Program-made: the position numbers and the translations under genes
The notes under the pieces: generated by a model
The model's input: the letters and a program-made list of their open reading frames with translations, nothing else
What the model was told of the DNA's origin: nothing
Databases searched by the model: none
Origin: Oceaniglobus roseus
GTDB taxonomy: Bacteria > Pseudomonadota > Alphaproteobacteria > Rhodobacterales > Rhodobacteraceae
Direction of reading: 5' to 3'
Assembly: GCF_002869745.1 (NCBI RefSeq)
Contig: NZ_PNOS01000018.1
Location: 1-64,000 of the forward strand
DNA length: 64,000 nucleotides
Shown: positions 1 to 64,000 of the stretch, in pieces
Layout: each line of letters begins with the position of its first letter
Position numbering within the stretch: the first letter of the stretch is position 1

Positions 1-2
1 CG

Positions 3-632
3 GGCCTGCGCGACATCCTCGCCGACGGCACCGCGCGGCGCCTGCTGCTGGTCGCGCTGCTGAACGCGACGCCGGTCGCCGTCACCTCGACCCTGTTCCT
101 GTTCTTCGTCGAAAGCCGGCTGGAGGCGGCGGGCTGGGAAGGGCCGCTCCTGCTGCTGTTCTTCCTCGCCGCCGCCGCCTCGGCCCCGCTCTGGGGACTG
201 GCGGCGCGGCGGCGGGGGGCGAAGCCGGTGCTCCTGGCGGGCATGGCGCTGGCCATCCTGTCCTTCGCCTTCGCCCTCGTGCTGGGCCCCGGCGACGTGC
301 TGCCCTTCGCCGCGATCTGCGTCGCCTCGGGTGCCGCGCTCGGCGCCGACATGACCCTGCTGCCCGCGATCTTCGCCGCCCGCATGGCCCGGGTCGCGCC
401 GGGGGCCGAGCAGGCGTTCGGGCTCTGGTCCTTCGTGTCGAAGGTCACGCTGGCGCTGGCGGCCGTGACCTTGCTGCCCGTTCTGGAGGCGGCGGGATTT
501 CGCGCAGGAACCGACAACCCGGTGGCCGCGCTCCTTACACTCTCGGTGCTCTATGCGCTCTTACCCTGTCTCCTCAAGCTGCTGGCCCTCGCGCTGCTGG
601 CCCGGACACCTGTCGAAGAAGGTCTGACCTGA
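3..632 (+). CDS. MFS transporter, GPH/MFS_2-like symporter (3' part)
   Basis: The reading frame is open from the window edge, so only the C-terminal ~209 residues are seen. They contain about six hydrophobic segments separated by short Arg-rich loops such as AARRRGAKP, as in the second half of a 12-helix major facilitator. The segment with small and acidic residues (GAALGADMTLLPAIFAARMA) resembles the sugar/cation GPH branch. The substrate cannot be read from the sequence. Its stop codon overlaps the next start by one base (TGATG), so translation is probably coupled to the DUF3833 gene. The family call is moderately sure, and the start lies outside the window. Confidence 0.75.
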   Translation, partial: GLRDILADGTARRLLLVALLNATPVAVTSTLFLFFVESRLEAAGWEGPLLLLFFLAAAASAPLWGLAARRRGAKPVLLAGMALAILSFAFALVLGPGDVLPFAAICVASGAALGADMTLLPAIFAARMARVAPGAEQAFGLWSFVSKVTLALAAVTLLPVLEAAGFRAGTDNPVAALLTLSVLYALLPCLLKLLALALLARTPVEEGLT

Positions 633-1195
633 TGGACATCGCCCTGACGTTTCTTTTCGGCGTCGCCGTCGCGGCCGTGGTGGTGGCCCTCAGGGTGCGC
701 TTCCTGTCCTTCCGCGCCCAGTCGCCGGCCGACTACGACGGCCTGTCCCCCCAGTTCGACATCCGCCGCCACCTCAGCGGCCCGATCCGCTGCGAGGGCG
801 TGATCTACGGCCCGTTCGGCAAGGTCACGTCGCGATTCACGGCGCGGATGCAGGGCGACTGGTCGGGCGATACCGGCGTGCTGAGCGAGCGGTTCCTCTA
901 CGACAACGGCGACATCCAGGAACGGGCCTGGCACCTGCGGATTGGCAACGACGGCGCGATCCACGCCACCGCCGACGACGTGCCGGGCGCGGGGGAGGGC
1001 TGGCAGAAGGGGCCCACGGTCCTTCTGAGCTATCCCATCCGCCTGCCGCCCGAGGCCGGGGGGCACACCCTGACGGCGACCGACTGGATGTACCTGATCG
1101 GGGACGGCGTGATCATCAACCGCAGCCAGTTCCGCAAGTTCGGCATCAAGGTGGCCGAGCTGGTGGCGACCATGCGACCGGAGGACAGGGGATGA
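632..1195 (+). CDS. DUF3833 family protein
   Basis: This 187-residue protein has one N-terminal hydrophobic segment (residues ~3-20), which is either a membrane anchor or an uncleaved signal. A soluble domain follows with the features of the DUF3833 family: a GPFG motif, a Trp-rich beta-strand pattern (GDWSG, RAWHLRI) and the WMYLIGDGVIINRSQ segment near the C-terminus. The biochemical function of the family is unknown. The gene overlaps the MFS gene by 1 base and the SDR gene by 4 bases (ATGA), so the three genes form a tight operon. The same companions occur in alphaproteobacterial photo-oxidative stress/lipid-modification operons, so a membrane-lipid role is a reasonable inference. Confidence 0.82.
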   Translation: MDIALTFLFGVAVAAVVVALRVRFLSFRAQSPADYDGLSPQFDIRRHLSGPIRCEGVIYGPFGKVTSRFTARMQGDWSGDTGVLSERFLYDNGDIQERAWHLRIGNDGAIHATADDVPGAGEGWQKGPTVLLSYPIRLPPEAGGHTLTATDWMYLIGDGVIINRSQFRKFGIKVAELVATMRPEDRG

Positions 1196-1923
1196 GACGT
1201 TTCGACGGCAAGCGCTACTGGATCGTGGGCGCGTCCGAGGGGTTGGGCCGCGCCGTGGCGCACCGGCTGAGCGACAGGGGTGCGTCGCTGGTGCTGTCCG
1301 CCCGCAGCGAGGACAAGCTGAAGGAGCTGGCGGCGCGCCTGCCCGGCCCGGCGGAGATCGCACCGATGGACGTGGCCGACGACGACAGCGTGGCGGCGCG
1401 CGCCGCGCAGGTGGGCGCGGTGGACGGGCTGGTGTTCCTCGCCGGCGTCTACTGGCCGCAGCGCGCCGAGGACTGGCAGACGAAGGAGGTGGCGGCGATG
1501 CTCGACGTCAACCTCACCGGCTGCGCGCGGGTGCTGGGGCAGGTTGTGCCCGGCATGGTGGCGCGGGGGCGGGGGCACATCGTGATGACCGGCTCGCTGT
1601 CCGGCTTCCGCGGCCTGCCCGGCGCCATCGGATACGGGGCGAGCAAGGCGGGGGTGATGTACCTGGCCGAGGAAATGCACGGCGAGCTGGCGCCGAAGGG
1701 CATCGACGTGCAGTTGGTGAACCCCGGCTTTATCCGCACCCGCCTGACCGACAAGAACGACTTCAGGATGCCCTTCATCATGGAGCCGGAGGAAGCCGCG
1801 AAGGAGGTCGTCGACCACATGACCCACGGCGGCTTCAAGAAGAGCTTCCCCTTCGCCTTCTCGCTGCTCTTCCGCGCCAGCCAGTTCATGCCCGACTGGC
1901 TGTATTACAAGCTGTTCTTCTGA
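1192..1923 (+). CDS. SDR family NAD(P)-dependent oxidoreductase
   Basis: This is a short-chain dehydrogenase of 243 residues, the normal length for a classical SDR. The nucleotide-binding motif is GASEGLG (residues 13-19), a conservative variant of TGxxxGxG. The catalytic Tyr148 and Lys152 lie in YGASK, preceded by the Ser in TGSLSG. The NPG motif follows the active site as expected. The substrate is unknown. The ATG overlaps the stop of the DUF3833 gene (ATGA), so it is the last gene of the MFS-DUF3833-SDR operon. The next gene is convergent, 4 bases away. Confidence 0.88.
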   Translation: MRRFDGKRYWIVGASEGLGRAVAHRLSDRGASLVLSARSEDKLKELAARLPGPAEIAPMDVADDDSVAARAAQVGAVDGLVFLAGVYWPQRAEDWQTKEVAAMLDVNLTGCARVLGQVVPGMVARGRGHIVMTGSLSGFRGLPGAIGYGASKAGVMYLAEEMHGELAPKGIDVQLVNPGFIRTRLTDKNDFRMPFIMEPEEAAKEVVDHMTHGGFKKSFPFAFSLLFRASQFMPDWLYYKLFF

Positions 1924-1927
1924 GCCC

Positions 1928-2572
1928 TTACTGGTTGGTGCGCGAGTCGGCCCGGTCCGCCCGCTCCATGTGCGGCACGGCGTTGTAGCCGGCCAGCAGC
2001 ATCCGGTCGCCGCGCACCCAGAAGCGGTGCACCGAGGTGTTCTCGATCGGCAGCAGGACATGGGACAGCCGCGCCGGGTCCAGCCGCAGGACATGGCGCA
2101 GGGCCATGCCGATCACCCCGGCGGAGGTGACGCAGAGCACGCGCCGCCCCTCCTGCGCCGCCGCCTTCAGCGCGCCCGTGACCCGCGATTCGAAATCGGC
2201 GAAGCTCTCGTTCCCGGCGATCTCGGCGGCGTGCCAGGCGTGCATCACCTGGAACAGGTGCTCGGGAAAATCGTCGGGGCCGGGCAGGGGGATGCCGTGC
2301 CGCTCCTTCAGGGCGTGGCCGAGGTTGAAATAGTCCATCTCGTCCAGCCCCGGCGTGATCTCGGGGGCGTCGTGGCCCATGGCCGCCGCGGTCTGGCGCT
2401 GGCGCAGCAGCGTCCCGCAGCGCACCGCGTCGAAGACCTCGCCCCGCTCGCGGAACCACTCGCCAAGCCAGCCCGCCTGCCGCTTCCCGAGGTCGGACAG
2501 GCGGTCGTAATCGGCCTCGTTGTCGGCGGCGCTGTTGGCCTGGCCGTGGCGCACCAGGACGATCTCGCCCAT
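1928..2572 (-). CDS. histidine phosphatase family protein
   Basis: This 214-residue protein has the phosphatase signature LVRHGQA, with the nucleophile at His9. The ATG at 2572 was chosen because AGGAGG lies just upstream, and because in-frame sequence further upstream runs into the leader of the divergent formate dehydrogenase gene. The second conserved histidine of the branch (usually VSHGG near the C-terminus) is replaced by VTSAGV, with Ser150 at the equivalent place. Related proteins with Ser here are, to my knowledge, common in Rhodobacteraceae. The substrate is unknown, and it could be a small-molecule or phosphoprotein phosphatase. Confidence 0.87.
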   Translation of the reverse strand: MGEIVLVRHGQANSAADNEADYDRLSDLGKRQAGWLGEWFRERGEVFDAVRCGTLLRQRQTAAAMGHDAPEITPGLDEMDYFNLGHALKERHGIPLPGPDDFPEHLFQVMHAWHAAEIAGNESFADFESRVTGALKAAAQEGRRVLCVTSAGVIGMALRHVLRLDPARLSHVLLPIENTSVHRFWVRGDRMLLAGYNAVPHMERADRADSRTNQ

Positions 2573-2762
2573 TGCTCTGCCTCCTGTTTGCCTCGCCTTC
2601 CCCTTAGGCGCATCGGCCGGGGGGCGCAATCGGACGGCCTGTTTCCGATCGGCGCGGCAAAATCCCGTGAGAGGTCGGAAACGGTTGGATTTACGCCGTT
2701 GGTCCCTGTCGCCTCTCCCCGGGGGCGGCGGTAGAAAGGCCCCGACGCACGGGAGACAGGCC

Positions 2763-5543
2763 ATGGCAGAGACGATACGCTTCACACTGGACGGCACCGA
2801 GGTGGAGGCCGCAGAGGGCGAGACCATCTGGCAGGTGGCCAAGCGCCGGGGCACGAAGATCCCCCATCTCTGCTACCGCGACGAGCCGGGCTATCGCGCC
2901 GACGGCAACTGCCGCGCCTGCATGGTGGCGATCGAGGGCGAGCGGGTGCTGGCCGCTTCCTGCATCAGGAAGCCCGAGGCGGGCATGGTGGTGTCGAGCC
3001 AGGGCGCGCGCGAGACCCAAGCGCGGAAGATGGTGATGGAGCTGCTGGTGGCCGACCAGCCCGCGCCCGAGGTGGCCCACGACAGGTCCGCGCCGATGTG
3101 GGACATGGCCGGACAGCAGGGCGTCACCGAAAGCCGCTTCCCGAAGCTGGAGAAGGAGCGGATCCCGCTGCTCGACGACAGCCACGTTGCGATGTCGGTG
3201 AACCTTGACGCCTGCATCCAGTGCGGCCTCTGCGTGCGGGCCTGCCGCGAGGTGCAGGTCAACGACGTGATCGGCATGGCGGGGCGGGGGCACGACAGCT
3301 ATCCGGTGTTCGACATGGCCGACCCGATGGGCGAGTCGACCTGCGTCGCCTGCGGCGAATGCGTGCAGGCCTGCCCCACCGGCGCGCTGATGCCGTCCTC
3401 GGTCGTGAACGAGGCGCAGGTCGGCGACCGCGCCGACTTCGACAGCGAGACGAAAAGCATCTGCCCCTTCTGCGGCGTCGGCTGCCAGGTGTCGGTCAAG
3501 GTCAAGGACGGCAAGGTGAGGTATGTCCAGGGCATCAACGGCCCGGCGAACGAGGGGCGGCTCTGCGTCAAGGGGCGGTTCGGCTTCGACTACATCCACC
3601 ACCCGCACCGCCTGACGAAGCCCCTGATCCGCCGCGATGACGCGCCCGAGAAGGGGCTGAACGTCGATCCCGCGAACCCCTGGACCCATTTCCGCGAGGC
3701 GACATGGGAAGAGGCGCTGGACAAGGCCGCCCACGGGCTTTCCGACCTGCGCAGCTACTACGGCGGGCGCGCGGTCGCGGGCTTCGGCTCGGCCAAGTGC
3801 ACGAACGAGGAGGCCTACCTGTTCCAGAAGCTGATCCGCCAGGGCTTCGGGCACAACAACGTCGACCACTGCACCCGGCTCTGCCACGCCTCCTCGGTCG
3901 CGGCGCTGATGGAGAACGTCGGCTCGGGCGCCGTGACCGCGACCTTCAACGAGATCGAGAACGCCGACGTCGCCATCGTCATCGGCGCCAACCCGACCGA
4001 GAACCACCCCGTCGCCGCCACCTTCTTCAAGCAGTTCGCCAAGCGCGGCGGCAAGCTGATGGTGATGGATCCGCGGGGCCAGGCGCTGAAGCGCCACGCG
4101 AGCCACATGCTCCAGTTCCGCCCCGGCACCGACGTGGCGCTCCTGAACGCGATCATGAACGTGATCGTCGAGGAGAAGCTCTATGACCGGCAGTACATCG
4201 AGGGCTTCACCGAGGGCTTCTTCGAGTTCCGTGACCACATCCGCGCCTTCACGCCCGAGCGCATGTCGGCGCTCTGCGGCATCACGCCGGAGATGATCCG
4301 CGACGTGGCCCGCACCTTCGCCGGGGCGAGCCGGGCGATGATCTTCTGGGGCATGGGCGTGTCGCAGCACATCCACGGCACCGACAACGCCCGCTGCCTG
4401 ATCACGCTCGCGCTGCTCTGCGGCCACATCGGGCGCCCCGGCACCGGGCTGCATCCGCTGCGCGGCCAGAACAACGTGCAGGGGGCGAGCGACGCGGGGC
4501 TGATCCCGCAGGTGATGCCCGACTACCAGTCCGTCACCGACGGCGAGGTGCGCGAACTGTTCCGCCACATCTGGAAGGGCACCCAGATCGACGAGAAGCC
4601 GGGCCTCACGGTGGTCGAGATCATCGACGCCATCTACCGCCGCGAGATCAAGGGCATGTACATCCTGGGCGAGAACCCGGCGATGTCCGACCCCGACGTG
4701 GAACATGCGCGCAAGGCACTGGCGCAGCTCGACCACCTGGTGGTGCAGGATATCTTCCTGACCGAGACGGCGAACTTCGCCGACGTGATCCTGCCCGCCT
4801 CGGCCTTCCCCGAGAAGACAGGCACCGTCACCAACACCAACCGCCAGGTGCAGATGGGCCGCGCCGCCGTGTCGCCGCCGGGCGAGGCGCGGGAGGACTG
4901 GACGATCATCGTCGAACTGGCGCGCCGCGTCGGGCTCGACTGGGATTACGACGGGCCGCGGTCGGTCTTCGACGAAATGAAGATGTCGATGCGCTCGCTC
5001 CACCACATCACCTGGAACCGGCTGGAGAAGGAGGGCGTGGTCATGTACCCCTCGCTTTCGCCCACCGATCCGGGGCAGGCCGTGGTCTTCGGCGACGGCT
5101 TCCCGCGCCGGGCGGGCCGCGCCAAGATGACGCCCGCCCGCGTCACGCCGCCCGCGGAGGTGCCGAGCGACGAGTACCCGATGATCCTGACCACGGGACG
5201 GCAGCTGGAACACTGGCACACCGGCTCGATGACCCGGCGCGCCACGGTGCTGGACGCGGTGGAGCCCGAGGCCAACTGCTCGCTCCACCCCGCGACGCTG
5301 CGCCGGCTGGGGGTCGAACCCGGTGGCATGATCCGCCTGACCACCAAGCGCGGCTCGGTCGAGGTGATGGCGCGGGCCGACCGGGCGGTGGCCGAGGACA
5401 TGGTGTTCCTGCCCTTCGCCTATGTCGAGGCGGCGGCGAACATCCTGACCAACTCGGCGCTCGATCCCTTCGGCAAGATCCCGGAGTTCAAGTACTCGGC
5501 CGTCCGGGTCGAGAACCCGGCGGAGCGCCTGGCGGCCGAGTAG
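2763..5543 (+). CDS. formate dehydrogenase alpha subunit, Mo-bis-MGD type
   Basis: This 926-residue protein begins with a plant-type 2Fe-2S domain (residues ~1-80, with the Cys patterns HLCYR and GNCRAC). Two 4Fe-4S motifs follow (CIQCGLCVRAC and CVACGECVQAC), then the CPFCGVGC cluster of molybdopterin oxidoreductases. The catalytic domain has Cys370 in the DHCTRLCH motif, so the metal ligand is Cys rather than selenocysteine. The C-terminal molybdopterin-dinucleotide domain contains TTGRQLEHWHTGSMTRR. It should oxidise formate to CO2. Unlike FdsA/NuoG, I see no HPxDCxxC cluster after the 2Fe-2S domain. No fdsB, fdsG or fdhD homologue lies beside it, so its electron acceptor is not evident here. 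A GGGAG site precedes the ATG. Confidence 0.9.
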   Translation: MAETIRFTLDGTEVEAAEGETIWQVAKRRGTKIPHLCYRDEPGYRADGNCRACMVAIEGERVLAASCIRKPEAGMVVSSQGARETQARKMVMELLVADQPAPEVAHDRSAPMWDMAGQQGVTESRFPKLEKERIPLLDDSHVAMSVNLDACIQCGLCVRACREVQVNDVIGMAGRGHDSYPVFDMADPMGESTCVACGECVQACPTGALMPSSVVNEAQVGDRADFDSETKSICPFCGVGCQVSVKVKDGKVRYVQGINGPANEGRLCVKGRFGFDYIHHPHRLTKPLIRRDDAPEKGLNVDPANPWTHFREATWEEALDKAAHGLSDLRSYYGGRAVAGFGSAKCTNEEAYLFQKLIRQGFGHNNVDHCTRLCHASSVAALMENVGSGAVTATFNEIENADVAIVIGANPTENHPVAATFFKQFAKRGGKLMVMDPRGQALKRHASHMLQFRPGTDVALLNAIMNVIVEEKLYDRQYIEGFTEGFFEFRDHIRAFTPERMSALCGITPEMIRDVARTFAGASRAMIFWGMGVSQHIHGTDNARCLITLALLCGHIGRPGTGLHPLRGQNNVQGASDAGLIPQVMPDYQSVTDGEVRELFRHIWKGTQIDEKPGLTVVEIIDAIYRREIKGMYILGENPAMSDPDVEHARKALAQLDHLVVQDIFLTETANFADVILPASAFPEKTGTVTNTNRQVQMGRAAVSPPGEAREDWTIIVELARRVGLDWDYDGPRSVFDEMKMSMRSLHHITWNRLEKEGVVMYPSLSPTDPGQAVVFGDGFPRRAGRAKMTPARVTPPAEVPSDEYPMILTTGRQLEHWHTGSMTRRATVLDAVEPEANCSLHPATLRRLGVEPGGMIRLTTKRGSVEVMARADRAVAEDMVFLPFAYVEAAANILTNSALDPFGKIPEFKYSAVRVENPAERLAAE

Positions 5544-5553
5544 CGCGCGGATT

Positions 5554-5574
5554 GCAAATCCCTGCGGGATTTGC
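5554..5574 (+). repeat. perfect 9-bp hairpin directly before a GCCTCCGGCGGGG box
   Basis: GCAAATCCC at 5554-5562 is the exact reverse complement of 5566-5574, with the loop TGC. It begins 10 bases after the formate dehydrogenase stop and touches the GCCTCCGGCGGGG box. It has no T tract, so it is a poor Rho-independent terminator, but it could protect or process the 3' end of the mRNA. Confidence 0.8.
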
Positions 5575-5575
5575 A

Positions 5576-5608
5576 GCCTCCGGCGGGGATATTTAAGAAG
5601 CAAAGATG
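5576..5608 (+). repeat. dispersed box, copy 1 (GCCTCCGGCGGGG ... AAGAAGCAAAGATG)
   Basis: The box starts GCCTCCGGCGGGG, continues ATATTT and ends AAGAAGCAAAGATG. Similar boxes lie at 17106, 21922 and, split by a hairpin, at 62205-62291. This copy is between a + gene end and the next + gene start. Confidence 0.75.
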
Positions 5609-5642
5609 ACAGGGGCTTTTCCCTGACGTCAGAGGACATGCC

Positions 5643-6830
<1,188 letters not shown>

Positions 6831-6963
6831 GGCGGGCGCGGGGGCGAAGTTTCTGCCCGCATCCTGCCGGAATGCTTTGACCTTTCGCCATTTCGTGCAA
6901 CGATGAGGCGAGGGCCCCGCCAGAGGGCCCGCCGCGCGCGTGTCGGCACAGGGAGGAGCTTGC

Positions 6964-8949
6964 GTGACGCATCAGGGGGGGGCCGCGGCCCCCGACTCGT
7001 CCGATGTCCGGTCGGTTCCGGCGCTTCTGGCGCGGAACGTGGCGCGGTTCGGCGGCAAGCCTGCCTATCGCGAGAAGGAATTCGGCATCTGGCAGAGCTG
7101 GACCTGGTCCGAGGCGGCGGCCGAGATCGAGGCGCTGGCGCTCGGACTTCTGTCGATGGGTCTAGGAGTTGGGGAGCACGTCGCCATCTCCGGGCGCAAC
7201 CGTCCGGCGCTCTACTGGGCGATGGTGGCGGTGCAGCGCTGCGGCGCGGTGCCCGTGCCCCTGTATCAGGACGCGGCGGCCGACGAGATCGCCTATGCGC
7301 TGGAGCACTGCGGCGCCGTCTTCGTCATCGCGGGCGACCAGGAGCAGGTGGACAAGGTGGCGGAGCTGCGCGAGGGCCTGTCCGGGCTGCGCCACACGTT
7401 CTATCTCGATCCGCGGGGGATGCGCCACTACGACCACACCGCGCTGACCGCCTATGCCGAGGTGCAGGCGGCGGGGAGGGCCGCGCGCGAGACATTGTTG
7501 CCGGAGCTCGAGGCCAGGACGGCGGCGCTGGGGCCCGACAGCACCTGCGTGATGCTCTACACCTCCGGCACCACCGGGCGGCCGAAGGGCGTGGTGCTGA
7601 GCAACCGCAACATCATCGAGACGGCGCGGAACTCGGCCGAGTTCGACGGGCTCGGGGCCAGCGACGAGGTGCTGGCCTACCTGCCGATGGCCTGGGTGGG
7701 CGATTTCATCTTCTCGATCGGGCAGGCCTACTGGACGGGGTTCTGCGTCAACTGCCCCGAATCCGCCGACACGATGATGACCGACCTGCGCGAGATCGGG
7801 CCGACCTACTACTTCGCGCCGCCCAGGGTGTTCGAGACCCAGCTGACGAGCGTGATGATCCGGATGGAGGACGCGGGGCGGCTGAAGCGGTGGCTGTTCG
7901 ACCGGTTCATGGCGCTGGCCCGGCGGGTGGGGCCCGCGCTGCTGGACAGTCGGCCGGTGGGGCTTTGGGACCGGCTGCTGTACCGGCTGGGAGACCTGGT
8001 GATCTACGGGCCGCTGAAGAACACGCTGGGGTTCTCGCGGGTGCGCGTCGGCTATACGGCGGGAGAGGCGATCGGGCCGGAGATCTTCGACTTCTACCGC
8101 GCGCTCGGGATCAACCTGAAGCAGCTCTACGGCCAGACCGAGGCCAGCGTCTTCATCACCCAGCAGCCCGACGGCGAGGTGCGCTCGGACACCGTGGGCG
8201 TGCCGTCGCCCGGGGTGGAGCTGAGGATCGGCGAGAACGGCGAGGTCTACTACCGCTCGCCCGGGGTCTTCGTGGAGTACTACAAGAACGCCGAGAGCAC
8301 GGCGAAGACCAAGGATGCCGAGGGCTGGGTGGCGACGGGGGATGCCGGCTTCATCGAGGCGGAGAGCGGGCACCTCCGGATCATCGACCGGGCCAAGGAC
8401 GTGGGCAAGATGGCCGACGGGCACCTGTTCGCGCCGAAATACGTCGAGAACAAGCTGAAGTTCTATCCGAACATCCTGGAGGCGGTTGTGTTCGGCGCCA
8501 ACCGCGACCGCTGCTGCGCCTTCGTCAACATCGACCTGACGGCGGTGGGCAACTGGGCGGAGCGGAACAACATCGCCTATGCGTCCTACCAGGAGCTGTC
8601 GCAGCATCCGCAGGTGCTGGCGACGATCGGCGCCCACGTGGCAGAGGTGAACCGCGACCTGGCGGCGGACCCGATGCTGGCGGGCTGCCAGGTGCACCGC
8701 TTCCTGGTGCTGCACAAGGAGCTGGATGCCGACGACGGCGAGATGACGCGGACGCGCAAGGTGCGCCGCGGGGTGATCGGAGAGAAATACGCCGACCTGA
8801 TCGCGGCGCTCTACGGCGGGAAGGACGAGATCTATACCGAGACGGAAGTGACCTATGAGGACGGGCGCAAGGGGAAGATCCGCGCGACGCTGAAGATCCA
8901 GAATGCCGAGGTCGTCCCCGCGGGGACACGGGCGATGGCGGCGGAATGA
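6964..8949 (+). CDS. AMP-dependent synthetase, long-chain acyl-CoA ligase-like
   Basis: This 661-residue adenylate-forming enzyme should activate a carboxylic acid to its CoA thioester with ATP. The phosphate-binding motif TSGTTGRPKG is at residues 200-209. The adenine-binding motif is LYGQTEAS, and the hinge region contains ATGDAGF and IDRAKD. The GTG start at 6964 was chosen because GGAGG sits 7 bases upstream; an in-frame GTG at 6940 would put that site inside the gene. The enzyme is the first gene of the branched-chain-type ABC importer locus, which suggests that the imported compound is an acid to be activated. Long-chain fatty acids or aromatic acids are the main options. Confidence 0.88.
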   Translation: MTHQGGAAAPDSSDVRSVPALLARNVARFGGKPAYREKEFGIWQSWTWSEAAAEIEALALGLLSMGLGVGEHVAISGRNRPALYWAMVAVQRCGAVPVPLYQDAAADEIAYALEHCGAVFVIAGDQEQVDKVAELREGLSGLRHTFYLDPRGMRHYDHTALTAYAEVQAAGRAARETLLPELEARTAALGPDSTCVMLYTSGTTGRPKGVVLSNRNIIETARNSAEFDGLGASDEVLAYLPMAWVGDFIFSIGQAYWTGFCVNCPESADTMMTDLREIGPTYYFAPPRVFETQLTSVMIRMEDAGRLKRWLFDRFMALARRVGPALLDSRPVGLWDRLLYRLGDLVIYGPLKNTLGFSRVRVGYTAGEAIGPEIFDFYRALGINLKQLYGQTEASVFITQQPDGEVRSDTVGVPSPGVELRIGENGEVYYRSPGVFVEYYKNAESTAKTKDAEGWVATGDAGFIEAESGHLRIIDRAKDVGKMADGHLFAPKYVENKLKFYPNILEAVVFGANRDRCCAFVNIDLTAVGNWAERNNIAYASYQELSQHPQVLATIGAHVAEVNRDLAADPMLAGCQVHRFLVLHKELDADDGEMTRTRKVRRGVIGEKYADLIAALYGGKDEIYTETEVTYEDGRKGKIRATLKIQNAEVVPAGTRAMAAE

Positions 8950-8956
8950 CGGGGCC

Positions 8957-8996
8957 GGCGCTCGCCCTGCGGGCCTCGCCCCGCCCGCCGTCCCGT
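8957..8996 (+). repeat. GC-rich hairpin repeat with 21-base tail, copy 1
   Basis: GGCGCTCG is followed by a small GCCC-TGC-GGGC hairpin and a tail at 8976-8996 (TCGCCCCGCC ... GTCCCGT). The GGCGCTCG start and the whole 21-base tail recur at 61251-61292 inside cobN, where the central hairpin differs in sequence (GGGGC-TCC-GCCCC). This copy is in the leader between the ligase and livG. Confidence 0.65.
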
Positions 8997-9082
8997 AGGC
9001 GCGCCGCATCGGGGGGCTTCGCGGCCGGCGGTGGCCGGGGAGCGCGTGTTGCCGGCAGGAAAGAGCGGGGGGTGGCGCGGTG

Positions 9083-9898
9083 ATGGCGGACGGCGCGGGG
9101 GGTGCGGTGAAGGACGGGCGGACCATCGGCGGGGTGCTGATGGACCTGAGCAACATCACTCTGCGCTTCGGCGGGGTGGAGGCGATCAAGGACATCTCCT
9201 TCGACATCCGCGAGGGCGAGATCCGCGCGATCATCGGGCCGAACGGGGCCGGCAAGTCCTCGATGCTGAACGTGATCTCGGGCTTCTACGTGCCGCAGGA
9301 GGGGGAGGTCTGGTTCCGCGGCGCCCGGCGTCCGGCGATGAAGCCCTACCAGGTGGCGCGGCAGGGGATCGCGCGGACCTTCCAGAACATCGCCCTGTTC
9401 GAGGGGATGAGCGTGCTCGACAACGTGATGACCGGGCGGCTGACGCAGATGACGGCGGGGATGGCGGCGCAGGCGCTGTGGCTCGGGAGGGCCGAGCGGG
9501 AGGAGGTCGCGAACCGGGAGCGCGTCGAGAAGGTCATCGACTTCCTCGAGATCCAGCATATCCGCAAGACCCCGGTGGGCCGGCTGCCCTACGGGCTGAA
9601 GAAGCGGGTGGAGCTGGCGCGCGCGCTGGCGGCGGAGCCGAAGCTTCTGCTGCTGGACGAGCCGATGGCGGGGATGAACGTCGAGGAGAAGGAGGACATG
9701 AGCCGCTTCATCCTCGACGTGAACGACGAGTTCGGCACCACCATCGCGCTGATCGAGCACGACATGGGCGTCGTCATGGACCTCAGCGACCGGGTGGTGG
9801 TGATGGATTACGGGCGCAAGATCGGCGACGGGACACCGGCCGAGGTGCGGTCGAACCAGGAGGTGATCGACGCCTATCTGGGGGTGGCCCATGATTGA
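9083..9898 (+). CDS. livG: branched-chain-type ABC transporter ATP-binding protein LivG
   Basis: This is an ATPase of the HAAT (hydrophobic amino acid) importer family, 271 residues. The Walker A motif GPNGAGKS is at residues 52-59. The signature is degenerate (LPYGLKKRVELARAL instead of LSGGQ), which is common in LivG proteins of this subgroup. Walker B is LLLLDEPMAGM, followed by the switch His in LIEHDMG. ATG 9083 was preferred; GTG 9080 and ATG 9140 are alternatives. The ~20 residues before LSNITLRFGG are an extension. Together with LivF it should power uptake through LivH/LivM. Confidence 0.92.
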   Translation: MADGAGGAVKDGRTIGGVLMDLSNITLRFGGVEAIKDISFDIREGEIRAIIGPNGAGKSSMLNVISGFYVPQEGEVWFRGARRPAMKPYQVARQGIARTFQNIALFEGMSVLDNVMTGRLTQMTAGMAAQALWLGRAEREEVANRERVEKVIDFLEIQHIRKTPVGRLPYGLKKRVELARALAAEPKLLLLDEPMAGMNVEEKEDMSRFILDVNDEFGTTIALIEHDMGVVMDLSDRVVVMDYGRKIGDGTPAEVRSNQEVIDAYLGVAHD

Positions 9899-10577
9899 GG
9901 CGGGATCCGGCCGTGCCCGGCCCGGGGCGCCCCTTCCGGTCCGGCGCCATGGCGGGGCGGTGCGCGCCGTGGCGGGGGTCGTGGTGGCGCTCGCGCTCGG
10001 GGGCGAGCCGGCCGCGGCGCAGGAGTCGCGGCTGGCGGCCAGCTGGACGGTGATGGTCGACGCCTGCGTCGCCTTCGCCGAGACCGGCGAGCGCGGGGTG
10101 TTCGACGGCTGGGAGACCGCCTTCCCCGGCGGCGGGGTCTGCAACGGCGATCCGGCCTGCGAGGGCGACGACATGACCTTCATCGCGCCCGGCGAATTCG
10201 GGAGCGGCGCCGTCACGGTCAGGGTGGGGCGGGCGGACTGGGTCGGGCAGCGCCATTTCGGTGGCGGCGAGGACCGGGTCGCGTCCTTTCCGGCGCATTT
10301 CTTCTGCGCGAGTGCCGAGGGGACCGCCCATGCCACCGCCGACATCCTGGCGGCGCACGAGGACTGGGTCGCGCGGGCGGTGGCCGAGGGGCGGCTCAGG
10401 CCCGCGCTCGGCTTCGTCAGTGCCGAGGCCGGGCCCTATGTCGGCTGCGGCTGGGACGGGCGGCCCTTCGTGATCGAGTTCTCGCTGATGCGTCCGGGGC
10501 CTGCCGTGTTGCGGCTGAACTACCCCGCCCGCGTGCCCGCCGCGGACGGAAGACAGTGCGCGGGGGTGGCGAGTTGA
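9891..10577 (+). CDS. secreted protein of unknown function inside the liv locus
   Basis: This 228-residue protein has a basic N-terminus, a hydrophobic stretch (residues ~24-37) and a likely signal peptidase site after PAAAQ, so it should be periplasmic. The mature part has several Cys residues (DACVAF, GGVCNGDPACEGDD, FFCASAEG, GCGWDG, QCAGVAS) that could form disulfides. I recognise no family. The start overlaps the end of livG by 8 bases, so it is translated with the importer. A binding-protein accessory or substrate-processing role is possible but is inference only. An alternative start nearer the hydrophobic segment cannot be excluded. Confidence 0.7.
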   Translation: MIEAGSGRARPGAPLPVRRHGGAVRAVAGVVVALALGGEPAAAQESRLAASWTVMVDACVAFAETGERGVFDGWETAFPGGGVCNGDPACEGDDMTFIAPGEFGSGAVTVRVGRADWVGQRHFGGGEDRVASFPAHFFCASAEGTAHATADILAAHEDWVARAVAEGRLRPALGFVSAEAGPYVGCGWDGRPFVIEFSLMRPGPAVLRLNYPARVPAADGRQCAGVAS

Positions 10578-10631
10578 GCGGGGTCGGCGCGGTGCCCACG
10601 GAGATTTCGTGTGCGGACCCGCGGCGCGTCG

Positions 10632-10677
10632 GAAAAGTCCTGGAGGACTTTTCGCCAATTTCCTCGAGGAAATTGGC
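10632..10677 (+). repeat. paired hairpin element A (TNGA-type loops)
   Basis: There are two adjacent perfect hairpins. The first has GAAAAGTCC (10632-10640), loop TGGA and GGACTTTTC (10645-10653). The second has GCCAATTTCC (10654-10663), loop TCGA and GGAAATTGGC (10668-10677). No base separates them. It lies between the secreted-protein gene and livH. A second pair follows 69 bases later. Confidence 0.85.
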
Positions 10678-10746
10678 TTCCGGGCCGAGAGCCGTGGAGC
10701 ATCGCGCGTCCCGGCGGCCGGGGCGGCGGGCGACGGTCGGGGAAGC

Positions 10747-10790
10747 GAAAGTCCTTGAGGACTTTCGGCAAATTTCCTTGAGGAAATTTG
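10747..10790 (+). repeat. paired hairpin element B (TTGA loops)
   Basis: There are two perfect hairpins, GAAAGTCC-TTGA-GGACTTTC (10747-10766) and CAAATTTCC-TTGA-GGAAATTTG (10769-10790). The arms resemble those of element A but differ at several positions, with pairing kept on both sides. The element ends 18 bases before the livH start, next to its ribosome binding site, so it could affect initiation of livH. Confidence 0.85.
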
Positions 10791-10808
10791 TGTCGGGAGG
10801 GGAGGTTC

Positions 10809-11795
10809 ATGCCTGATCAGGTGCTGTTCGCGCTGGAGGTGACGCTGAACGGGCTGATGGCCGGGGTGCTCTATGCCCTCGTCGCGCTGGGATTCGTGCT
10901 GATCTACAAGGCGTCCGGGATCTTCAACTATGCGCAAGGGGTCATGGCGCTGTTCGCGGCGATGACGCTGGTCGGGATCATGGACGGGCAGGTTCCGTTC
11001 GAGCACCTGATCAACGTGATCTTCGGCACCGACATCCACGGCTTCGGCTGGCAGGTGCCCGCGCTCCTGGCGATCGCGCTGACCATGGCTGTGATGGTGC
11101 TGTTCGCCTGGGCGGTGAACCGGTTCGTGCTGCGCCATCTCGTGAACCAGGAGCCGATCATCCTGTTCATGGCGACCATCGGCCTTGCCTATTTCCTCGA
11201 GGGGCTCGGCGACCTGATGTGGGGGTCGGACATCAAGACGCTGGACGTCGGGCTGCCCCAGGGGCTGAACGGCTGGATCGACAGCGTGACCTTCGAGATG
11301 TTCGGCTACGGCTTCTTCATCGACAACCTCGACATCGTGGCCAGCGTCATCGCCGCGCTGCTGGTGGCGGGGCTGGTCCTGTTCTCGCAGTTCACCAAGC
11401 AGGGACGGGCGCTCCGGGCGGTGGCCGACGACCACCAGGCGGCGCTGTCGGTCGGCATCTCGCTGTCCTTCATCTGGGTTCTGGTCTGGTCGATCGCGGG
11501 GTTCGTGGCGCTGGTGGCGGGCATCATGTGGGGGGCGAAGTCGGGAGTGCAGTTCTCGCTCTCCCTCATCGCGCTGAAGGCGTTGCCGGTGCTGATGCTG
11601 GGCGGCTTCACCTCGATCCCCGGCGCCATCGTCGGCGGGCTGATCATCGGCGTGGGCGAGAAGCTGTTCGAGTTCCTGGTCGGCCCGCTGGTGGGCGGGG
11701 CGACGGAGAACTGGTTCGCCTACGTGCTGGCGCTGCTGTTCCTGGTATTCCGGCCCCAGGGCCTGTTCGGGGAGAAGATCATTGAGCGTGTCTGA
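10809..11795 (+). CDS. livH: branched-chain-type ABC transporter permease LivH
   Basis: This HAAT-family membrane permease has 328 residues and about eight hydrophobic segments. The LivH hallmarks GLMAGVLYALVALGFVLIYK at the N-terminus and GGFTSIPGAIVGGLIIG near the C-terminus are present. With LivM it forms the transmembrane channel. The ATG at 10809 follows a GGAGG-rich leader. Although part of the liv locus, it is separated from the upstream genes by two paired-hairpin elements and from livM by a 525-base stretch carrying an opposite-strand gene. Confidence 0.93.
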   Translation: MPDQVLFALEVTLNGLMAGVLYALVALGFVLIYKASGIFNYAQGVMALFAAMTLVGIMDGQVPFEHLINVIFGTDIHGFGWQVPALLAIALTMAVMVLFAWAVNRFVLRHLVNQEPIILFMATIGLAYFLEGLGDLMWGSDIKTLDVGLPQGLNGWIDSVTFEMFGYGFFIDNLDIVASVIAALLVAGLVLFSQFTKQGRALRAVADDHQAALSVGISLSFIWVLVWSIAGFVALVAGIMWGAKSGVQFSLSLIALKALPVLMLGGFTSIPGAIVGGLIIGVGEKLFEFLVGPLVGGATENWFAYVLALLFLVFRPQGLFGEKIIERV

Positions 11796-11816
11796 GCCGG
11801 GATTTGCCCCGCCGCC

Positions 11817-12122
11817 TCAGGTTTCCCCGCGGCGGAACTGGGCGACGACGATGGCGGCGAGCAGCGTGACCGCGAGGGTCAGCGACAGCGAGGCGGGCAG
11901 GCCGAGGACGAAGGCGGTCCCGCCGAGCAGCAGCGGAGGCAGCAGGCAGGCGCAGAGCAGCGGCAGGACGCCGTCGGCGACGCGGTGCGGCGTCTCGGCC
12001 GAGAGGACGGCCTCGGGGACCTCTTCGAGGATCGCCGCCTTCGCGGCGGCGAATTCGCTGTCGGAAAGCTCGCCTGTCCTGTGCAGGCGGGAGAGAGTCT
12101 CGATTTCCTTCAGCAGCGACAT
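11817..12122 (-). CDS. small SHOCT-like membrane protein, opposite strand within the liv locus
   Basis: This 101-residue protein has an N-terminal helical part with a SHOCT-like pattern (LSRLHRTGELSDSEFAAAKAAIL, shown here as one family motif), followed by two hydrophobic segments (residues ~53-92) and the basic end FRRGET. Such short-C-terminal-like domains are usually oligomerisation or membrane-associated modules of unknown function. ATG 12122 begins the part with clear protein character; earlier in-frame residues are low-complexity Pro/Arg. It converges on livH and diverges from livM. I cannot assign a role. Confidence 0.65.
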   Translation of the reverse strand: MSLLKEIETLSRLHRTGELSDSEFAAAKAAILEEVPEAVLSAETPHRVADGVLPLLCACLLPPLLLGGTAFVLGLPASLSLTLAVTLLAAIVVAQFRRGET

Positions 12123-12319
12123 GGTCGGGCCTTTCCGAGGGGTACACCGGGAAGATGGCCGCCAAACGGGGCGGAAACGCGGCGGGTGTCTGTCAAGTTT
12201 CCTGTTGGTTAACAGGGCCTTGCGGGGTGCGGGGCCAGACGGGCGACTGCGTGGCGCGGCGCGCCACGACACCCGCCCGCCCGGCGCCACGCCGCGGGAC
12301 GCCGGGGAAGGGGGATGCG

Positions 12320-13396
12320 ATGCTTTATCGTGAGGCCGGGGAGTTCAAGACCTCCTATGCCGAGGACAACGCGACCTTTCCGCTGAAGCTCGACCGCTGG
12401 GCCTACCGGCTGCTGCTGGTCGTGGCGGTCCTGGTGGTGCCGTTCCTGATCAACGACTACTGGGTCAACGCGGTGTTCCTGCCGTTCCTGATCTATGCCA
12501 TCGCCGCGCTGGGGCTGAACATCCTCGTCGGCTACTGCGGGCAGGTGAGTCTCGGGACGGGCGGGTTCATGGCCGTGGGGGCCTATGCGGCCTACAAGCT
12601 GATGACGGCCTTTCCCGAGATCAACATCGCCTTCCACATCGTCGCGGCGGGGGCGATCACCGCCGGGGTGGGGGTGCTGTTCGGGCTGCCTTCGCTCCGG
12701 ATCAAGGGGTTCTACCTGGCGGTGGCGACGCTCGCCGCGCAGTTCTTCCTGGTCTGGCTCTTCAACCGGGTGCCGTGGTTCTACAACTACTCTGCCTCGG
12801 GGCAGATCTCGGCGCCCGAGCGGACGCTGTTCGGGGTCGCGATCACCGGGCCCGAGACCCACGCCTGGGCGACCTACCTGTTCTGCCTCGCCTTCACCCT
12901 GGCCTCGGCCTGGATCGCGCGCAACCTGACGCGGGGGGCGCAGGGGCGGCGGTGGATGGCGATCCGCGACATGGACATCGCGGCCGAGATCATCGGGGTG
13001 AACCCGCTGACGGCGAAGCTGTCGGCCTTCGCGGTGTCGTCCTTCTTCATCGGGGTCGCGGGGGCGCTGTTCTTCGCCGTCTACCTCGGCGCGGTCGAGG
13101 TGGGCGAGGCCTTCGGGATCAACAAGAGCTTCCTGATCCTGTTCATGGTGATCATCGGCGGGCTGGGGTCGATCTTCGGCTCCTTCGCCGGGGCGGCCTT
13201 CATGGTGCTTCTGCCGGTCCTGCTGAAGAACGTGCTGGCGGGGGGCCTCGGCTGGCCGACGGACGTGGTGGCGCACCTTGAGCTGATGATCGTGGGGGCG
13301 CTGATCGTGGTGTTCCTGATCGCCGAGCCCCACGGGCTGGCGCAGCTCTGGCGGGTGACGAAGGAGAAGCTGAGGTTGTGGCCGTTCCCGCACTAG
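12320..13396 (+). CDS. livM: branched-chain-type ABC transporter permease LivM
   Basis: This is the second HAAT permease, 358 residues. About ten hydrophobic segments are visible, with the conserved LNILVGYCGQVSLGTGGFMAVGA region, the GLPSLRIKGFYLAVATLA stretch and the cytoplasmic loop MAIRDMDIAAEIIGVN that contacts the ATPases. ATG 12320 was chosen because GGAAGGGGG lies upstream and the N-terminus (MLYREAGEFKTSY) matches the usual LivM length. It works with LivH. A stable imperfect hairpin follows before livK. Confidence 0.93.
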   Translation: MLYREAGEFKTSYAEDNATFPLKLDRWAYRLLLVVAVLVVPFLINDYWVNAVFLPFLIYAIAALGLNILVGYCGQVSLGTGGFMAVGAYAAYKLMTAFPEINIAFHIVAAGAITAGVGVLFGLPSLRIKGFYLAVATLAAQFFLVWLFNRVPWFYNYSASGQISAPERTLFGVAITGPETHAWATYLFCLAFTLASAWIARNLTRGAQGRRWMAIRDMDIAAEIIGVNPLTAKLSAFAVSSFFIGVAGALFFAVYLGAVEVGEAFGINKSFLILFMVIIGGLGSIFGSFAGAAFMVLLPVLLKNVLAGGLGWPTDVVAHLELMIVGALIVVFLIAEPHGLAQLWRVTKEKLRLWPFPH

Positions 13397-13409
13397 GGGC
13401 GGTCATGGC

Positions 13410-13437
13410 GCAGGACGGGTGATGTCACCCATCCTGC
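13410..13437 (+). promoter_or_regulatory. intercistronic hairpin between livM and livK
   Basis: The arms at 13410-13422 (GCAGGACGGGTGA) and 13425-13437 (TCACCCATCCTGC) pair over 13 positions with one mismatch. There is no T tract. A stem at this place could stop 3'-5' decay of the upstream mRNA or partly attenuate, helping to set a different level for the binding protein. That role is inferred. Confidence 0.55.
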
Positions 13438-13513
13438 GTCCGAAAGGACGCGGTGGGGGGAAGCCCGCCGGGATAAGGGCCGCCGGAGCGGCTGACAAAA
13501 AGGGAGGACGACG

Positions 13514-14797
13514 ATGAAGACGAGACTTGCAGGACTGGCGCTGGGGGCGCTGCTGGCGGTGCCCGCCGTGGCGCAGGAGCTGGTGATCCCGGACCTGAGC
13601 TATCGCACGGGGCCCTACGCGGCGAACGGGATCCCGTTCTCGGACGGCTACCAGGACTACTTCACGCTGCTGAACGAGCGGGACGGCGGGATCGGTGGCG
13701 TCAAGGTGCGGATCGTGGAGTGCGAGACCGGGTACAACACCGAGAAGGGCGTCGAGTGCTACGAGGCGACCAAGGGCGAGGGGGCGCTGGTCTATCAGCC
13801 GCTGTCCACCGGCATCACCTACCAGCTGATCCCGAAGGCGACGGCGGACGGCATACCGATCCACTCGATGGGCTACGGCCGAACCTCGGCCGCCAACGGC
13901 GAGGTGTTTCCCTGGGTGTTCAACTATCCGGGCACCTACTGGGATTCGGCCTCGATCATGGTGAAGCACGCGATGGAGGTCTCGGGCGGCAGCCTCGAGG
14001 GCAAGACCATCGCGCTGCTCTATCACAACTCCGCCTACGGCAAGGAGCCGATCCGGACGCTGGAGGAACTGTCGAAGAAGCACGGCTTCACCCTGACCCA
14101 GCTGCCGATCGACGCGCCGGGGCAGGAGCAGAAGTCGCAGTGGTTGCAGATCCGCCGCGAGCGGCCGGACTTCGTGTTCTTCTGGGGCTGGGGCGTGATG
14201 AACCAGGTCGCCGTGCAGGAGGCGGTGAACGTCCGCTATCCCATGGACCATTTCATCGGCGTCTGGTGGTCCGGGGCCGAGAACGACGTGACCCCGGCGG
14301 GTGCCGGCGCGGACGGCTACAAGTCGACGAACTTCACCGGCGTGGGCAAGGATTTCCCGATCTTCGCAGACCTGCAGAAGTATGTCGTGGACACCGGCAA
14401 GGCCGCCGGTGACGGCTCGTACCTCGGGCAGGTGCAGTACAACCGCGGCATGTACGCGGCGCTGCTGGCGGCCGAGGCGATCAAGACCGCCCAGGAGATC
14501 CACGGCACCAAGGAGATCACGCCCGCGCAGATGCGCGACGGGATGGAGGCGCTGGAGCTGAGCGAGGCCGACTATGCCGCGCTGGGCCTGCCGAACTTCG
14601 CGCCCGAGCTGAAGGTGAGCTGCCAGAACCACTCGGGCCCCGGCAAGGCGCTGATCCAGCAGTGGGACGCGACGGCCGGGAAGTGGACCGCGATCACCGA
14701 CTACATCGAGAGCGACCGGGAGGTGATCGACCCGCTGATCGCCGAGGACTCCGAGGCCTATGCCAAGGAGAACGGGATCACACCGGGCTGCATGTGA
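13514..14797 (+). CDS. livK: ABC transporter substrate-binding protein, LivK/HAAT type
   Basis: This 427-residue periplasmic binding protein has a Sec signal peptide (residues 1-~20, cleavage after PAVAQ). The mature protein has the type I fold pattern of leucine-binding proteins: SYRTGPYAANGIPFSDGYQDYF near the start, the NYNTEKGVECYEA-like ligand region and the hinge segment HNSAYGKEPIRTLEEL. The ligand is not predictable. Proteins of this subgroup differ from amino-acid LivJ/K and are often encoded beside acyl-CoA ligases, as here. The start has a GGGAGG site 9 bases upstream. Confidence 0.92.
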   Translation: MKTRLAGLALGALLAVPAVAQELVIPDLSYRTGPYAANGIPFSDGYQDYFTLLNERDGGIGGVKVRIVECETGYNTEKGVECYEATKGEGALVYQPLSTGITYQLIPKATADGIPIHSMGYGRTSAANGEVFPWVFNYPGTYWDSASIMVKHAMEVSGGSLEGKTIALLYHNSAYGKEPIRTLEELSKKHGFTLTQLPIDAPGQEQKSQWLQIRRERPDFVFFWGWGVMNQVAVQEAVNVRYPMDHFIGVWWSGAENDVTPAGAGADGYKSTNFTGVGKDFPIFADLQKYVVDTGKAAGDGSYLGQVQYNRGMYAALLAAEAIKTAQEIHGTKEITPAQMRDGMEALELSEADYAALGLPNFAPELKVSCQNHSGPGKALIQQWDATAGKWTAITDYIESDREVIDPLIAEDSEAYAKENGITPGCM

Positions 14798-14879
14798 GGT
14801 GCGCCGCCCCGGCTGTCCGTTCGGGCGGCCGGGGCGTCCTGCGTCTTTTCGGCAGGAAAGAGACAGGGACCGGCGTGGG

Positions 14880-16265
14880 ATGTCGGCGCGACGCGCGTGT
14901 ATCCCGCGATGGCCGTGGCCCGGTGGGGGCCGGGCGGGCGGACAGCGCCCGGGGGAAAAGGGAGGACCGACAATCCGGGGGATCCTGGCGATAGCGGCGG
15001 TGCTGGGGCTTGCGGGCTGCGCGACGCCTGTCGTGCAGGACAGCATGTGCCGGGGGCTCGTCTCGGGCACCGCGCCGTTCTCCGGCGTCGCGGTCTCGCG
15101 CGGGGCGGCGGCCTCGGCGGCCGAGGCGCCCGCGGAGGCGATGCGGCAGTCGGTGGCCGAACGGATGGCGCGCACCATCGCGGCGCGGGCCGGGGCCATG
15201 GCGGCGGGGCCCGCACCCGAGGCGGTGATCGTCGGCGAGGGGGACGGCAACGCCGCCTATGCCCGGGCGGCGGCGCCGCGGCGTGGCGCGGTGCGGGAGG
15301 TCGAGATCGACCTTCTGGCCATGACCATCGGCGGGCAGTACGGCAGCTTTTCCTCGGGGTTCCTGACCGGCTGGGGCGCGCGGAAGGTGGATCCCCGGCC
15401 CGACTTCGCGGTGGTGACCGGGGCCAGCGCCGGCGGGATCGTGGCGCCCCTGGCCTTTGCCGGGCCCGCCTTCGACGACCGCCTGAAGCTCAACACTGGG
15501 ATCGGCGAGGCCGACGTGGTGCGGCGGCGCGGCGTGCTGGAGCTGCTCGGGGCCAGCTCGCTCTACTCCACCGCGCCGCTGGAGCGGCAGGTGGAGGCCG
15601 CGGTGGATCCGGCGCTGATCTCGGCCATCGGCGCGCGCTGGGCGGCGGGCAACGACCTGCTGCTCGGGGCGACGAACCTGGACGAGGGGCGGTTCGATCT
15701 GTTCGACATCGGCGCCTTCGCGGCCGACGGGGACATCCCGCTGGCCGAGAAGGAGAAATGCCTCGTCAGCGCGGTGATGGCGACAAGCGCGATCCCCGCG
15801 CTGTTCCCGCCGCGGCGGATCAACGGCGCGCTCTACACCGATGCCGGCGTGCGCCAGTCGGTGTTCCTGCGCGGGGTGCGGGACGGGATCGTGGAAAGCC
15901 AGCGGCTGCTGGGGCTGCGCGTGAAGGTCAACGCCTACGTCCTGGTCAACGGCGACCTGGCGGTGGACCCGGTCGAGACGCAGGCGGGGCTGCTGGGCGT
16001 CGCCGGGCGGACCTTCGAGCTGGTCACGGACGAGGGGCTGCGCCAGTCGCTGATCGAGACGGCGGACCTGGCCGAGGCCTCGGGCTGGCGGCTGAGGGCC
16101 GTGCGCGCGCCGGAGTTCGCCACGCTCGGCTGTCCGCGCGACGGCGCGCTGTTCTCGCCCTGCGTGACGCGGGCGCTGTTCGCCGCCGGAGAGCGGATGG
16201 CGCGCGCGCCGCGGATCGACTGGCTGAGCGCGGCGGAATTGAAACGGATTGCGGGGAGGTTCTGA
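14880..16265 (+). CDS. patatin-like phospholipase, lipoprotein
   Basis: This is a patatin-family serine acylhydrolase, 461 residues from ATG 14880. The nucleophile motif is GASAG (Ser183), the glycine-rich oxyanion segment is TIGGQYGSFSSG, and the dyad Asp is Asp321 in TDAG (usually DGG/DGA). A lipobox (GLAGC, Cys47) predicts a lipid-anchored envelope protein. The start is uncertain. The ATG leaves 32 unusual Arg/Gly/Pro-rich residues before the signal helix, whereas an in-frame ATC at 14973 lies 7 bases after a perfect GGAGG and would give a normal lipoprotein signal. It sits between livK and livF and abuts livF (TGATG), implying joint expression with the importer. Confidence 0.82.
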   Translation: MSARRACIPRWPWPGGGRAGGQRPGEKGGPTIRGILAIAAVLGLAGCATPVVQDSMCRGLVSGTAPFSGVAVSRGAAASAAEAPAEAMRQSVAERMARTIAARAGAMAAGPAPEAVIVGEGDGNAAYARAAAPRRGAVREVEIDLLAMTIGGQYGSFSSGFLTGWGARKVDPRPDFAVVTGASAGGIVAPLAFAGPAFDDRLKLNTGIGEADVVRRRGVLELLGASSLYSTAPLERQVEAAVDPALISAIGARWAAGNDLLLGATNLDEGRFDLFDIGAFAADGDIPLAEKEKCLVSAVMATSAIPALFPPRRINGALYTDAGVRQSVFLRGVRDGIVESQRLLGLRVKVNAYVLVNGDLAVDPVETQAGLLGVAGRTFELVTDEGLRQSLIETADLAEASGWRLRAVRAPEFATLGCPRDGALFSPCVTRALFAAGERMARAPRIDWLSAAELKRIAGRF

Positions 16266-17083
16266 TGCTGGACGAGGGCGACGAGACGCTGCTGGAGGTC
16301 AACAACATCGAGGTGATCTACAACTCGGTGATCCTGGTGCTGAAGGGGGTGTCGCTGAAGGTGCCGAAGGGGGGCATCACTGCTCTTCTGGGCGGCAACG
16401 GCGCGGGCAAGACGACGACGCTGAAGGCGGTGTCGAACCTGCTGAGGAGCGAGCGGGGCGAGGTCACGAAGGGCTCGATCCGCTACCGCGGCGAGCGGGT
16501 GCAGGACCTGCCGCCCTCGGAGCTGGTGAAGCGGGGAGTGATCCAGGTGATGGAAGGGCGACACTGCTTCGAGCACCTGACGGTGGAGGAGAACCTGATG
16601 ACCGGCGCCTATACCCGCGGCGACGGGCGTGCGGCGATCGAGGCGGACCTGGAACTGGTCTATCGCTATTTCCCGCGGCTGAAGGAGCGGCGGCGGTCCC
16701 AGGCGGGATACACCAGCGGCGGCGAGCAGCAGATGTGCGCGATCGGGCGGGCGCTGATGTCGCGGCCCGAGACGATCCTCCTGGACGAGCCGTCGATGGG
16801 GCTGGCGCCGCAGCTGGTCGAGGAGATCTTCGGCATCGTGCAGGACCTGAACGCGCGTGAGGGCGTGTCCTTCCTGCTGGCGGAGCAGAACACCAACGTG
16901 GCGCTGCGTTTCGCGCATTACGGATACATCCTCGAGTCCGGGCGCGTGGTGATGGACGGGCCCGCGGCGGAGCTGAGGGAGAACCCGGACGTGAAGGAGT
17001 TCTACCTCGGCATGTCGGACGAGGGGCGCAAGTCGTTCCGGGAGGTGCGCAGCTACCGGCGGCGCAAGCGGTGGCTGGCGTGA
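16265..17083 (+). CDS. livF: branched-chain-type ABC transporter ATP-binding protein LivF
   Basis: This is the second HAAT ATPase, 272 residues. Walker A is GGNGAGKT (residues 43-50), the signature is SGGEQQM, Walker B is ILLDEPSMGL, and the switch region is LLAEQNTNVAL (His replaced by Gln, usual in LivF). The ATG overlaps the stop of the patatin gene by one base. The C-terminal ~18 residues (RKSFREVRSYRRRKRWLA) form a basic tail longer than in amino-acid LivF proteins. It is the last importer component of the locus. Confidence 0.93.
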   Translation: MLDEGDETLLEVNNIEVIYNSVILVLKGVSLKVPKGGITALLGGNGAGKTTTLKAVSNLLRSERGEVTKGSIRYRGERVQDLPPSELVKRGVIQVMEGRHCFEHLTVEENLMTGAYTRGDGRAAIEADLELVYRYFPRLKERRRSQAGYTSGGEQQMCAIGRALMSRPETILLDEPSMGLAPQLVEEIFGIVQDLNAREGVSFLLAEQNTNVALRFAHYGYILESGRVVMDGPAAELRENPDVKEFYLGMSDEGRKSFREVRSYRRRKRWLA

Positions 17084-17105
17084 GGATTGGCCCGTTCCGG
17101 GCCGT

Positions 17106-17138
17106 GCCTCCGGCGGGGATGGTTGGGAAGCAAGGATG
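17106..17138 (+). repeat. dispersed box, copy 2
   Basis: The stretch starting GCCTCCGGCGGGGAT and ending GGAAGCAAGGATG, 22 bases after the livF stop, matches the box at 5576-5608 closely. No adjacent hairpin is present. The rest of the gap up to 17325 shows nothing else I can name. Confidence 0.65.
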
Positions 17139-17325
17139 GGGGCAGGGGGACGTCGACGTCGGCCCGGCGCTCTCCGGGGTTCCCGGCGGAGCGGCGGCGC
17201 TGGATTTCCAAGGGGTTGGCGTCCTGTTATTCGATAGCAGGAGCCATGACATTGTATGACAGCGGGTCCGGGCGCCATGTGGCTGCAAGGTCCGGGGCCG
17301 CGTACCGGACCAGAGGATGCTTTCG

Positions 17326-18540
17326 ATGCCGCTTCACTATGACGAGCGTGAAACCCAGACCGCAGATGCAAGGGCCGCGTTCCTGGCCCGGGCCTTGCCC
17401 CGACAAGTTGCATTGGCTCAGGCCCTGCCCGGATATGCGGCAAACCTGACGGGGTTTCGTGCGGAAGAGGTGTCCTCGCGGGAAGCGCTGGCCGCTCTGC
17501 CGGTCCTGCGCAAGTCCGATCTGGTGCGTGCACAGGGGCCCGGTTCGGCCCTGGGCGGGTACGCGGGGCCTCTGGCCGGTTTTTCCCATGTGTTCCAGTC
17601 GCCCGGGCCGATCTACGAGCCCGGGCAGGTGTCGGCGGACTGGTGGCGGATGGGACGCTTCCTGTTCGCCTGCAGGATCGGCGCGGGCGACATCGTGCAG
17701 AACTGCTTTTCCTACCACCTGACCCCGGCCGGCATGATCTTCGAGAACGGCGCGCGGGCGGTCGGGGCCACGGTGCTTCCCGCGGGGACGGGGCAGACCG
17801 AACTCCAGGTGCGCGCGGCGGCCGACCTGGGGGTGACGGCCTATGCCGGGACGCCGGATTACCTGAAGGTGATCCTCGACGCCGCCGAGGCCGGGGGTGT
17901 CGCGCTGTCGATCACGAAGGCCGCCGTGGGCGGCGGGGCGCTGTTCCCCTCGCTGCGGGCGGAATACGCCGAGCGCGGGATCGTCTGCCTCCAGTGCTAT
18001 GCCACGGCCGACCTCGGCAACATCGCCTACGAGAGCGCGGCGATGGAGGGCATGATCGTGGACGAGGGCGTGGTGGTCGAGATCGTGCGCCCCGGCACCG
18101 GCGATCCGGTCCCCGACGGCGAGGTGGGCGAGGTCGTGGTGACGACGCTGAACCCGGATTATCCGCTGATCCGTTTTGCCACGGGCGATCTTTCGGCGGT
18201 GCTGCCGGGGGTGTCGCCCTGCGGGCGGACAAACATGCGCATCCGGGGCTGGATGGGGCGGGCGGACCAGACCGCCAAGGTGAAGGGCATGTTCGTGCGC
18301 CCCGAGCAGGTGGCCGATTTCGTGGCGCGGGCCGGGGTCGGCCGCGCGCGGGTGGTCGTCAGCCGCGAGGGACAGCAGGACGCGATGGTCGTCCAGGTCG
18401 AGGCGGAGGGCGGCGATGTGGCAGCGCTGGAGGCGGCGGTCGCCGCCACGCTGAAGCTGCGCGGGCGGGTCGAGATCGTCGCGCGGGGGACCCTGCCGAA
18501 CGACGGATTGGTGATCGAGGATCGCCGAAAGTACGACTGA
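17326..18540 (+). CDS. phenylacetate-CoA ligase (PaaK)-like AMP-binding protein
   Basis: This 404-residue adenylate-forming enzyme of the PaaK branch is the second ligase of the locus. It shows the N-terminal PaaK layout (LPGYAANLTGF, then LPVLRKSDLV), a weakened P-loop region (GFSHVFQSPGP rather than SSGTTGKP), the YATADLGNIAYE segment and the C-terminal RVVVSREGQQD/DRRKYD domain. The changed P-loop makes the exact chemistry uncertain. An aryl- or acyl-CoA ligase role is likely. ATG 17326 was preferred over ATG 17317 because AGAGG lies at a proper distance. It probably acts on the compound imported by the liv system. Confidence 0.8.
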   Translation: MPLHYDERETQTADARAAFLARALPRQVALAQALPGYAANLTGFRAEEVSSREALAALPVLRKSDLVRAQGPGSALGGYAGPLAGFSHVFQSPGPIYEPGQVSADWWRMGRFLFACRIGAGDIVQNCFSYHLTPAGMIFENGARAVGATVLPAGTGQTELQVRAAADLGVTAYAGTPDYLKVILDAAEAGGVALSITKAAVGGGALFPSLRAEYAERGIVCLQCYATADLGNIAYESAAMEGMIVDEGVVVEIVRPGTGDPVPDGEVGEVVVTTLNPDYPLIRFATGDLSAVLPGVSPCGRTNMRIRGWMGRADQTAKVKGMFVRPEQVADFVARAGVGRARVVVSREGQQDAMVVQVEAEGGDVAALEAAVAATLKLRGRVEIVARGTLPNDGLVIEDRRKYD

Positions 18541-18556
18541 CGAGAGAGGTATCGTG

Positions 18557-20288
18557 ATGGGTATTGCCAGACGCTGGACGGGTGTCCTTGTCTTTGCGGC
18601 CCTGGCCGGTGCGGGCGCGCCCGGCCTGGCCGAGGAGGTGGCGCTGGTCATCGGCAACGGAGGACGGGGGGCGGAGGCGGTCGTCGACGCGGCCGCGACG
18701 CTGCGCCGGGCCGACGTGGCGGTGGTGAGCGGCGCGGCGGCGACCGCGGCCGAGCAGCGGCGTCTGCTGGCCCAGGTCGAGCAGATGGCGCCCTCGGCCG
18801 ACGGGCTGATGGTGGTGCTTACTGGCCGCTTCGTGCATTCGGAGGCCGAGACCTACTTCCTGCCCGAGGACAGCGATGGCGCGGGCCTGGTCGCGGTCGG
18901 CACGCAGGCCATGGCGCTGTCGCCGGTGCTGGCGCTGCTGGCCCGGGTGCCGGGGCGCGCGCTGCTGGTGCTGTCCGAGAACGGGCGGCCGGACCAGACC
19001 GGGCCGTTCCTGCGGAGCGGGCCGGGGGCCCTGGACCTGCCCCAGGGGGTGACGCTGGTGCAGGGGCCTCCGGGAGCGGTGGCGAAACTGTTGCGCGGCA
19101 CCCTGGCCGAACCGGGGGCGCGCCTTGCCGTGGCGCTGCGCGACGACGGGGCGCTGGGCGGCGAGGGCTATCTGCCCGGGGACTGGACCTTCCTCGGCGG
19201 CGCCGACCCGGGGCGGCTGCGGGCGCTGCAGGGGCAGCTCGACGCGGCCGAGCAGCGGGCACGGCAGGCGGAGCGGGACGCGCGGCAGGCGGAGGAGACG
19301 GCGTCCGCCGCCCGCGCGGCGCTGTCGGCGGCCGAACAGGCGCTGTGGAGCGATGCGCGTGACGCGGACGACCAGGCGGGCTATCGCCGCTATCTCGACA
19401 GCTTTCCCGAGGGGCGCAATGCGGCCGAGGCGCGGCGGGCCCTGGAGCAGATCCGCAACGATCCGTTCCGCGATGCGCGGATCGCCGAGGAGGCGCTGAA
19501 CCTGACGCGGGAGCAGCGCCAGCAGATCCAGCGCGACCTGTCCGTGCTCGACTTCAACACGCGCGGCATCGACGGCATCTTCGGGCCCGGCACCCGCTCG
19601 GCCGTCCGTGGCTGGCAGCGGAGTCGGAACCTGCCCGAGACCTCGTACCTCGACGCCGACCAGGTCCGCCAGCTTGGGCGGGAGGCGGCGAGAAGGGGGC
19701 GCGAGTTGCGGCAGGAGGAGGAGCAGCGCCGCGCCGAGATCGAGCGCAAGGACCGCGCGCTCTGGGCCGACCTGGGGGAGGGGCGCAACGAGGCTGGCCT
19801 GCGCTCCTACCTCGAGAGCTATCCCGACGGGCTGTTCGCCGACGAGGCGCGGGCGCGGCTGCGGGAGATCGAGCGCGACCGGCAGGCCCGCGCCGGCGAG
19901 CAGGAGCGCCTGGCGTGGCGCCGCACCACGCAGCAGGACACGTCCGGGGCCTACCGGGAATACCTGCAGACCTACCCGCAGGGCACCTTCGTCGCCGAGG
20001 CGCGGGCGCGGTTGCGGCAGCTGGAACAGGCCGACAACGCCGACGTCCGCGCGGCCGAGGCGGCGGAGGCGCAGCTGGGCCTGTCCGACTTCACCCGGCG
20101 CGCGGTCGAGCAGCGGCTGGACGCGCTGGGGCTGAAGCCCGGGCAGGTCGATGGCACCTTCGATGGCGACACCCGCCGGGCGATCCGCCAGTTCCAGCGG
20201 GGGTGCGGGTCTGCCTGCGACCGGTTACCTCACGGAGGCCACGGTGGTGCGGCTCCTCGCGGACGCGGTGCGTTCGTTCCTGCAATAG
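18557..20288 (+). CDS. caspase-like/peptidoglycan-binding protein, frameshifted near the 3' end
   Basis: The protein begins with a signal peptide (residues ~1-25), then a caspase-like domain opening EEVALVIGNGG. The usual catalytic SGHG and DACR motifs are replaced by LTGRFVHS and LSENG, so it is probably inactive as a protease. A Gln/Glu/Ala-rich coiled coil follows, then a peptidoglycan-binding-1 domain (DGIFGPGTRSAVRGWQ), repeated YLESYP/YLQTYP motifs and a second PG-binding domain (DGTFDGDTRRAIRQFQ). The reading frame breaks at the G run 20199-20203. Dropping one G restores ATGYLTEATVVRLL and a TAG at 20288; without that, the frame runs into rpmJ and tRNA-Val. It is either a sequencing error or a recent lesion. 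Confidence 0.78.
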
Positions 20289-20322
20289 GGGCGGGGGCCG
20301 GACGGGAAGGGCGCGCGGGGGG

Positions 20323-20367
20323 CGGAATTCTTGAGAATTCCGTCCCGCTTTTCTTGAGAAAAGCGGG
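20323..20367 (+). repeat. paired hairpin element C (TTGA loops)
   Basis: Hairpin one is CGGAATTC-TTGA-GAATTCCG (20323-20342). Hairpin two is CCCGCTTTTC-TTGA-GAAAAGCGGG (20344-20367). It lies 34 bases after the end of the frameshifted gene. A near-identical pair follows after 73 bases. Confidence 0.87.
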
Positions 20368-20440
20368 GGCCGGTCCCCGGGCGCCGGTGTTCGGCGTCGT
20401 CTATTTTTTATCGCTGGTGTGGCCGATGGATCGAGGGGGG

Positions 20441-20485
20441 CGGAATTCTTTAGAATTCCGACCCGCTTTTCTCGAGAAAAGCGGG
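20441..20485 (+). repeat. paired hairpin element D (TTTA/TCGA loops)
   Basis: The arms are the same as in element C, but the loops differ: CGGAATTC-TTTA-GAATTCCG (20441-20460) and CCCGCTTTTC-TCGA-GAAAAGCGGG (20462-20485). Elements C and D fill most of the 308-base gap between 20289 and 20596. The rest of that gap holds only the rpmJ terminator. Confidence 0.87.
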
Positions 20486-20542
20486 CAGGGACAGGGGGCG
20501 CCGGTGCACGGGATGCCGGACCGTCGCGCCGGTCAAGGGAAA

Positions 20543-20572
20543 AAGGCCGCGCGTCACGGGGACGGCGGCCTT
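20543..20572 (-). terminator. Rho-independent terminator of rpmJ
   Basis: On the - strand, AAGGCCGC pairs with GCGGCCTT (plus-strand 20543-20550 and 20565-20572), followed by a run of five T. It starts 24 bases after the rpmJ stop. Confidence 0.75.
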
Positions 20573-20596
20573 CGATCTTCCGATCTGCCGGGCGGC

Positions 20597-20722
20597 TCAG
20601 CCCTGGCGTGCCTTGAACTTGCGCTGGGTCTTGTTGATGACGTAGACGCGGCCCTTGCGGCGCACCACGCGGCAGTCCCGGTGGCGGTTCTTCAGCGAGC
20701 GGAGCGAGTTGCGGACTTTCAT
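20597..20722 (-). CDS. rpmJ: 50S ribosomal protein L36 (bL36)
   Basis: This 41-residue protein ([17 protein letters not shown] ... [11 protein letters not shown]) is the longer L36 variant found in many proteobacteria, which lacks the full zinc-binding Cys/His set of the short form. It is a component of the large ribosomal subunit. An AGGAGAGG site precedes the ATG. It is encoded 72 bases after tRNA-Val on the same strand and ends at a clear terminator, so the two may be co-transcribed. Confidence 0.93.
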
Positions 20723-20794
20723 GGTCCCTCTCCTCTTGTCGCGGCGCTGGCGCGCCTGTTGCAGTTCCCCGGGCCGAGCCCGGTGGCGAATTCA

Positions 20795-20870
20795 TGGTGG
20801 GCGATACTGGGATCGAACCAGTGACCCCTTCGATGTCAACGAAGTGCTCTACCGCTGAGCTAATCACCCA
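20795..20870 (-). tRNA. tRNA-Val (GAC)
   Basis: A 76-base cloverleaf including an encoded CCA lies on the - strand. The 5' acceptor TGGGTGA pairs with TCGCCCA. The D-arm contains AGCTCAGCGGTAGAGC. The anticodon stem CTTCG/CGAAG holds the loop TTGACAT with anticodon GAC. The T-arm contains GGTTCGATCC. A sigma-70-like promoter lies upstream at 20938-20966. Confidence 0.96.
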
Positions 20871-20937
20871 TTTTACCCCGTTTCCGGTCCGCCCGTGCGG
20901 GCGGAGGCGCAAGGGAACCCCGACGCCGGTTTGCGGG

Positions 20938-20966
20938 TCTATAAAAGGAGTCGGCGGGCTGTTCAA
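20938..20966 (-). promoter_or_regulatory. sigma-70-type promoter for tRNA-Val
   Basis: On the - strand, TTGAAC (20961-20966) and TATAGA (20938-20943) are separated by 17 bases. The start would lie about 60 bases upstream of the tRNA, giving a 5' leader for RNase P. Confidence 0.6.
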
Positions 20967-20972
20967 GGGCTT

Positions 20973-21000
20973 TTGGCACCTGCGTGTTTCGCTCTATAAC
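20973..21000 (+). promoter_or_regulatory. sigma-70-type promoter for the N-formylglutamate amidohydrolase gene
   Basis: TTGGCA (20973-20978) and TATAAC (20995-21000) are 16 bases apart. The start site would be close to 21007, leaving a very short leader that just contains GGAGG. It is back-to-back with the tRNA-Val promoter. Confidence 0.55.
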
Positions 21001-21020
21001 GATTGGCAGGAGGGCGCTTC

Positions 21021-21881
21021 TTGGCCACGATCCCCTTTCAGCTGTTTGCACCCGAAACGCGCACCACCGGTGTCGTCTTCGCCTCGCCCCATTCCGGGCG
21101 GGACTACCCGGCCGAGCTGATGCAGGCGACGGTGCTGGATGCGCTCGCGATCCGCTCGTCCGAGGATGCCTTCGTCGACCTGCTGTTCGATTCGGCGCCG
21201 CGGGAGGGCGCGCCGCTGCTGACGGCGACGGCGCCCCGCGCCTATCTGGACCTGAACCGCGCGGCGGACGAGCTCGACCCCGCGCTGATCGAGGGGGTGC
21301 GGCGGGGCGGGCACAACCCGCGCGTCGCCTCGGGCCTCGGCGTGGTGCCTCGGGTGGTGGCGGGGGGGCGCGCGATCTATCGCGGCAAGCTTGGCCTCGA
21401 CGTGGCGCGGCGCCGGATCGACGATGTCTGGCGGCCCTATCACGAGACGCTGGAGCGGCTTCTGCACGAAAGCCAGGCGGGCTTCGGCACCGCGCTGCTG
21501 GTCGACTGCCACTCGATGCCCCACGAGGCCATCGAATCGCTGAGCCGCGACCGTCGGGGCATGCCCGACGTGGTGCTGGGCGACCGGTTCGGCGTCGCCG
21601 CCTCGGCCGGGATCATGGACGCGGTGGAGGCTGTGTTCGCCGCCGAGGGACTGCGGGTCGCGCGCAACGCGCCCTTCGCCGGCGCCTTCATCACTCAGCA
21701 CTACGGCCGCCCCGCCCGCGGCCGCCACGTGGTGCAGGTCGAGATCGACCGCGCGCTCTACATGGACGAGGAGCGCGTGGCGCCGCGGCCCGACTTCGCC
21801 GCCTTCAAGGCGGTGATCGACCGGGTGGTGGCGGGGATCGCCGCGATCGGGCGGGCCGATCTGCAGGTGGCGGCGGAATAG
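21021..21881 (+). CDS. N-formylglutamate amidohydrolase
   Basis: This 286-residue zinc-type hydrolase is expected to cleave N-formyl-L-glutamate to formate and glutamate (or a related N-acyl amino acid). Family motifs are visible: ASPHSGRDYP near the N-terminus, RAYLDLNRAADELDP, and LLVDCHSMP with its metal-ligand His. The TTG start at 21021 was chosen because GGAGG ends 7 bases before it; an in-frame TTG at 21003 would overlap that site. No other hut genes are nearby. It is convergent with dinB. Confidence 0.87.
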   Translation: MATIPFQLFAPETRTTGVVFASPHSGRDYPAELMQATVLDALAIRSSEDAFVDLLFDSAPREGAPLLTATAPRAYLDLNRAADELDPALIEGVRRGGHNPRVASGLGVVPRVVAGGRAIYRGKLGLDVARRRIDDVWRPYHETLERLLHESQAGFGTALLVDCHSMPHEAIESLSRDRRGMPDVVLGDRFGVAASAGIMDAVEAVFAAEGLRVARNAPFAGAFITQHYGRPARGRHVVQVEIDRALYMDEERVAPRPDFAAFKAVIDRVVAGIAAIGRADLQVAAE

Positions 21882-21921
21882 CGCACCCTCCGGGCGGCGG
21901 CGCGGGCAGGAGGGTGCGGAT

Positions 21922-21953
21922 GCCTCCGGCGGGAGTATTTCTGCAAAGAAGAA
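21922..21953 (+). repeat. dispersed box, copy 3
   Basis: GCCTCCGGCGGGAGTATTT is followed by CTGCAAAGAAGAA. It lies 40 bases after the amidohydrolase stop in the convergent gap before dinB. It is related to copies at 5576, 17106 and 62205. Confidence 0.65.
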
Positions 21954-22018
21954 GCCCGAGAACGCGACAGTGCAGGCGTCTTTTCTGTCCAGATCCTCCC
22001 GCTGGAGGCGTTCTCCGT

Positions 22019-23269
22019 CTATCGCAGGGACCGGCCCTTGAGGATCGCGGTGTCGCCGAATCGCGCGCGGATCGCGTCTGCGGCGCGCTCGGCCGATTCG
22101 CGCTTCGCGGCGCCGGGATCGAGAAGGTCGGCGGAGGCCGGGCCGCCTTCGGGGGCGAGGTCGGAAAGGCCGACGCCAAGGAGGCGGAAGGGGCCCTGGT
22201 CCCTGGCGGTCTCGAACAGGTAGCGGGCCGTGCGGTAGAGGCGGTCGGCGGTCTGGGTCGGGTCGTGCAGCGTGATCCGGCGTGACAGCAGCGAATGGTT
22301 GGCGCGCTTCAGCTTCAGCGTCACCACGCGGCCCTCGATCCGCTTCGCCTTGGCGCGGGCCGAGACCTTTTCGGCGAGGCGCCAGATGTGGCCGTCGAGG
22401 ATCTCGGGGTCGGCGGTGTCCTCGTGGAAGGTGGTCTCGTTCGAGATGCCCTTGACCGGCGTGTGGGCCGAGACCGGGCGGTGGTCCTCGCCGCGGGCGA
22501 GATGCCAGAGCCGCTCGCCCATGCCGCCGAAGCGTGCGGCGAGGTCGCGGCGGTCCCAGCGGAGGAGGTCGGCGAAGGTGCGGATCCCGGCCTTTTCCAG
22601 CGATTGCTGCGACACCGCGCCGATGCCCCAGATCAGGCGGATCGGCCTGTCGTGAAGGAAGGCCGCGGTTTCCGCCCTGCCGATCAGCGAGAAGCCGCGC
22701 GGCTTGTCGAGGTCGGAGGCGACCTTGGCCAGGAACTTGTTGTGGGAGAGGCCGATGGAGCCGGTGATGCCGATCTCGTCCTTCATCCGCTTCACCAGCC
22801 GCGCGAGCATCACCGCGGGCGGCGCGCCGTGGAGCCGCGCGGTGCCGGTCAGGTCCATGAAGGCCTCGTCGAGGGACAAGGGTTCGACGGCGGGGGTGAG
22901 TTCGTCCATCAGGGCGCGGACCTGGCGGGAGACCTCGACGTAGACGTCCATCCGGCCCTTCACCACAACCGCCTCGGGGCAGAGCTTCAGCGCCTGGAAC
23001 ATCGGCATGGCCGAGCGTACGCCCTTGATGCGCGCGATGTAGCAGGCGGTGGAGACGACGCCGCGCCGTCCGCCGCCGATGATCACCGGCTTGTCGCGGA
23101 GTTCGGGGTTGTCGCGTTTCTCGACGCTGGCGTAGAAGGCGTCGCAGTCCATGTGCGCGATGGAGAGATCCCAGAGTTCGGGGTGGGCGGTCACGCGCGG
23201 GGAGGCGCAGGAGGGGCATCGCCCCCCGGCGTCGAAGCGGGTAAGACAGTCGCGGCAGAGGGCGGGCAT
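22019..23269 (-). CDS. dinB: DNA polymerase IV (Y family)
   Basis: This is a translesion DNA polymerase, 416 residues. The N-terminal extension (residues 1-~30) carries CRDC and CPSC, a probable zinc knuckle seen in alphaproteobacterial DinB proteins. The palm begins at AHMDCDAFYASVEKRD, with the first catalytic Asp, and the second active-site motif is PLSLDEAFMDLTG. The helix-hairpin-helix IWGIGAVSQQSLEKAGI and the little-finger domain follow. The ATG at 23269 includes the zinc-knuckle extension. No LexA-like site is evident upstream by eye. It is divergent from the Nudix gene. Confidence 0.92.
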   Translation of the reverse strand: MPALCRDCLTRFDAGGRCPSCASPRVTAHPELWDLSIAHMDCDAFYASVEKRDNPELRDKPVIIGGGRRGVVSTACYIARIKGVRSAMPMFQALKLCPEAVVVKGRMDVYVEVSRQVRALMDELTPAVEPLSLDEAFMDLTGTARLHGAPPAVMLARLVKRMKDEIGITGSIGLSHNKFLAKVASDLDKPRGFSLIGRAETAAFLHDRPIRLIWGIGAVSQQSLEKAGIRTFADLLRWDRRDLAARFGGMGERLWHLARGEDHRPVSAHTPVKGISNETTFHEDTADPEILDGHIWRLAEKVSARAKAKRIEGRVVTLKLKRANHSLLSRRITLHDPTQTADRLYRTARYLFETARDQGPFRLLGVGLSDLAPEGGPASADLLDPGAAKRESAERAADAIRARFGDTAILKGRSLR

Positions 23270-23336
23270 GGGCTGGATCCGTGGCGCCGGGGTGCGGCAG
23301 GGTCGGCCCCCATATTCTATCGCGGAGGGCGGTGTC

Positions 23337-23765
23337 TTGACCACAGTGAGTTTTGCGGGGGCGAAGCTGGCGCTCCTCAGCCGGGGAAAGCTGATCACCA
23401 TCCTGCGCGACGACAAGCCCGACATTCTGTTTCCCGCCCACTGGGATTTCCCCGGCGGCGGGCGCGAGGGCGACGAATCGCCCGAGGTCTGCGTGCTGCG
23501 CGAGACCCGGGAGGAGTTGGGCCTGACGCTGGGAGAGGACGTGTTCAGCTGGCGGCGGGAGTTCGACTCGTACCGTCCCGAGGAGGGGCCGGTCTGGTTC
23601 TTCGTGGCCGACCTGCCGGAGCTCGACGTCAACCGGATCCGGCTCGGCAACGAGGGGCAGTGCTGGCGGCAGATGCGGATCGACCAGTTCCTGCGCCTGA
23701 GCGACGCCGTGCCTTCCCTGCAGGCGCGACTTAGGGTCTATCTTGAGGAGGTCGGACAGGCCTAG
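23337..23765 (+). CDS. Nudix hydrolase
   Basis: This 142-residue protein has a complete Nudix box: a Gly, five residues, Glu, seven residues and RETREELGL. Nudix proteins hydrolyse nucleoside diphosphates linked to another moiety; the substrate here is unknown. The TTG start at 23337 was chosen because GGAGG lies 8 bases upstream and the protein then begins just before the core fold (TTVSFAGAKLALL). It is divergent from dinB and 35 bases upstream of the SPFH gene. Confidence 0.85.
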   Translation: MTTVSFAGAKLALLSRGKLITILRDDKPDILFPAHWDFPGGGREGDESPEVCVLRETREELGLTLGEDVFSWRREFDSYRPEEGPVWFFVADLPELDVNRIRLGNEGQCWRQMRIDQFLRLSDAVPSLQARLRVYLEEVGQA

Positions 23766-23799
23766 ACTGCGCGGCAGGTATTTGAGGGAGGGTGCGGAT

Positions 23800-24696
23800 T
23801 TGAACTTCGAGACGGCGCTGCTGGATTTCGTCGGCGGCAATTTCTTCCTGATCCTCGTCGCCCTGTTCATCGTCGTCTGCGTGCTGCTGGGCGTGCGGAT
23901 CGTGTCGCAGTCCGAGAAATACGTGATCGAGCGGTTCGGCCGGTTGCGCGCGGTGCTGGGGCCGGGGATCAACCTGATCGTGCCCTTCCTCGACCGGGTG
24001 GCGCACAAGGTGTCGATCCTGGAACGCCAGCTGCCCAATGCCGAGCAGGACGCGATCACCCGGGACAACGTGCTGGTCCGGGTCGAGACCTCGGTCTTCT
24101 ACCGGATCCTCGAGCCCGAGAAGACGGTGTACCGGATCCGCGACGTGGATGCCGCCATCGCCACGGTGGTCGCGGGGATCGTCCGGGCCGAGATCGGGAT
24201 GATGGAGCTGGACGAGGTGCAGTCGAACCGCTCCGAGCTGATCGGCAAGATCAAGGTGCAGGTCGAATCGGCGGTGGACGACTGGGGGATCGAGGTCACG
24301 CGGGCCGAGCTTCTGGACGTGAACCTGGACCAGTCGACGCGCGAGGCGATGCTCCAGCAGCTGAACGCCGAGCGGGCGCGCCGCGCGCAGGTCACGGAAG
24401 CCGAGGGCAAGAAGCGGGCGGTGGAGCTGGCCGCGGATGCCGAGCTTTACGCCGCCGAGCAGGTCAGCAAGGCGCGGCGGATCCAGGCCGAGGCCGAGGC
24501 CTATGCCACCGCCATCGTCGCCGAGGCGCTCAGGGACAACGGCATGGGGGCGGCGCAGTACCAGGTGGCGCTGAAGCAGGTGGAGGCCTTGGGGCGGATC
24601 GCCGAGAAGGCGGGCACGCAGACGGTGCTGCTGCCGTCGGACGCGGTCGATTCCTTCCGCGACGCCTTCAAGCTGATGTTCGGGAGCCGGACATGA
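23800..24696 (+). CDS. SPFH domain/band 7 membrane protein (QmcA-like)
   Basis: This 298-residue stomatin/prohibitin-family protein starts at TTG 23800, 8 bases after GGAGG. It has one N-terminal membrane segment (residues ~12-33), then the band-7 domain (SEKYVIERFGRLRAVLGPGINLIVPF) and a long Glu/Ala-rich coiled coil (AERARRAQVTEAEGKKRAVE). Such proteins form large membrane microdomain rings. The next gene encodes its NfeD partner, with a 4-base overlap. That pairing is widely conserved and argues for one membrane complex. Confidence 0.92.
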   Translation: MNFETALLDFVGGNFFLILVALFIVVCVLLGVRIVSQSEKYVIERFGRLRAVLGPGINLIVPFLDRVAHKVSILERQLPNAEQDAITRDNVLVRVETSVFYRILEPEKTVYRIRDVDAAIATVVAGIVRAEIGMMELDEVQSNRSELIGKIKVQVESAVDDWGIEVTRAELLDVNLDQSTREAMLQQLNAERARRAQVTEAEGKKRAVELAADAELYAAEQVSKARRIQAEAEAYATAIVAEALRDNGMGAAQYQVALKQVEALGRIAEKAGTQTVLLPSDAVDSFRDAFKLMFGSRT

Positions 24697-24977
24697 GCTG
24701 GGCCGCCTGGTGGGTCTGGGCCATCGCGGCGGCGGTGCTGGCGATCCTCGAGGTTCTCGCCCCGGCCTTCGTGCTGCTCGGCTTCGCCATCGGCGCCGGG
24801 ATCATCGCTGTGCTGTTCCTTGTCGGCGGGCCGCTGGCGGCCTGGCTTGCCGGATCGGTGCCCGCGACGCTGGTGGTCTTCGCGGTGCTCTCGCTTGCGG
24901 CCTGGGTGGTTTTGCGCAAGGTGTTCGGGGTGCGCGAGGGGCAGGTCAAGCTCTTCGACCATGACATAAACGACTGA
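24693..24977 (+). CDS. NfeD family protein
   Basis: This 94-residue protein has two to three hydrophobic segments over most of its length and a short polar end (GQVKLFDHDIND). It corresponds to a short NfeD protein without the N-terminal protease domain and with only a vestigial OB-fold. The ATG overlaps the SPFH stop (ATGA), so the pair is translationally coupled. NfeD is thought to act with SPFH proteins in membrane organisation. Confidence 0.85.
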   Translation: MSWAAWWVWAIAAAVLAILEVLAPAFVLLGFAIGAGIIAVLFLVGGPLAAWLAGSVPATLVVFAVLSLAAWVVLRKVFGVREGQVKLFDHDIND

Positions 24978-24987
24978 GGGCCTTCCC

Positions 24988-26235
24988 ATGAGAACCGATT
25001 TCGACGCCGAGCTCGAGGCCCGGCTGCTGCGCTATGCCGCCATCGACAGCCAGAGCGATGCCCGCAGCAGGACGGTGCCCAGCACGGCGATCCAGCTCGA
25101 CATGCAGCGGCTGCTGGTGAAGGAACTGGAGGAGATCGGGGCCGAGGACATCGTGCTGACCGACTATGCCGTGGTGCTGGCGACGGTGCCCGCGACGGTG
25201 GAGGGCGCGCCGGTGATCGGGCTGATGGCGCATGTGGACACGGCGCCGGCCTTCCATGCCTCGGGCGTGAAGCCGGTGGTCCATCGCGGCTACAACGGCG
25301 GGGCGATCAGCTTTGCCGATGCGCCCGAACTGTCCCTGACGCCGGAACGCTCACCGCTGCTGGCCGAGAAGGTAGGGCACGACATCATCACCGCCTCGGG
25401 GACAACGCTGCTGGGCGCCGACGACAAGTCGGGCGTGGCGATCGTGATGACAGCGGCGCGGCACCTGCTGGAGAACCGCGACATGCCCCATGGCAAGGTC
25501 CGGCTGGCCTTCACCCCGGACGAGGAGATCGGGCGCGGGGTGACGCCGCGGCTGGCGAAGGATCTGGGCGCCGACTTCGCCTATACCTTCGACGGCGGCG
25601 CGCCGGGGGAGGTGGACTGGGAAAGCTTCTCGGCCGACGGGGCGACGGTGAAGGTGGTGGGCGTCTCGACCCACACCGGCACGGCGAAGGGCGAGATGGT
25701 GAACGCGCTGACGCTCTGCGCGAAGATCCTCTCGGCGCTGCCGCAGGGGACCCTGACGCCCGAGACGACCGAGGGACGCGAGGGGTTCCTCTGCGCGACC
25801 GACCTGCGCGGCGGGGCGGCGGAGGCCGAGATCACCTTCATCCTGCGGGATTTCGAGCTGGAGGGTCTCGCGGCCCATGGCGCGCTCTTGCAGAAGGTCT
25901 GCGCGGCGGTGCAGGCCGGGGAGCCGCGGGCGCGGATCACTTGCGAGATCTCGCACCAGTACCGCAACATGCGCTATTGGCTGGAGAAGGACATGACCCC
26001 GGTGCGCCTGGCCGAGGCCGCCTGCCGCGATGCCGGGGTCGAGCCGCGGTCGCGCGCGATCCGTGGCGGCACCGACGGGTCGCGCCTGACCGAGTTCGGG
26101 GTGCCCTGTCCGAACATCTTCACCGGCCAGCAGGAGCTGCACGGGCCGCTGGAATGGATCAGCGTGCAGGACATGGCGCTGTCGACGCAGGTCTGCCTGG
26201 GGCTTCTGCGGCGGGCGGTGTCCGGTCAGGCCTGA
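24988..26235 (+). CDS. pepT: peptidase T (tripeptidase)
   Basis: This 415-residue M20B metallopeptidase releases the N-terminal residue of tripeptides in the cytoplasm. Zinc-site motifs are GLMAHVDTAP, GADDKSG, TPDEEIGRG, and the late His of NIFTGQQELHGPLEW. Length and domain order match PepT. It follows nfeD by 10 bases. Its 3' end overlaps the convergent pyrF gene by 10 bases. Confidence 0.93.
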   Translation: MRTDFDAELEARLLRYAAIDSQSDARSRTVPSTAIQLDMQRLLVKELEEIGAEDIVLTDYAVVLATVPATVEGAPVIGLMAHVDTAPAFHASGVKPVVHRGYNGGAISFADAPELSLTPERSPLLAEKVGHDIITASGTTLLGADDKSGVAIVMTAARHLLENRDMPHGKVRLAFTPDEEIGRGVTPRLAKDLGADFAYTFDGGAPGEVDWESFSADGATVKVVGVSTHTGTAKGEMVNALTLCAKILSALPQGTLTPETTEGREGFLCATDLRGGAAEAEITFILRDFELEGLAAHGALLQKVCAAVQAGEPRARITCEISHQYRNMRYWLEKDMTPVRLAEAACRDAGVEPRSRAIRGGTDGSRLTEFGVPCPNIFTGQQELHGPLEWISVQDMALSTQVCLGLLRRAVSGQA

Positions 26236-26963
26236 TTGGGGCGGCGCGCCTGGGGCGAGGTCAGTTCGGCCACGATGGCCTCCGCCGCGCGGCGGGGGTC
26301 GGGGGCCTGCCAGACGGGGCGGCCGACGACGACGTGATCGGCGCCGTTCCTGATCGCCTCGGCCGGGGTGGTGACGCGCTTCTGGTCGCCAAGCGCGCTG
26401 CCCGCCGGGCGCACGCCGGGGGTGACGATCAGGCGGCCCGCCGCTTCGGGCAGGGCGCGGATCGCCGCGGCCTCCTGCGGCGAGGCGATGACGCCGTCGG
26501 CGCCCGCCTCCAGCGCGCGGGCGGCGCGCTCCACCACCATCTGCGGCACGTCCCCCTCCCGCATCAGCGAGGCGTCGAGGTCGGCGCGGTCGAGCGAGGT
26601 TAGGATGGTGACGGCGAGGATCTTCATGTCGCTGCCGCCCGCTCCGTTGCGGGCCGCGCGCACCACGTGGGGGTCGCCGTGAACGGTCAGGAAGTCGAGG
26701 TCGAGGGCGGCAAGCCCGCGCACCGCCGCCTCGACGGTGGCGCCGATGTCGAACAGCTTCAGGTCCATGAAGATGCGCTTGCCGTGTTCGCCCTTCAGCT
26801 CCATCGCCAGCGCCATGCCGCCGCCGGTCAGCATGCCAAGGCCGATCTTGTAGAAGCTGACCGCGGGCCCGAGCCGCTGGGCAAGCTCCAGACCGGCGAG
26901 CGCGTTCGGAAGATCGATGGCGACGATCAGGCGGTCGTCGGCGAGGGTGTGGAGTTCGGCCAT
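26226..26963 (-). CDS. pyrF: orotidine 5'-phosphate decarboxylase
   Basis: This 245-residue enzyme catalyses the last step of UMP synthesis. The catalytic DxKxxD array is clear (Asp67, Lys69, Asp72 in FMDLKLFDIG). The phosphate-binding VTPGVRPAG and VVGRP motifs are in place. GGAGG precedes the ATG at 26963. The stop overlaps the end of pepT on the other strand. Confidence 0.96.
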   Translation of the reverse strand: MAELHTLADDRLIVAIDLPNALAGLELAQRLGPAVSFYKIGLGMLTGGGMALAMELKGEHGKRIFMDLKLFDIGATVEAAVRGLAALDLDFLTVHGDPHVVRAARNGAGGSDMKILAVTILTSLDRADLDASLMREGDVPQMVVERAARALEAGADGVIASPQEAAAIRALPEAAGRLIVTPGVRPAGSALGDQKRVTTPAEAIRNGADHVVVGRPVWQAPDPRRAAEAIVAELTSPQARRPNQA

Positions 26964-27056
26964 TGTGCCTCCGGTCGCGGGGCATGGCCGGACGCCGCCC
27001 CTTCGCGCCCGTTCTAGGCGGCGGGGGCGGCGGCGCAAGCCTTTACTGGCCTGCGG

Positions 27057-27302
27057 TCACGCGGCGGTGCGGCGCTGGCCGACGGTCGGGCGCGACTTCA
27101 GGTGCCGGGCGAGGAAGATCGCGTCTTCGATCAAGCGTTCGCGCAGCGGGCGGTCGCCGCGGGCGGGAACATGGGTCAGTACCGAGATCGGGTGCGCGGG
27201 GCGCCCGGCCTGGATCTTGGCGAACAGGGTGACGCGGGCTTCGATCTGGCCGAAGTCACGGTCGCGGCGGACCCGGGAGATCTTGGTTTCGAGAACGAGC
27301 AT
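27057..27302 (-). CDS. small protein of unknown function
   Basis: This 81-residue protein (MLVLETKISRVRRDRDFGQI ...) has many Arg residues and the C-terminal helix LIEDAIFLARHLKSRP. It has no signal or membrane segment. GAGGG lies upstream of the ATG, and upstream in-frame residues are unlikely to belong. I do not recognise a family. The coding pattern and ribosome binding site make a real gene likely. It may be a cytoplasmic or nucleic-acid-associated protein given its basic character. Confidence 0.6.
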   Translation of the reverse strand: MLVLETKISRVRRDRDFGQIEARVTLFAKIQAGRPAHPISVLTHVPARGDRPLRERLIEDAIFLARHLKSRPTVGQRRTAA

Positions 27303-27536
27303 GACACTACCCTCTTGCAAACAAACGGAGACAGTGGCCCCGATCCTCGCCCGTGACACGGCCGGGCGCGGGGCGGGTTGGCCGGACGGGGCTGCGGTGG
27401 GGGAACGGCGGGCTCACGTGCTTCTCCAGAACAGGCCGGTCTGTGGCCGGGATACCCGAATAACGTCACAGCCTGTGGATAAGTTTCATGGCTGCGAAAA
27501 AACCGCTTGTGTTCCGGACGATATCGATGGCGGCGC

Positions 27537-27833
27537 TCAGGCCTGCCGCGGATCGACACAGAGTTTCCATGTCGCCTTGTCGCGCCAGACCTCGGGCATC
27601 CGCCGGAGCTGGCCCAGTCCGTTCTGCACCAGGTCGGCGCGCACCGCCTCGGGCGGGGCGTCGGCGGGCAGGCGGCTCTGGCACAGGCAGCCGGCGCTGC
27701 CGCGCCCCTGTCCCGCAGCCCCCGGCGCGAGGTCGTAGAGGAAGCGCACCCGCGCCCGGTGCCGCGGCGGCGAGGCATCGAAGACAAGATCGGCCACCTC
27801 TACCGCGACGATCCGGATCTCTTTCTCGGTCAT
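27537..27833 (-). CDS. small protein of unknown function upstream of clpB
   Basis: This 98-residue protein starts MTEKEIRIVAVEVADLVFDA. It contains a run of Arg and small residues, two Cys (GCLCQ) and a C-terminal KATWKLCVDP. There is no signal peptide and no family I can name. It is divergent from clpB, so its leader shares the region with the clpB heat-shock promoter. The start was chosen at the ATG preceded by GAAGGAC. Confidence 0.55.
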   Translation of the reverse strand: MTEKEIRIVAVEVADLVFDASPPRHRARVRFLYDLAPGAAGQGRGSAGCLCQSRLPADAPPEAVRADLVQNGLGQLRRMPEVWRDKATWKLCVDPRQA

Positions 27834-27916
27834 GTCCTTCAAGCCTTTCGCAGCAAACGGATTTCCATGCCGCGCGGCAGTTCGGACCAAAGGGTGTCGG
27901 GCACACCTGTTGCCAT

Positions 27917-27945
27917 CTTGACACAGGGTGCGCCGCTCCCCATTT
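27917..27945 (+). promoter_or_regulatory. sigma-32 (RpoH) type promoter of clpB
   Basis: CTTGACA (27917-27923) and CCCCATTT (27938-27945) are separated by 14 bases. This is close to the heat-shock consensus CTTGAAA-N13-15-CCCCATNT. It lies ~83 bases upstream of the clpB ATG. Confidence 0.75.
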
Positions 27946-28027
27946 CCATCCGGCAAGGCCCGACAGGCGGTGCGCTGCGAAGCAGGCACCACGGACGGAA
28001 GGGCGCTTAACCACGAAGGAGAGATCC

Positions 28028-30643
28028 ATGAACTTGGACAAGTTCACCGAGCGGTCACGCGGTTTCATTCAGGCCGCCCAGACGATCGCGATGCGCGAAA
28101 GCCATCAGCGGCTTCTGCCCGAACATCTGCTGAAAGCCTTGATGGACGATGAACAGGGGATGGCCGCCAACCTCATCACCCGCTCGGGCGGCAATGCCCA
28201 GCAGGTGCGGCAGGCGATCGACCTCGCCGTGGCGAAGTTGCCCAAGGTCACGGGCGACGCCGGGCAGACCTATCTCGACGCCCAGACCGGCAAGGTCCTG
28301 GCCGAGGCCGAGAAGCTGGCCCAGAAGGGCGGCGACAGCTTCGTTCCGGTCGAGCGGATCCTGATGGCGCTGGCCATGGTGAAGTCGAAGGCGCAGGAGG
28401 CTCTCCTGTCCGCCGGTGTTTCCGCGCAGGCGCTGAACGCCGCCGTCAACGACATCCGCAAGGGCCGCACCGCCGACACGGCGAGTGCCGAGAACCAGTA
28501 CGACGCGCTGAAGAAATACGCCCGCGACCTGACCGAGGCTGCCGAGCAGGGCAAGATCGACCCGATCATCGGCCGCGACGAGGAGATCCGCCGGGCGATG
28601 CAGGTGCTGTCGCGCCGGACCAAGAACAACCCGGTGCTGATCGGTGAACCCGGCGTGGGCAAGACGGCGATTGCCGAGGGTCTGGCCCTCCGCATCGTCA
28701 ACGGCGACGTGCCGGAGTCCCTGCGCAACAAGCGGCTGCTGGCGCTCGACATGGGCGCGCTGATCGCCGGGGCGAAGTACCGCGGCGAGTTCGAGGAGCG
28801 TCTGAAGGGCGTGTTGACCGAGGTCACCGAGGCCGCGGGCGAGATCATCCTGTTCATCGACGAGATGCACACGCTGGTCGGCGCGGGCAAGTCGGACGGC
28901 GCCATGGACGCCGCGAACCTCATCAAGCCGGCCCTCGCGCGGGGCGAGCTGCACTGCGTGGGCGCGACGACGCTGGACGAGTACCGCAAGTACGTCGAGA
29001 AGGACGCGGCGCTGGCGCGGCGGTTCCAGCCCCTGATGGTGGACGAGCCGACGGTCGAGGACACGATCTCGATCCTGCGGGGCATCAAGGAGAAATACGA
29101 GCTGCACCACGGCGTGCGGATCTCGGACTCGGCGCTTGTGGCCGCGGCGACGCTGTCGCACCGCTACATCACCGACCGCTTTCTGCCCGACAAGGCCATC
29201 GACCTGATGGACGAGGCGGCGTCGCGGCTGCGCATGGAGGTGGACAGCAAGCCCGAGGCGCTGGACGCGCTCGACCGTGACATCCTGCAGAAGCAGATCG
29301 AGGCCGAGGCGCTGAAGAAGGAGGACGACCGCGCGAGCAAGGACCGCCTGGAAGCGCTGGAGCGCGACCTGGCCGAACTGCAGCAGCAGTCCGCCGAGAT
29401 GACCGCCAAGTGGCAGGCCGAACGCGACAAGCTGGAAGGCGCCCGCGGGCTGAAGGAGAAGCTGGACCGCGCCCGCGCCGACCTGGAGATCGCCAAGCGC
29501 GAGGGCAATCTGGCGAAGGCCGGGGAGCTGTCCTATGGCGTGATCCCGCAGCTCGAGCGGCAGCTGACCGATGTCGAGGACAGCGAGAGCGACGTGATGG
29601 TCGAGGAAGCCGTGCGACCCGAGCAGATCGCGGCGGTCGTGGAGCGCTGGACCGGCATCCCCACCAGCAAGATGCTGGAAGGCGAGAAGGACAAGCTGCT
29701 GCGCATGGAAGAGGAGATCGCCAAGCGGGTGATCGGCCAGAAGACGGCCGTGCGGGCCGTGGCCAACGCCGTGCGCCGGGCTCGGGCGGGTCTGAACGAC
29801 GAGGCGCGGCCGCTGGGCTCGTTCCTGTTTCTCGGGCCCACGGGTGTCGGCAAGACGGAGCTGACGAAGGCGCTGGCCGAGTACCTGTTCGACGACGACA
29901 GCGCCATGGTGCGGATCGACATGTCCGAGTTCATGGAGAAGCATGCGGTCTCGCGTCTGATCGGCGCTCCTCCGGGTTACGTCGGTTACGACGAGGGCGG
30001 CGTGCTGACCGAGGCGGTGCGGCGGCGTCCCTACCAGGTCGTGCTGTTCGACGAGGTCGAGAAGGCGCACCCGGATGTCTTCAACGTGCTGCTGCAGGTG
30101 CTGGACGACGGCGTGCTGACCGACGGGCAGGGGCACCGGGTGGACTTCAAGCAGACGCTCATCATCCTGACCTCGAACCTCGGGGCTCAGGCGCTGAGCC
30201 AGCTGCCGGAAGGCGCGGACTCCTCAGCCGCCAAGCGCGACGTGATGGACGCGGTGCGGGCCCATTTCCGCCCCGAGTTCCTGAACCGCCTGGACGAGAC
30301 CATCATCTTCGACCGGCTGGGACGGAAGGACATGGGGGCCATCGTCGACCTGCAGATCGGTCTGCTGCAGAAGCGGCTGGCGGGTCGGAAGATCACGCTC
30401 GACCTCGACGCGGGCGCGCGGCAGTGGCTGGCGGACGAGGGGTACGATCCGGTGTTCGGCGCCCGTCCGCTGAAGCGGGTGGTGCAGCGGGCGCTGCAGG
30501 ACCAGCTGGCCGAGATGCTGCTGGCGGGCGACATCCGCGACGGCACGACCGTGCACATCGGCGCGGGGGCCGACGGGCTGATCGTGGGCGACCGGGTGTC
30601 GGCCAGCCAGCGGCCGCGTCCGGACGACGCCGTGGTGCACTGA
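28028..30643 (+). CDS. clpB: ATP-dependent chaperone ClpB
   Basis: This disaggregase has 871 residues, the full length for the family. The N-terminal domain (residues 1-~145) is followed by AAA1 with Walker A GEPGVGKT and the loop [13 protein letters not shown]. The coiled-coil middle domain (~400-520) separates ClpB from ClpA/ClpC. AAA2 follows with Walker A GPTGVGKT and the pore loop [13 protein letters not shown]. It rescues aggregated proteins together with DnaK. The ATG at 28028 matches the usual N-terminus ([13 protein letters not shown]). A sigma-32-type promoter upstream and a strong terminator downstream frame it as a single transcription unit. Confidence 0.97.
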
Positions 30644-30666
30644 GGCTGACGGCCTTCGACACAACA

Positions 30667-30692
30667 AAAGGGGCGCCCGCGGGCGCCCCTTT
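30667..30692. terminator. bidirectional terminator between clpB and the fasciclin gene
   Basis: AAAGGGGCGCCC (30667-30678) is the exact reverse complement of 30681-30692, and A/T tracts lie at both ends. It can serve both convergent genes. Confidence 0.8.
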
Positions 30693-30713
30693 CCTCGTTC
30701 TGGGGGAAGCCGA

Positions 30714-31196
30714 TCACATCGGCGGCATCAGCACCGTGTCGATGACGTGGATCACGCCGTTGCTGGCCTCGATGTCGGCCGTGGTCACGCTGGCGTCGTT
30801 CACCATCACGCCGCCCTCGGTCTTGATTGTGACCTCGCCGCCTTCCACGGTGGCGGCGGTCATGCCGTCGCTCAGGTCGCCCGACATCACCTTGCCCGGC
30901 ACGACGTGGTAGGTGAGGATCGCGGTCAACTTGTCCTTGTTCTCGGGCTTCAGCAGATCCTCGACGGTGCCCTCGGGCAGCTTGGCGAAGGCCTCGTCGG
31001 TCGGCGCGAAGACGGTGAACGGGCCTTCGCCCTTCAGCGTCTCGACCAGCCCGGCAGCCTCGACCGCGGCGACGAGGGTGGTGAAGTTGCCCGCGTCGGC
31101 GGCGGTGTCGACGATGTCCATCGAGTGGGCGGCCGGGAAGGCGGGGGTGGCGAGCGCGGCGGTGGCGGCTAGCGCGATGAAGGTTCTGCGGAACAT
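30714..31196 (-). CDS. fasciclin domain secreted protein
   Basis: This 160-residue protein has a Sec signal peptide (residues 1-~22, ending FPAAH) and one FAS1 domain. Domain hallmarks are [38 protein letters not shown] and the final [16 protein letters not shown]1 proteins are cell-surface or periplasmic adhesion-type modules. The gene stands alone, with AGGAGG before the ATG. The 288-base gap to ytoQ contains no gene I can support. Confidence 0.93.
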
Positions 31197-31484
31197 GTGG
31201 TTTTCCTCCTGAGTGGGTGTGCCGTCATTGGCATCGCACCCCTGTACGCAACGGGTGCGGGATCGGATGAGCGCGAAATCCGCCTTCTGCGTCAGGGCGT
31301 TGCGTTGACTTCGAGGGTCGCCGACCTAAGCCGCAGGCGCGCCGCGTTTCCATTCACGATTGTTTCAGCCATCGTGAGCACGCGTTTCCCGATCCGCGCC
31401 GCGTCGGGCCGCTCGGCGCCCTCGCGGTTTGCCCTGCCACCGGCCGCCCTATAACCAAGGACAGACGGAAAGAGGGAGATACGG

Positions 31485-31931
31485 ATGCTGAAGGTCTATC
31501 TTTCGGGAGAGATCCATACCGACTGGCGCGAACAGATCATCGACGGGGCCGAGGGGCTGGACGTGCAGTTCGACGCGCCGGTGACCGACCATGCTGCCAG
31601 CGACGATTGCGGCGTTGCGATCCTCGGGGCCGAGGAGAAGAAGTTCTGGCACGACCGCAAGGGCGCGCAGCTGAACGCCATCCGCACCCGCAAGGGGATC
31701 GAGGAGGCCGACGTCGTCGTGGTGCGCTTCGGCGAGCAGTACAAGCAGTGGAACGCGGCCTTCGACGCGGGCTATGCCGCCGCGCTCGGCAAGTCGCTGG
31801 TGATCCTGCACGGCCCCGACCACGCCCACGCCCTGAAGGAGGTGGACGCCGCCGCCTTGGCGGTGGCGGAGGAGCCGCGGCAGGTGGTCGAGATCCTGCG
31901 CTATGTGCTGACCGGAAAGCTGCCGGGCTGA
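31485..31931 (+). CDS. YtoQ family protein
   Basis: This 148-residue protein matches the YtoQ family: VYLSGEIHTDWREQI at the N-terminus, GEEKKFWHDRKGAQLNAIRT-like central segment and the end EILRYVLTGKLPG. The fold is related to nucleoside 2-deoxyribosyltransferases, but the reaction is unknown. AGAGGGAG lies upstream of the ATG. It is monocistronic or loosely linked with mscL 110 bases downstream. Confidence 0.88.
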   Translation: MLKVYLSGEIHTDWREQIIDGAEGLDVQFDAPVTDHAASDDCGVAILGAEEKKFWHDRKGAQLNAIRTRKGIEEADVVVVRFGEQYKQWNAAFDAGYAAALGKSLVILHGPDHAHALKEVDAAALAVAEEPRQVVEILRYVLTGKLPG

Positions 31932-32040
31932 CCAAACGCGGGGGCGCGCTAATTTTGTCGCGCGCTTTCGTGCGGATCCATGATAAATTGCGGGCGGAAA
32001 AAGAGGCCGGGACTCCGGCACACACGGTGGGGACTGTGAG

Positions 32041-32484
32041 ATGATACGCGAATTCAAGGACTTCATCGCCAAGGGCAACGTCATGGACCTGGCGGTGGGG
32101 ATCATCATCGGGGCGGCCTTCACCGCCATCGTCAACTCTCTGGTGGGCGACCTGATCAACCCGATCATCGGGCTGATCCTCGGCGGGGTCGACTTCACCA
32201 GCATGTATGTCGTGCTGTCGGGCGAGGTGCCCGCGGGTGCGGGGCTCCAGGCGGCGCGGGATGCGGGCGCGGCGATCTTCGCCTACGGCGCCTTCATCAC
32301 CGCCTGCATCAACTTCTTCATCATCGCCTTCGTGGTGTTCATGCTGGTGAAGCTGGTGAACCGGGTGAAGTCGATCGCCGAGCGGCCCGACGACGTGGCG
32401 CCCGAGGTCCATACCGGCCCGTCCGAACTGGACGTGCTGCTCCAGATCCGCGATGAACTGGCGGCGGGGCGCGCCGCGCGCTGA
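32041..32484 (+). CDS. mscL: large-conductance mechanosensitive channel MscL
   Basis: This 147-residue channel opens under hypo-osmotic shock. The amphipathic N-terminus [21 protein letters not shown] leads into TM1 with the gate region, then a periplasmic loop, TM2 (residues ~85-107) and the cytoplasmic helix ending [11 protein letters not shown]. Length is normal. It is convergent with the transglycosylase gene, 6 bases away. Confidence 0.96.
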
Positions 32485-32490
32485 GGCAGG

Positions 32491-32940
32491 TCAGCGGCGC
32501 AGGCCGGTTTCCTTCAGGAGGCCGCGCCGCTTCGCCTCGTAATAGTAGCCACGGGAATACCACGACACCGCGCGGTCATAGCTGCCGTCCGACACCATCC
32601 AGGCGCCGCGCAGGTACTTCACCGCGTACTTGAGGTTGGTCTCGGCATCGAGCAGCGCCTCGGGCGGGCCGCTGTGGCCCATGGTGCGCGCCGTCACCGG
32701 GTTGATTTGCATGAGCCCGTAGTAGGGACCGTTGCGCGCGGCGGGGTTGTAGCCGCTTTCGCGCTGCACGACGCGGTGGATCAGCGGCGCGGGGACGTCG
32801 TAGACGGCGGCGTAGCGGTCGATCATGCCGTTGATCGCGGCGGGGCCTGCCGCGCGGGTGACCGCTGGCGCCGCCTCTTCGGCGCGGTTGCCGCAGGCGG
32901 CGGCGAGAAGGCACAGGAGCAAGGCGGAAAGACGCAGCAT
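32491..32940 (-). CDS. lytic transglycosylase lipoprotein
   Basis: This 149-residue protein has a lipobox (LLAAACG, lipid anchor at Cys16) and an SLT domain. The catalytic Glu is in VVQRESGYNP, followed by GPYYGLMQINPVTARTMG and the late NLKYAVKYLRG. It should cleave peptidoglycan from the periplasmic side. It is short, with almost only the catalytic domain. Confidence 0.92.
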   Translation of the reverse strand: MLRLSALLLCLLAAACGNRAEEAAPAVTRAAGPAAINGMIDRYAAVYDVPAPLIHRVVQRESGYNPAARNGPYYGLMQINPVTARTMGHSGPPEALLDAETNLKYAVKYLRGAWMVSDGSYDRAVSWYSRGYYYEAKRRGLLKETGLRR

Positions 32941-33132
32941 CGGTGATCCCCGGACCCTTTTTCCGAACTCCTAGCACCGTGCCGGCATCCGGGCAACGGC
33001 GGCGGAGGGACCGGCAAGGAACCGCCAATCGCGCCCATTTCCGCAAGGGGAGGGGGAACGCATCAGGGGGGGTGCGACATTCCGACTGCAACGGTGGCGC
33101 AACGCCGCCCCAAGCAGAAGAAAGAGTATCCC

Positions 33133-33636
33133 ATGTCCCTATCGTCGAAATCCGCCATCGCCGCCGCCGTGCTGTCCCTGTCCGTGGCCGCGCCCGCCCT
33201 CGCGCAGGTGAAGGTCGAGACTGTCGAGACCGGCAGCACGCTCGGTTACCTCGAATGCACGGTCGAAGGCGGCTTCGGCCTGCTCGTCGGCTCGAGCCGC
33301 GACATGGTCTGCACCTTCTCGCAGGAAGGCAGCGACAACAACCAGACCTATGTCGGCCAGATCGACAAGCTGGGCCTCGACATCGGCATCCGCGACGAAA
33401 GCTACATGAAGTGGGTCGTCGTGCAGGCGCTGGACCGCGCGCCCGAGGACCTGACGCTGGAAGGCACCTACGTGGGCGTCTCGGCCGACGCGTCTGTGGG
33501 GCTGGGTCTTGGGGCCAACGCGCTGATCGGCGGCAGCCAGGATTCGATCGCGCTGCAACCCTTCAGCGTCGAGGGCCAGACCGGCCTGAACCTCGCCGTG
33601 GGCCTCAGCCGCCTGACGCTGGTGGCGGTGCAATAA
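33133..33636 (+). CDS. DUF992 domain protein, secreted
   Basis: This 167-residue protein has a Sec signal (residues 1-~24, cleavage after PALAQ). The mature protein matches DUF992: VETGSTLGYLECTVEGGFGLLVGSSRDMVCTF, here with two Cys that likely form a disulfide, then GLDIGI and a Gly-rich GLGANALIGGS repeat. The function is unknown. ATG 33133 was chosen at the signal peptide rather than an upstream in-frame ATG at 33094. Confidence 0.88.
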   Translation: MSLSSKSAIAAAVLSLSVAAPALAQVKVETVETGSTLGYLECTVEGGFGLLVGSSRDMVCTFSQEGSDNNQTYVGQIDKLGLDIGIRDESYMKWVVVQALDRAPEDLTLEGTYVGVSADASVGLGLGANALIGGSQDSIALQPFSVEGQTGLNLAVGLSRLTLVAVQ

Positions 33637-33705
33637 GGCGCCGTCCGGCGGAACACGCCGGAACGGGCGCGGGGGCCGTGGCGTTGCCCAGCGAAGGAGA
33701 CTGTC

Positions 33706-34119
33706 ATGGCCCCTGCAAGCTTCGATCACGATGACCACCAGTCCGTTCTGGACCAGGCCGACCGGATCGCGCGTCTTCTGGACGCGCGGTTCCGTCTGTT
33801 CGGAATCCGGTTCGGCTTCGATTCGATCATCGGCCTGATCCCCGGTGTCGGCGACCTTCTGGTCGCCGCGCCCTCGGCCTGGATGGTGGTGCAGGCGCAC
33901 CGCCTCGGGCTGCCGAAGGACATCCTGCTGAGGATGGCGGCGAACATCGGCGTCGACGTTGTGATGGGCTCGGTCCCGATCCTCGGCGACATCCTCGACA
34001 TCGGCTTCAAGGCGAACCTCCGCAACGCGCGGCTTCTGCGCGAGGGGATCGAACGGGCGCGTGCCGAGGCGGGGATGCCCCGCCCCGATGCGCGGGCCGC
34101 CCGGCGCGCCGGGATCTGA
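33706..34119 (+). CDS. DUF4112 domain membrane protein
   Basis: This 137-residue protein has DUF4112 features: DQADRIARLLDARFRLFGIRFGFDSIIGLIPGVGDLL, followed by helices with NIGVDVVMGSVPILGDILD and the tail KANLRNARLL. Two membrane segments are likely. Function is unknown. GAAGGAG precedes the ATG. It is convergent with rpsU across a terminator. Confidence 0.88.
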   Translation: MAPASFDHDDHQSVLDQADRIARLLDARFRLFGIRFGFDSIIGLIPGVGDLLVAAPSAWMVVQAHRLGLPKDILLRMAANIGVDVVMGSVPILGDILDIGFKANLRNARLLREGIERARAEAGMPRPDARAARRAGI

Positions 34120-34136
34120 GCCCAGCCCCGGAAACG

Positions 34137-34165
34137 AAAAACCCCCGGCGCTTTCGCCCGGGGGT
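34137..34165 (-). terminator. Rho-independent terminator of rpsU
   Basis: On the - strand, ACCCCCGG pairs with CCGGGGGT, with a CG pair near the loop, and five T follow. It lies 44 bases past the rpsU stop and may also end the convergent DUF4112 transcript. Confidence 0.8.
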
Positions 34166-34208
34166 CGTCGACATGGCCCTCGGGAGAGGGCCCAGTTTCG
34201 CGGAAACC

Positions 34209-34415
34209 TTACATCATGCCTTCGCGCTGCGCCTTTTTACGGGCAAGCTTGCGGGCGCGGCGGATGGCCTCGGCCTTCTCGCGCGCTTTCTTCTCGGACG
34301 GCTTCTCGAAATGCTGCTTGAGCTTCATCTCGCGAAAGACGCCCTCACGCTGGAGCTTCTTCTTCAGAGCGCGGAGCGCCTGATCGACGTTGTTGTCACG
34401 AACACTGACCTGCAT
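34209..34415 (-). CDS. rpsU: 30S ribosomal protein S21
   Basis: This 68-residue basic protein begins [20 protein letters not shown] and continues with the conserved EGVFREMK and the Lys/Arg-rich C-terminal helices. S21 is a small-subunit protein that helps initiation. It has its own terminator. A TGGACA-N17-TATACG pair on the - strand, ~70 bases upstream, is a possible promoter. Confidence 0.96.
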
Positions 34416-34522
34416 GTGGTTTTCACCACCTTTCTAAGTTTGAGTTGCGTAAAGTGCAGGAAGTGGCCGTATAGCAAGCCCGTGCTAACTTGTCCAGCAA
34501 GACCGAGAGAGGGGAGATCACG

Positions 34523-35209
34523 ATGAGCGAAGATGCCAAGGGCCGGATCCTGGACGCGGCGATGATGCACGTCCCCTTCGACGGCTGGAGCGAGACGACC
34601 CTGGTTGCCGCCGCGCGCGACGCCGACGTGAGCGAGGCCGAGGCGCGGGCGCTGTTCCCGCGCGGGGCGCTGGACCTGGCGCTCGCCTTCCACCGGGCGG
34701 GGGACGCGGCGATGGTCGAGCGGCTGAAGCGCGAGCCGCTGGACCACCTGAAGTTCCGCGAGAAAATCGCCGCCGCGGTCCGCTTCCGCCTCGAGGCGGT
34801 GCCGGACAAGGAGGCGGTGCGGCGCGGCACGACCTTCTTCTCGTTGCCCCACCACGCCGCCGACGGCGCGCGGGCGATCTGGGAGACGGCGGACCACATC
34901 TGGACCGCGCTCGGCGATACCTCCGACGACATCAACTGGTACACGAAACGGGCGACGCTGTCGGCGGTCTATGCCTCGACCGTGCTCTACTGGCTGGGCG
35001 ACGACAGCGTGGATCACATGGCGACCTGGGCCTTCCTCGACCGGCGCATCGCCGACGTGATGCAGATCGAGAAGGCGAAGGCGGCTGTAAACAGGAACCC
35101 GCTGCTCAGGACCATGTTCGCGGGGCCGAACTGGCTGGCGTCGAAGGTGCGGCCGCCCTCGCGGATGCCGCGCATGGATCTCCCGGGCAGCTGGGGACGC
35201 GGGCGCTGA
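34523..35209 (+). CDS. COQ9 family protein
   Basis: This 228-residue protein is COQ9-like, with a TetR-like helix-turn-helix start (GRILDAAMMHVPFDGWSETTL) and a lipid-binding helical domain carrying DDINWYTKRATLSAVYASTVLYWL. COQ9 proteins deliver ubiquinone intermediates to the hydroxylation machinery. In alphaproteobacteria this is the likely role, and there is probably no DNA binding. GGGGAG precedes ATG 34523. The quinone oxidoreductase gene follows. Confidence 0.9.
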   Translation: MSEDAKGRILDAAMMHVPFDGWSETTLVAAARDADVSEAEARALFPRGALDLALAFHRAGDAAMVERLKREPLDHLKFREKIAAAVRFRLEAVPDKEAVRRGTTFFSLPHHAADGARAIWETADHIWTALGDTSDDINWYTKRATLSAVYASTVLYWLGDDSVDHMATWAFLDRRIADVMQIEKAKAAVNRNPLLRTMFAGPNWLASKVRPPSRMPRMDLPGSWGRGR

Positions 35210-35291
35210 GCGCGGCCGCAAAGTCTGCTGGCCCCCGCGGCCCGGCTGCGCGATGAAGTCACCACCGAACCGATGCGAAGGAGGGCCGCCG

Positions 35292-36266
35292 ATGCGCGCC
35301 GTTGAGATCACCGAGGCCGGCGGGCCCGATGTGCTGAAACCGGTCGAGCGCGAGCGGCCCGAGCCGGGCCCCGGGCAGATCCTGATCCGCCTGCACCATG
35401 CGGGCGTGAACCGGCCCGACGCGCTCCAGCGGGCGGGCATGTACGCGCCGCCGCCGGGCGCCAGCGACCTGCCGGGGCTGGAGGGCGCGGGCGAGGTCGC
35501 GGCGGTCGGCCCCGGGGTCAGCCGTTGGCGCGAGGGCGACCGGGTCTGCGCCCTGCTGCCGGGCGGCGGCTATGCCGAATATGCCGTCTGCAACGCGGGC
35601 CATGCCCTGCCGGTACCCGAGGGCATGTCGCTGAAGCAGGCGGCCTGCCTGCCCGAGACCTTCTTCACCGTCTATTCCAACGTCGTGATGCGCGGAGGAC
35701 TGAAGGCGGGAGAGCGGTTCCTGGTCCACGGCGGATCCTCGGGGATCGGCACGACGGCGATCCAGCTGGCGCGGGAACTGGGCGCGCGGGTCTTCACCAC
35801 CGCCGGCTCGGCCGAGAAATGCGCCGCCTGCGTCGATCTCGGCGCCGAGCGGGCGATCAACTATCGCGAGGAAGACTTCGTCGAGGTCGTCAAGGCCGAG
35901 GGCGGGGCGCACCTGATCCTCGACATGGTGGGCGGGTCGTACATTTCGAGGAACGTGAACGCGCTGGCGGACGAGGGGCGGCTGGTGCAGATCGCCTTCC
36001 TCGAAGGGCCGAAGGCGGAGCTGAACTTTGCCCAGATGATGATGCGGCGGCTGACGCTGACCGGCTCCACCCTTCGGCCCCAGTCCGACCTTGCCAAGAC
36101 GCGCATCGCCGAGGCGCTGGAGCGCGAGGTCTGGCCGATGCTGGCGGCGGGGCGGATCGCGCCGGTGATGGACCGGGAGTTCGCGCTGGAGGATGCGGCG
36201 AAGGCCCATGCGCGGATGGAAAGCTCGACCCATATCGGGAAGATCGTGCTGAACGTGGCGGGATAG
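35292..36266 (+). CDS. NAD(P)H-quinone oxidoreductase, zeta-crystallin/PIG3 type
   Basis: This 324-residue medium-chain reductase lacks catalytic zinc ligands, as in QOR/PIG3 proteins. It shows the GroES-like domain (HHAGVNRPDALQRAGMY) and the nucleotide motif VHGGSSGIGTTAIQLA. The substrate is a quinone or enone. AAGGAGGG precedes the ATG at 35292, which rejects an in-frame ATG at 35253. It lies downstream of the COQ9-family gene, a plausible but unproven quinone-related link. Confidence 0.9.
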   Translation: MRAVEITEAGGPDVLKPVERERPEPGPGQILIRLHHAGVNRPDALQRAGMYAPPPGASDLPGLEGAGEVAAVGPGVSRWREGDRVCALLPGGGYAEYAVCNAGHALPVPEGMSLKQAACLPETFFTVYSNVVMRGGLKAGERFLVHGGSSGIGTTAIQLARELGARVFTTAGSAEKCAACVDLGAERAINYREEDFVEVVKAEGGAHLILDMVGGSYISRNVNALADEGRLVQIAFLEGPKAELNFAQMMMRRLTLTGSTLRPQSDLAKTRIAEALEREVWPMLAAGRIAPVMDREFALEDAAKAHARMESSTHIGKIVLNVAG

Positions 36267-36339
36267 GGCGCAGCGATGAAACCCCCGGCGCCCCGGCGGC
36301 ATTGGGGTGCGGACCGGCGCGGCTGCAAGGGAACAGGGC

Positions 36340-37302
36340 ATGAGCGGACTTCTGGCACTTCTCGACGACGTGGCGGCGATCGCCAAGGTGGCGGCGGCCT
36401 CGGTCGACGACGTGGTGGGGCAGGCGGTCAAGGCCTCGTCCAAGGCCGCGGGCGCGCTGATCGACGATGCGGCGGTGACGCCGAAATACGTCCACGGCTT
36501 CGAGGCCTCGCGCGAGATCCCGATCGTCTGGGGCATCGCCAAGGGATCGCTGTTCAACAAGCTGGTAATCCTGCTGCCCGCGGCGCTGCTGCTTTCGGCC
36601 TTCGCGCCATGGCTGATCTCGCCGCTGCTGATGATCGGCGGCGCCTACCTGTGCTTCGAGGGGGCCGAGAAGGTCTGGCACGCGGTCAACCCCTCGGACC
36701 ACACCGTCGAGGACCTGGAGAAGGAGAAGGCCGCGGGCAAGGGGCTGGAAGAGGCGAAGGTGAAGGGGGCGATCAAGACCGACTTCATCCTCTCGGCCGA
36801 GATCATGACGATCACGCTCTCCGCGCTGCCGCCCGACATGGCGCTCTGGACCTCGGCGGCGGTGCTGGCGGTGGCCGGCGTGCTGATCACCCTCGCCGTC
36901 TACGGCGCGGTCGGGGTGATCGTGAAGGCCGACGATGCCGGGCTCGCCATGGCGAGGCACGGCCGTCTCGGGGCGACGCGGGCGCTCGGCCGCGGGATCG
37001 TGAAGGGGATGCCCTATTTCATGAAGCTTCTTGTCATCGTCGGCACGGCGGCGATGATCTGGGTCGGCGGCAACATCATCCTGCACGGGCTGGCGGAACT
37101 CGGGTTCGAGGAGCCCTACGACTACGTCCACCACCTCGCGGTCGAGGCGGCCCACGCCGTGCCGGAGGCGCTGGCGGGCGCGACGGAGTGGGTGGTCACG
37201 GCGGTCTGCGACGGGATCGTGGGCCTGATCCTCGGGGCGCTGCTGATCCCGGTGGCGAAGTTCGTGATCGCGCCGGTGGCGGGGATGTTCTCACGGGCTT
37301 GA
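36340..37302 (+). CDS. DUF808 (YedI-like) inner membrane protein
   Basis: This 320-residue protein has the DUF808 start SGLLALLDDVAAIAKVAAASVDDV and the VTPKYVHGFEASREIPIVWGIAKGS motif. Five or six membrane segments follow. The conserved acidic/basic loop KTDFILSAEIMTI is present. Function is unknown. ATG 36340 matches the family N-terminus. It is followed by a hairpin-rich gap before the convergent RNase gene. Confidence 0.92.
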   Translation: MSGLLALLDDVAAIAKVAAASVDDVVGQAVKASSKAAGALIDDAAVTPKYVHGFEASREIPIVWGIAKGSLFNKLVILLPAALLLSAFAPWLISPLLMIGGAYLCFEGAEKVWHAVNPSDHTVEDLEKEKAAGKGLEEAKVKGAIKTDFILSAEIMTITLSALPPDMALWTSAAVLAVAGVLITLAVYGAVGVIVKADDAGLAMARHGRLGATRALGRGIVKGMPYFMKLLVIVGTAAMIWVGGNIILHGLAELGFEEPYDYVHHLAVEAAHAVPEALAGATEWVVTAVCDGIVGLILGALLIPVAKFVIAPVAGMFSRA

Positions 37303-37334
37303 GGGCCGGCACTTTTTTGCGGCGTCGTCGACGT

Positions 37335-37355
37335 GCCGGAGTTTGAGAAACTCCG
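37335..37355 (+). repeat. single hairpin related to the TNGA-loop family
   Basis: CCGGAGTTT and AAACTCCGG pair around GAG (or, with an 8-bp stem, a TGAG loop). It resembles one half of the paired hairpins at 10632 and 20323. It is 33 bases after the DUF808 stop. Confidence 0.65.
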
Positions 37356-37393
37356 GGCACACCTGCGGAGATGCCTCGCCCGGCGGCAACGCC

Positions 37394-37456
37394 GGGCAGC
37401 CCCCGACCGCCCCCACGGGCGGGGGCTTCTCCCCCGCCCGCGGTCGGGGGCTGCCC
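37394..37456. terminator. very long GC-rich hairpin between convergent genes
   Basis: The 17-base arms at 37394-37410 and 37440-37456 are exact reverse complements. Inside them a 9-bp stem (37417-37425 and 37431-37439) closes a CTTCT loop, leaving a 6-base bulge. The fold has 26 paired positions and no long T tract. It may act as a bidirectional barrier or terminator between the DUF808 and RNase T2 genes. Confidence 0.7.
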
Positions 37457-37524
37457 TTTCTGCGGAGCGGTGAAGCTGGAAACTGCCCGACTGAGCGATG
37501 GCTCATGAAATGTCGGACGCTGCA

Positions 37525-38154
37525 TCACCGCACCGGATCGAACAGCGCGTCCTGCGTCCGGCAATCCCTGACCACGTCCCGCCCGCAGGGCACGGGGGCG
37601 AGGTCCTTCGACAGGCACACCCGCGCCTCCTGGATCCGCCCCGCCTTGCAGGTGATCGTGATGCCGTCGGCAGCCAGCCCGGGGTTTTCCTTCAGAAATG
37701 CATCTTCCACCACCGCGGCGGGCAGCTTCACCGCGCGGTCGAGCTTGCGGAACACCTCCGGCTTCGCGACCGAGGCGAAGGCCCGGCGCGCCAGGGCGAA
37801 GTAGGCCTCGGCGGACAGCCCGGCGCAGCGGCCGTGCTTCTTCCACTGGTACCAGGCCGCGCCGCCGTCGCCCATGATGTCGGCCATCGCCGCCGTCTGC
37901 GCGCGGGAGGGATCCTTCGCGGTCGTGCGGCAGAAGCTGGGATAGCCCTGGTGGAACTGCGGCCAGAGCCCGTGCAGCACCCAGCCCGAATCGGCGGCGT
38001 CGTCGCACTGCGGCGACTTCCGCGCGTCGCCCTCCAGCGCGCACCAGGTCGGCGACCACGAAAGCGATATCACGTAATAGTCGAAGTGCCCGGCGGGCTC
38101 GCCCTCGGCCCGGAGCAGGGTGGGAAACAGCAGGGCCGCCAGCAGGACGCGCAT
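37525..38154 (-). CDS. ribonuclease T2 family protein, secreted
   Basis: This 209-residue protein has a short signal peptide (residues 1-16). Both T2 active-site motifs are present: CAS I, VLHGLWPQ (His61), and CAS II, WKKHGRC. Several Cys pairs suggest a periplasmic, disulfide-bonded enzyme, like RNase I. It degrades RNA non-specifically to cyclic phosphates, which the cpdB enzyme encoded ~16 kb away could use further. That link is inference. Confidence 0.93.
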   Translation of the reverse strand: MRVLLAALLFPTLLRAEGEPAGHFDYYVISLSWSPTWCALEGDARKSPQCDDAADSGWVLHGLWPQFHQGYPSFCRTTAKDPSRAQTAAMADIMGDGGAAWYQWKKHGRCAGLSAEAYFALARRAFASVAKPEVFRKLDRAVKLPAAVVEDAFLKENPGLAADGITITCKAGRIQEARVCLSKDLAPVPCGRDVVRDCRTQDALFDPVR

Positions 38155-38286
38155 TTTCTCTTTTCTCCGGGGCCGGGACTGCCTATATGTCGGCCAACTT
38201 CCCCGAAAACGAGGTAAGGGTCCAGCCGGACCAGCCGTTTTCCCCGGTCAAGGAAGCCGTGCCCGGGGGTCGCCCTGGAGAGGGGC

Positions 38287-38316
38287 CCGGGACAGCCAAA
38301 GCCGGGACAGCCAAAG
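38287..38316 (+). repeat. perfect 15-bp tandem duplication before trcR
   Basis: CCGGGACAGCCAAAG occurs at 38287-38301 and again, directly adjacent, at 38302-38316. The second copy supplies the first part of the AAAGGAG ribosome binding site. A slipped-strand event could therefore change the leader without damaging the gene. Confidence 0.9.
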
Positions 38317-38326
38317 GAGTGCCGCG

Positions 38327-39088
38327 ATGAACAAACCGATCATGGCCAAGGCCACCGCCGTCTGGCTGGTGGACAACACGACCCTGACCTTCAAGCAGGT
38401 CGCCGATTTCTGCGGGCTGCACGAGCTGGAAGTGCAGGGCATCGCCGACGGCGACGTGGCCGCCGGGGTCAAGGGCTTCGACCCCGTCGCCAACAACCAG
38501 CTGGACCAGTCCGAGATCGACAAGGGCGAGAAGAACCCCCAGCACAAGCTGAAGCTGAAGTTCTATGCCGCCGCCGTGGGCGAGGAAAAGCGGCGCGGGC
38601 CGCGCTACACCCCGCTGTCCAAGCGGCAGGACCGTCCGGCCTCGATCCTGTGGCTGGTGAAGTTCCACCCCGAGCTTTCGGATGGCCAGATCTCGAAGCT
38701 GGTGGGCACCACCAAGCCGACGATCCAGGCGATCCGCGAGCGGACCCACTGGAACATCAACAACATCCAGCCGATCGACCCGGTGGCGCTGGGCCTCTGC
38801 AAGCAGTCCGAGCTGGACCTTGCCGTGCAGAAGGCGGCGTCGAAGCGGGCGAGCGACGGGGTGATGACCGACGACGAACGGCGCAAGCTGGTCTCGACCG
38901 AGCAGTCGCTGGGCATGGACCCCGCCGAGCCGCGGATCCCGACGGCGATCGCGGGGCTCGAGACCTTCTCGCTCTCGGGCAGCAACGACGACGAGGACGA
39001 GGAAGACAAGCGCGACGTGGCCGACGCCGACAGCTTCTTCAACCTGCCGGGCGATCCGCGGGACGACGAGGACGACGACGACAAGTGA
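38327..39088 (+). CDS. trcR: TrcR/DUF1013 cell-cycle transcriptional regulator
   Basis: This 253-residue protein matches DUF1013/TrcR throughout: KATAVWLVDNTTLTFKQVADFC (an HTH-like region), PASILWLVKFHPELSDGQISKLVGTTKPTIQ (second HTH) and HWNINNIQPIDPV. The C-terminus is a long acidic tail (runs of Asp/Glu) that is typical. In Caulobacter-type alphaproteobacteria the family contributes to transcription regulation of the cell cycle. The start uses AAAGGAG, 7-11 bases before ATG 38327. Confidence 0.93.
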   Translation: MNKPIMAKATAVWLVDNTTLTFKQVADFCGLHELEVQGIADGDVAAGVKGFDPVANNQLDQSEIDKGEKNPQHKLKLKFYAAAVGEEKRRGPRYTPLSKRQDRPASILWLVKFHPELSDGQISKLVGTTKPTIQAIRERTHWNINNIQPIDPVALGLCKQSELDLAVQKAASKRASDGVMTDDERRKLVSTEQSLGMDPAEPRIPTAIAGLETFSLSGSNDDEDEEDKRDVADADSFFNLPGDPRDDEDDDDK

Positions 39089-39107
39089 GCCGGGGAGCGA
39101 CCGGACG

Positions 39108-40427
39108 ATGAAGATCACCCATCTCCAGTCCTCCAGCGAGCTGATCGAGGCCGGGGGCGTCAGGATCCTGACCGACCCCTGGCTGGTGCAGGGCGAATAC
39201 TATGGCAGCTGGTATCACTATCCGCCGCTGCCGATGGACGTGGACTCGCTCGACTACGACGCGATCTACGTCAGCCACATCCACCCCGACCACCTGAGCC
39301 GCAAGACGTTCCAGAGGCTGGACCGCCGCAAGCCGGTGCTGATCCACCGCTTCGAGGAGAAGTTCCTGAAGCGGAACATCGAGGCGATGGGGTTCACGGT
39401 GGTCGAGCTGGACCACGGGGTGCCCCATGACCTGGGCGGCGGGGCGAGCATCGAGATCTATGCCGCCGACAACTGCGACCCCGAGCTCTGCGCCAAGTTC
39501 ATCGGCTGCGCGCCGGTGGAAAGCGCCTTCCGCTTCACGCAGATCGACAGCCTGGCCGTCATCACCGACGGCACCCACACCGTGCTGAACACCAACGACT
39601 GCCCGTTCGACCTGTCGCGCACGGTGATCGAGCGTGTGAAGCGGCGCCATCCGGTGATCGACCTGATGCTGGTCGGCTATGCGGGCGCGGGGCCCTATCC
39701 CCAGTGCTTCACCTTCGCCGACGATGCTGGCCGGCGGGCGGCAGCGGCGCGCAAGGAGGCGCAGTTCATCGCGCAGGCGGTGCGCTATGTCGATGCGGTG
39801 CAGCCGCGGGCCTTCATGCCCTTCGCCGGCACCTACGTCCTGGGCGGCCGCCTCGGCCCGCTCAACGGAACGCGCGGGGTGCCGTCGCTGGCCGAGGCGC
39901 TGGCGCGGATCGAGGCGGGAATCTCGGTGGAGTCGCGGGGGTTCCTGCTGCCTGCAGGCGAGAGCTTCGACTTCGGCAGCGAAGAGGTCAGCGCCGCCTA
40001 CCGCGAGCCTGCGGCAGAGGAGGTGGCGGCGTTCGTGGCCTCCACGGCCGGGGCGCCCTACGACTACGACGATGTCGAGGACGTGGGCGACGCCGCGCTG
40101 TTCGACGCCCTGTCGGCGGCGCATCCGCGCTTCGCGGCCAAGGCGCGCGACATCGGCTTCGACAGCCCGACGCGGATCGTGGTGCGGGACGGCAACGGCT
40201 TCGCCGCCGCCTTCGACGCGGTGAACGGGCCGGAGCCGGTGGAAGCAATGCCCGAGGCGGGGTTCGTCGAGATCACCGTGGACCGGCGGCTGCTGCAGCA
40301 GTTGCTGAAAGGGCCGCGCTTCGCCCACTGGAACAACGCCGAGATCGGCTCGCACCTGCATTATCGCCGGGTGCCGGACACGTTCGAGCGGGGCCTCTAC
40401 TACTGCCTCTCGGCGCTGCACGTCTGA
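39108..40427 (+). CDS. MBL-fold metallohydrolase, UlaG/CMAH-like
   Basis: This 439-residue protein has a metallo-beta-lactamase domain at the N-terminus, with the metal motif SHIHPDHL (residues 56-63, HxHxDH), LLTDPWL-type strand (ILTDPWLVQG) and later ligand positions (DGTHT, NTNDC). A C-terminal ~180-residue part ends in an HWNNAEIGSHLHY motif. The layout recalls CMP-sialate hydroxylase-like MBL proteins without a Rieske centre. The substrate is unknown. It starts 20 bases after trcR, so it could share its transcript. It is convergent with recR (4-base gap). Confidence 0.85.
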   Translation: MKITHLQSSSELIEAGGVRILTDPWLVQGEYYGSWYHYPPLPMDVDSLDYDAIYVSHIHPDHLSRKTFQRLDRRKPVLIHRFEEKFLKRNIEAMGFTVVELDHGVPHDLGGGASIEIYAADNCDPELCAKFIGCAPVESAFRFTQIDSLAVITDGTHTVLNTNDCPFDLSRTVIERVKRRHPVIDLMLVGYAGAGPYPQCFTFADDAGRRAAAARKEAQFIAQAVRYVDAVQPRAFMPFAGTYVLGGRLGPLNGTRGVPSLAEALARIEAGISVESRGFLLPAGESFDFGSEEVSAAYREPAAEEVAAFVASTAGAPYDYDDVEDVGDAALFDALSAAHPRFAAKARDIGFDSPTRIVVRDGNGFAAAFDAVNGPEPVEAMPEAGFVEITVDRRLLQQLLKGPRFAHWNNAEIGSHLHYRRVPDTFERGLYYCLSALHV

Positions 40428-40431
40428 GGGA

Positions 40432-41031
40432 TCAGAACGCCTTTCGGGCCCGGAGCGCCGCGCCGATGGTGCCGTCGTCGAGATAGTCGAGCTCGCCCCC
40501 GATGGGCACGCCTTGCGCCAGAGAGGTGACTGCGATGCCCGTCCCCTCGATCTGCTCGGCGATGTAATGGGCGGTGGTCTGGCCGTCGACGGTGGCGTTC
40601 AGCGCCAGGATCACCTCCCGGATGTTCTCCTCGGCCAGCCGGTCGATCAGCTGCGGGATGCGCAGGTCTTCGGGGCCGACGGCGTCGAGCGCCGAAAGGG
40701 TGCCGCCAAGGACGTGATAGCGACCGCGGAAGGCTTGCCCGCGCTCCATCGCCCAGAGGTCGGCCACGTCCTCGACCACGCAGATCTCGCCCGTTGCCCG
40801 CTTTTCCGAGCGGCAGATCTCGCAGATGTCGGCGGCGCCGATGTTGCCGCAGCGCAGGCATTCGCGCGCCGTCTCGCCGACCCTTGCCATGGCCTGGGCG
40901 AGGGGGGTGAGGAGCTGGCCGCGCTTCTTGACCAGGTGCAGCACCGCGCGCCGTGCCGAACGGGGGCCGAGGCCCGGAAGGCGGGCCATCAGCGCGATCA
41001 GCGCCTCGATGTCGGAGGGCGCCTCGCTCAT
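40432..41031 (-). CDS. recR: recombination mediator RecR
   Basis: This 199-residue protein is full length. The N-terminal HhH region ([16 protein letters not shown]), the zinc-finger Cys ([16 protein letters not shown]) and the Toprim domain ([15 protein letters not shown]) are clear. It acts with RecO/RecF in gap repair. It forms the usual dnaX-ebfC-recR order on the - strand. Confidence 0.97.
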
Positions 41032-41119
41032 GTGGCGCGCCCTTCGGCGGGCGCTGCGCCTTGCGTGGTTTCGGCGAGAAAGGGCAGGGGGTTCGCCTTC
41101 CTGTCAGAGGGGAGCTGCC

Positions 41120-41473
41120 TCAGAACGGGAGCTTGAAGCCCGGGGGCAGGCCGAGGCCGTCGGTGATCTTCTGGAGCTCTTCCTGGTTCTTCGCGGCCGC
41201 CTTGGTCTGGGCGTCCTTGATCGCGGCGAGGATCAGGTCCTCGATCACTTCCTTTTCCTCGGGGTTGAAGATCGACGGGTCGATGTCGAGGCCGGTCAGG
41301 ACGCCCTTGGCGGTGGCCGTCGCCTTGACGAGGCCCGCGCCGGATTCGCCGGTCACTTCCATCTTCTCGAGCTGTTCCTGGAGTTCAGCGACCTTGGTCT
41401 GCATCTCCTGGGCCGCCTTCATCATCTTGCCCATGTCGCCCAGTCCGCCCAGGCCGCCGAGTCCCTTCAGCAT
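41120..41473 (-). CDS. YbaB/EbfC family nucleoid-associated protein
   Basis: This 117-residue protein is YbaB/EbfC-like: a Gly-Leu-rich N-terminus, KMMKAAQEMQTKVAELQEQL coiled helix, GAGLVKATATAKGVLTGLDID beta hairpin and a Lys/Gln-rich last helix. It binds DNA as a dimer. It lies between dnaX and recR, as in most proteobacteria. Confidence 0.95.
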   Translation of the reverse strand: MLKGLGGLGGLGDMGKMMKAAQEMQTKVAELQEQLEKMEVTGESGAGLVKATATAKGVLTGLDIDPSIFNPEEKEVIEDLILAAIKDAQTKAAAKNQEELQKITDGLGLPPGFKLPF

Positions 41474-41577
41474 GTGATCTCTCCGAAATTGCGTGGTTTC
41501 CCCAGAGATACGGCGGGCGGGGCGCAGTCACAAGGGCGGCGCGGCGGCGGGGGCGGATTTGCGGAGGGGACGCGGGG

Positions 41578-43320
41578 TCAGTCGTCCTCGAACGGATCCC
41601 ACTCGTCCTCGACTTCCGGCAGCGCCTCGACCGCGGCCTCCTGGACCTGAGCGGCGCGGCTGCGGATCTCGGTGATCCTCGCGTCGGGGAAGGCCTGGAG
41701 GACGGCCTGCATCAGGGGATGCGCCTGTGCCTCGGCCTTCAGCGCGTCGGCCTCGGCGTCGCGGACCGAGGCGATGGTGGGTGCGCCGCCCTCGTTCACC
41801 ACGGTCACGGCCCAGCGGGCGCCGGTCCACATCTGGAGCCGCTGCGCAAGCCGCGCGGCGAGGTCCTGGGGGGCGCCGGGGGCGGGCACGAACTCGATCC
41901 GGCCGGGGGAGTAGCGCGCAAGCTGGAGGCCGGTCTCGACCTCGATCAGGAGCTTGGCGTCGCGGTTGGCGCGGATCAGCTCGACCACCTGGGGGAAGGA
42001 GGCGAAGCGGGCCAGCGCCTCGGTCGCCGGTTGCGCGGCGAGGGCGGTGGCGGGGCCGCCGCTGCCTCCGCCGGAGCGGGGGGCCGGGTGGTGGGCGCGG
42101 GGGCCTGCGCCGTTGCCGGCGGGCGCACTGCCCTGAGATGTCGGGGCGGCGGGACGGGGCGCGTCCTTCAGCTTCTTCACCAGATCCTCGGGCGAGGGGA
42201 GGTCGGCGACATGGGTGAGGCGGATCACCGCCATCTCGGCCGCCATCATCGGGTTCGGGGCCTGGGCGACCTCTTCCAGCGCCTTCAGCAGCATCTGCCA
42301 GGTGCGGGTCAGCACCCGCATCGGCAGCTTGCCCGCCATGTCGAGCCCGCGCGCGCGTTCGTCGGGGCCGACGGTGGGATCCTCGGCGGCCTCGGGGGTG
42401 ATCTTGATGACGGAAAGCCAGTGGGTGATCTCGGCGAGGTCGCGCAGCACCGCCATGGGGTCGGCGCCCTCGGAATACTGCGCCGAGAGCTCGTTCAGCG
42501 CGCCCGCGGCATCGCCCCGCATCACCATGTCGAAGAGGTCCAGCACACGGCCCCGGTCGGCGAGGCCCAGCATGGCGCGCACCTGGTCCGCCGTCGTCTC
42601 TCCCGCGCCGTGGGCGATGGCCTGGTCCATCAGGCTCATCGCGTCGCGGACCGAACCTTCGGCGGCGCGGGTGATGAGGGCGAGGGCGTCGTCGGCGATC
42701 TCGGCGCCTTCCTTCGCGGCGATGGACTTCAGGTGGGCGATCATCACCTCGGGTTCGATCCGGCGCAGGTCGAACCGCTGGCAGCGCGACAGCACCGTCA
42801 CCGGCACCTTACGGATCTCGGTGGTGGCGAAAATGAACTTCACGTGGGCGGGAGGCTCCTCCAGCGTCTTCAGGAGGGCGTTGAAGGCCGAGGTGGACAG
42901 CATGTGCACCTCGTCGATGATGTAGATCTTGTAGCGGGCCGAGGCGGCGCGGTAGTTCACCGAATCGATGATCTCGCGGATGTCGTTGACGCCGGTGCGG
43001 CTGGCCGCATCCATCTCCATCACGTCGACGTGGCGGCCTTCCATGATCGCGCGGCAAGGCTCGCAGACGCCGCAGGGGTCGGTGGTGGGGCCGCCGGTGC
43101 CGTCGGGGCCGACGCAGTTCATTCCCTTGGCGATGATCCGCGCCGTGGTGGTCTTCCCGGTGCCGCGGATGCCGGTCATGATGAAGGCCTGCGCGATGCG
43201 GTCGGCCTTGAAGGCGTTCCGCAGCGTCCGGACCATCGCGTCCTGGCCGATCAGGTCGGCGAAGGTGGCCGGGCGGTACTTGCGGGCGAGCACCAGATAG
43301 GGGGCGGGGCTGTCGGACAT
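41578..43320 (-). CDS. dnaX: DNA polymerase III subunits gamma/tau
   Basis: This 580-residue clamp-loader ATPase has Walker A GIRGTGKT (residues 50-57), four zinc-binding Cys (MNCVGPD, PCGVCEPC), DEVHMLS (Walker B) and the sensor SRC motif. The C-terminal tau region is Pro/Ala-rich with the linker ~400-440 and an acidic end (EVEDEWDPFEDD). ATG 43320 was chosen at MSDSPAPYLVLARKYRP. Whether a short gamma form is made cannot be judged: I did not find an obvious slippery A run in this high-GC gene. Confidence 0.96.
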   Translation of the reverse strand: MSDSPAPYLVLARKYRPATFADLIGQDAMVRTLRNAFKADRIAQAFIMTGIRGTGKTTTARIIAKGMNCVGPDGTGGPTTDPCGVCEPCRAIMEGRHVDVMEMDAASRTGVNDIREIIDSVNYRAASARYKIYIIDEVHMLSTSAFNALLKTLEEPPAHVKFIFATTEIRKVPVTVLSRCQRFDLRRIEPEVMIAHLKSIAAKEGAEIADDALALITRAAEGSVRDAMSLMDQAIAHGAGETTADQVRAMLGLADRGRVLDLFDMVMRGDAAGALNELSAQYSEGADPMAVLRDLAEITHWLSVIKITPEAAEDPTVGPDERARGLDMAGKLPMRVLTRTWQMLLKALEEVAQAPNPMMAAEMAVIRLTHVADLPSPEDLVKKLKDAPRPAAPTSQGSAPAGNGAGPRAHHPAPRSGGGSGGPATALAAQPATEALARFASFPQVVELIRANRDAKLLIEVETGLQLARYSPGRIEFVPAPGAPQDLAARLAQRLQMWTGARWAVTVVNEGGAPTIASVRDAEADALKAEAQAHPLMQAVLQAFPDARITEIRSRAAQVQEAAVEALPEVEDEWDPFEDD

Positions 43321-43392
43321 GGGGGCTTTCGCTGGTCGGGGTCGCGCGCAGGGTACGTCCGGCACGCCGCAGGGTCCAGCGCGGTTTGGCCG

Positions 43393-44031
43393 TCAGCGCA
43401 GGGTGTCGCGGCCCTGGAGAAGCTGCGGCAGGATCGTCTTCCAGACATCCAGCATGCGGCGGAAGTAGGCCGGATCGTCCTTCAGCACGGTCTGCACGCC
43501 CATGCCTCGCACGAGGCAGACCGTGAGGTTCAGCGCCGTGCGGGTCGGTTCGCCGGCGCCCTCGGCCTGCTTCTCGAACTCGCACCAGATGCCGTCGAGG
43601 GCGGCGTGGAAATCCTTGACCACCGGGATCATGCGGGCGCGCAGGTCGGCGTCGGTGCGGGCCTCGTTGATGAACTCGAGCGAGAGATAGAAGAAGCGGC
43701 CCGAGAAGAGCTGCCAGAGGAACTCCACGAACTCGTCGAGGCTGACCTCCTGCCGCGCGACCTTGGCGGCGGTGGCGCGGATCTCCTCGGTGCCGTCACC
43801 CAGCAGCTTCTCCATCGCCGCCACGATCAGGTCCGAGCGGGCGGGGAAGTGGTGCAGGAGCGCGCCGCGCGAGACGCCCGCGCGGGCCACCACCTCGGGC
43901 GTCGAGGCCGAGCGGTAGCCGAGCGCGAAGATGGTGTCGAGCGCGGTCTCGACCAGCTTCTCGCGCGTGGCGATGCTGCGGGCCTGGGCGGGCCCTTCGC
44001 GGCGGGGACGGGCCTTGGGCGTGTCCTTCAT
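43393..44031 (-). CDS. TetR family transcriptional regulator
   Basis: This 212-residue repressor-like protein has an N-terminal TetR HTH (ATREKLVETALDTIFALGYRSASTPEVVARAGVSRGALLHHFP), with the DNA-recognition helix near residues 45-65. The ligand-binding domain is generic. It is the last gene, 9 bases after dctM, on the same strand as the TRAP/hydrolase cluster, which it probably controls. The ligand is unknown. Confidence 0.9.
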   Translation of the reverse strand: MKDTPKARPRREGPAQARSIATREKLVETALDTIFALGYRSASTPEVVARAGVSRGALLHHFPARSDLIVAAMEKLLGDGTEEIRATAAKVARQEVSLDEFVEFLWQLFSGRFFYLSLEFINEARTDADLRARMIPVVKDFHAALDGIWCEFEKQAEGAGEPTRTALNLTVCLVRGMGVQTVLKDDPAYFRRMLDVWKTILPQLLQGRDTLR

Positions 44032-44040
44032 GCGCGCTCC

Positions 44041-45348
44041 CTAGTAGGCCAGCGAGGGTAGCCAGAGCGACAGGATCGGGAAGGCGATCAGGATGATCAG
44101 CGTCAGCAGGTCCATGGCGAGGAACCAGGTGATGCCTCGGAAGATCTCGGGCAGGGTCACGCGGTTGTTCAAGGCCCCGTTGATCATGTAGACGTTAAGC
44201 CCGATCGGCGGGGTGATGAGGCCGATTTCCAGCAGCTTGATGACGATGATGCCGAACCAGACGGGGTTGATGTCCGCCTCGTTGATCAGCGGCACGAGGA
44301 TCGGCAGGGTCAGCAGCAGCAGGCCGATGCTGTCGATCAGCATGCCGAGGATCAGGAAGATGACCGTGACGGCGAAGAGGATCCACCAGGTTTCGGTGCT
44401 GACCGAGAGGATCGCGTTGGAGAAGGCGCGCGGGAAGCCCGAGAGCGCGAGGAAGCGGGTGAAGAACAGCGAGCCGATCAGGATGATGAAGATCGACGCG
44501 GTCGAGACGACGGCCTGCGACACCGCCTCGACGATGGCGGCGCGGGTCAGGCGGCGGCGCACGGCGGCGATGACGGCGGCGGCGAAGGCGCCGAGCGCGC
44601 CCGCCTCGGTCGGGGAGAAAATGCCGGTGAAGATGCCGCCGAGGACGACGAGGATCAGGGTGGGCAGGGGCCAGACGTCCCGGAAGGCCTCCTTGCGCTC
44701 TTCCTCGGTCGGGGCGGGGGGCGTGGTGCCGGCGAGGCTCGGGGTGATCTTCACGCGGATGACGATCATCGCCATGTAGATCAGCGCCGAGAGCACGCCG
44801 GGGATGAAGCCCGCCATGAACAGCTGTCCGACCGAGACCTGGGCGTAGACGCCGTAGAGGATCAGCAGGACCGAGGGCGGGATCAGCGAGCCGAGGGTGC
44901 CCGAGGCGGCGATGGTGCCGGTGGCCAGCCCGCGGTCGTAGCCTGAGTCGAGCATCTCGGGCACCGCCATGCGCGACATGGCCGAGGCGGTGGCGACGGA
45001 GGAGCCGGAGGCGGCGGCGAAGAAGGCGCAGGCGCCGACCGAGGTGATGGCAAGCCCGCCGGGCAGCCGCGCGAGGTAGAGGCGCAGGGCCAGGAAGAGC
45101 CCGCGCGTCATGTCCGTGGAGGAGCAGATGAAGCCCATGAGCAGGAACATCGGCGCGGCCGACAGCTCCCACTGGCCGACATAGTCAAAGGGCGTGGCCG
45201 AGATCATGCCCCAGGCGACGTTCATGTTGAACATCACCCCGATGCCCGCGACCGAGACCAGGCCGAGGGCGATGCCGATGGGCACCCGCAGCGCGATCAG
45301 CGCGAGGGCGGCGACGACGCCGAGGATGCCGATGTCGAGGTTGCTCAT
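44041..45348 (-). CDS. TRAP transporter large permease (DctM)
   Basis: This 435-residue permease has about 12 membrane segments. It is the 4TMS+ large subunit of a DctPQM tripartite importer, which is driven by an ion gradient. Conserved segments include FLLMGFICSSTDMT, GTLGSLIPPSVLLILYG and GLITPPIGLNVYMING. It works with the DctQ and DctP subunits encoded immediately upstream on the - strand. Confidence 0.94.
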   Translation of the reverse strand: MSNLDIGILGVVAALALIALRVPIGIALGLVSVAGIGVMFNMNVAWGMISATPFDYVGQWELSAAPMFLLMGFICSSTDMTRGLFLALRLYLARLPGGLAITSVGACAFFAAASGSSVATASAMSRMAVPEMLDSGYDRGLATGTIAASGTLGSLIPPSVLLILYGVYAQVSVGQLFMAGFIPGVLSALIYMAMIVIRVKITPSLAGTTPPAPTEEERKEAFRDVWPLPTLILVVLGGIFTGIFSPTEAGALGAFAAAVIAAVRRRLTRAAIVEAVSQAVVSTASIFIILIGSLFFTRFLALSGFPRAFSNAILSVSTETWWILFAVTVIFLILGMLIDSIGLLLLTLPILVPLINEADINPVWFGIIVIKLLEIGLITPPIGLNVYMINGALNNRVTLPEIFRGITWFLAMDLLTLIILIAFPILSLWLPSLAY

Positions 45349-45382
45349 GGGCGGGTCTTTCGGTGGAACTCGGGGGCGGGCC

Positions 45383-45877
45383 TCACAGGGCCTCGCGGCG
45401 GGTGAAGGCGCGCAGCATGTTGGCGAGCACGGCGAGGAAGGCCCCGGCGAAGCCGACGGGCAGGGCCCAGCGGGCGGGCCAGATGAAGAAGCGGAAGTTG
45501 CTCATCGCCTCCTCGGCGTTCCGGGTGGCCTTCATCGCGTCGGCGAGGGACTGCCAGAACAGCATCCCGAAGAAGATCAGCCCGAGGAGGCAGGCGAAGA
45601 CGTAGAGGCCGAGCTGGACGGTCTTCGGCATCATCTGGGCGAAGAGGTCCACGCGGATGTTCTCGTTGCGGTATTCGACGTGACCGAGGGCCAGGAACAC
45701 CAGGGCGACCATGTAGTAGAAGGACACCCATTCGAGGGTGCCGACGATCTGGCCGTTGAAGAAATAGCGCACCGCGACGTCGAGGGTGATGTGCAGCATC
45801 ATCAGCACCATGACGAGACAGGCCGCCGTGGCGGTGGCGATGTTGAGCCAGCGGATCGCGGCGATGATGCCCTGCAT
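45383..45877 (-). CDS. TRAP transporter small permease (DctQ)
   Basis: This 164-residue protein has four hydrophobic segments, the size and pattern of DctQ proteins. Characteristic features are LMMLHITLDVAVRYF and EWVSFYYMVALVFLALG. It links the binding protein to DctM. The gene is 34 bases before dctM and 67 bases after dctP. Confidence 0.91.
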   Translation of the reverse strand: MQGIIAAIRWLNIATATAACLVMVLMMLHITLDVAVRYFFNGQIVGTLEWVSFYYMVALVFLALGHVEYRNENIRVDLFAQMMPKTVQLGLYVFACLLGLIFFGMLFWQSLADAMKATRNAEEAMSNFRFFIWPARWALPVGFAGAFLAVLANMLRAFTRREAL

Positions 45878-45944
45878 GGCGAAGCCCTTCGTGGATGGCG
45901 CGGTGGCGGAAGGGGCCGCGGCGATGCGCGGCCCCCGGGAGCGA

Positions 45945-47066
45945 TCAGTAGACGCCGTAGGTCCCGGCGTCGATCTTGTTGTAGATCTCCTGCATGGCGA
46001 GTTCGGTCAGCGCGTCCTCGTCAGTGGCGTCGATCCCCGCAAGCAGGCCCTCCCACTTGTCCATGGTGGCGACGAAATCGTCGATCAGCGCCTGCGGCTC
46101 GGCCACGCCGTACTCGCTGCCTGCCTTCTCGGCCGCGGCGGTGGTGGTGCGGTCGCGGAACTCCTTCACGTTGTCCAGCAGGTCCTGCTCGGGCTCGTAG
46201 ACGTTGCCGCCCGCGGCCTTCGAGGCTTCAAGCCCCGACTGCACCTTCTCCTTGTAGGCCAGCACCATGCGGGCCATGGAGCGGGCCGAGGCCTCCATCA
46301 GCACCTTGCGCTGGTCGGCGGTCAGACCGGCCCAGAAGCCCGGGTTGTAGCCCCACTGCGGGCCCGCCCAGTACATGCCGGTCGACAGCAGCGTGGTGTG
46401 CTTGGCGACTTCCAGAAGCGAACGGTCGACGAGGTCGGAGGCGGCGTTGGTCGCGCAGTCGAGCGTGCCGCGCTCGAGCCCGGTGTACATCTCGGAGGAG
46501 GGGACGTTGACGGGGATGCCGCCCGCTTCCTCGACCCAGACCGACACGGCCGACCCGGCGGTGCGGATGCGCTTGCCCTTGATCTCTTCCAGCGTGCGCA
46601 CGGGGCTGGAGCACATCAGGACATAGCCGGGCGTGGCATAGGCGCCGAGGTAGACGACGCTCTTGTCCTTCCATTCCTGAAGCTGGGTGGCGTTGTTCAT
46701 CGAGAAGTCGGTGACGGCGAAGATCGCCTGCACCGGGTCGGAGTAGGAGAAGCCCAGCTCCTGCACCGCGTTCGCCACCGGCAGGTCCGAGGGCGTGTAG
46801 ACAGCGGCGTGGTGCGCCACCTGCACGACGTTGTCCTGGATCCCCTGGAGCGAGGCGCGCGGCGCAAGCAGCACGGTGCCGGTGAAGACCTCCGGCACGA
46901 GGTCGCCGCCCGAGAGCTCCTTCACCAGCTCGCCCCACTTGACGTAGCCTTCGCCGGACATCGGCACTGCGGCGTCGTAGAAGCTGTTGGCGATGAAATC
47001 GGTCTCGGCCGTGGCGGCCCCGGCGGCCAGCGCGGCGGCCGCGGTCATGGTAAGCAGTCGTTTCAT
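45945..47066 (-). CDS. TRAP transporter substrate-binding protein (DctP)
   Basis: This 373-residue protein has a signal peptide (residues 1-20, cleavage after GAATA). It is a DctP-type binding protein with the conserved EIKGKRIRTAG motif, where the Arg binds the carboxylate of the ligand, and the EMYTGLERGTLDCA segment. The ligand therefore should be an organic acid, but its kind is unknown. A hairpin upstream separates it from the HAD gene. Confidence 0.93.
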   Translation of the reverse strand: MKRLLTMTAAAALAAGAATAETDFIANSFYDAAVPMSGEGYVKWGELVKELSGGDLVPEVFTGTVLLAPRASLQGIQDNVVQVAHHAAVYTPSDLPVANAVQELGFSYSDPVQAIFAVTDFSMNNATQLQEWKDKSVVYLGAYATPGYVLMCSSPVRTLEEIKGKRIRTAGSAVSVWVEEAGGIPVNVPSSEMYTGLERGTLDCATNAASDLVDRSLLEVAKHTTLLSTGMYWAGPQWGYNPGFWAGLTADQRKVLMEASARSMARMVLAYKEKVQSGLEASKAAGGNVYEPEQDLLDNVKEFRDRTTTAAAEKAGSEYGVAEPQALIDDFVATMDKWEGLLAGIDATDEDALTELAMQEIYNKIDAGTYGVY

Positions 47067-47092
47067 GTGGTCTCCCCTGTCGGTTGTGGTGG

Positions 47093-47124
47093 CCGCGCCC
47101 GGGTTCTCTCGTGCCGGGCTGCGG
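47093..47124 (-). promoter_or_regulatory. hairpin in the gap before dctP
   Basis: GCCCGG (47097-47102) pairs with CCGGGC (47114-47119), extended by CCGC/GCGG with one bulged base. It lies 27 bases upstream of dctP. It may be a processing or attenuation site that raises the binding-protein level relative to the enzymes. The role is inferred. Confidence 0.45.
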
Positions 47125-47136
47125 CGCGGTGGTGGA

Positions 47137-47859
47137 TCATCTGGTCTCACGTTCGTGAGCTTCGGCCATCTCCCGCATCGAGGTGAAGCGGAAGGTCGTC
47201 TCGGCCAGCTGGCCGGGATCCATCGTGGCGCCGAAGCCGGTCTTGGCATGTCGGCGGTAGATCCAGGCATTGTCCAGCCCGTTGGCCCGGCCCGGCACAT
47301 GGTCGTGGAACATGCTTTCGGCAGTGTGCAGCAGCGTCCGCTTGGCGATGCCCATGCGCTTGGCGTTGGCGAGCAGGTAGTCGAAGTTCTTCTGGGCGGG
47401 CTTGTAGCTGCCCACGTCCTCGGCGGTGAAGACGCCGTCCCAGTCGATCCCGAGCCGTCTGGCCGATCCGGCGAAGCTGCGGTTGTCGACGTTCGAGAGC
47501 ACGATCATGAGGTAGTGCTCCTTCAGGTAGGCCAGCGCCTCGGCGCTGTCGGGGAAGGCGGGCCAGTCCGGCACGCTCGCCCCGTAGCGCTCGCAGGCCT
47601 CCCAGTCGGTCGGCACCCCCAGCTCCTCGGCGCAGCGGCGATAGACCGTGGCGAGGATCGCGGAGTAGGGGCGCGCCGGGGTCTGGGCCTGGGCCGCGCT
47701 TTCGTGGCGGGCGTGCATCTCGAGGATCGCGTCGTCGGTCATCTCGCGGTTCAGCCGGTCGGTCAGGGGCTTCAGCCCCGTGATCATGCCGGATTCCCAG
47801 TCGATCAGCGTGCCGTAGACGTCGAAGCTGAGGCCGGTGTAGTCGGTCAGATGCGCCAT
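47137..47859 (-). CDS. haloacid dehalogenase type II-like HAD hydrolase
   Basis: This 240-residue HAD enzyme has nucleophile Asp13 in FDVYGTLIDWE, the motif II Ser in IVLSNVDNRS, and Lys in SYKPAQKNFDY. The layout is of L-2-haloacid dehalogenases, where Asp13 attacks the C2-halide, although many such proteins have other substrates. The start overlaps the amidohydrolase stop by one base (47859). It belongs to the TRAP gene cluster. Confidence 0.85.
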   Translation of the reverse strand: MAHLTDYTGLSFDVYGTLIDWESGMITGLKPLTDRLNREMTDDAILEMHARHESAAQAQTPARPYSAILATVYRRCAEELGVPTDWEACERYGASVPDWPAFPDSAEALAYLKEHYLMIVLSNVDNRSFAGSARRLGIDWDGVFTAEDVGSYKPAQKNFDYLLANAKRMGIAKRTLLHTAESMFHDHVPGRANGLDNAWIYRRHAKTGFGATMDPGQLAETTFRFTSMREMAEAHERETR

Positions 47860-49094
47860 CAGACCGAGGCCGCCTTCTTGATCGCCTGGCCGCCCTTCAG
47901 GATCAGCGGCATGTGCGCCCCCTGGTTCGTGAGCAGCGTGAGGTCTTCGAGCGGGTTGCCCTCGACCGCGATGATGTCGGCATGGGCGCCCTCGACGATG
48001 CTGCCGATCTGCCCCTCCATCCGCAGCACCTTCGCCGCGTCCACGGTGGCCGAGCGGATCACCGCGTCGGCGGGGATGTATCGGCCGCGCAGCGGGAACT
48101 CGCCCGACTGCTCGGTCTGCATGCCGCCCAGCAGGTCCGAGCCGTAGCCCATCAGCACCCCTGCCTCGTGCATCTTGCCGAGCTTCTCCAGCCCCGCCTC
48201 GCGCACGTCGGCGATCTTGGCGACCGACTCGGGCGGCAGGCCGAACTTCGCGCCGGACTTCGCCAGGATGTCGTAGGTGATGTTCGTGGGCACCACCGGG
48301 ATGCCCTCCTGCGCGACGCGCCGGATGGTGGCGTCGGAGATCAGGTTGCCGTGCTCGATGCACTCGAACCCCGCATCCAGCGCGCGCACGATCGCCTCGT
48401 CGGTGTAGAGGTGGCCGGTCGCGTAGGTGCCGAAGCTCTTGGCGATGTCGGCCATCGCCTTCAGCTCCTCGACCGAGAAGACGAGGTAGCCGACGGGATC
48501 GGAGGGCGAGGAGACGCCGCCGTCGGCCATCGCCTTCACGAACTGGGCGCCGTTCTTGATTTCTTCGCGGACGGCGCGCTGAACGTCGGGCAGCCCGTCG
48601 CAGACGCGGCCCATGGCGCCGAGGCTCTGCGCGTACCACGACACGTCGCGGTTGTCGTAGGGGCCTCGGTAATCGGTGTGCCCGCCGGTCTGCGACAGCG
48701 CCTTGCCGCAGATGACGAGGCGCGGGCCGGTGAACGCGCCTTCCTCGACCGCCTGCTGAAGCCCGCGGTCGGCGCCGCCGAGGTCGCGCACGGTGGTGAA
48801 GCCGCGCATCACCATGTCGCGCATCAGGAGGCTGGAGCGCGCGGCGATCAGCGACGACGGCAGCCCGGCGTTCAGGCCGAGGTTCGCCGTGGTGGCGATG
48901 ACATGGACGTGGCAGTCGATCAGGCCCGGCATCACGGTGAGGCCGGCGAGGTCCAGCGCCTCGTCGGTGTCGGCCGAGGCGTTGGCGCCGACCTCGCGGA
49001 TCCGGCCGTCCTCGATGACGATGTTGACGGGATCGGCGGGCTCGGGCGCGGTGCCGTCGGCGATCCGGGCGTTCTTCAGAAGGGTGAGGGTCAT
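47859..49094 (-). CDS. amidohydrolase family protein (imidazolonepropionase-like)
   Basis: This 411-residue metal-dependent amidohydrolase has the HVHV metal site in PGLIDCHVHVIA, the modified-Lys candidate in FVKAMADGGV, His residues in TGHLYTDEAI and IEHGNLI, and Asp in GYGSDLLGGM. It resembles imidazolonepropionase/Xaa-Pro dipeptidase-type members. The substrate is unknown. It lies between the cysteine hydrolase and the HAD gene, and its stop codon overlaps the HAD start by one base. Confidence 0.88.
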   Translation of the reverse strand: MTLTLLKNARIADGTAPEPADPVNIVIEDGRIREVGANASADTDEALDLAGLTVMPGLIDCHVHVIATTANLGLNAGLPSSLIAARSSLLMRDMVMRGFTTVRDLGGADRGLQQAVEEGAFTGPRLVICGKALSQTGGHTDYRGPYDNRDVSWYAQSLGAMGRVCDGLPDVQRAVREEIKNGAQFVKAMADGGVSSPSDPVGYLVFSVEELKAMADIAKSFGTYATGHLYTDEAIVRALDAGFECIEHGNLISDATIRRVAQEGIPVVPTNITYDILAKSGAKFGLPPESVAKIADVREAGLEKLGKMHEAGVLMGYGSDLLGGMQTEQSGEFPLRGRYIPADAVIRSATVDAAKVLRMEGQIGSIVEGAHADIIAVEGNPLEDLTLLTNQGAHMPLILKGGQAIKKAASV

Positions 49095-49119
49095 GGGGTC
49101 ATTTCCTTGGGTCGTCGGA

Positions 49120-49776
49120 TCAGGCGGCGCCGCGGGTCTGCTGCTGGCCGCGATGCCAGTCCTCGAGATACGCCATGACGGTCTTCAGGTCGGTGACGTC
49201 GACATAGCGGCGGCCGATGTCGCGGAGATTGTCGCGGTGGGGCTGCTCCTCGATGTCGCCGACGCAGTCCTCGGGCACCAGCGTGCGGTAGCGGTGGCTG
49301 AACGAATCGATCGAGGTGGCGCGGATGCAGCCCGAGGTGTTGCAGCCGGTGACGATGACGGTGTCCACCCGCTCCTTCGCGAAGTAGTCGGCGACGCCGG
49401 TGTTGAAGAAGATCGAGGGGCCCTTCTTGCACACCGCAAGGTCATAGTCGGGATCGAAGATCCGCTCGTCCAGCGCGGCGCTCGGGTGGTCGTGGCGGAA
49501 GGTCTCGCGCACGGCGGTGATCTTCCAGTAGGGCATCTCGCGTTCGTTCATGTAGGCGGTGTTGCAGCTGGCCACCGGCACCCCCATGGCCCGCGCGGCC
49601 TTGAGCAGGGTGGCGGTGTTCTCCAGCGCCCGCATCACAAGCGGCGCGCCGCCGAGGGGGTATTGCGGATCGGTGAAGCCCTTCTGGAAGTCCACGACGA
49701 CGATGCCGGGCTTCATGCCGGTGCCAACCGGGATCTCGCCATAGCTGCGGTTCTTGTAGTCGTCCTGTGTGCTCAT
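49120..49776 (-). CDS. isochorismatase-family cysteine hydrolase (N-carbamoylsarcosine amidase-like)
   Basis: This 218-residue protein has the catalytic triad of the family: Asp29 in VVVDFQKG, Lys in AVCKKGPS and the Cys in GCNTSGCIRA. The long N-terminal loop and GGAPLVMRALENTATLL segment resemble N-carbamoylsarcosine amidohydrolases and maleamate amidases. It likely hydrolyses an amide or carbamoyl group. It is the first gene of the TRAP cluster; ATG 49776 follows an AGGGGAGG site. Confidence 0.9.
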   Translation of the reverse strand: MSTQDDYKNRSYGEIPVGTGMKPGIVVVDFQKGFTDPQYPLGGAPLVMRALENTATLLKAARAMGVPVASCNTAYMNEREMPYWKITAVRETFRHDHPSAALDERIFDPDYDLAVCKKGPSIFFNTGVADYFAKERVDTVIVTGCNTSGCIRATSIDSFSHRYRTLVPEDCVGDIEEQPHRDNLRDIGRRYVDVTDLKTVMAYLEDWHRGQQQTRGAA

Positions 49777-49794
49777 CTCGGCCTCCCCTTGGAT

Positions 49795-49834
49795 CAAGCT
49801 TGCCCTAGGGTGCGCGTCGGAAACAAACAGTCAA
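49795..49834 (-). promoter_or_regulatory. candidate promoter and operator of the TRAP/hydrolase cluster
   Basis: On the - strand, TTGACT (49829-49834) is 17 bases from ACCCTA (49806-49811), a good -35 and a weak -10. The palindrome CAAGCTTG (49795-49802) overlaps the expected start site, where a TetR repressor could bind. Confidence 0.35.
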
Positions 49835-49939
49835 GCCTGATTTTTTATTTCCCGCCGAATTGCCCGGTCAGGGCATGGACTGCCCGGAAAAACGGCGCGG
49901 CCGGCCGCCCCTTGCGGCCTGGGTGGGATGGAGGGGAAA

Positions 49940-50039
49940 GGTGAGAGGCTGGACAACGACCCAAGCGAGGCTCGTTACGGCTGCTTCCTTCCGGACCTGA
50001 CCGGGTTGGCGAGGTGCCTGCCCGCGCCAACCTCTCACC
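49940..50039 (-). ncRNA. ffs: signal recognition particle RNA, small bacterial (4.5S) type
   Basis: This 100-base RNA has outer arms GGTGAGAGG and CCTCTCACC. The conserved SRP core is read on the - strand as GGTCAGGTCCGGAAGGAAGC, i.e. the GGAAG apical loop with the symmetric and asymmetric internal loops that bind Ffh. It has its own sigma-70-type promoter at 50044-50072, and the last stem is followed by TTT, consistent with termination. It functions with Ffh/FtsY in membrane-protein targeting. Confidence 0.95.
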
Positions 50040-50043
50040 GCGC

Positions 50044-50072
50044 TACTTAGGCAAAACGCGGCTCCGGTGCAA
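50044..50072 (-). promoter_or_regulatory. sigma-70-type promoter of the SRP RNA gene
   Basis: On the - strand, TTGCAC (50067-50072) and TAAGTA (50044-50049) are 17 bases apart. The first base of the RNA, near 50039, is 5 bases downstream of the -10 box, as expected. Confidence 0.75.
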
Positions 50073-50127
50073 GCCTCGGGCCCGGCATTGCTGCAAATAC
50101 TCGACGCGCGTGAGCAGGCGGCGGGAA

Positions 50128-50889
50128 TCAGGAGGCGGGGCGTTCGGCCCAGCCGGCGAAGATCCGTTCCAGCCAGACGACGACGTAGAAAAGCAGGATG
50201 CCGAGGGCGGCCAGCGCGATCAGGACGGCGAACATCAGCGGGTAGTCGGCCGAGGTCTTTCCGGAATCGAACAATGCGCCAAGGCCGCGGCCGTGGGGAG
50301 AGACGATTTCCATCAGGTTCGTGCCGATGAAGGCGAGCGTGACGGAAACCTTCAGGGCGCCGAAGAACTCGGGCAGAGTCTTCGGCAGGGCGATCTTGCG
50401 GAAGATGGCCAGCCGCGAGGCGCCGAGGGCGCGCAGGATGTCGCGGTATTCCGGCTCGAGCGTCGAGAGGCCGATGGAGACGGAGACGGCGATCGGGAAG
50501 AACGAGATCATGAAGGCCATCAGCACGGTGTTGAAGTCGTGCTGGCCGACGAAGAGCAGGGCGATGATCGGCACCACCGTCGCCTTCGGCACCGCGTTGA
50601 AGCCGACGAGCAGCGGGTAGAGCGCGTCGCGCAAGGTGCGGGAGAAGCCCATCACCATGCCGAGGGCGAGGCCGAAGACCACGGCGATGGCCAGCCCCGC
50701 GACGGTGCGCCAGAGGGTCTGCCAGCCGTATTCCAGGAACAGCCAGCGGTACTTCCAGAAGGCGGGCGGCAGGTCGGAGGGGGAGGCCATCTTGTAGTCG
50801 GGCCAGCCGTTGGCCTGCACCAGGATCTCCCACAGGGCGAGGAAGATCAGGACGGCGGCGAGGGGGACGGCGACCTTGCGCCAGATCAC
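50128..50889 (-). CDS. ABC transporter permease, nitrate/sulfonate/NMT1 type
   Basis: This 253-residue permease has about six membrane segments and the ABC-permease EAA loop (LRALGASRLAIFRKIALPKTLPEFFGALK). It belongs to the SsuC/TauC/ThiX-like family. The GTG at 50889 is a good start: it overlaps the ATPase stop by 4 bases (GTGA) and begins MIWRKVAVPLAAVLIFLALW. It pairs with the ATPase and binding protein encoded upstream. Confidence 0.9.
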   Translation of the reverse strand: MIWRKVAVPLAAVLIFLALWEILVQANGWPDYKMASPSDLPPAFWKYRWLFLEYGWQTLWRTVAGLAIAVVFGLALGMVMGFSRTLRDALYPLLVGFNAVPKATVVPIIALLFVGQHDFNTVLMAFMISFFPIAVSVSIGLSTLEPEYRDILRALGASRLAIFRKIALPKTLPEFFGALKVSVTLAFIGTNLMEIVSPHGRGLGALFDSGKTSADYPLMFAVLIALAALGILLFYVVVWLERIFAGWAERPAS

Positions 50890-51734
50890 GGCAGGATCTC
50901 CGGTGTGGCGCTCTCTGTCGGTGCCGGATCGGGGAGGGTCTTCCTCGTTCCCGCGGCGGGGGTGCGCCCCTGGGCGATCTCGATCTGGTGGCGCAGGGTG
51001 TTCAGCATCGCCGCCGCCTGCGGCGTGTAGAGGTCGTCGAGCGTGCGGGGGCCGGTATCGGGCACCGGCAGGCGGAACTGGGCGGTGGCGGGACGGCCCG
51101 AGAGCACCACCACCTCGTCGGCGAGGAAGATCGATTCGCGCAGGTCGTGGGTGATGAGGACCGAGGTGAACGGCTCTTCGGCGCGCAGGGCGTGCATCGT
51201 CTGCCACAGGTCCTCGCGGGTGAAGGCGTCGAGGGCGCCGAAGGGTTCGTCCAGGATCAGCACCTCGGGGCGGTGGACGATGGCGCGGCAGAGCGAGGCG
51301 CGCTGGCGCATTCCCCCCGACAGCTCCGACGGGCGCTTGTCCTCGAACCCCTCCAGGCCGACCAGTTCCAGCAACTCGCGCGCCCGCGCCTCCTTCTGGG
51401 CCTGAGTCAGCTTCGTCGGCACGATCTCGAGCGGCAGGACGACGTTCTGCAGGATCGTGCGCCACTCGAGCAGCACCGGGTTCTGGAACGCCATGCCGAC
51501 GGTCGCGCGGGGCGACTTCACCCGCTCGCCGTGCAGCCAGACCTCGCCCCGGTCGGGCTTCATCAGCCCCGCGATCAGCCGCGTCAGGGTGGACTTGCCG
51601 CAGCCCGAGGGGCCGACGACGGCGCAGAAGCTGCCTTCGGGGACCGAAAGGCTGAGGTCGTCCAGCACCGGCAGCGGGCCCTTCGGCGTCGCGTAGGCGT
51701 GGGTGACGTGGCGTATCTCGATCAGGTCAGCCAT
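50886..51734 (-). CDS. ABC transporter ATP-binding protein, nitrate/sulfonate/NMT1 type
   Basis: This 282-residue ATPase has Walker A GPSGCGKST, signature LSGGMRQRASL, Walker B VLILDEPFGAL and switch ITHDLRES. It is SsuB/TauB/ThiZ-like. The C-terminal ~60 residues (TLDDLYTPQAAAML onward) form an extension. ATG 51734 was chosen because the protein then begins with the first beta strand (MADLIEIRHVTHAY). Confidence 0.92.
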   Translation of the reverse strand: MADLIEIRHVTHAYATPKGPLPVLDDLSLSVPEGSFCAVVGPSGCGKSTLTRLIAGLMKPDRGEVWLHGERVKSPRATVGMAFQNPVLLEWRTILQNVVLPLEIVPTKLTQAQKEARARELLELVGLEGFEDKRPSELSGGMRQRASLCRAIVHRPEVLILDEPFGALDAFTREDLWQTMHALRAEEPFTSVLITHDLRESIFLADEVVVLSGRPATAQFRLPVPDTGPRTLDDLYTPQAAAMLNTLRHQIEIAQGRTPAAGTRKTLPDPAPTESATPEILP

Positions 51735-51800
51735 CGGGTCAGCCGTGGGAAAGGGTGCGCGGACGGGGCAAGGGAGGAGCAATCCCCGCCCGCGCGGGTT

Positions 51801-52808
51801 TCACTCGAGCATCAGGCTGCCGTCTGTCGGCAGATAGCTGTCGGTGAAATAGAGGGCGGCGTCGGGCGCCGAAGAGAGGTCCGTGGTCTCCTGGAGCTGG
51901 CCGAGGGCGGTCTGCATCCGCTCGGGGTCGATCCCGCCCATGCCGTTCGACTTGACCCAGTCGGTCAGCACGTTGGCGTCGATGGCCAGTTGCAGGCGGC
52001 GGGTTTCGAGGTCGAGATCCGCGGCCGGGTTGCGCTCCAGCATCGCCTTCACCGCGGCTTGCGGGTCGGCGATGGCCGCCTTCCAACCCTTCGCGGTGGC
52101 GCGGAGGAAGCCGGTGACGGCTTCCGGGTTGTCCTTGGCGAAGTCGGTGTTGACGATCACCGCGTTGCCGTAGAGCGCGACGCCGTGGTCGGCCATGAGG
52201 ATGGTCGAGATGTCGTCCTCGGGAACGCCGAGGCGGACGAGGTTCAGGAAGGAGGAGAAGGAGAAGCCGGTCACGGCGTCGACCTTGCCTTCGGCCAGCA
52301 TCGGCTCGCGGGTCGGGAAGCCGACCGGTTCCACGGTGATCTTGCCCATGTCCAGATCGTTGGCCTTGGCGAAGGCGGGGAACTGCGCCCAGGCCCCGTC
52401 GGGGGGCGGGGCGCCCAGCACCTTGCCTTCGAGGTCCTTCGGCGCCTCGACGCCGCGGGATTTCAGCCCGACCACGGCGAAGGGCGGCTTGTCGTAGACC
52501 ATCATCACCGCGATCACCGGCGCGCCGGGGTTCTTGTCGAGGAACGGGACGAGGGAGTTGATGTCGGCGAGGCCCACGGGATAGGCGCCGGTTGCCACCT
52601 TCGGGATCGCGTCGAGGGAGCCCTGGCCCGCGGCGATTTCCACCTCCAGCCCTTCCTCGGCGTAGAAGCCGCTGTCGATCGCCTGGAAATAGGGCGCGGC
52701 GGGGCCTTCGAACTTCCAGTCGAGCGCGAAGGGCATGGCCGTCTGGGCGGCGGCCGCGGTGGCGCCGAACGCAAGCAGGAAAGCAGGAACGAGGGGTTTC
52801 AGGAACAT
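51801..52808 (-). CDS. ABC transporter substrate-binding protein, NMT1/THI5-like
   Basis: This 335-residue protein has a signal peptide (residues 1-~21). The NMT1-type features FALDWKFEGPAAPYFQAIDSGFY and DINSLVPFLDKNPGAPVIAV are visible. Ligands for this fold include sulfonates, nitrate, HMP and purine or pyrimidine derivatives; I cannot choose. No thiamine riboswitch is visible upstream. It is the first gene of a three-gene importer operon. Confidence 0.9.
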   Translation of the reverse strand: MFLKPLVPAFLLAFGATAAAAQTAMPFALDWKFEGPAAPYFQAIDSGFYAEEGLEVEIAAGQGSLDAIPKVATGAYPVGLADINSLVPFLDKNPGAPVIAVMMVYDKPPFAVVGLKSRGVEAPKDLEGKVLGAPPPDGAWAQFPAFAKANDLDMGKITVEPVGFPTREPMLAEGKVDAVTGFSFSSFLNLVRLGVPEDDISTILMADHGVALYGNAVIVNTDFAKDNPEAVTGFLRATAKGWKAAIADPQAAVKAMLERNPAADLDLETRRLQLAIDANVLTDWVKSNGMGGIDPERMQTALGQLQETTDLSSAPDAALYFTDSYLPTDGSLMLE

Positions 52809-52924
52809 CGGGCGGACCTTCTTCTCTGGGATCGTGGTGGCACGGCGCGGGGCCCTGCCGCGAGATCATTGTGCGGCGCGGCGGGCTTGCACAGGGGAGA
52901 AGATGGATTCGCGGTCGTTTCCGC

Positions 52925-53596
52925 TCAGACTGCCCGGATTTTGGGCGCTTCGGCCAGCAGTCCCGCCCAGGCCGCGCCGTCGAGGAGCGTGGCGGCGGTG
53001 TGATGGGCGCGGGAGGTGGCGGGGTGCACGAGGTCGGGCACCTGCACCACGGTCATGCCGGCGGCGAGGGCGGCCATGGTGCCGACATCGCTGTCCTCGA
53101 AGGCGAGGCAGCGCGTCGGGTCTCGGCCGAGGCGTCGCGCGGCCTCGAGATAGACGTCGGGGGCGGGCTTGCCCAGGGGCACCTCGTCGAAGCCGGTCAC
53201 TTGGGAGATGCGCCCGGCGAGGTCGGAGTTGTCGAGCTTCCTGAGCGCCGAGGCGCGGGCGCTGTTGGTGGCGACGGCGAAGGGCGTGCCGCTGTCCGAG
53301 AGGCGGTCGATCAGGTCGCCCGCCCCGGGCTTCAGCGGCACGCCGTCCTCCATGAGACGGCGCATCGCGGCGCCCCAGGCGCCGTCGAGCGCGGCGAGGT
53401 CGAGGCCGGGGCCAAACCGGTCGGCAAGACGGCGCTTGCCCGCCTCGTGGTCGGTGCCGATCAGCCCGGCCATGAAGGCGGCGTCGGCCTCGTGCCCCAG
53501 ATGCGCGAGCGCGGCGAGACCCGCGTCGATCGCCAGCCGCTCGGTGTCGAGCAGGAGTCCGTCGAGATCGAAGATCACCGCGTGGTATTGCGTCAT
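52925..53596 (-). CDS. HAD family phosphatase, beta-phosphoglucomutase-like
   Basis: This 223-residue HAD protein has nucleophile Asp in VIFDLDGLLLDTE, Thr/Ser motif in ATNSARASAL, Lys in PLGKPAPDVYLEA and the acidic motif in FEDSDVGTMAA. It is a sugar-phosphate or nucleotide phosphatase or mutase; the substrate is unknown. ATG 53596 begins right at the first motif. The gene stands alone. Confidence 0.92.
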   Translation of the reverse strand: MTQYHAVIFDLDGLLLDTERLAIDAGLAALAHLGHEADAAFMAGLIGTDHEAGKRRLADRFGPGLDLAALDGAWGAAMRRLMEDGVPLKPGAGDLIDRLSDSGTPFAVATNSARASALRKLDNSDLAGRISQVTGFDEVPLGKPAPDVYLEAARRLGRDPTRCLAFEDSDVGTMAALAAGMTVVQVPDLVHPATSRAHHTAATLLDGAAWAGLLAEAPKIRAV

Positions 53597-53786
53597 GTCC
53601 GCCCTTTCGCCGCCTTGCCCCGCAGGGTGTTCCGTCGGGACATAGCGGCTCGGGGCGGAAATGGCACCCCTTCTGGCGCGGCGCGACCAGGCGCTTCCCG
53701 TCCGTGACGGTCCTTCGGGCAGGGCGCGGAAGACGGACACCCCGCGGGACGGCTGTCGTGGGCGCCGCTTCCGTTTTCCGCTGCGC

Positions 53787-55763
53787 TCAGAGGGTCAGGC
53801 GGAAGCGGGCGAAGCCGTTCTCGCCGTCGCCCGCGGGCTCCAGCGTGACCCCCGGCACCGCGTCGGCATAGGCGGCGCCGCCGGGGCCGGTGTCGAACAG
53901 GACCGTGGTGCCGGGCATCGGCGCGAAGGACCAGTTGCCGTCGGCCTTCGGGTTGATCGTGCCCTGCTCGACGATGTAGCGCACGATCACGTCGCGGTTG
54001 GTGTCCGGGCCCTCGAACACGATGGTGTCGCCCTTCGCGCCCGGGAAGTCGCCGCCGCCCGAGGCGCGGTAGTTGTTGGTGGCGACGATGAACTCCTGCG
54101 TGTCCGTCACCGGCTGGCCCTCGTGCATCAGGTCGAGGATGCGGGTGGCGCCGGGATTGATCTCGACCCCCTTCGCGTCGAAGCGGGAGGGTTGCGAGAG
54201 GTCGATCCGGTAGGTCACGCCGTCGATCACGTCGAAGTTGTAGCTGGGGAAGTCGGGGTTCAGCAGGATCGCGTCGGTGCTGCCGGGTTCGATCCGGTTG
54301 AACATTCCCGCCGAGCGGTCGAGCCAGCCGCGCAGGTCGGCCCCGGTGATGCGGACCGCGCGCACGGTGTTGGGATAGAGGTAGAGGTCGGCGACATTCT
54401 TGATCGCCACGTCCCCCACCGGCACGTCGGTGTAGTACTCGGGCCCGCCCCGCCCGCCCGCCTTGAACGGCGCGGCGGCGGAGAGGAGGGGGAGGGCGGC
54501 GTGCTCGGTGCCCGCCAGCATCTGGGCGATGTACCAGGTCTGGGCGTTGCTGACGATCTGCACGGACGGATCGTCGGCCACCAGCGCGAAGTAGCTGTAG
54601 AGCGGCGCGTCGGTCTTGCCCACGGCGCGGCGGACATAGGCGAGCGTCGCCTCGTGGTCGGCCTCGGCCGCCGCCAGCACCTTCTCCTGGCTCTCGACCA
54701 GCGGCGTGACCGAGCGGTCCTCGTTGCGCTTCGAGATCGGCCGGGTCTCGACGCTGGAGGCGGCGATGCGCCAGCCCGCGCCGTCCCTTTCGAGCAGCAG
54801 GTCGATCACCCCGAGGTGGCTGCCCCAGAAACCGCCCATGGTGGCCGGAACGCCGTGGAGTGTGCCCTTCTGCGCGTCGACGGCGGCAAAATCGGTGTAG
54901 TCCGCCGAGGGGAAGACGAGGTGCGAGTGGCCGGTCAGGATCGCGTCGATCCCCGGAACGGTGGCGAGCGCGGTCGAGGCGTTCTCCATCCCCTCCTCGG
55001 GGGTCGCGGCGCCGATGCCGGAGTGCGACAGGGCCACGACGATGTCCGCCCCCGCCTCGCGCATCTGCGGCACCCAGGCCTTCGCGGCGGCGACGATGTC
55101 GCGGGTCGCGACGTTGCCTTCCAGGTGCTTGCGGTCCCAGTTCATGATCTGCGGCGGCACGAAGCCGATGATGCCGACCTTGATCGGATGGCTCAGACCG
55201 GCCCCGTCCGTCAGGGTCCGCTCGAGGATGATGTAGGGCGGCAGAAGGCCCTCGTCCCTGGTCGGGTCGGCGCCGAGCTTCTTCACCACGTTGGCCGAGA
55301 CAACGGGGAAGTTGGCCCCGGCCAGCGCCTTGGCGAGGAAGCCGAGGCCGTAGTTGAACTCGTGGTTGCCGAGGGTCGAGGCGTCGAAGTCGAGCGTGTT
55401 CATCGCCGCGATGACCGGGTGCAGGTCGCCCTCCTTCATCCCTTTCTCATAGGCGATGTAGTCGCCCATCGGGTTGCCCTGCAGGAAGTCGCCATTGTCG
55501 AGCAGCAGCGTGTTCGCCGCCTCGGCGCGCACGTCGGCGATGTGGGCGGCGGTGCGGGCGAGGCCCACGGTGTCCACCGGCTTGTCGGCGTAGTAGTCGT
55601 AGGGGAAGACGTGGACGTGCAGGTCCGTCGTCTCCATCAGCCTGAGATGCGCCTGTCCCGCCGCGGCGCGGGCGGTGAAGGGATGGGTGAGGATCAGCGC
55701 ACCGGCGGCGCCGCCGACGACGAAGCTGCGGCGGGACATTACAAGGCGGTCTGGACGGGACAT
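53787..55763 (-). CDS. cpdB: 2',3'-cyclic-nucleotide 2'-phosphodiesterase/3'-nucleotidase
   Basis: This 658-residue periplasmic enzyme has a Tat-type signal (SRRSFVVGGAAGALIL) at residues 10-25. The metallophosphoesterase domain has ETTDLHVHVFPYDY, LLLDNGDFLQGNPMG, LGNHEFNYGLGFL and TGHSHLVFPS. The C-terminal nucleotidase domain follows (residues ~370-600, with the substrate-ring region NFDVIDGVTY). It converts cyclic nucleotides from RNA breakdown to nucleosides outside the cytoplasm. GGAG precedes ATG 55763. Confidence 0.94.
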   Translation of the reverse strand: MSRPDRLVMSRRSFVVGGAAGALILTHPFTARAAAGQAHLRLMETTDLHVHVFPYDYYADKPVDTVGLARTAAHIADVRAEAANTLLLDNGDFLQGNPMGDYIAYEKGMKEGDLHPVIAAMNTLDFDASTLGNHEFNYGLGFLAKALAGANFPVVSANVVKKLGADPTRDEGLLPPYIILERTLTDGAGLSHPIKVGIIGFVPPQIMNWDRKHLEGNVATRDIVAAAKAWVPQMREAGADIVVALSHSGIGAATPEEGMENASTALATVPGIDAILTGHSHLVFPSADYTDFAAVDAQKGTLHGVPATMGGFWGSHLGVIDLLLERDGAGWRIAASSVETRPISKRNEDRSVTPLVESQEKVLAAAEADHEATLAYVRRAVGKTDAPLYSYFALVADDPSVQIVSNAQTWYIAQMLAGTEHAALPLLSAAAPFKAGGRGGPEYYTDVPVGDVAIKNVADLYLYPNTVRAVRITGADLRGWLDRSAGMFNRIEPGSTDAILLNPDFPSYNFDVIDGVTYRIDLSQPSRFDAKGVEINPGATRILDLMHEGQPVTDTQEFIVATNNYRASGGGDFPGAKGDTIVFEGPDTNRDVIVRYIVEQGTINPKADGNWSFAPMPGTTVLFDTGPGGAAYADAVPGVTLEPAGDGENGFARFRLTL

Positions 55764-55982
55764 GGTGTGCTCCAGGTTTGGCAGAGGCGGGGCCGGGGGC
55801 TGGTCATCGGGCTCGGGGCTGTCTGCGGTATCGGACCCGTTCAGCGTTATGGTGGTTTCCCTGTCCGGTCAATTCAGCCCGGAGTTGAACCCTCCGGCAA
55901 GGCCGCTTTTCCGTTCGCGCTCCATTTACCCGGGCCGCGCGCCGTGGCACGGGAAGGCAGGTGCGATTGCGGGAGGCGGTGC

Positions 55983-56972
55983 ATGAGACTGGCGGAAACG
56001 GTGACCTTCGGGGGCAGCGCGCTGAACCGCGCGGGCGAGCTGCGCGGCGACGGTGCGGCGCAGGCCCGGCTTCTGGCGGACCCGGCGGCGCGGGTGCTGG
56101 CGCTCTGGCGGGGCAAGCCCCTCCTTTTGCGCGAGGGCGGGACGACGGAGCTGGCCTGGCTGCCGCCCGGCCACGCGGCGCTGGAGCTGGCGGGGTCGCC
56201 GGTGTTCCTCGGGCTCGACGGCGACGACGACGGCGGCGAGGCGGGCGAGGCGCCGCGCTTCGCGGTCGACCTGTCGGCCTGGGAGCCGGAGGATGTGCCC
56301 GAGACGCTGAACGCCTTTTCCGACACCTCCGAGCAGGTGCACCCGGCGCTGCCCGACAGTCACCGCTTCGCCGAGCTTCGGGGCGCGATGACGCTTCTGT
56401 CCCCGCGCGCCGCCGAACTGGCGGCCAGCGCGAAGGCCGTGCTGGGCTGGCACCAGTCGCACCGCTTCTGCGCCCGCTGCGGCGCGGAGAGCGTGATGGC
56501 CATGGCGGGATGGCAGCGCGACTGCCCGGCCTGCGGGGGGCATCACTTCCCCCGCACCGATCCCGTGGTCATCATGCTGATCACCCGCGGCAACTCGGTC
56601 CTGATCGGCCGCTCGCCAGGCTGGCCCGAGGGCATGTTCTCGCTCCTCGCCGGCTTCGTCGAGCCGGGCGAGACGCTGGAGGCGGCCGTCCGCCGCGAAG
56701 TGTTCGAGGAGTCGGGCATCCGGGTCGGGCGGGTCGACTACCTTGCCAGCCAGCCCTGGCCCTTCCCGGCCTCGCTGATGTTCGGCTGCCGCGGCGTGGC
56801 GGAGCCGGGCGAGATCACCATCGACCCGGCCGAGATCGAGACGGCGCTCTGGGTCACGCGCGAGGAGATGGCCGACATCTTCGCGGGCGTGCACCCGAGG
56901 ATCCGCGCGCCGCGCAAGGGGGCGATCGCGGGCTTCCTGCTGCACCACTGGCTGGCGGACACGCTGGACTGA
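55983..56972 (+). CDS. nudC: NAD(+) diphosphatase
   Basis: This 329-residue NudC protein has four zinc Cys (CARCG and CPACG), the complete Nudix box (GFVEPGETLEAAVRREVFEESG) and the NADH-pyrophosphatase signature SQPWPFPASLM. It hydrolyses NADH/NAD+ to NMN and AMP and may remove NAD caps from RNA. ATG 55983 follows GGGAGG; the frame is open far upstream, but that part is antisense to cpdB and has no coding character. Confidence 0.95.
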   Translation: MRLAETVTFGGSALNRAGELRGDGAAQARLLADPAARVLALWRGKPLLLREGGTTELAWLPPGHAALELAGSPVFLGLDGDDDGGEAGEAPRFAVDLSAWEPEDVPETLNAFSDTSEQVHPALPDSHRFAELRGAMTLLSPRAAELAASAKAVLGWHQSHRFCARCGAESVMAMAGWQRDCPACGGHHFPRTDPVVIMLITRGNSVLIGRSPGWPEGMFSLLAGFVEPGETLEAAVRREVFEESGIRVGRVDYLASQPWPFPASLMFGCRGVAEPGEITIDPAEIETALWVTREEMADIFAGVHPRIRAPRKGAIAGFLLHHWLADTLD

Positions 56973-57093
56973 CGGGCGGCGTTCCCGCGGCGCCGGTGCA
57001 TGCGCCCGGCGGGGACGCCACGGGCCTTGCGGGGATACAAGTCCGGGATTATGCCCGGACCGGGGGCAGGGCCAACCAGACGCCGGAGAGAGC

Positions 57094-57558
57094 ATGAAGT
57101 TCAACAGCCGCCAGGACATCGGAGCGCCGATCGCGGAAGTCTTCGCCGCCGTCAGCAACTTCGAGACCTTCGAGTTGCAGATGCTGCGCCGCGGGATCGA
57201 GGTCGTCCGGCTGGACGACGGCGCGGATCCCGCGAAGGCCGCCTGGCGCATCGCCTTCGACTTCCGCGGCCGTCAGCGGCAGATGGCGGCGCGGGTCGTC
57301 CGATATGAACCGGCGACGGGCCATACCCTCTCGGGCCACACCGACGGTCTGAACGTCGAGATCGTCACCGAGCTGATCGAGCTGTCGAAATCGCGCACCC
57401 GGCTGCTGGTCTCCTGCGAACTCCTGCCGCAATCGATCACCGCGCGGCTGCTGGTCCAGTCGCTGAAGCTGGCCAAGGGCAACCTCGCCCGCCGCTTCGA
57501 CGCCCGGCTCGAGACCTTCGCCCGCGAGATCGAGAGGAAGCACGACCGCAAGGCGTGA
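57094..57558 (+). CDS. SRPBCC family protein
   Basis: This 154-residue protein has the START-like SRPBCC pattern: KFNSRQDIGAPIAEVFAAVSNFETFE at the N-terminus, a central beta sheet and a long C-terminal helix (LARRFDARLETFAREIERK). Such proteins bind hydrophobic ligands. The function is unknown. It is convergent with cobO and follows nudC by 121 bases. Confidence 0.85.
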   Translation: MKFNSRQDIGAPIAEVFAAVSNFETFELQMLRRGIEVVRLDDGADPAKAAWRIAFDFRGRQRQMAARVVRYEPATGHTLSGHTDGLNVEIVTELIELSKSRTRLLVSCELLPQSITARLLVQSLKLAKGNLARRFDARLETFAREIERKHDRKA

Positions 57559-57581
57559 TCCCCCGCGGGCCGGCCGCCCGA

Positions 57582-58223
57582 TCAGAACTCCACGCCGATC
57601 TGCGCCTTGATGCCCGAGCGGAACGGGTGCTTCACCAGCTCCATCTCGGTCACGAGGTCCGCGATCTCGATCAGCTCGTCCTTGGCATTGCGCCCGGTCA
57701 GCACGACATGGGTCATCGGCGGCTTCTCGTCCCGCAGGAAGGCCACGACCTCGGCGATGTCGATGTAGTCGTAGCGCAGCGCGATATTGATCTCGTCCAG
57801 CAGCACCATGGCGTTGGCGGGGTCGCGGATCAGCTCCTTCGCCTTGGCCCAGGCGGCCTGCGCCATCTCGGTGTCGCGCGAGCGGTCCTGGGTTTCCCAG
57901 GTGAAGCCCTCGCCCATGGTGTGGAAGGCGCAGACGTCGGAAAAGCGCGACAGGATCAGGTCACGCTCTCCGGTGGACATGCCGCCCTTGATGAACTGCA
58001 CCACGGCGCATTGCATGTCGTGGGCGATGCAGCGGAAGATCATCCCGAAGGCGGCACTGGACTTTCCCTTGCCCTTGCCGGTGTGGACGATCACCAGGCC
58101 CTTCCGTTCCGTCTTGGTCGCCATGATCTTGTCGCGGGCGGCCTTCTTCTTGGCCATCTTCGCGGCGTGGCGCTCCAGGTCCTCCCGGTCGGGGGCGGGG
58201 GTGTTCTCCGGGGTGTCGGTCAT
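57582..58223 (-). CDS. cobO: cob(I)yrinic acid a,c-diamide adenosyltransferase
   Basis: This 213-residue protein is CobO/BtuR-like, with the P-loop HTGKGKGKSSAAFG and the segments VQFIKGGMSTGE and LLDEINIALRYDYI. It transfers the adenosyl group of ATP to the reduced corrin, one of the late steps of adenosylcobalamin synthesis. The family-typical Lys-rich N-terminus (AKMAKKKAARDK) is present. cobN lies 1.7 kb upstream on the same strand, so the two are part of one cobalamin region interrupted by small genes. Confidence 0.95.
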   Translation of the reverse strand: MTDTPENTPAPDREDLERHAAKMAKKKAARDKIMATKTERKGLVIVHTGKGKGKSSAAFGMIFRCIAHDMQCAVVQFIKGGMSTGERDLILSRFSDVCAFHTMGEGFTWETQDRSRDTEMAQAAWAKAKELIRDPANAMVLLDEINIALRYDYIDIAEVVAFLRDEKPPMTHVVLTGRNAKDELIEIADLVTEMELVKHPFRSGIKAQIGVEF

Positions 58224-58314
58224 CGGCTCCTCCTGCTGCGCGGGCAGGATGTCGCCCCGACGCGGCGGGCGCAAGGCGATAGGCGCCGCCGGGCGCGCGG
58301 ACGCGCCCGCCGGG

Positions 58315-58860
58315 TCATTTCACCGAGACGGTGGCATTGCGGTACTTGAACTCGTCACGCTCGGGATCGGTGCGCGCGGCGTTGATCGCGCCGACGATCA
58401 CCGCGCCCAGAAGCCCGCCCCCGGCGGCGTTCTGGCTGCGCTGCTCGGCCGTGGCGTTGTAGACGGTCACGGTGGACGAGCCGGAGCGCCCGTCGGGGTG
58501 GGTGCAGCGGATGAACAGCGCCGGGGAGTTCGGACCGTAGTTCGGGACGATCACGTTGGCGGGGGTCTGGAACCGTGCGGTGTAGATGCCCGAATCGAGC
58601 TGGCAGGCCAGCCCCGTGATCTCGGTCGAGCCGCCCTGCGCGCCGGTGCCGCGGGTCCGGACCGTCACCGTCTCCTGTCCGCGGAAGCGGGGCACCGGGT
58701 TGCCGCGGGCGCGGGGCCGCGCATAGACGTCGAGCCCGACCGCATCGCCGGGCACCTTCGGCGTGATGTTGACCGGCGGCGTGGTCACGTCCGCCACCTC
58801 GCAGGCGGCAAGCAGGGTTAGGGTGGCGAGCAGGGCCGGAACGGCGGCGGTACGGGTCAT
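58315..58860 (-). CDS. lipoprotein of unknown function
   Basis: This 181-residue protein has a signal peptide with lipobox LLAAC (lipid anchor at Cys20). The mature part is Thr/Val-rich beta-type sequence with two Cys (LACQL, FIRCTHPDG) and a Gly/Ala segment (GGGLLGAVIVGAINAA) near the C-terminus, perhaps membrane-associated. No family is recognised. It sits between cobO and the next genes; a link to cobalamin is not supported. Confidence 0.75.
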   Translation of the reverse strand: MTRTAAVPALLATLTLLAACEVADVTTPPVNITPKVPGDAVGLDVYARPRARGNPVPRFRGQETVTVRTRGTGAQGGSTEITGLACQLDSGIYTARFQTPANVIVPNYGPNSPALFIRCTHPDGRSGSSTVTVYNATAEQRSQNAAGGGLLGAVIVGAINAARTDPERDEFKYRNATVSVK

Positions 58861-59011
58861 CCTGGAGTCCTTGGCAAATGTCGGTCGTGCTTAGGGGGTG
58901 CAGGGAGGCGCGGCAATCCGCGGCCTCCCCGGGGCGGCGCTTTGTGCCCTCCTGTGGCATGACGGACCCGCATTAACAGATCCTTAACCACGCCCCGCGC
59001 AGTCTGTGGCC

Positions 59012-59341
59012 ATGCGCCACATCTCTTCATTCCGCCGATCCTCTGTCATCCCCGCCGTCGTCGCGGCATCTCTGGCCCTCCTCGCCGGGTGCGACAGCCC
59101 AAGTGTCGCCTTCTCGGGCGTCCCGGCGCAGCGGATCACGGTGGGGCCCTCGACCTTCAGCGTGCGGGTGCGCGGCGAACGTGCCGAATCCCTGCGGGTG
59201 AGCCGGGAGTTCAGGCCGTCGGAAAGCGCGGTGCTGGCCCGCGCGGCACAGGCGATCGAACAGGCCTCGGGCTGCGCCATCGCCAGGGGCGGGCTGGAGG
59301 GCGACCAGGCGATCCAGCGCGCGAAGCTCGACTGCGGGTGA
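59012..59341 (+). CDS. small lipoprotein of unknown function
   Basis: This 109-residue protein has a hydrophobic signal (residues ~12-25), lipobox LLAGC and a short mature domain (VAFSGVPAQRITVGPSTFSVRV ...), with later Cys in SGCAIARG and KLDCG. The ATG at 59012 was preferred over GTG 59006. It could be a periplasmic, disulfide-bonded envelope protein. No homology is recognised. It is divergent from the other lipoprotein gene. Confidence 0.65.
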   Translation: MRHISSFRRSSVIPAVVAASLALLAGCDSPSVAFSGVPAQRITVGPSTFSVRVRGERAESLRVSREFRPSESAVLARAAQAIEQASGCAIARGGLEGDQAIQRAKLDCG

Positions 59342-59459
59342 ATCCCGTCGGCGTGACGCCCGTACCGGGAGCGGGACGGGATCGGGCCGGAGTCGCGCCG
59401 GGAGGTTGCCGTGCAGCGCAGGGCGGTGGCCGGCCCGGCGCTCTGGCCGCGCCGGCGGG

Positions 59460-59942
59460 TCAGGGTGTCAGCGCGCGCTCGAAGTTGATCGAAGTCGGGC
59501 GGTCGAACCCCTCGTGCGCCGTGCGCCCCGTTTCGCTGAAGCCGAGGGCGGTGAAGGTGGCGTGGTTCTCGGTCAGTTCCACCCGGGTCTGGAGACGCAG
59601 ACGCGGCAATCCTTCGGCGCGGGCGATCGCCTCCGCCGCGTCGATCAGCGCGCGGGCGAGGCCGCGGCCCCGCCGGGCCGGATCGACGGCGAGCTTGCCG
59701 AGGTAGAGCGCGTCGGGCTGCCACGTGCAGAACAGGCAGGCATGGGGCGCGGCATCGGGCCCGATCACCAGAACGGTTTCCCGCGCCGCGGTCGCCGCGA
59801 TGTCCTGCGGCGTCAGGCGATGGAGCGAGGAGGGCGGGTCGATCCGCCCCTCCATCCCCGCGAAGCAGCGGTGCAACAGGCGGTGGAGCGCCGCCCAGTC
59901 GGCCGGGTCTGCGGCGCGGCGGATCCCGGGCGCGTCGGTCAT
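59460..59942 (-). CDS. GNAT family N-acetyltransferase
   Basis: This 160-residue GNAT protein has the acetyl-CoA site KLAVDPARRGRGLARALID (motif A, with the R-R-G-R-G pyrophosphate loop) and motif B FTALGFSETGRTAHEG. The substrate is unknown. The ATG at 59942 overlaps the cobN stop by 4 bases, so it is translated with cobN. A second GNAT gene lies on the other side of cobN. Homologous GNATs in cobalamin loci have no established role. Confidence 0.87.
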   Translation of the reverse strand: MTDAPGIRRAADPADWAALHRLLHRCFAGMEGRIDPPSSLHRLTPQDIAATAARETVLVIGPDAAPHACLFCTWQPDALYLGKLAVDPARRGRGLARALIDAAEAIARAEGLPRLRLQTRVELTENHATFTALGFSETGRTAHEGFDRPTSINFERALTP

Positions 59943-62900
59943 GGTGTCCTCAGGCGGTCGAGAAGGGCGCGGGCGGAGTTCGATTTCGGGGTCCAGAGCC
60001 CGCGCTCGGCCGCCTCGTCCAGCCGCTCGGCGATCTCCCGCAGGGCGGGCGGGTTGTTCCCGGCGATGAAGTCGCGGGTCTCGTCGTCTTCCAGGAAGGC
60101 GGCGTGGACCAGGTCGAAGTGGTGGGACTTCACCGCGCCCGTCGTGGCGGCGAAGGCGAACATGTAGTCGACCGTCGCCGCGATCTCGAAGGCGCCCTTG
60201 TAGCCGTGCCGCTTGACCCCCGCGATCCACTTCGGGTTGACGACGCGGGAGCGAACGACCCGGCCGATCTCGTCCTCGAGCGTTCGGATCAGCGGGTGTT
60301 CGGGGCGCGAGTGGTCGTTGTGATAGACCGGCCTCTCGCGGCCCTGGAGCGTGGCGACGGCGGCCGCGGCGCCGCCTTCGAACTGGTAGTAGTCGTCGGA
60401 GTCGAGCAGGTCGTGTTCGCGGTTGTCCTGGTTCTGGACCACCGCCTCGGTCTGGCTCAGGCGCGTCTCCAGCCCCTTGCGGTCGGCGGTGCCTTCCGCG
60501 CCGGCCCCGTAGGCGTAGCTGCCCCAGGCGAGGTAGGCGTCGGCCAGCGCCGCCTTGTCGGCCCAGAGGCGTTCGTCGATCATCGCCTGGAGCCCCGCGC
60601 CGTAGGCCCCGGGCTTCGAGCCGAAGACACGTGCCGTGGTGCCCTCGGTGCGGGCGCGGGCGGCTGCGGGGTTCAGGTCCTTGGGTTCGTCCAGCGCCAT
60701 GACCGCGCGGGCGGCGCTGTCGACGAGGTCGATCAGCTGCGGGAAGGCGTCGCGGAAGAAGCCGGATATTCTCAGGGTGACGTCGACCCGCGGGCGGCCG
60801 AGGGCGGTGGCAGGGATGATCTCGAAACCGGTGACGCGGCGGTTGGCGGCGTCCCAGGTGGGTTTCACGCCCATGAGCGCGAGGCACTGGGCGATGTCGT
60901 CGCCGCCGGTCCTCATGTTCGAGGTGCCCCAGGCGGTCAGCAGCAGGGCGCGCGGCCAGTCGCCCTGGTCCTGGAGGTGGCGTTCGATCAGCAGGTTCGC
61001 CGATTTCCAGCCGAGGCTCCAGGCCGTGGGGGTGGGCACCGCGCGGCTGTCGACGGAGTAGAAGTTGCGCCCGGTCGGCAGCGTGTCGAGCCGCCCGCGG
61101 GTGGGGGCGCCGGAAGGGCCGGGGGCGAGGAAGCGGCCGTCGAGGGCGGTGAGCAGCCCTGCGGATTCGGCGGGACCGCAGGCGGCGACGGCGGGGGCGA
61201 TCTTCGCCGCGATCTCTTCCAGGACGGCATCGGTGGCCGGTCCGACGTGCGGCGCTCGGGGCTCCGCCCCGTCGCCCCGCCCGCCGTCCCGTGTGCCGTC
61301 CCGCAGGAGGGCCCGGGCGGGCGTTTCGAGCCGCTCCACGGTGTCGCCCTGGCTGCGCCAGGGGGTGTCGCCCGTAAGGATATCAGGGCGGGGGCCGGTC
61401 CAGGGCGCGGCCATGTCGCAGGCCAGCGGGTCGAAGCCGAGGCCGAGGTCGGCGGCCATGGCGCGCAGCAGCGAGGCGTCGCCGCCCTTGCCGTCGCCCC
61501 GCGGAATCCGCGCGAGGGCGAGGGTGAGGTCGCGGTGGAGATCGCCCTCCGGGGACTGCCCGAAGACGTGCAGGCCGTCGCGGATCTGTGCCTCCTTCAG
61601 TTCGCAGAGGTAGGCGTCGAGTTTCGCGAGGTCGGTCTCGGCGTCGCCGGAGAAGCCTGCGTCGCGGTCGAGGCCGGTGCTGGCGGTGAGCGACAGGATC
61701 TGGTCCTTCAGCAGTTTGATGCGGCGGGGATCGACGCCTGCGGCCTCGTAGTATTCGTCGACCAGCGCCTCGAGGTCGCGGAGCGGCCCGTAGGTCTCGG
61801 CCCGGGTCAGGGGCGGGGTCAGGTGGTCGACGATCACCGCCTGGGCGCGGCGCTTTCCTTGGGTGCCTTCGCCCGGGTCGTTGACGATGAACGGGTAGAG
61901 GTGGGGCATGGGGCCGAGGACCGCCTCCGGGAAACAGGTTTCGGACAGGGCCAGGGCCTTGCCGGGGAGCCATTCGAGGTTGCCGTGCTTGCCCATGTGG
62001 ACGATCGCGTCGGCGCCCCAGTGGTCGCGCAGCCAGATGTAGCCGGCGAGGTAGTTGTGGGGCGGGACGAGGTCGGGAGAGTGGTAGGTCTCGGTGGGGT
62101 CGATGTTGTAGCCGCGGGCGGGCTGGAGCGCGACCACGGCATTGCCGAAGCGGTGGAGGGCGAGCTTGAAGTGGCCATCGGTGGCGCTTGTGGAGGGTTC
62201 GGGAGCCTCCGGCGGGGAGTTCGAAGGGGTCGAGAAACGATCCGGGGGATCGTTTCCCCTTCGAACGGGCGGAGCCCAAGAAGCAAAGATGGGGAGTGTT
62301 TCGAAGAACGGATCGGCCTCGGGGAGGCCCCAGCGGGATTCGATGGCGTCGCGGATGTCGAGGGGGAGGGTGCGGTACGTCGCGAGGTAGGTGGCGAGAG
62401 GGAGGGTTTCGCCGCCCGCGCGGTCGGCGCGGTCGGTGAGCCAGTTGGTGGGGCCCGCCATGAGGCGCGTCATCAGGGCGGTGCTGTCCTTCGGGGCGTT
62501 TTCGACGGAGTAGCCCGCGTTCTTCAGCAGGTGCAGGACATGGGCGGTGGCGGCGGGGGTGTCGAGGCCGACGCCGTTCGCCATACGGCCGTCGCGGTTG
62601 GGGTAGTTTGCGAGCACGAAGGCGACCTTGCGGTCCTTCGGGGCGGTGTGGCGCAGCTTGGCCCAGTTGGCGGCGAGGCGGGCGGTGAAGGCGATGCGGT
62701 CGCCCTGGGCGCGGTAGGCGGCGACGTTGCACTCGGTCGCCTCGTCGAAATAGGCGGTGTCCTTGAAGCTGACGGCGCGGGCGAGGATGCGGCCGTCGAC
62801 CTCGGGAAGCGCGACATTCATCGCGATGTCGCGGGCGGAGAGGCCGGTGCTGCCCTGCGCCCAGGTCTCTTCCGAGGTGGCGGCGAGGACCACCTGGAAC

Positions 62901-63787
62901 ACCGGCGCCGCGTTGGCCGAGGGGGCGGCGAGGGGGTTGCCTGCCGCCGGGTCGCCCTCGTGGGGGGAGCCGGTGGCGAAGGCGGTGGTGTTCAGGATCA
63001 CGCTGGGCGGCGCCTCGGCGAAGAGGCGGTCGAGGGTGGCGGCGGAGACGGGATCCTTCAGCGAGGCGACGAAGACGGGCAGCGGGTTCAGCCCCTCGCG
63101 CAGCAGCGCCCGGGTCAGCCGGTTGATCGGGTGGAGGCCCGCGCCCTGGAGGAGCGCGCGGTAGAAGACCAGGGGGACGACCGGGGCGCCGTCCTGCCAG
63201 TGGGAGCGGATCTCGGCCAGGGTGGTCTGGCCCGCGCCCGGCCAGTAGGCGCCTGCACGCAGCAGGGGCGCGGCGGCGGGAAGGTCGGCGCGGGTGGCGG
63301 GGGCGTCGAGCATCGCCTTGGCATAGGCGAGGAAGGTCGCGGCGTTCCGCGGGCCGCCTTCGACGAGGTAGGACCAGAGGGCGTCGTAATCCTCGGGCGA
63401 GACGGTGGAGAGGGCGCGCAGGTCGGCGTCGGGCTTGTCGTCACCCGGCAGGGCCGCGAAGGGGACGCCGGCGGCATGGAGGCGGGCGGCGTATTGCTCG
63501 AAGCCGTAGCGCCAGTAGCCCGCGCCGCCGAGGATCCGTGCGACCACCAGCCGGGACTTCGTGGCGCAGGCGTCGAGGTGCAGGTCCACCGACATCGGAT
63601 GCGCGAGGTGGGCGAGGCTGGCGAGGCGCAGGGTGGGGGGCGCCTCCATCGTCGCGCGGGCTTCGGAGAGGGCGGCGAGTTCGGTGTCGGCGGCCGAGAT
63701 CACCACCACGTCGGCCGGCGTCTGGCCGAGGTCGACGGGATCGGACCCGGTGTCGATCTGGCCCGGGAGGGCGGCGAGGAGGTGCAT
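59939..63787 (-). CDS. cobN: cobaltochelatase subunit CobN
   Basis: This 1282-residue protein inserts cobalt into hydrogenobyrinate a,c-diamide with CobS/CobT in the oxygen-requiring pathway. Conserved CobN segments are clear: HMGKHGNLEWLPGKALALSE, PHLYPFIVNDPGEGTQGKRR, APTRGRLDTLPTGRNFYSVD, NQDNREHDLLDSDDYYQFEG and KWIAGVKRHGYKGAFEIA. Two stretches (residues ~500-538 and ~833-846) do not resemble the family as I know it, and their DNA matches dispersed palindromic repeats of this window. They look like in-frame insertions. The frame is intact through both. CobO is downstream. Confidence 0.96.
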   Translation of the reverse strand: MHLLAALPGQIDTGSDPVDLGQTPADVVVISAADTELAALSEARATMEAPPTLRLASLAHLAHPMSVDLHLDACATKSRLVVARILGGAGYWRYGFEQYAARLHAAGVPFAALPGDDKPDADLRALSTVSPEDYDALWSYLVEGGPRNAATFLAYAKAMLDAPATRADLPAAAPLLRAGAYWPGAGQTTLAEIRSHWQDGAPVVPLVFYRALLQGAGLHPINRLTRALLREGLNPLPVFVASLKDPVSAATLDRLFAEAPPSVILNTTAFATGSPHEGDPAAGNPLAAPSANAAPVFQVVLAATSEETWAQGSTGLSARDIAMNVALPEVDGRILARAVSFKDTAYFDEATECNVAAYRAQGDRIAFTARLAANWAKLRHTAPKDRKVAFVLANYPNRDGRMANGVGLDTPAATAHVLHLLKNAGYSVENAPKDSTALMTRLMAGPTNWLTDRADRAGGETLPLATYLATYRTLPLDIRDAIESRWGLPEADPFFETLPIFASWAPPVRRGNDPPDRFSTPSNSPPEAPEPSTSATDGHFKLALHRFGNAVVALQPARGYNIDPTETYHSPDLVPPHNYLAGYIWLRDHWGADAIVHMGKHGNLEWLPGKALALSETCFPEAVLGPMPHLYPFIVNDPGEGTQGKRRAQAVIVDHLTPPLTRAETYGPLRDLEALVDEYYEAAGVDPRRIKLLKDQILSLTASTGLDRDAGFSGDAETDLAKLDAYLCELKEAQIRDGLHVFGQSPEGDLHRDLTLALARIPRGDGKGGDASLLRAMAADLGLGFDPLACDMAAPWTGPRPDILTGDTPWRSQGDTVERLETPARALLRDGTRDGGRGDGAEPRAPHVGPATDAVLEEIAAKIAPAVAACGPAESAGLLTALDGRFLAPGPSGAPTRGRLDTLPTGRNFYSVDSRAVPTPTAWSLGWKSANLLIERHLQDQGDWPRALLLTAWGTSNMRTGGDDIAQCLALMGVKPTWDAANRRVTGFEIIPATALGRPRVDVTLRISGFFRDAFPQLIDLVDSAARAVMALDEPKDLNPAAARARTEGTTARVFGSKPGAYGAGLQAMIDERLWADKAALADAYLAWGSYAYGAGAEGTADRKGLETRLSQTEAVVQNQDNREHDLLDSDDYYQFEGGAAAAVATLQGRERPVYHNDHSRPEHPLIRTLEDEIGRVVRSRVVNPKWIAGVKRHGYKGAFEIAATVDYMFAFAATTGAVKSHHFDLVHAAFLEDDETRDFIAGNNPPALREIAERLDEAAERGLWTPKSNSARALLDRLRTP
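61251..61292 (+). repeat. GC-rich hairpin repeat with 21-base tail, copy 2, inside cobN
   Basis: GGCGCTCG, the hairpin GGGGC-TCC-GCCCC and a 21-base tail (61272-61292) match the copy at 8957-8996. On the coding strand it yields a Gly/Arg/Asp-rich stretch at about residues 833-846 of CobN. The tail is identical in both copies; the hairpin arms differ but remain complementary. Confidence 0.65.
62205..62291 (+). mobile_element. composite palindromic element inside cobN (box copy 4 split by a hairpin)
   Basis: The box half GCCTCCGGCGGGG (62205-62217) and the second half AAGAAGCAAAGATG (62278-62291) are both exact matches to copy 1 at 5576-5608. Between them, in place of ATATTT, lie 60 bases with a stem: 11-bp arms (62219-62229/62256-62266), a 5-base bulge and an inner 9-bp stem (62235-62243/62247-62255). 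It is in frame in cobN (residues ~500-526) in the antisense orientation. No transposase is encoded, so it would be non-autonomous. Confidence 0.6.
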
Positions 63788-63817
63788 GTTCTGGCCTTCG
63801 GGTCTTGTGCGGTCGGT

Positions 63818-64000
63818 TCAGGGAAGCGGCTTTTCCATGAAGACGCTGGTCGGCATGGCTTCGTAATCGCCGAAGGGGCCGCAGGGGGTGAAGCCGTGGC
63901 GGGCGTAGAGGCGGTGCGCGGCGTGGAGCAGGTTGCCGGTTTCGAGACGCAGCATGGGCAGGCCCTGCGCGCGCGCCTCGTCTTCCAGCATCCGCATCAG
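63818..64000 (-). CDS. GNAT family acetyltransferase, C-terminal part (gene runs off the window)
   Basis: The last 60 residues of a protein are encoded at the window edge: MLRLETGNLLHAAHRLYARHG, then FTPCGPFGDYEAMPTSVFMEKPLP. The YARHGFTPCGPFGDY motif is typical of the end of GNAT enzymes acting on amino acids. The 5' part is outside. It lies 30 bases upstream of cobN on the same strand, so it may be in the same transcript. Confidence 0.8.
   Translation of the reverse strand: MMRMLEDEARAQGLPMLRLETGNLLHAAHRLYARHGFTPCGPFGDYEAMPTSVFMEKPLP

Follow-up and report, generated by a model that had tools for sequence, protein, structure and literature searches.

A dispersed Rhodobacteraceae repeat is read in frame within cobN, at a site where related species carry another form of it

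Introduction

The cobN gene of Oceaniglobus roseus contains a palindromic stretch of 87 nt whose two ends recur together as a short box between genes. This raises the question of what the stretch is, how it came to stand in the gene of a conserved enzyme, and what it does to the encoded protein. A preliminary description took it for a palindromic insertion tolerated in a protein, like those of Rickettsia (RPE). Here the locus was compared with the own genome, with cobN of relatives and with known repeats. The window is the whole stretch of DNA analysed, 64,000 nt of one contig.

Results

Structure of the element in cobN

The cobN gene, coding for the large subunit of cobaltochelatase, lies at 59939-63787 on the reverse strand and encodes an intact protein of 1282 aa, identified by Pfam PF02514 (1203 bits) and by solved CobN homologues. 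The element at 62205-62291, described here on the forward strand, was composed of the head GCCTCCGGCGGGG (62205-62217), 60 nt, and the tail AAGAAGCAAAGATG (62278-62291). As proposed in the preliminary description, both halves are identical to those of an intergenic compact box at 5576-5608 on the same strand (GCCTCCGGCGGGGATATTTAAGAAGCAAAGATG), which has ATATTT between them, and the 60-nt hairpin between the halves in cobN was confirmed as well. This compact box lies 33 nt after a stop codon and belongs to a subfamily with head GATATTT and tail GAAGCAAAGATG; the second own subfamily, with AGTATTT in the head and GCAAAGAAGAAG as tail, is represented between genes by a compact box at 21922-21954 on the forward strand. 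The tail AAGAAGCAAAGATG, an exact match to that of one of the genome's two box subfamilies, occurs in the window only in the cobN element and in the 5576-5608 box, even with two mismatches allowed, and 0.07 occurrences were expected.

Folding of the 60-nt middle gave a strong hairpin (DNA fold z = -5.1). The hairpin at 62219-62266, supported also by covariation, takes the place of the ATATTT/spacer of the compact box and has the inner stem GAAACGATCC/GGATCGTTTC (62234-62256). It is followed by a 3' mini-hairpin, GGGC-GGA-GCCC (62267-62277), whose stem is invariant and whose loop is variable in 12 elements, and the head carries a mini-stem of its own (GCC-TCC-GGC). The 87-mer has no stop codon in any of its six frames, and the cobN reading frame continues uninterrupted across the element, which lies antisense and in frame, so the view that a palindromic repeat is translated within cobN was upheld. 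An artefact of assembly or sequencing, or a pseudogene, is extremely improbable as an explanation: the genome is a draft, no evidence supported such an origin, the reading frame is intact across 1282 codons, and independent genomes carry boxes at the same cobN site.

The 18 nt left of 62205 matched the left-flank consensus of 60 own-genome boxes with a score of 10.0, which was equalled by 1 of 20,000 random window positions, and the cobN left flanks of two congeners scored 3.4 and -1.2 against the same profile. Because this flank fits the own boxes, the repeat-derived stretch spans about 62191-62291 and starts about 14 nt further left than the 87-mer, with the left flank of the repeat unit, GGAGGGTTCGGGA, at 62191-62204 (boundary approximate). 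As a separate observation, a perfect hairpin, TTGCAAATCCCTGCGGGATTTGCA, at 5552-5575 adjoins the compact box at 5576, and in another genome (G164) GC-rich hairpins of varied sequence stand directly before many boxes. A conserved hairpin just 5' of boxes was rejected as a general feature, being clear in G164 only.

A dispersed repeat family with compact and extended forms

The cobN element is a member of a dispersed Rhodobacteraceae repeat family with compact and extended forms. The own genome (87 contigs) contains 70 boxes in which the 19-nt head is exact, and 34 own-genome boxes read GATATTT in the head followed by CAAAGATG. Three more extended copies match positions 1-73 of the element at 95, 89 and 81% identity; the closest, at G000:C6, is 95% identical to the cobN copy over 73 nt.

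A covariance model was built for the extended form from 12 sequences with 27 pairs and found it in 14 genera. Its stems covary among the 12 elements (score 0.254, against 0.096 when shuffled), and 34 cells were altered on both sides compared with 13.6 in shuffles, a signal that vanished when the partner was slid along. No Rfam family matched the element in the window at the gathering score, nor five extended-copy loci at E<=1.

A compact box is made up of three parts, the head [GC]CCTCCGG[CG]GGG(GA, AG or CA)TATTT, a spacer of 3-5 nt and a tail of 9-12 nt. Head bases 1 and 9 in 144 boxes were G..C in 135, C..G in 9 and mixed in none, and this strict pairing supports the head mini-stem. The tail varies between genomes and between subfamilies of one genome. 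In extended copies the hairpin was seen to stand exactly at the spacer position of the compact box. The central hairpin module with CGGGCGGAGCCC was also met without a box head (L090; L097, G002:C34:235586-235735; G020:C1:258575-259007), and in some relatives this headless module forms tandem arrays, like a separate repeat family.

Boxes lie between genes

Boxes were found in Rhodobacteraceae chromosomes and plasmids, nearly always in unannotated gaps. Their placement was determined for 90 boxes from three genomes with gene calls by codon usage trained on the own genome; for the genome of the window species, the census took in 60 of about 70 exact-head copies. None of the 90 lies within a gene, cobN being the exception, and the check proposed in the preliminary description, for other genes carrying the element in frame, found none in these three genomes. 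By type of gap, 45 boxes were convergent, 41 tandem, 3 divergent and 1 undecided; in the window, convergent gaps make up only 4 of 40. The own genome also has inverted tail-to-tail pairs with spacers of 16-20 bp, most copies being single. In a check for the terminal inverted repeats and target-site duplications of MITEs, inverted pairs were seen, and the flanks that were read were complementary, not direct repeats. This placement (intergenic, biased to convergent and tandem gaps, with inverted dimers) is REP-like. One explanation was rejected, that of a 3'-end element or terminator oriented in sense. It had first been raised because 21 of 27 boxes stand after a stop on the same strand, but between tandem genes the boxes are oriented about at random (24 in sense and 17 in antisense in the three genomes), and the excess stems from convergent gaps.

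The cobN site in relatives

We aligned CobN of 80 Rhodobacteraceae, taken as the best 80 matches to the window CobN. The insert sits in a loop flanked by the DPFF and FKLSIHRFG segments, and this linker is variable across the 80 proteins. In 17 of 79 relatives the site had, on the antisense strand, a box head with no more than one mismatch; this is a fraction of these best matches and not a family-wide estimate. Degraded remnants were seen in others. All 17 boxes are read in one frame and mostly encode I-(S/L/P/C)-P-P-E-(A/G). The Ile codon of the box is ATA in 15 of 15 cases, whereas elsewhere in these genes 2% of Ile codons are ATA (P 2e-26); since this rare codon is kept throughout, the cobN box is conserved as nucleotides rather than as residues. 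The stem-swapped head CCCTCCGGG seems to be commoner in cobN copies (L009, L011, L031, L079, L087, L157) than in intergenic copies of the same genomes.

These data bear on whether the insert could have arisen because the protein was selected to have a Pro/Ser-rich linker, its likeness to intergenic boxes being a coincidence. A variable linker at this site in many CobN would agree with that, but the idea is scarcely credible in view of the rare ATA in all 15 boxes, the exact match of the 14-nt tail and the flank to own repeats, and the many functional CobN without an insert. A chance origin of the nucleotide match, as it requires, is refuted.

Two congeners (G001 and G003), both with readable CobN, carry at this place in cobN a compact box of 33 nt on the same strand and in the same frame, and the site of G003 equals that of Oceaniglobus trochenteri. 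Because these congeners already hold a compact box, the window species gained only about 54 nt (18 residues) over them. Since relatives carry a compact box there, the change in cobN is a swap of box type at an occupied site and not a fresh insertion. The preliminary estimate of about 38 added residues (500-538) therefore held as to an in-frame insert, but the repeat-derived part is about 500-533 and the gain over congeners is 18. On a CobN tree computed with the insert removed, box presence was clustered, with clades of Oceaniglobus, Pseudooceanicola and Loktanella relatives, yet it requires at least 8-9 changes, and the box is absent from 50 of 81. The cobN site appears to be either ancestral or a hot spot, with repeated replacement of what occupies it.

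The cobN copy follows the boxes of its own genome

For each of 18 genomes, the tail of the cobN box was matched against boxes from the whole set, with representative rows for box-rich genomes. In 14 of the 18 the cobN tail was closest, or tied closest, to boxes of its own genome, and the summed distance was 13 compared with 55.6 after permutation (p<=5e-5); the other four tails had a better match elsewhere. Three congeneric species have three different cobN tails, each that of its own genome, and sister cobN genes differ in subfamily, L055 being of the AG/GGCAAGATGATG type and L053 and L060 of GA/ACAGAGAGG types. These comparisons of sequences indicate that the cobN copy follows the repeat subfamily of its own genome.

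Vertical inheritance alone, that is, one ancient insertion into cobN that slowly diverged, would account for the same site, strand and frame across many genera and for the box clades of Oceaniglobus, Pseudooceanicola and Loktanella relatives. It is nevertheless very unlikely, for the tails track the genome and not the cobN lineage, down to the three congeners with three own-genome tails, and neither the head dinucleotide nor the tail is the same in sister species.

We think it probable, instead, that an extended REP-like repeat stands at a long-occupied, permissive cobN site, antisense and in frame, where occupants are replaced from the own genome. Membership in the family, compact boxes at the same site in relatives, the match to the own subfamily and the exchange of one box type for another at a single site are established by the results above. 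Several points count against the replacement of occupants: a single gene is affected, 4 of 18 cobN tails are not best matched to their own genome, and no transposase or other mover was identified, the Y1 transposase being absent from the genome.

The spacer also has to be considered. It is hypervariable in sequence and length between a near-invariant head and tail, with 17 spacers in 30 copies (L169-L197, L198-L227; boxes ~1501), a pattern not expected if a 33-nt unit were simply copied and pasted. If boxes were functional bipartite sites for a host factor, with one to three co-evolving tail dialects per genome and cobN as a working site, a spacer free in sequence and slightly free in length would be explained better than by replacement. 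Such a role would also suit the link between tail and head dinucleotide (in 126 of 130 cases the neighbour with the nearest tail has the same dinucleotide, 72 expected), the swap of the G..C and C..G stem without mixed cases, and the ATA codon retained in cobN. We regard it as possible, though unlikely: in cobN the boxes are patchy, with those 8-9 or more changes on the tree and 50 of 81 genes lacking one, the left flank, outside the motif, is also common to own copies, the conservation of the head was partly ascertained by the search patterns, and no host factor is known. A combined reading, in which a genome-wide dialect of bipartite sites is read by a host factor or mover and the cobN address is rewritten in place when the dialect changes, we consider doubtful. 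If it were true, a protein-coding gene would be edited in concert with intergenic DNA.

A second site between gcvH and gcvP

In the gcvH-gcvP spacer, compact boxes with different tails were found in Phaeobacter pDOK1, Parasedimentitalea and Ruegeria 43209, and in Ruegeria AD91A and THAF33 an extended element takes this place. The spacer of Phaeobacter inhibens DSM 17395 has neither box nor extended element. In this spacer, compact and extended forms have been exchanged as they have in cobN. It was also observed that plasmid-borne glycine cleavage operons of Roseobacteraceae (L161, L164, L166, L255, L256) have a compact form, an extended form or none at one intergenic spot.

The repeat-encoded part of CobN

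The genome encodes one full-length CobN; one other match is partial (37%) and presumably a related chelatase subunit. In the solved CobN 9uk9 about 5 residues stand where the insert sits, and the insert residues are not conserved in distant CobN. The preliminary description had expected this lack of conservation and further copies in the genome, and both were found, the latter as the three extended copies and the 70 exact-head boxes. We modelled CobN residues 1-820 with AlphaFold2 from 45 sequences (mean pLDDT 74), and the closest structure to the model was CobN 7c6o. The pLDDT fell below 50 exactly at 501-533, between the strands 495-497 and 538-542. The residues encoded by the repeat, about 500-533 (62191-62291, read on the reverse strand), are thus predicted to form a disordered loop, and the simplest reading of the model is that this loop is tolerated as a passenger without harm.

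Discussion

Under the favoured reading, in which occupants of the cobN site are replaced from the own genome, replacement would come about either through non-allelic recombination or through re-insertion of the genome's own copies. In the window species a compact cobN copy was probably exchanged for an extended copy close to that at G000:C6, leaving a coding sequence 54 nt longer than with the 33-nt box. Such an exchange would keep the reading frame because both lengths, 33 and 87, are divisible by three, and the element could persist thanks to its open frame and to a disordered, harmless loop in the protein. One species shows a recent replacement of the compact by the extended form in cobN, and the cobN site offers a natural readout of the copying or conversion of short repeats, with the reading frame as a filter.

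The preliminary description knew of no equivalent, and this stands for the family itself: a literature search, which missed most subscription journals, found nothing relevant to the box sequence and no paper on such repeats in Rhodobacteraceae, so a repeat family with genome-specific tails is apparently undescribed so far. Translated repeats as such are known, as RPE, REP and RU/ERIC. The RPE of Rickettsia and its Wolbachia counterpart are likewise palindromic, found also between genes, translated in frame in a conserved enzyme and tolerated (PMC2229807), and the cobN element is equally a palindromic repeat translated in frame within a conserved protein gene. However, the RPE-1 type measures 105-146 bp and occurs in about 19 genes, and insertion into many genes, by which RPE is set apart, was not found among the 90 boxes of three genomes. 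The cobN family has one gene, one site, a modular head, hairpin and tail, and an occupant that tracks the current subfamily. The comparison with RPE hence holds for translation in frame but not for multi-gene invasion, and the compact box probably predates the extended form at the site.

Intragenic GTAG/CGTC REPs (Di Nocera 2013) are 20-40 bp long, lie mostly in convergent or tandem gaps near 3' ends, occur singly or as inverted dimers and sometimes encode residues, and different REPs stand at about the same recB site in two Xanthomonas species (PMC3733652). Our boxes resemble them in placement, inverted dimers, a residue-encoding copy and different occupants at one site, and differ in the compact box with a stem of only 3 bp, the genome-specific tails and the extended hairpin form. 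Membership in the RAYT/REP class was rejected: the Y1 (RAYT) transposase PF01797 was absent from the own genome in a search whose controls were positive, and the boxes bear no GTAG/CGTC end, the head reading GCCTCC.. and the tails ending in ..GATG, ..GAAG and others. As far as the consulted part of the 2011 REPIN report goes (PMC3116915), the inverted pairs, whose 16-20-bp spacer in the own genome could allow large hairpins, are REPIN-like, but most boxes are single and a RAYT gene was not found in the genome. The enterobacterial RU/ERIC MITE-like repeats are also small and mobile and are translated in frame as parts of genes; their length and described classes differ, and the abstract mentions no recurrent occupation of the same site (PMC2759123). 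Translated palindromic repeats were thus known already; what is new here is one site in a B12 enzyme, across many genera, whose occupant follows the changing subfamilies of its genome.
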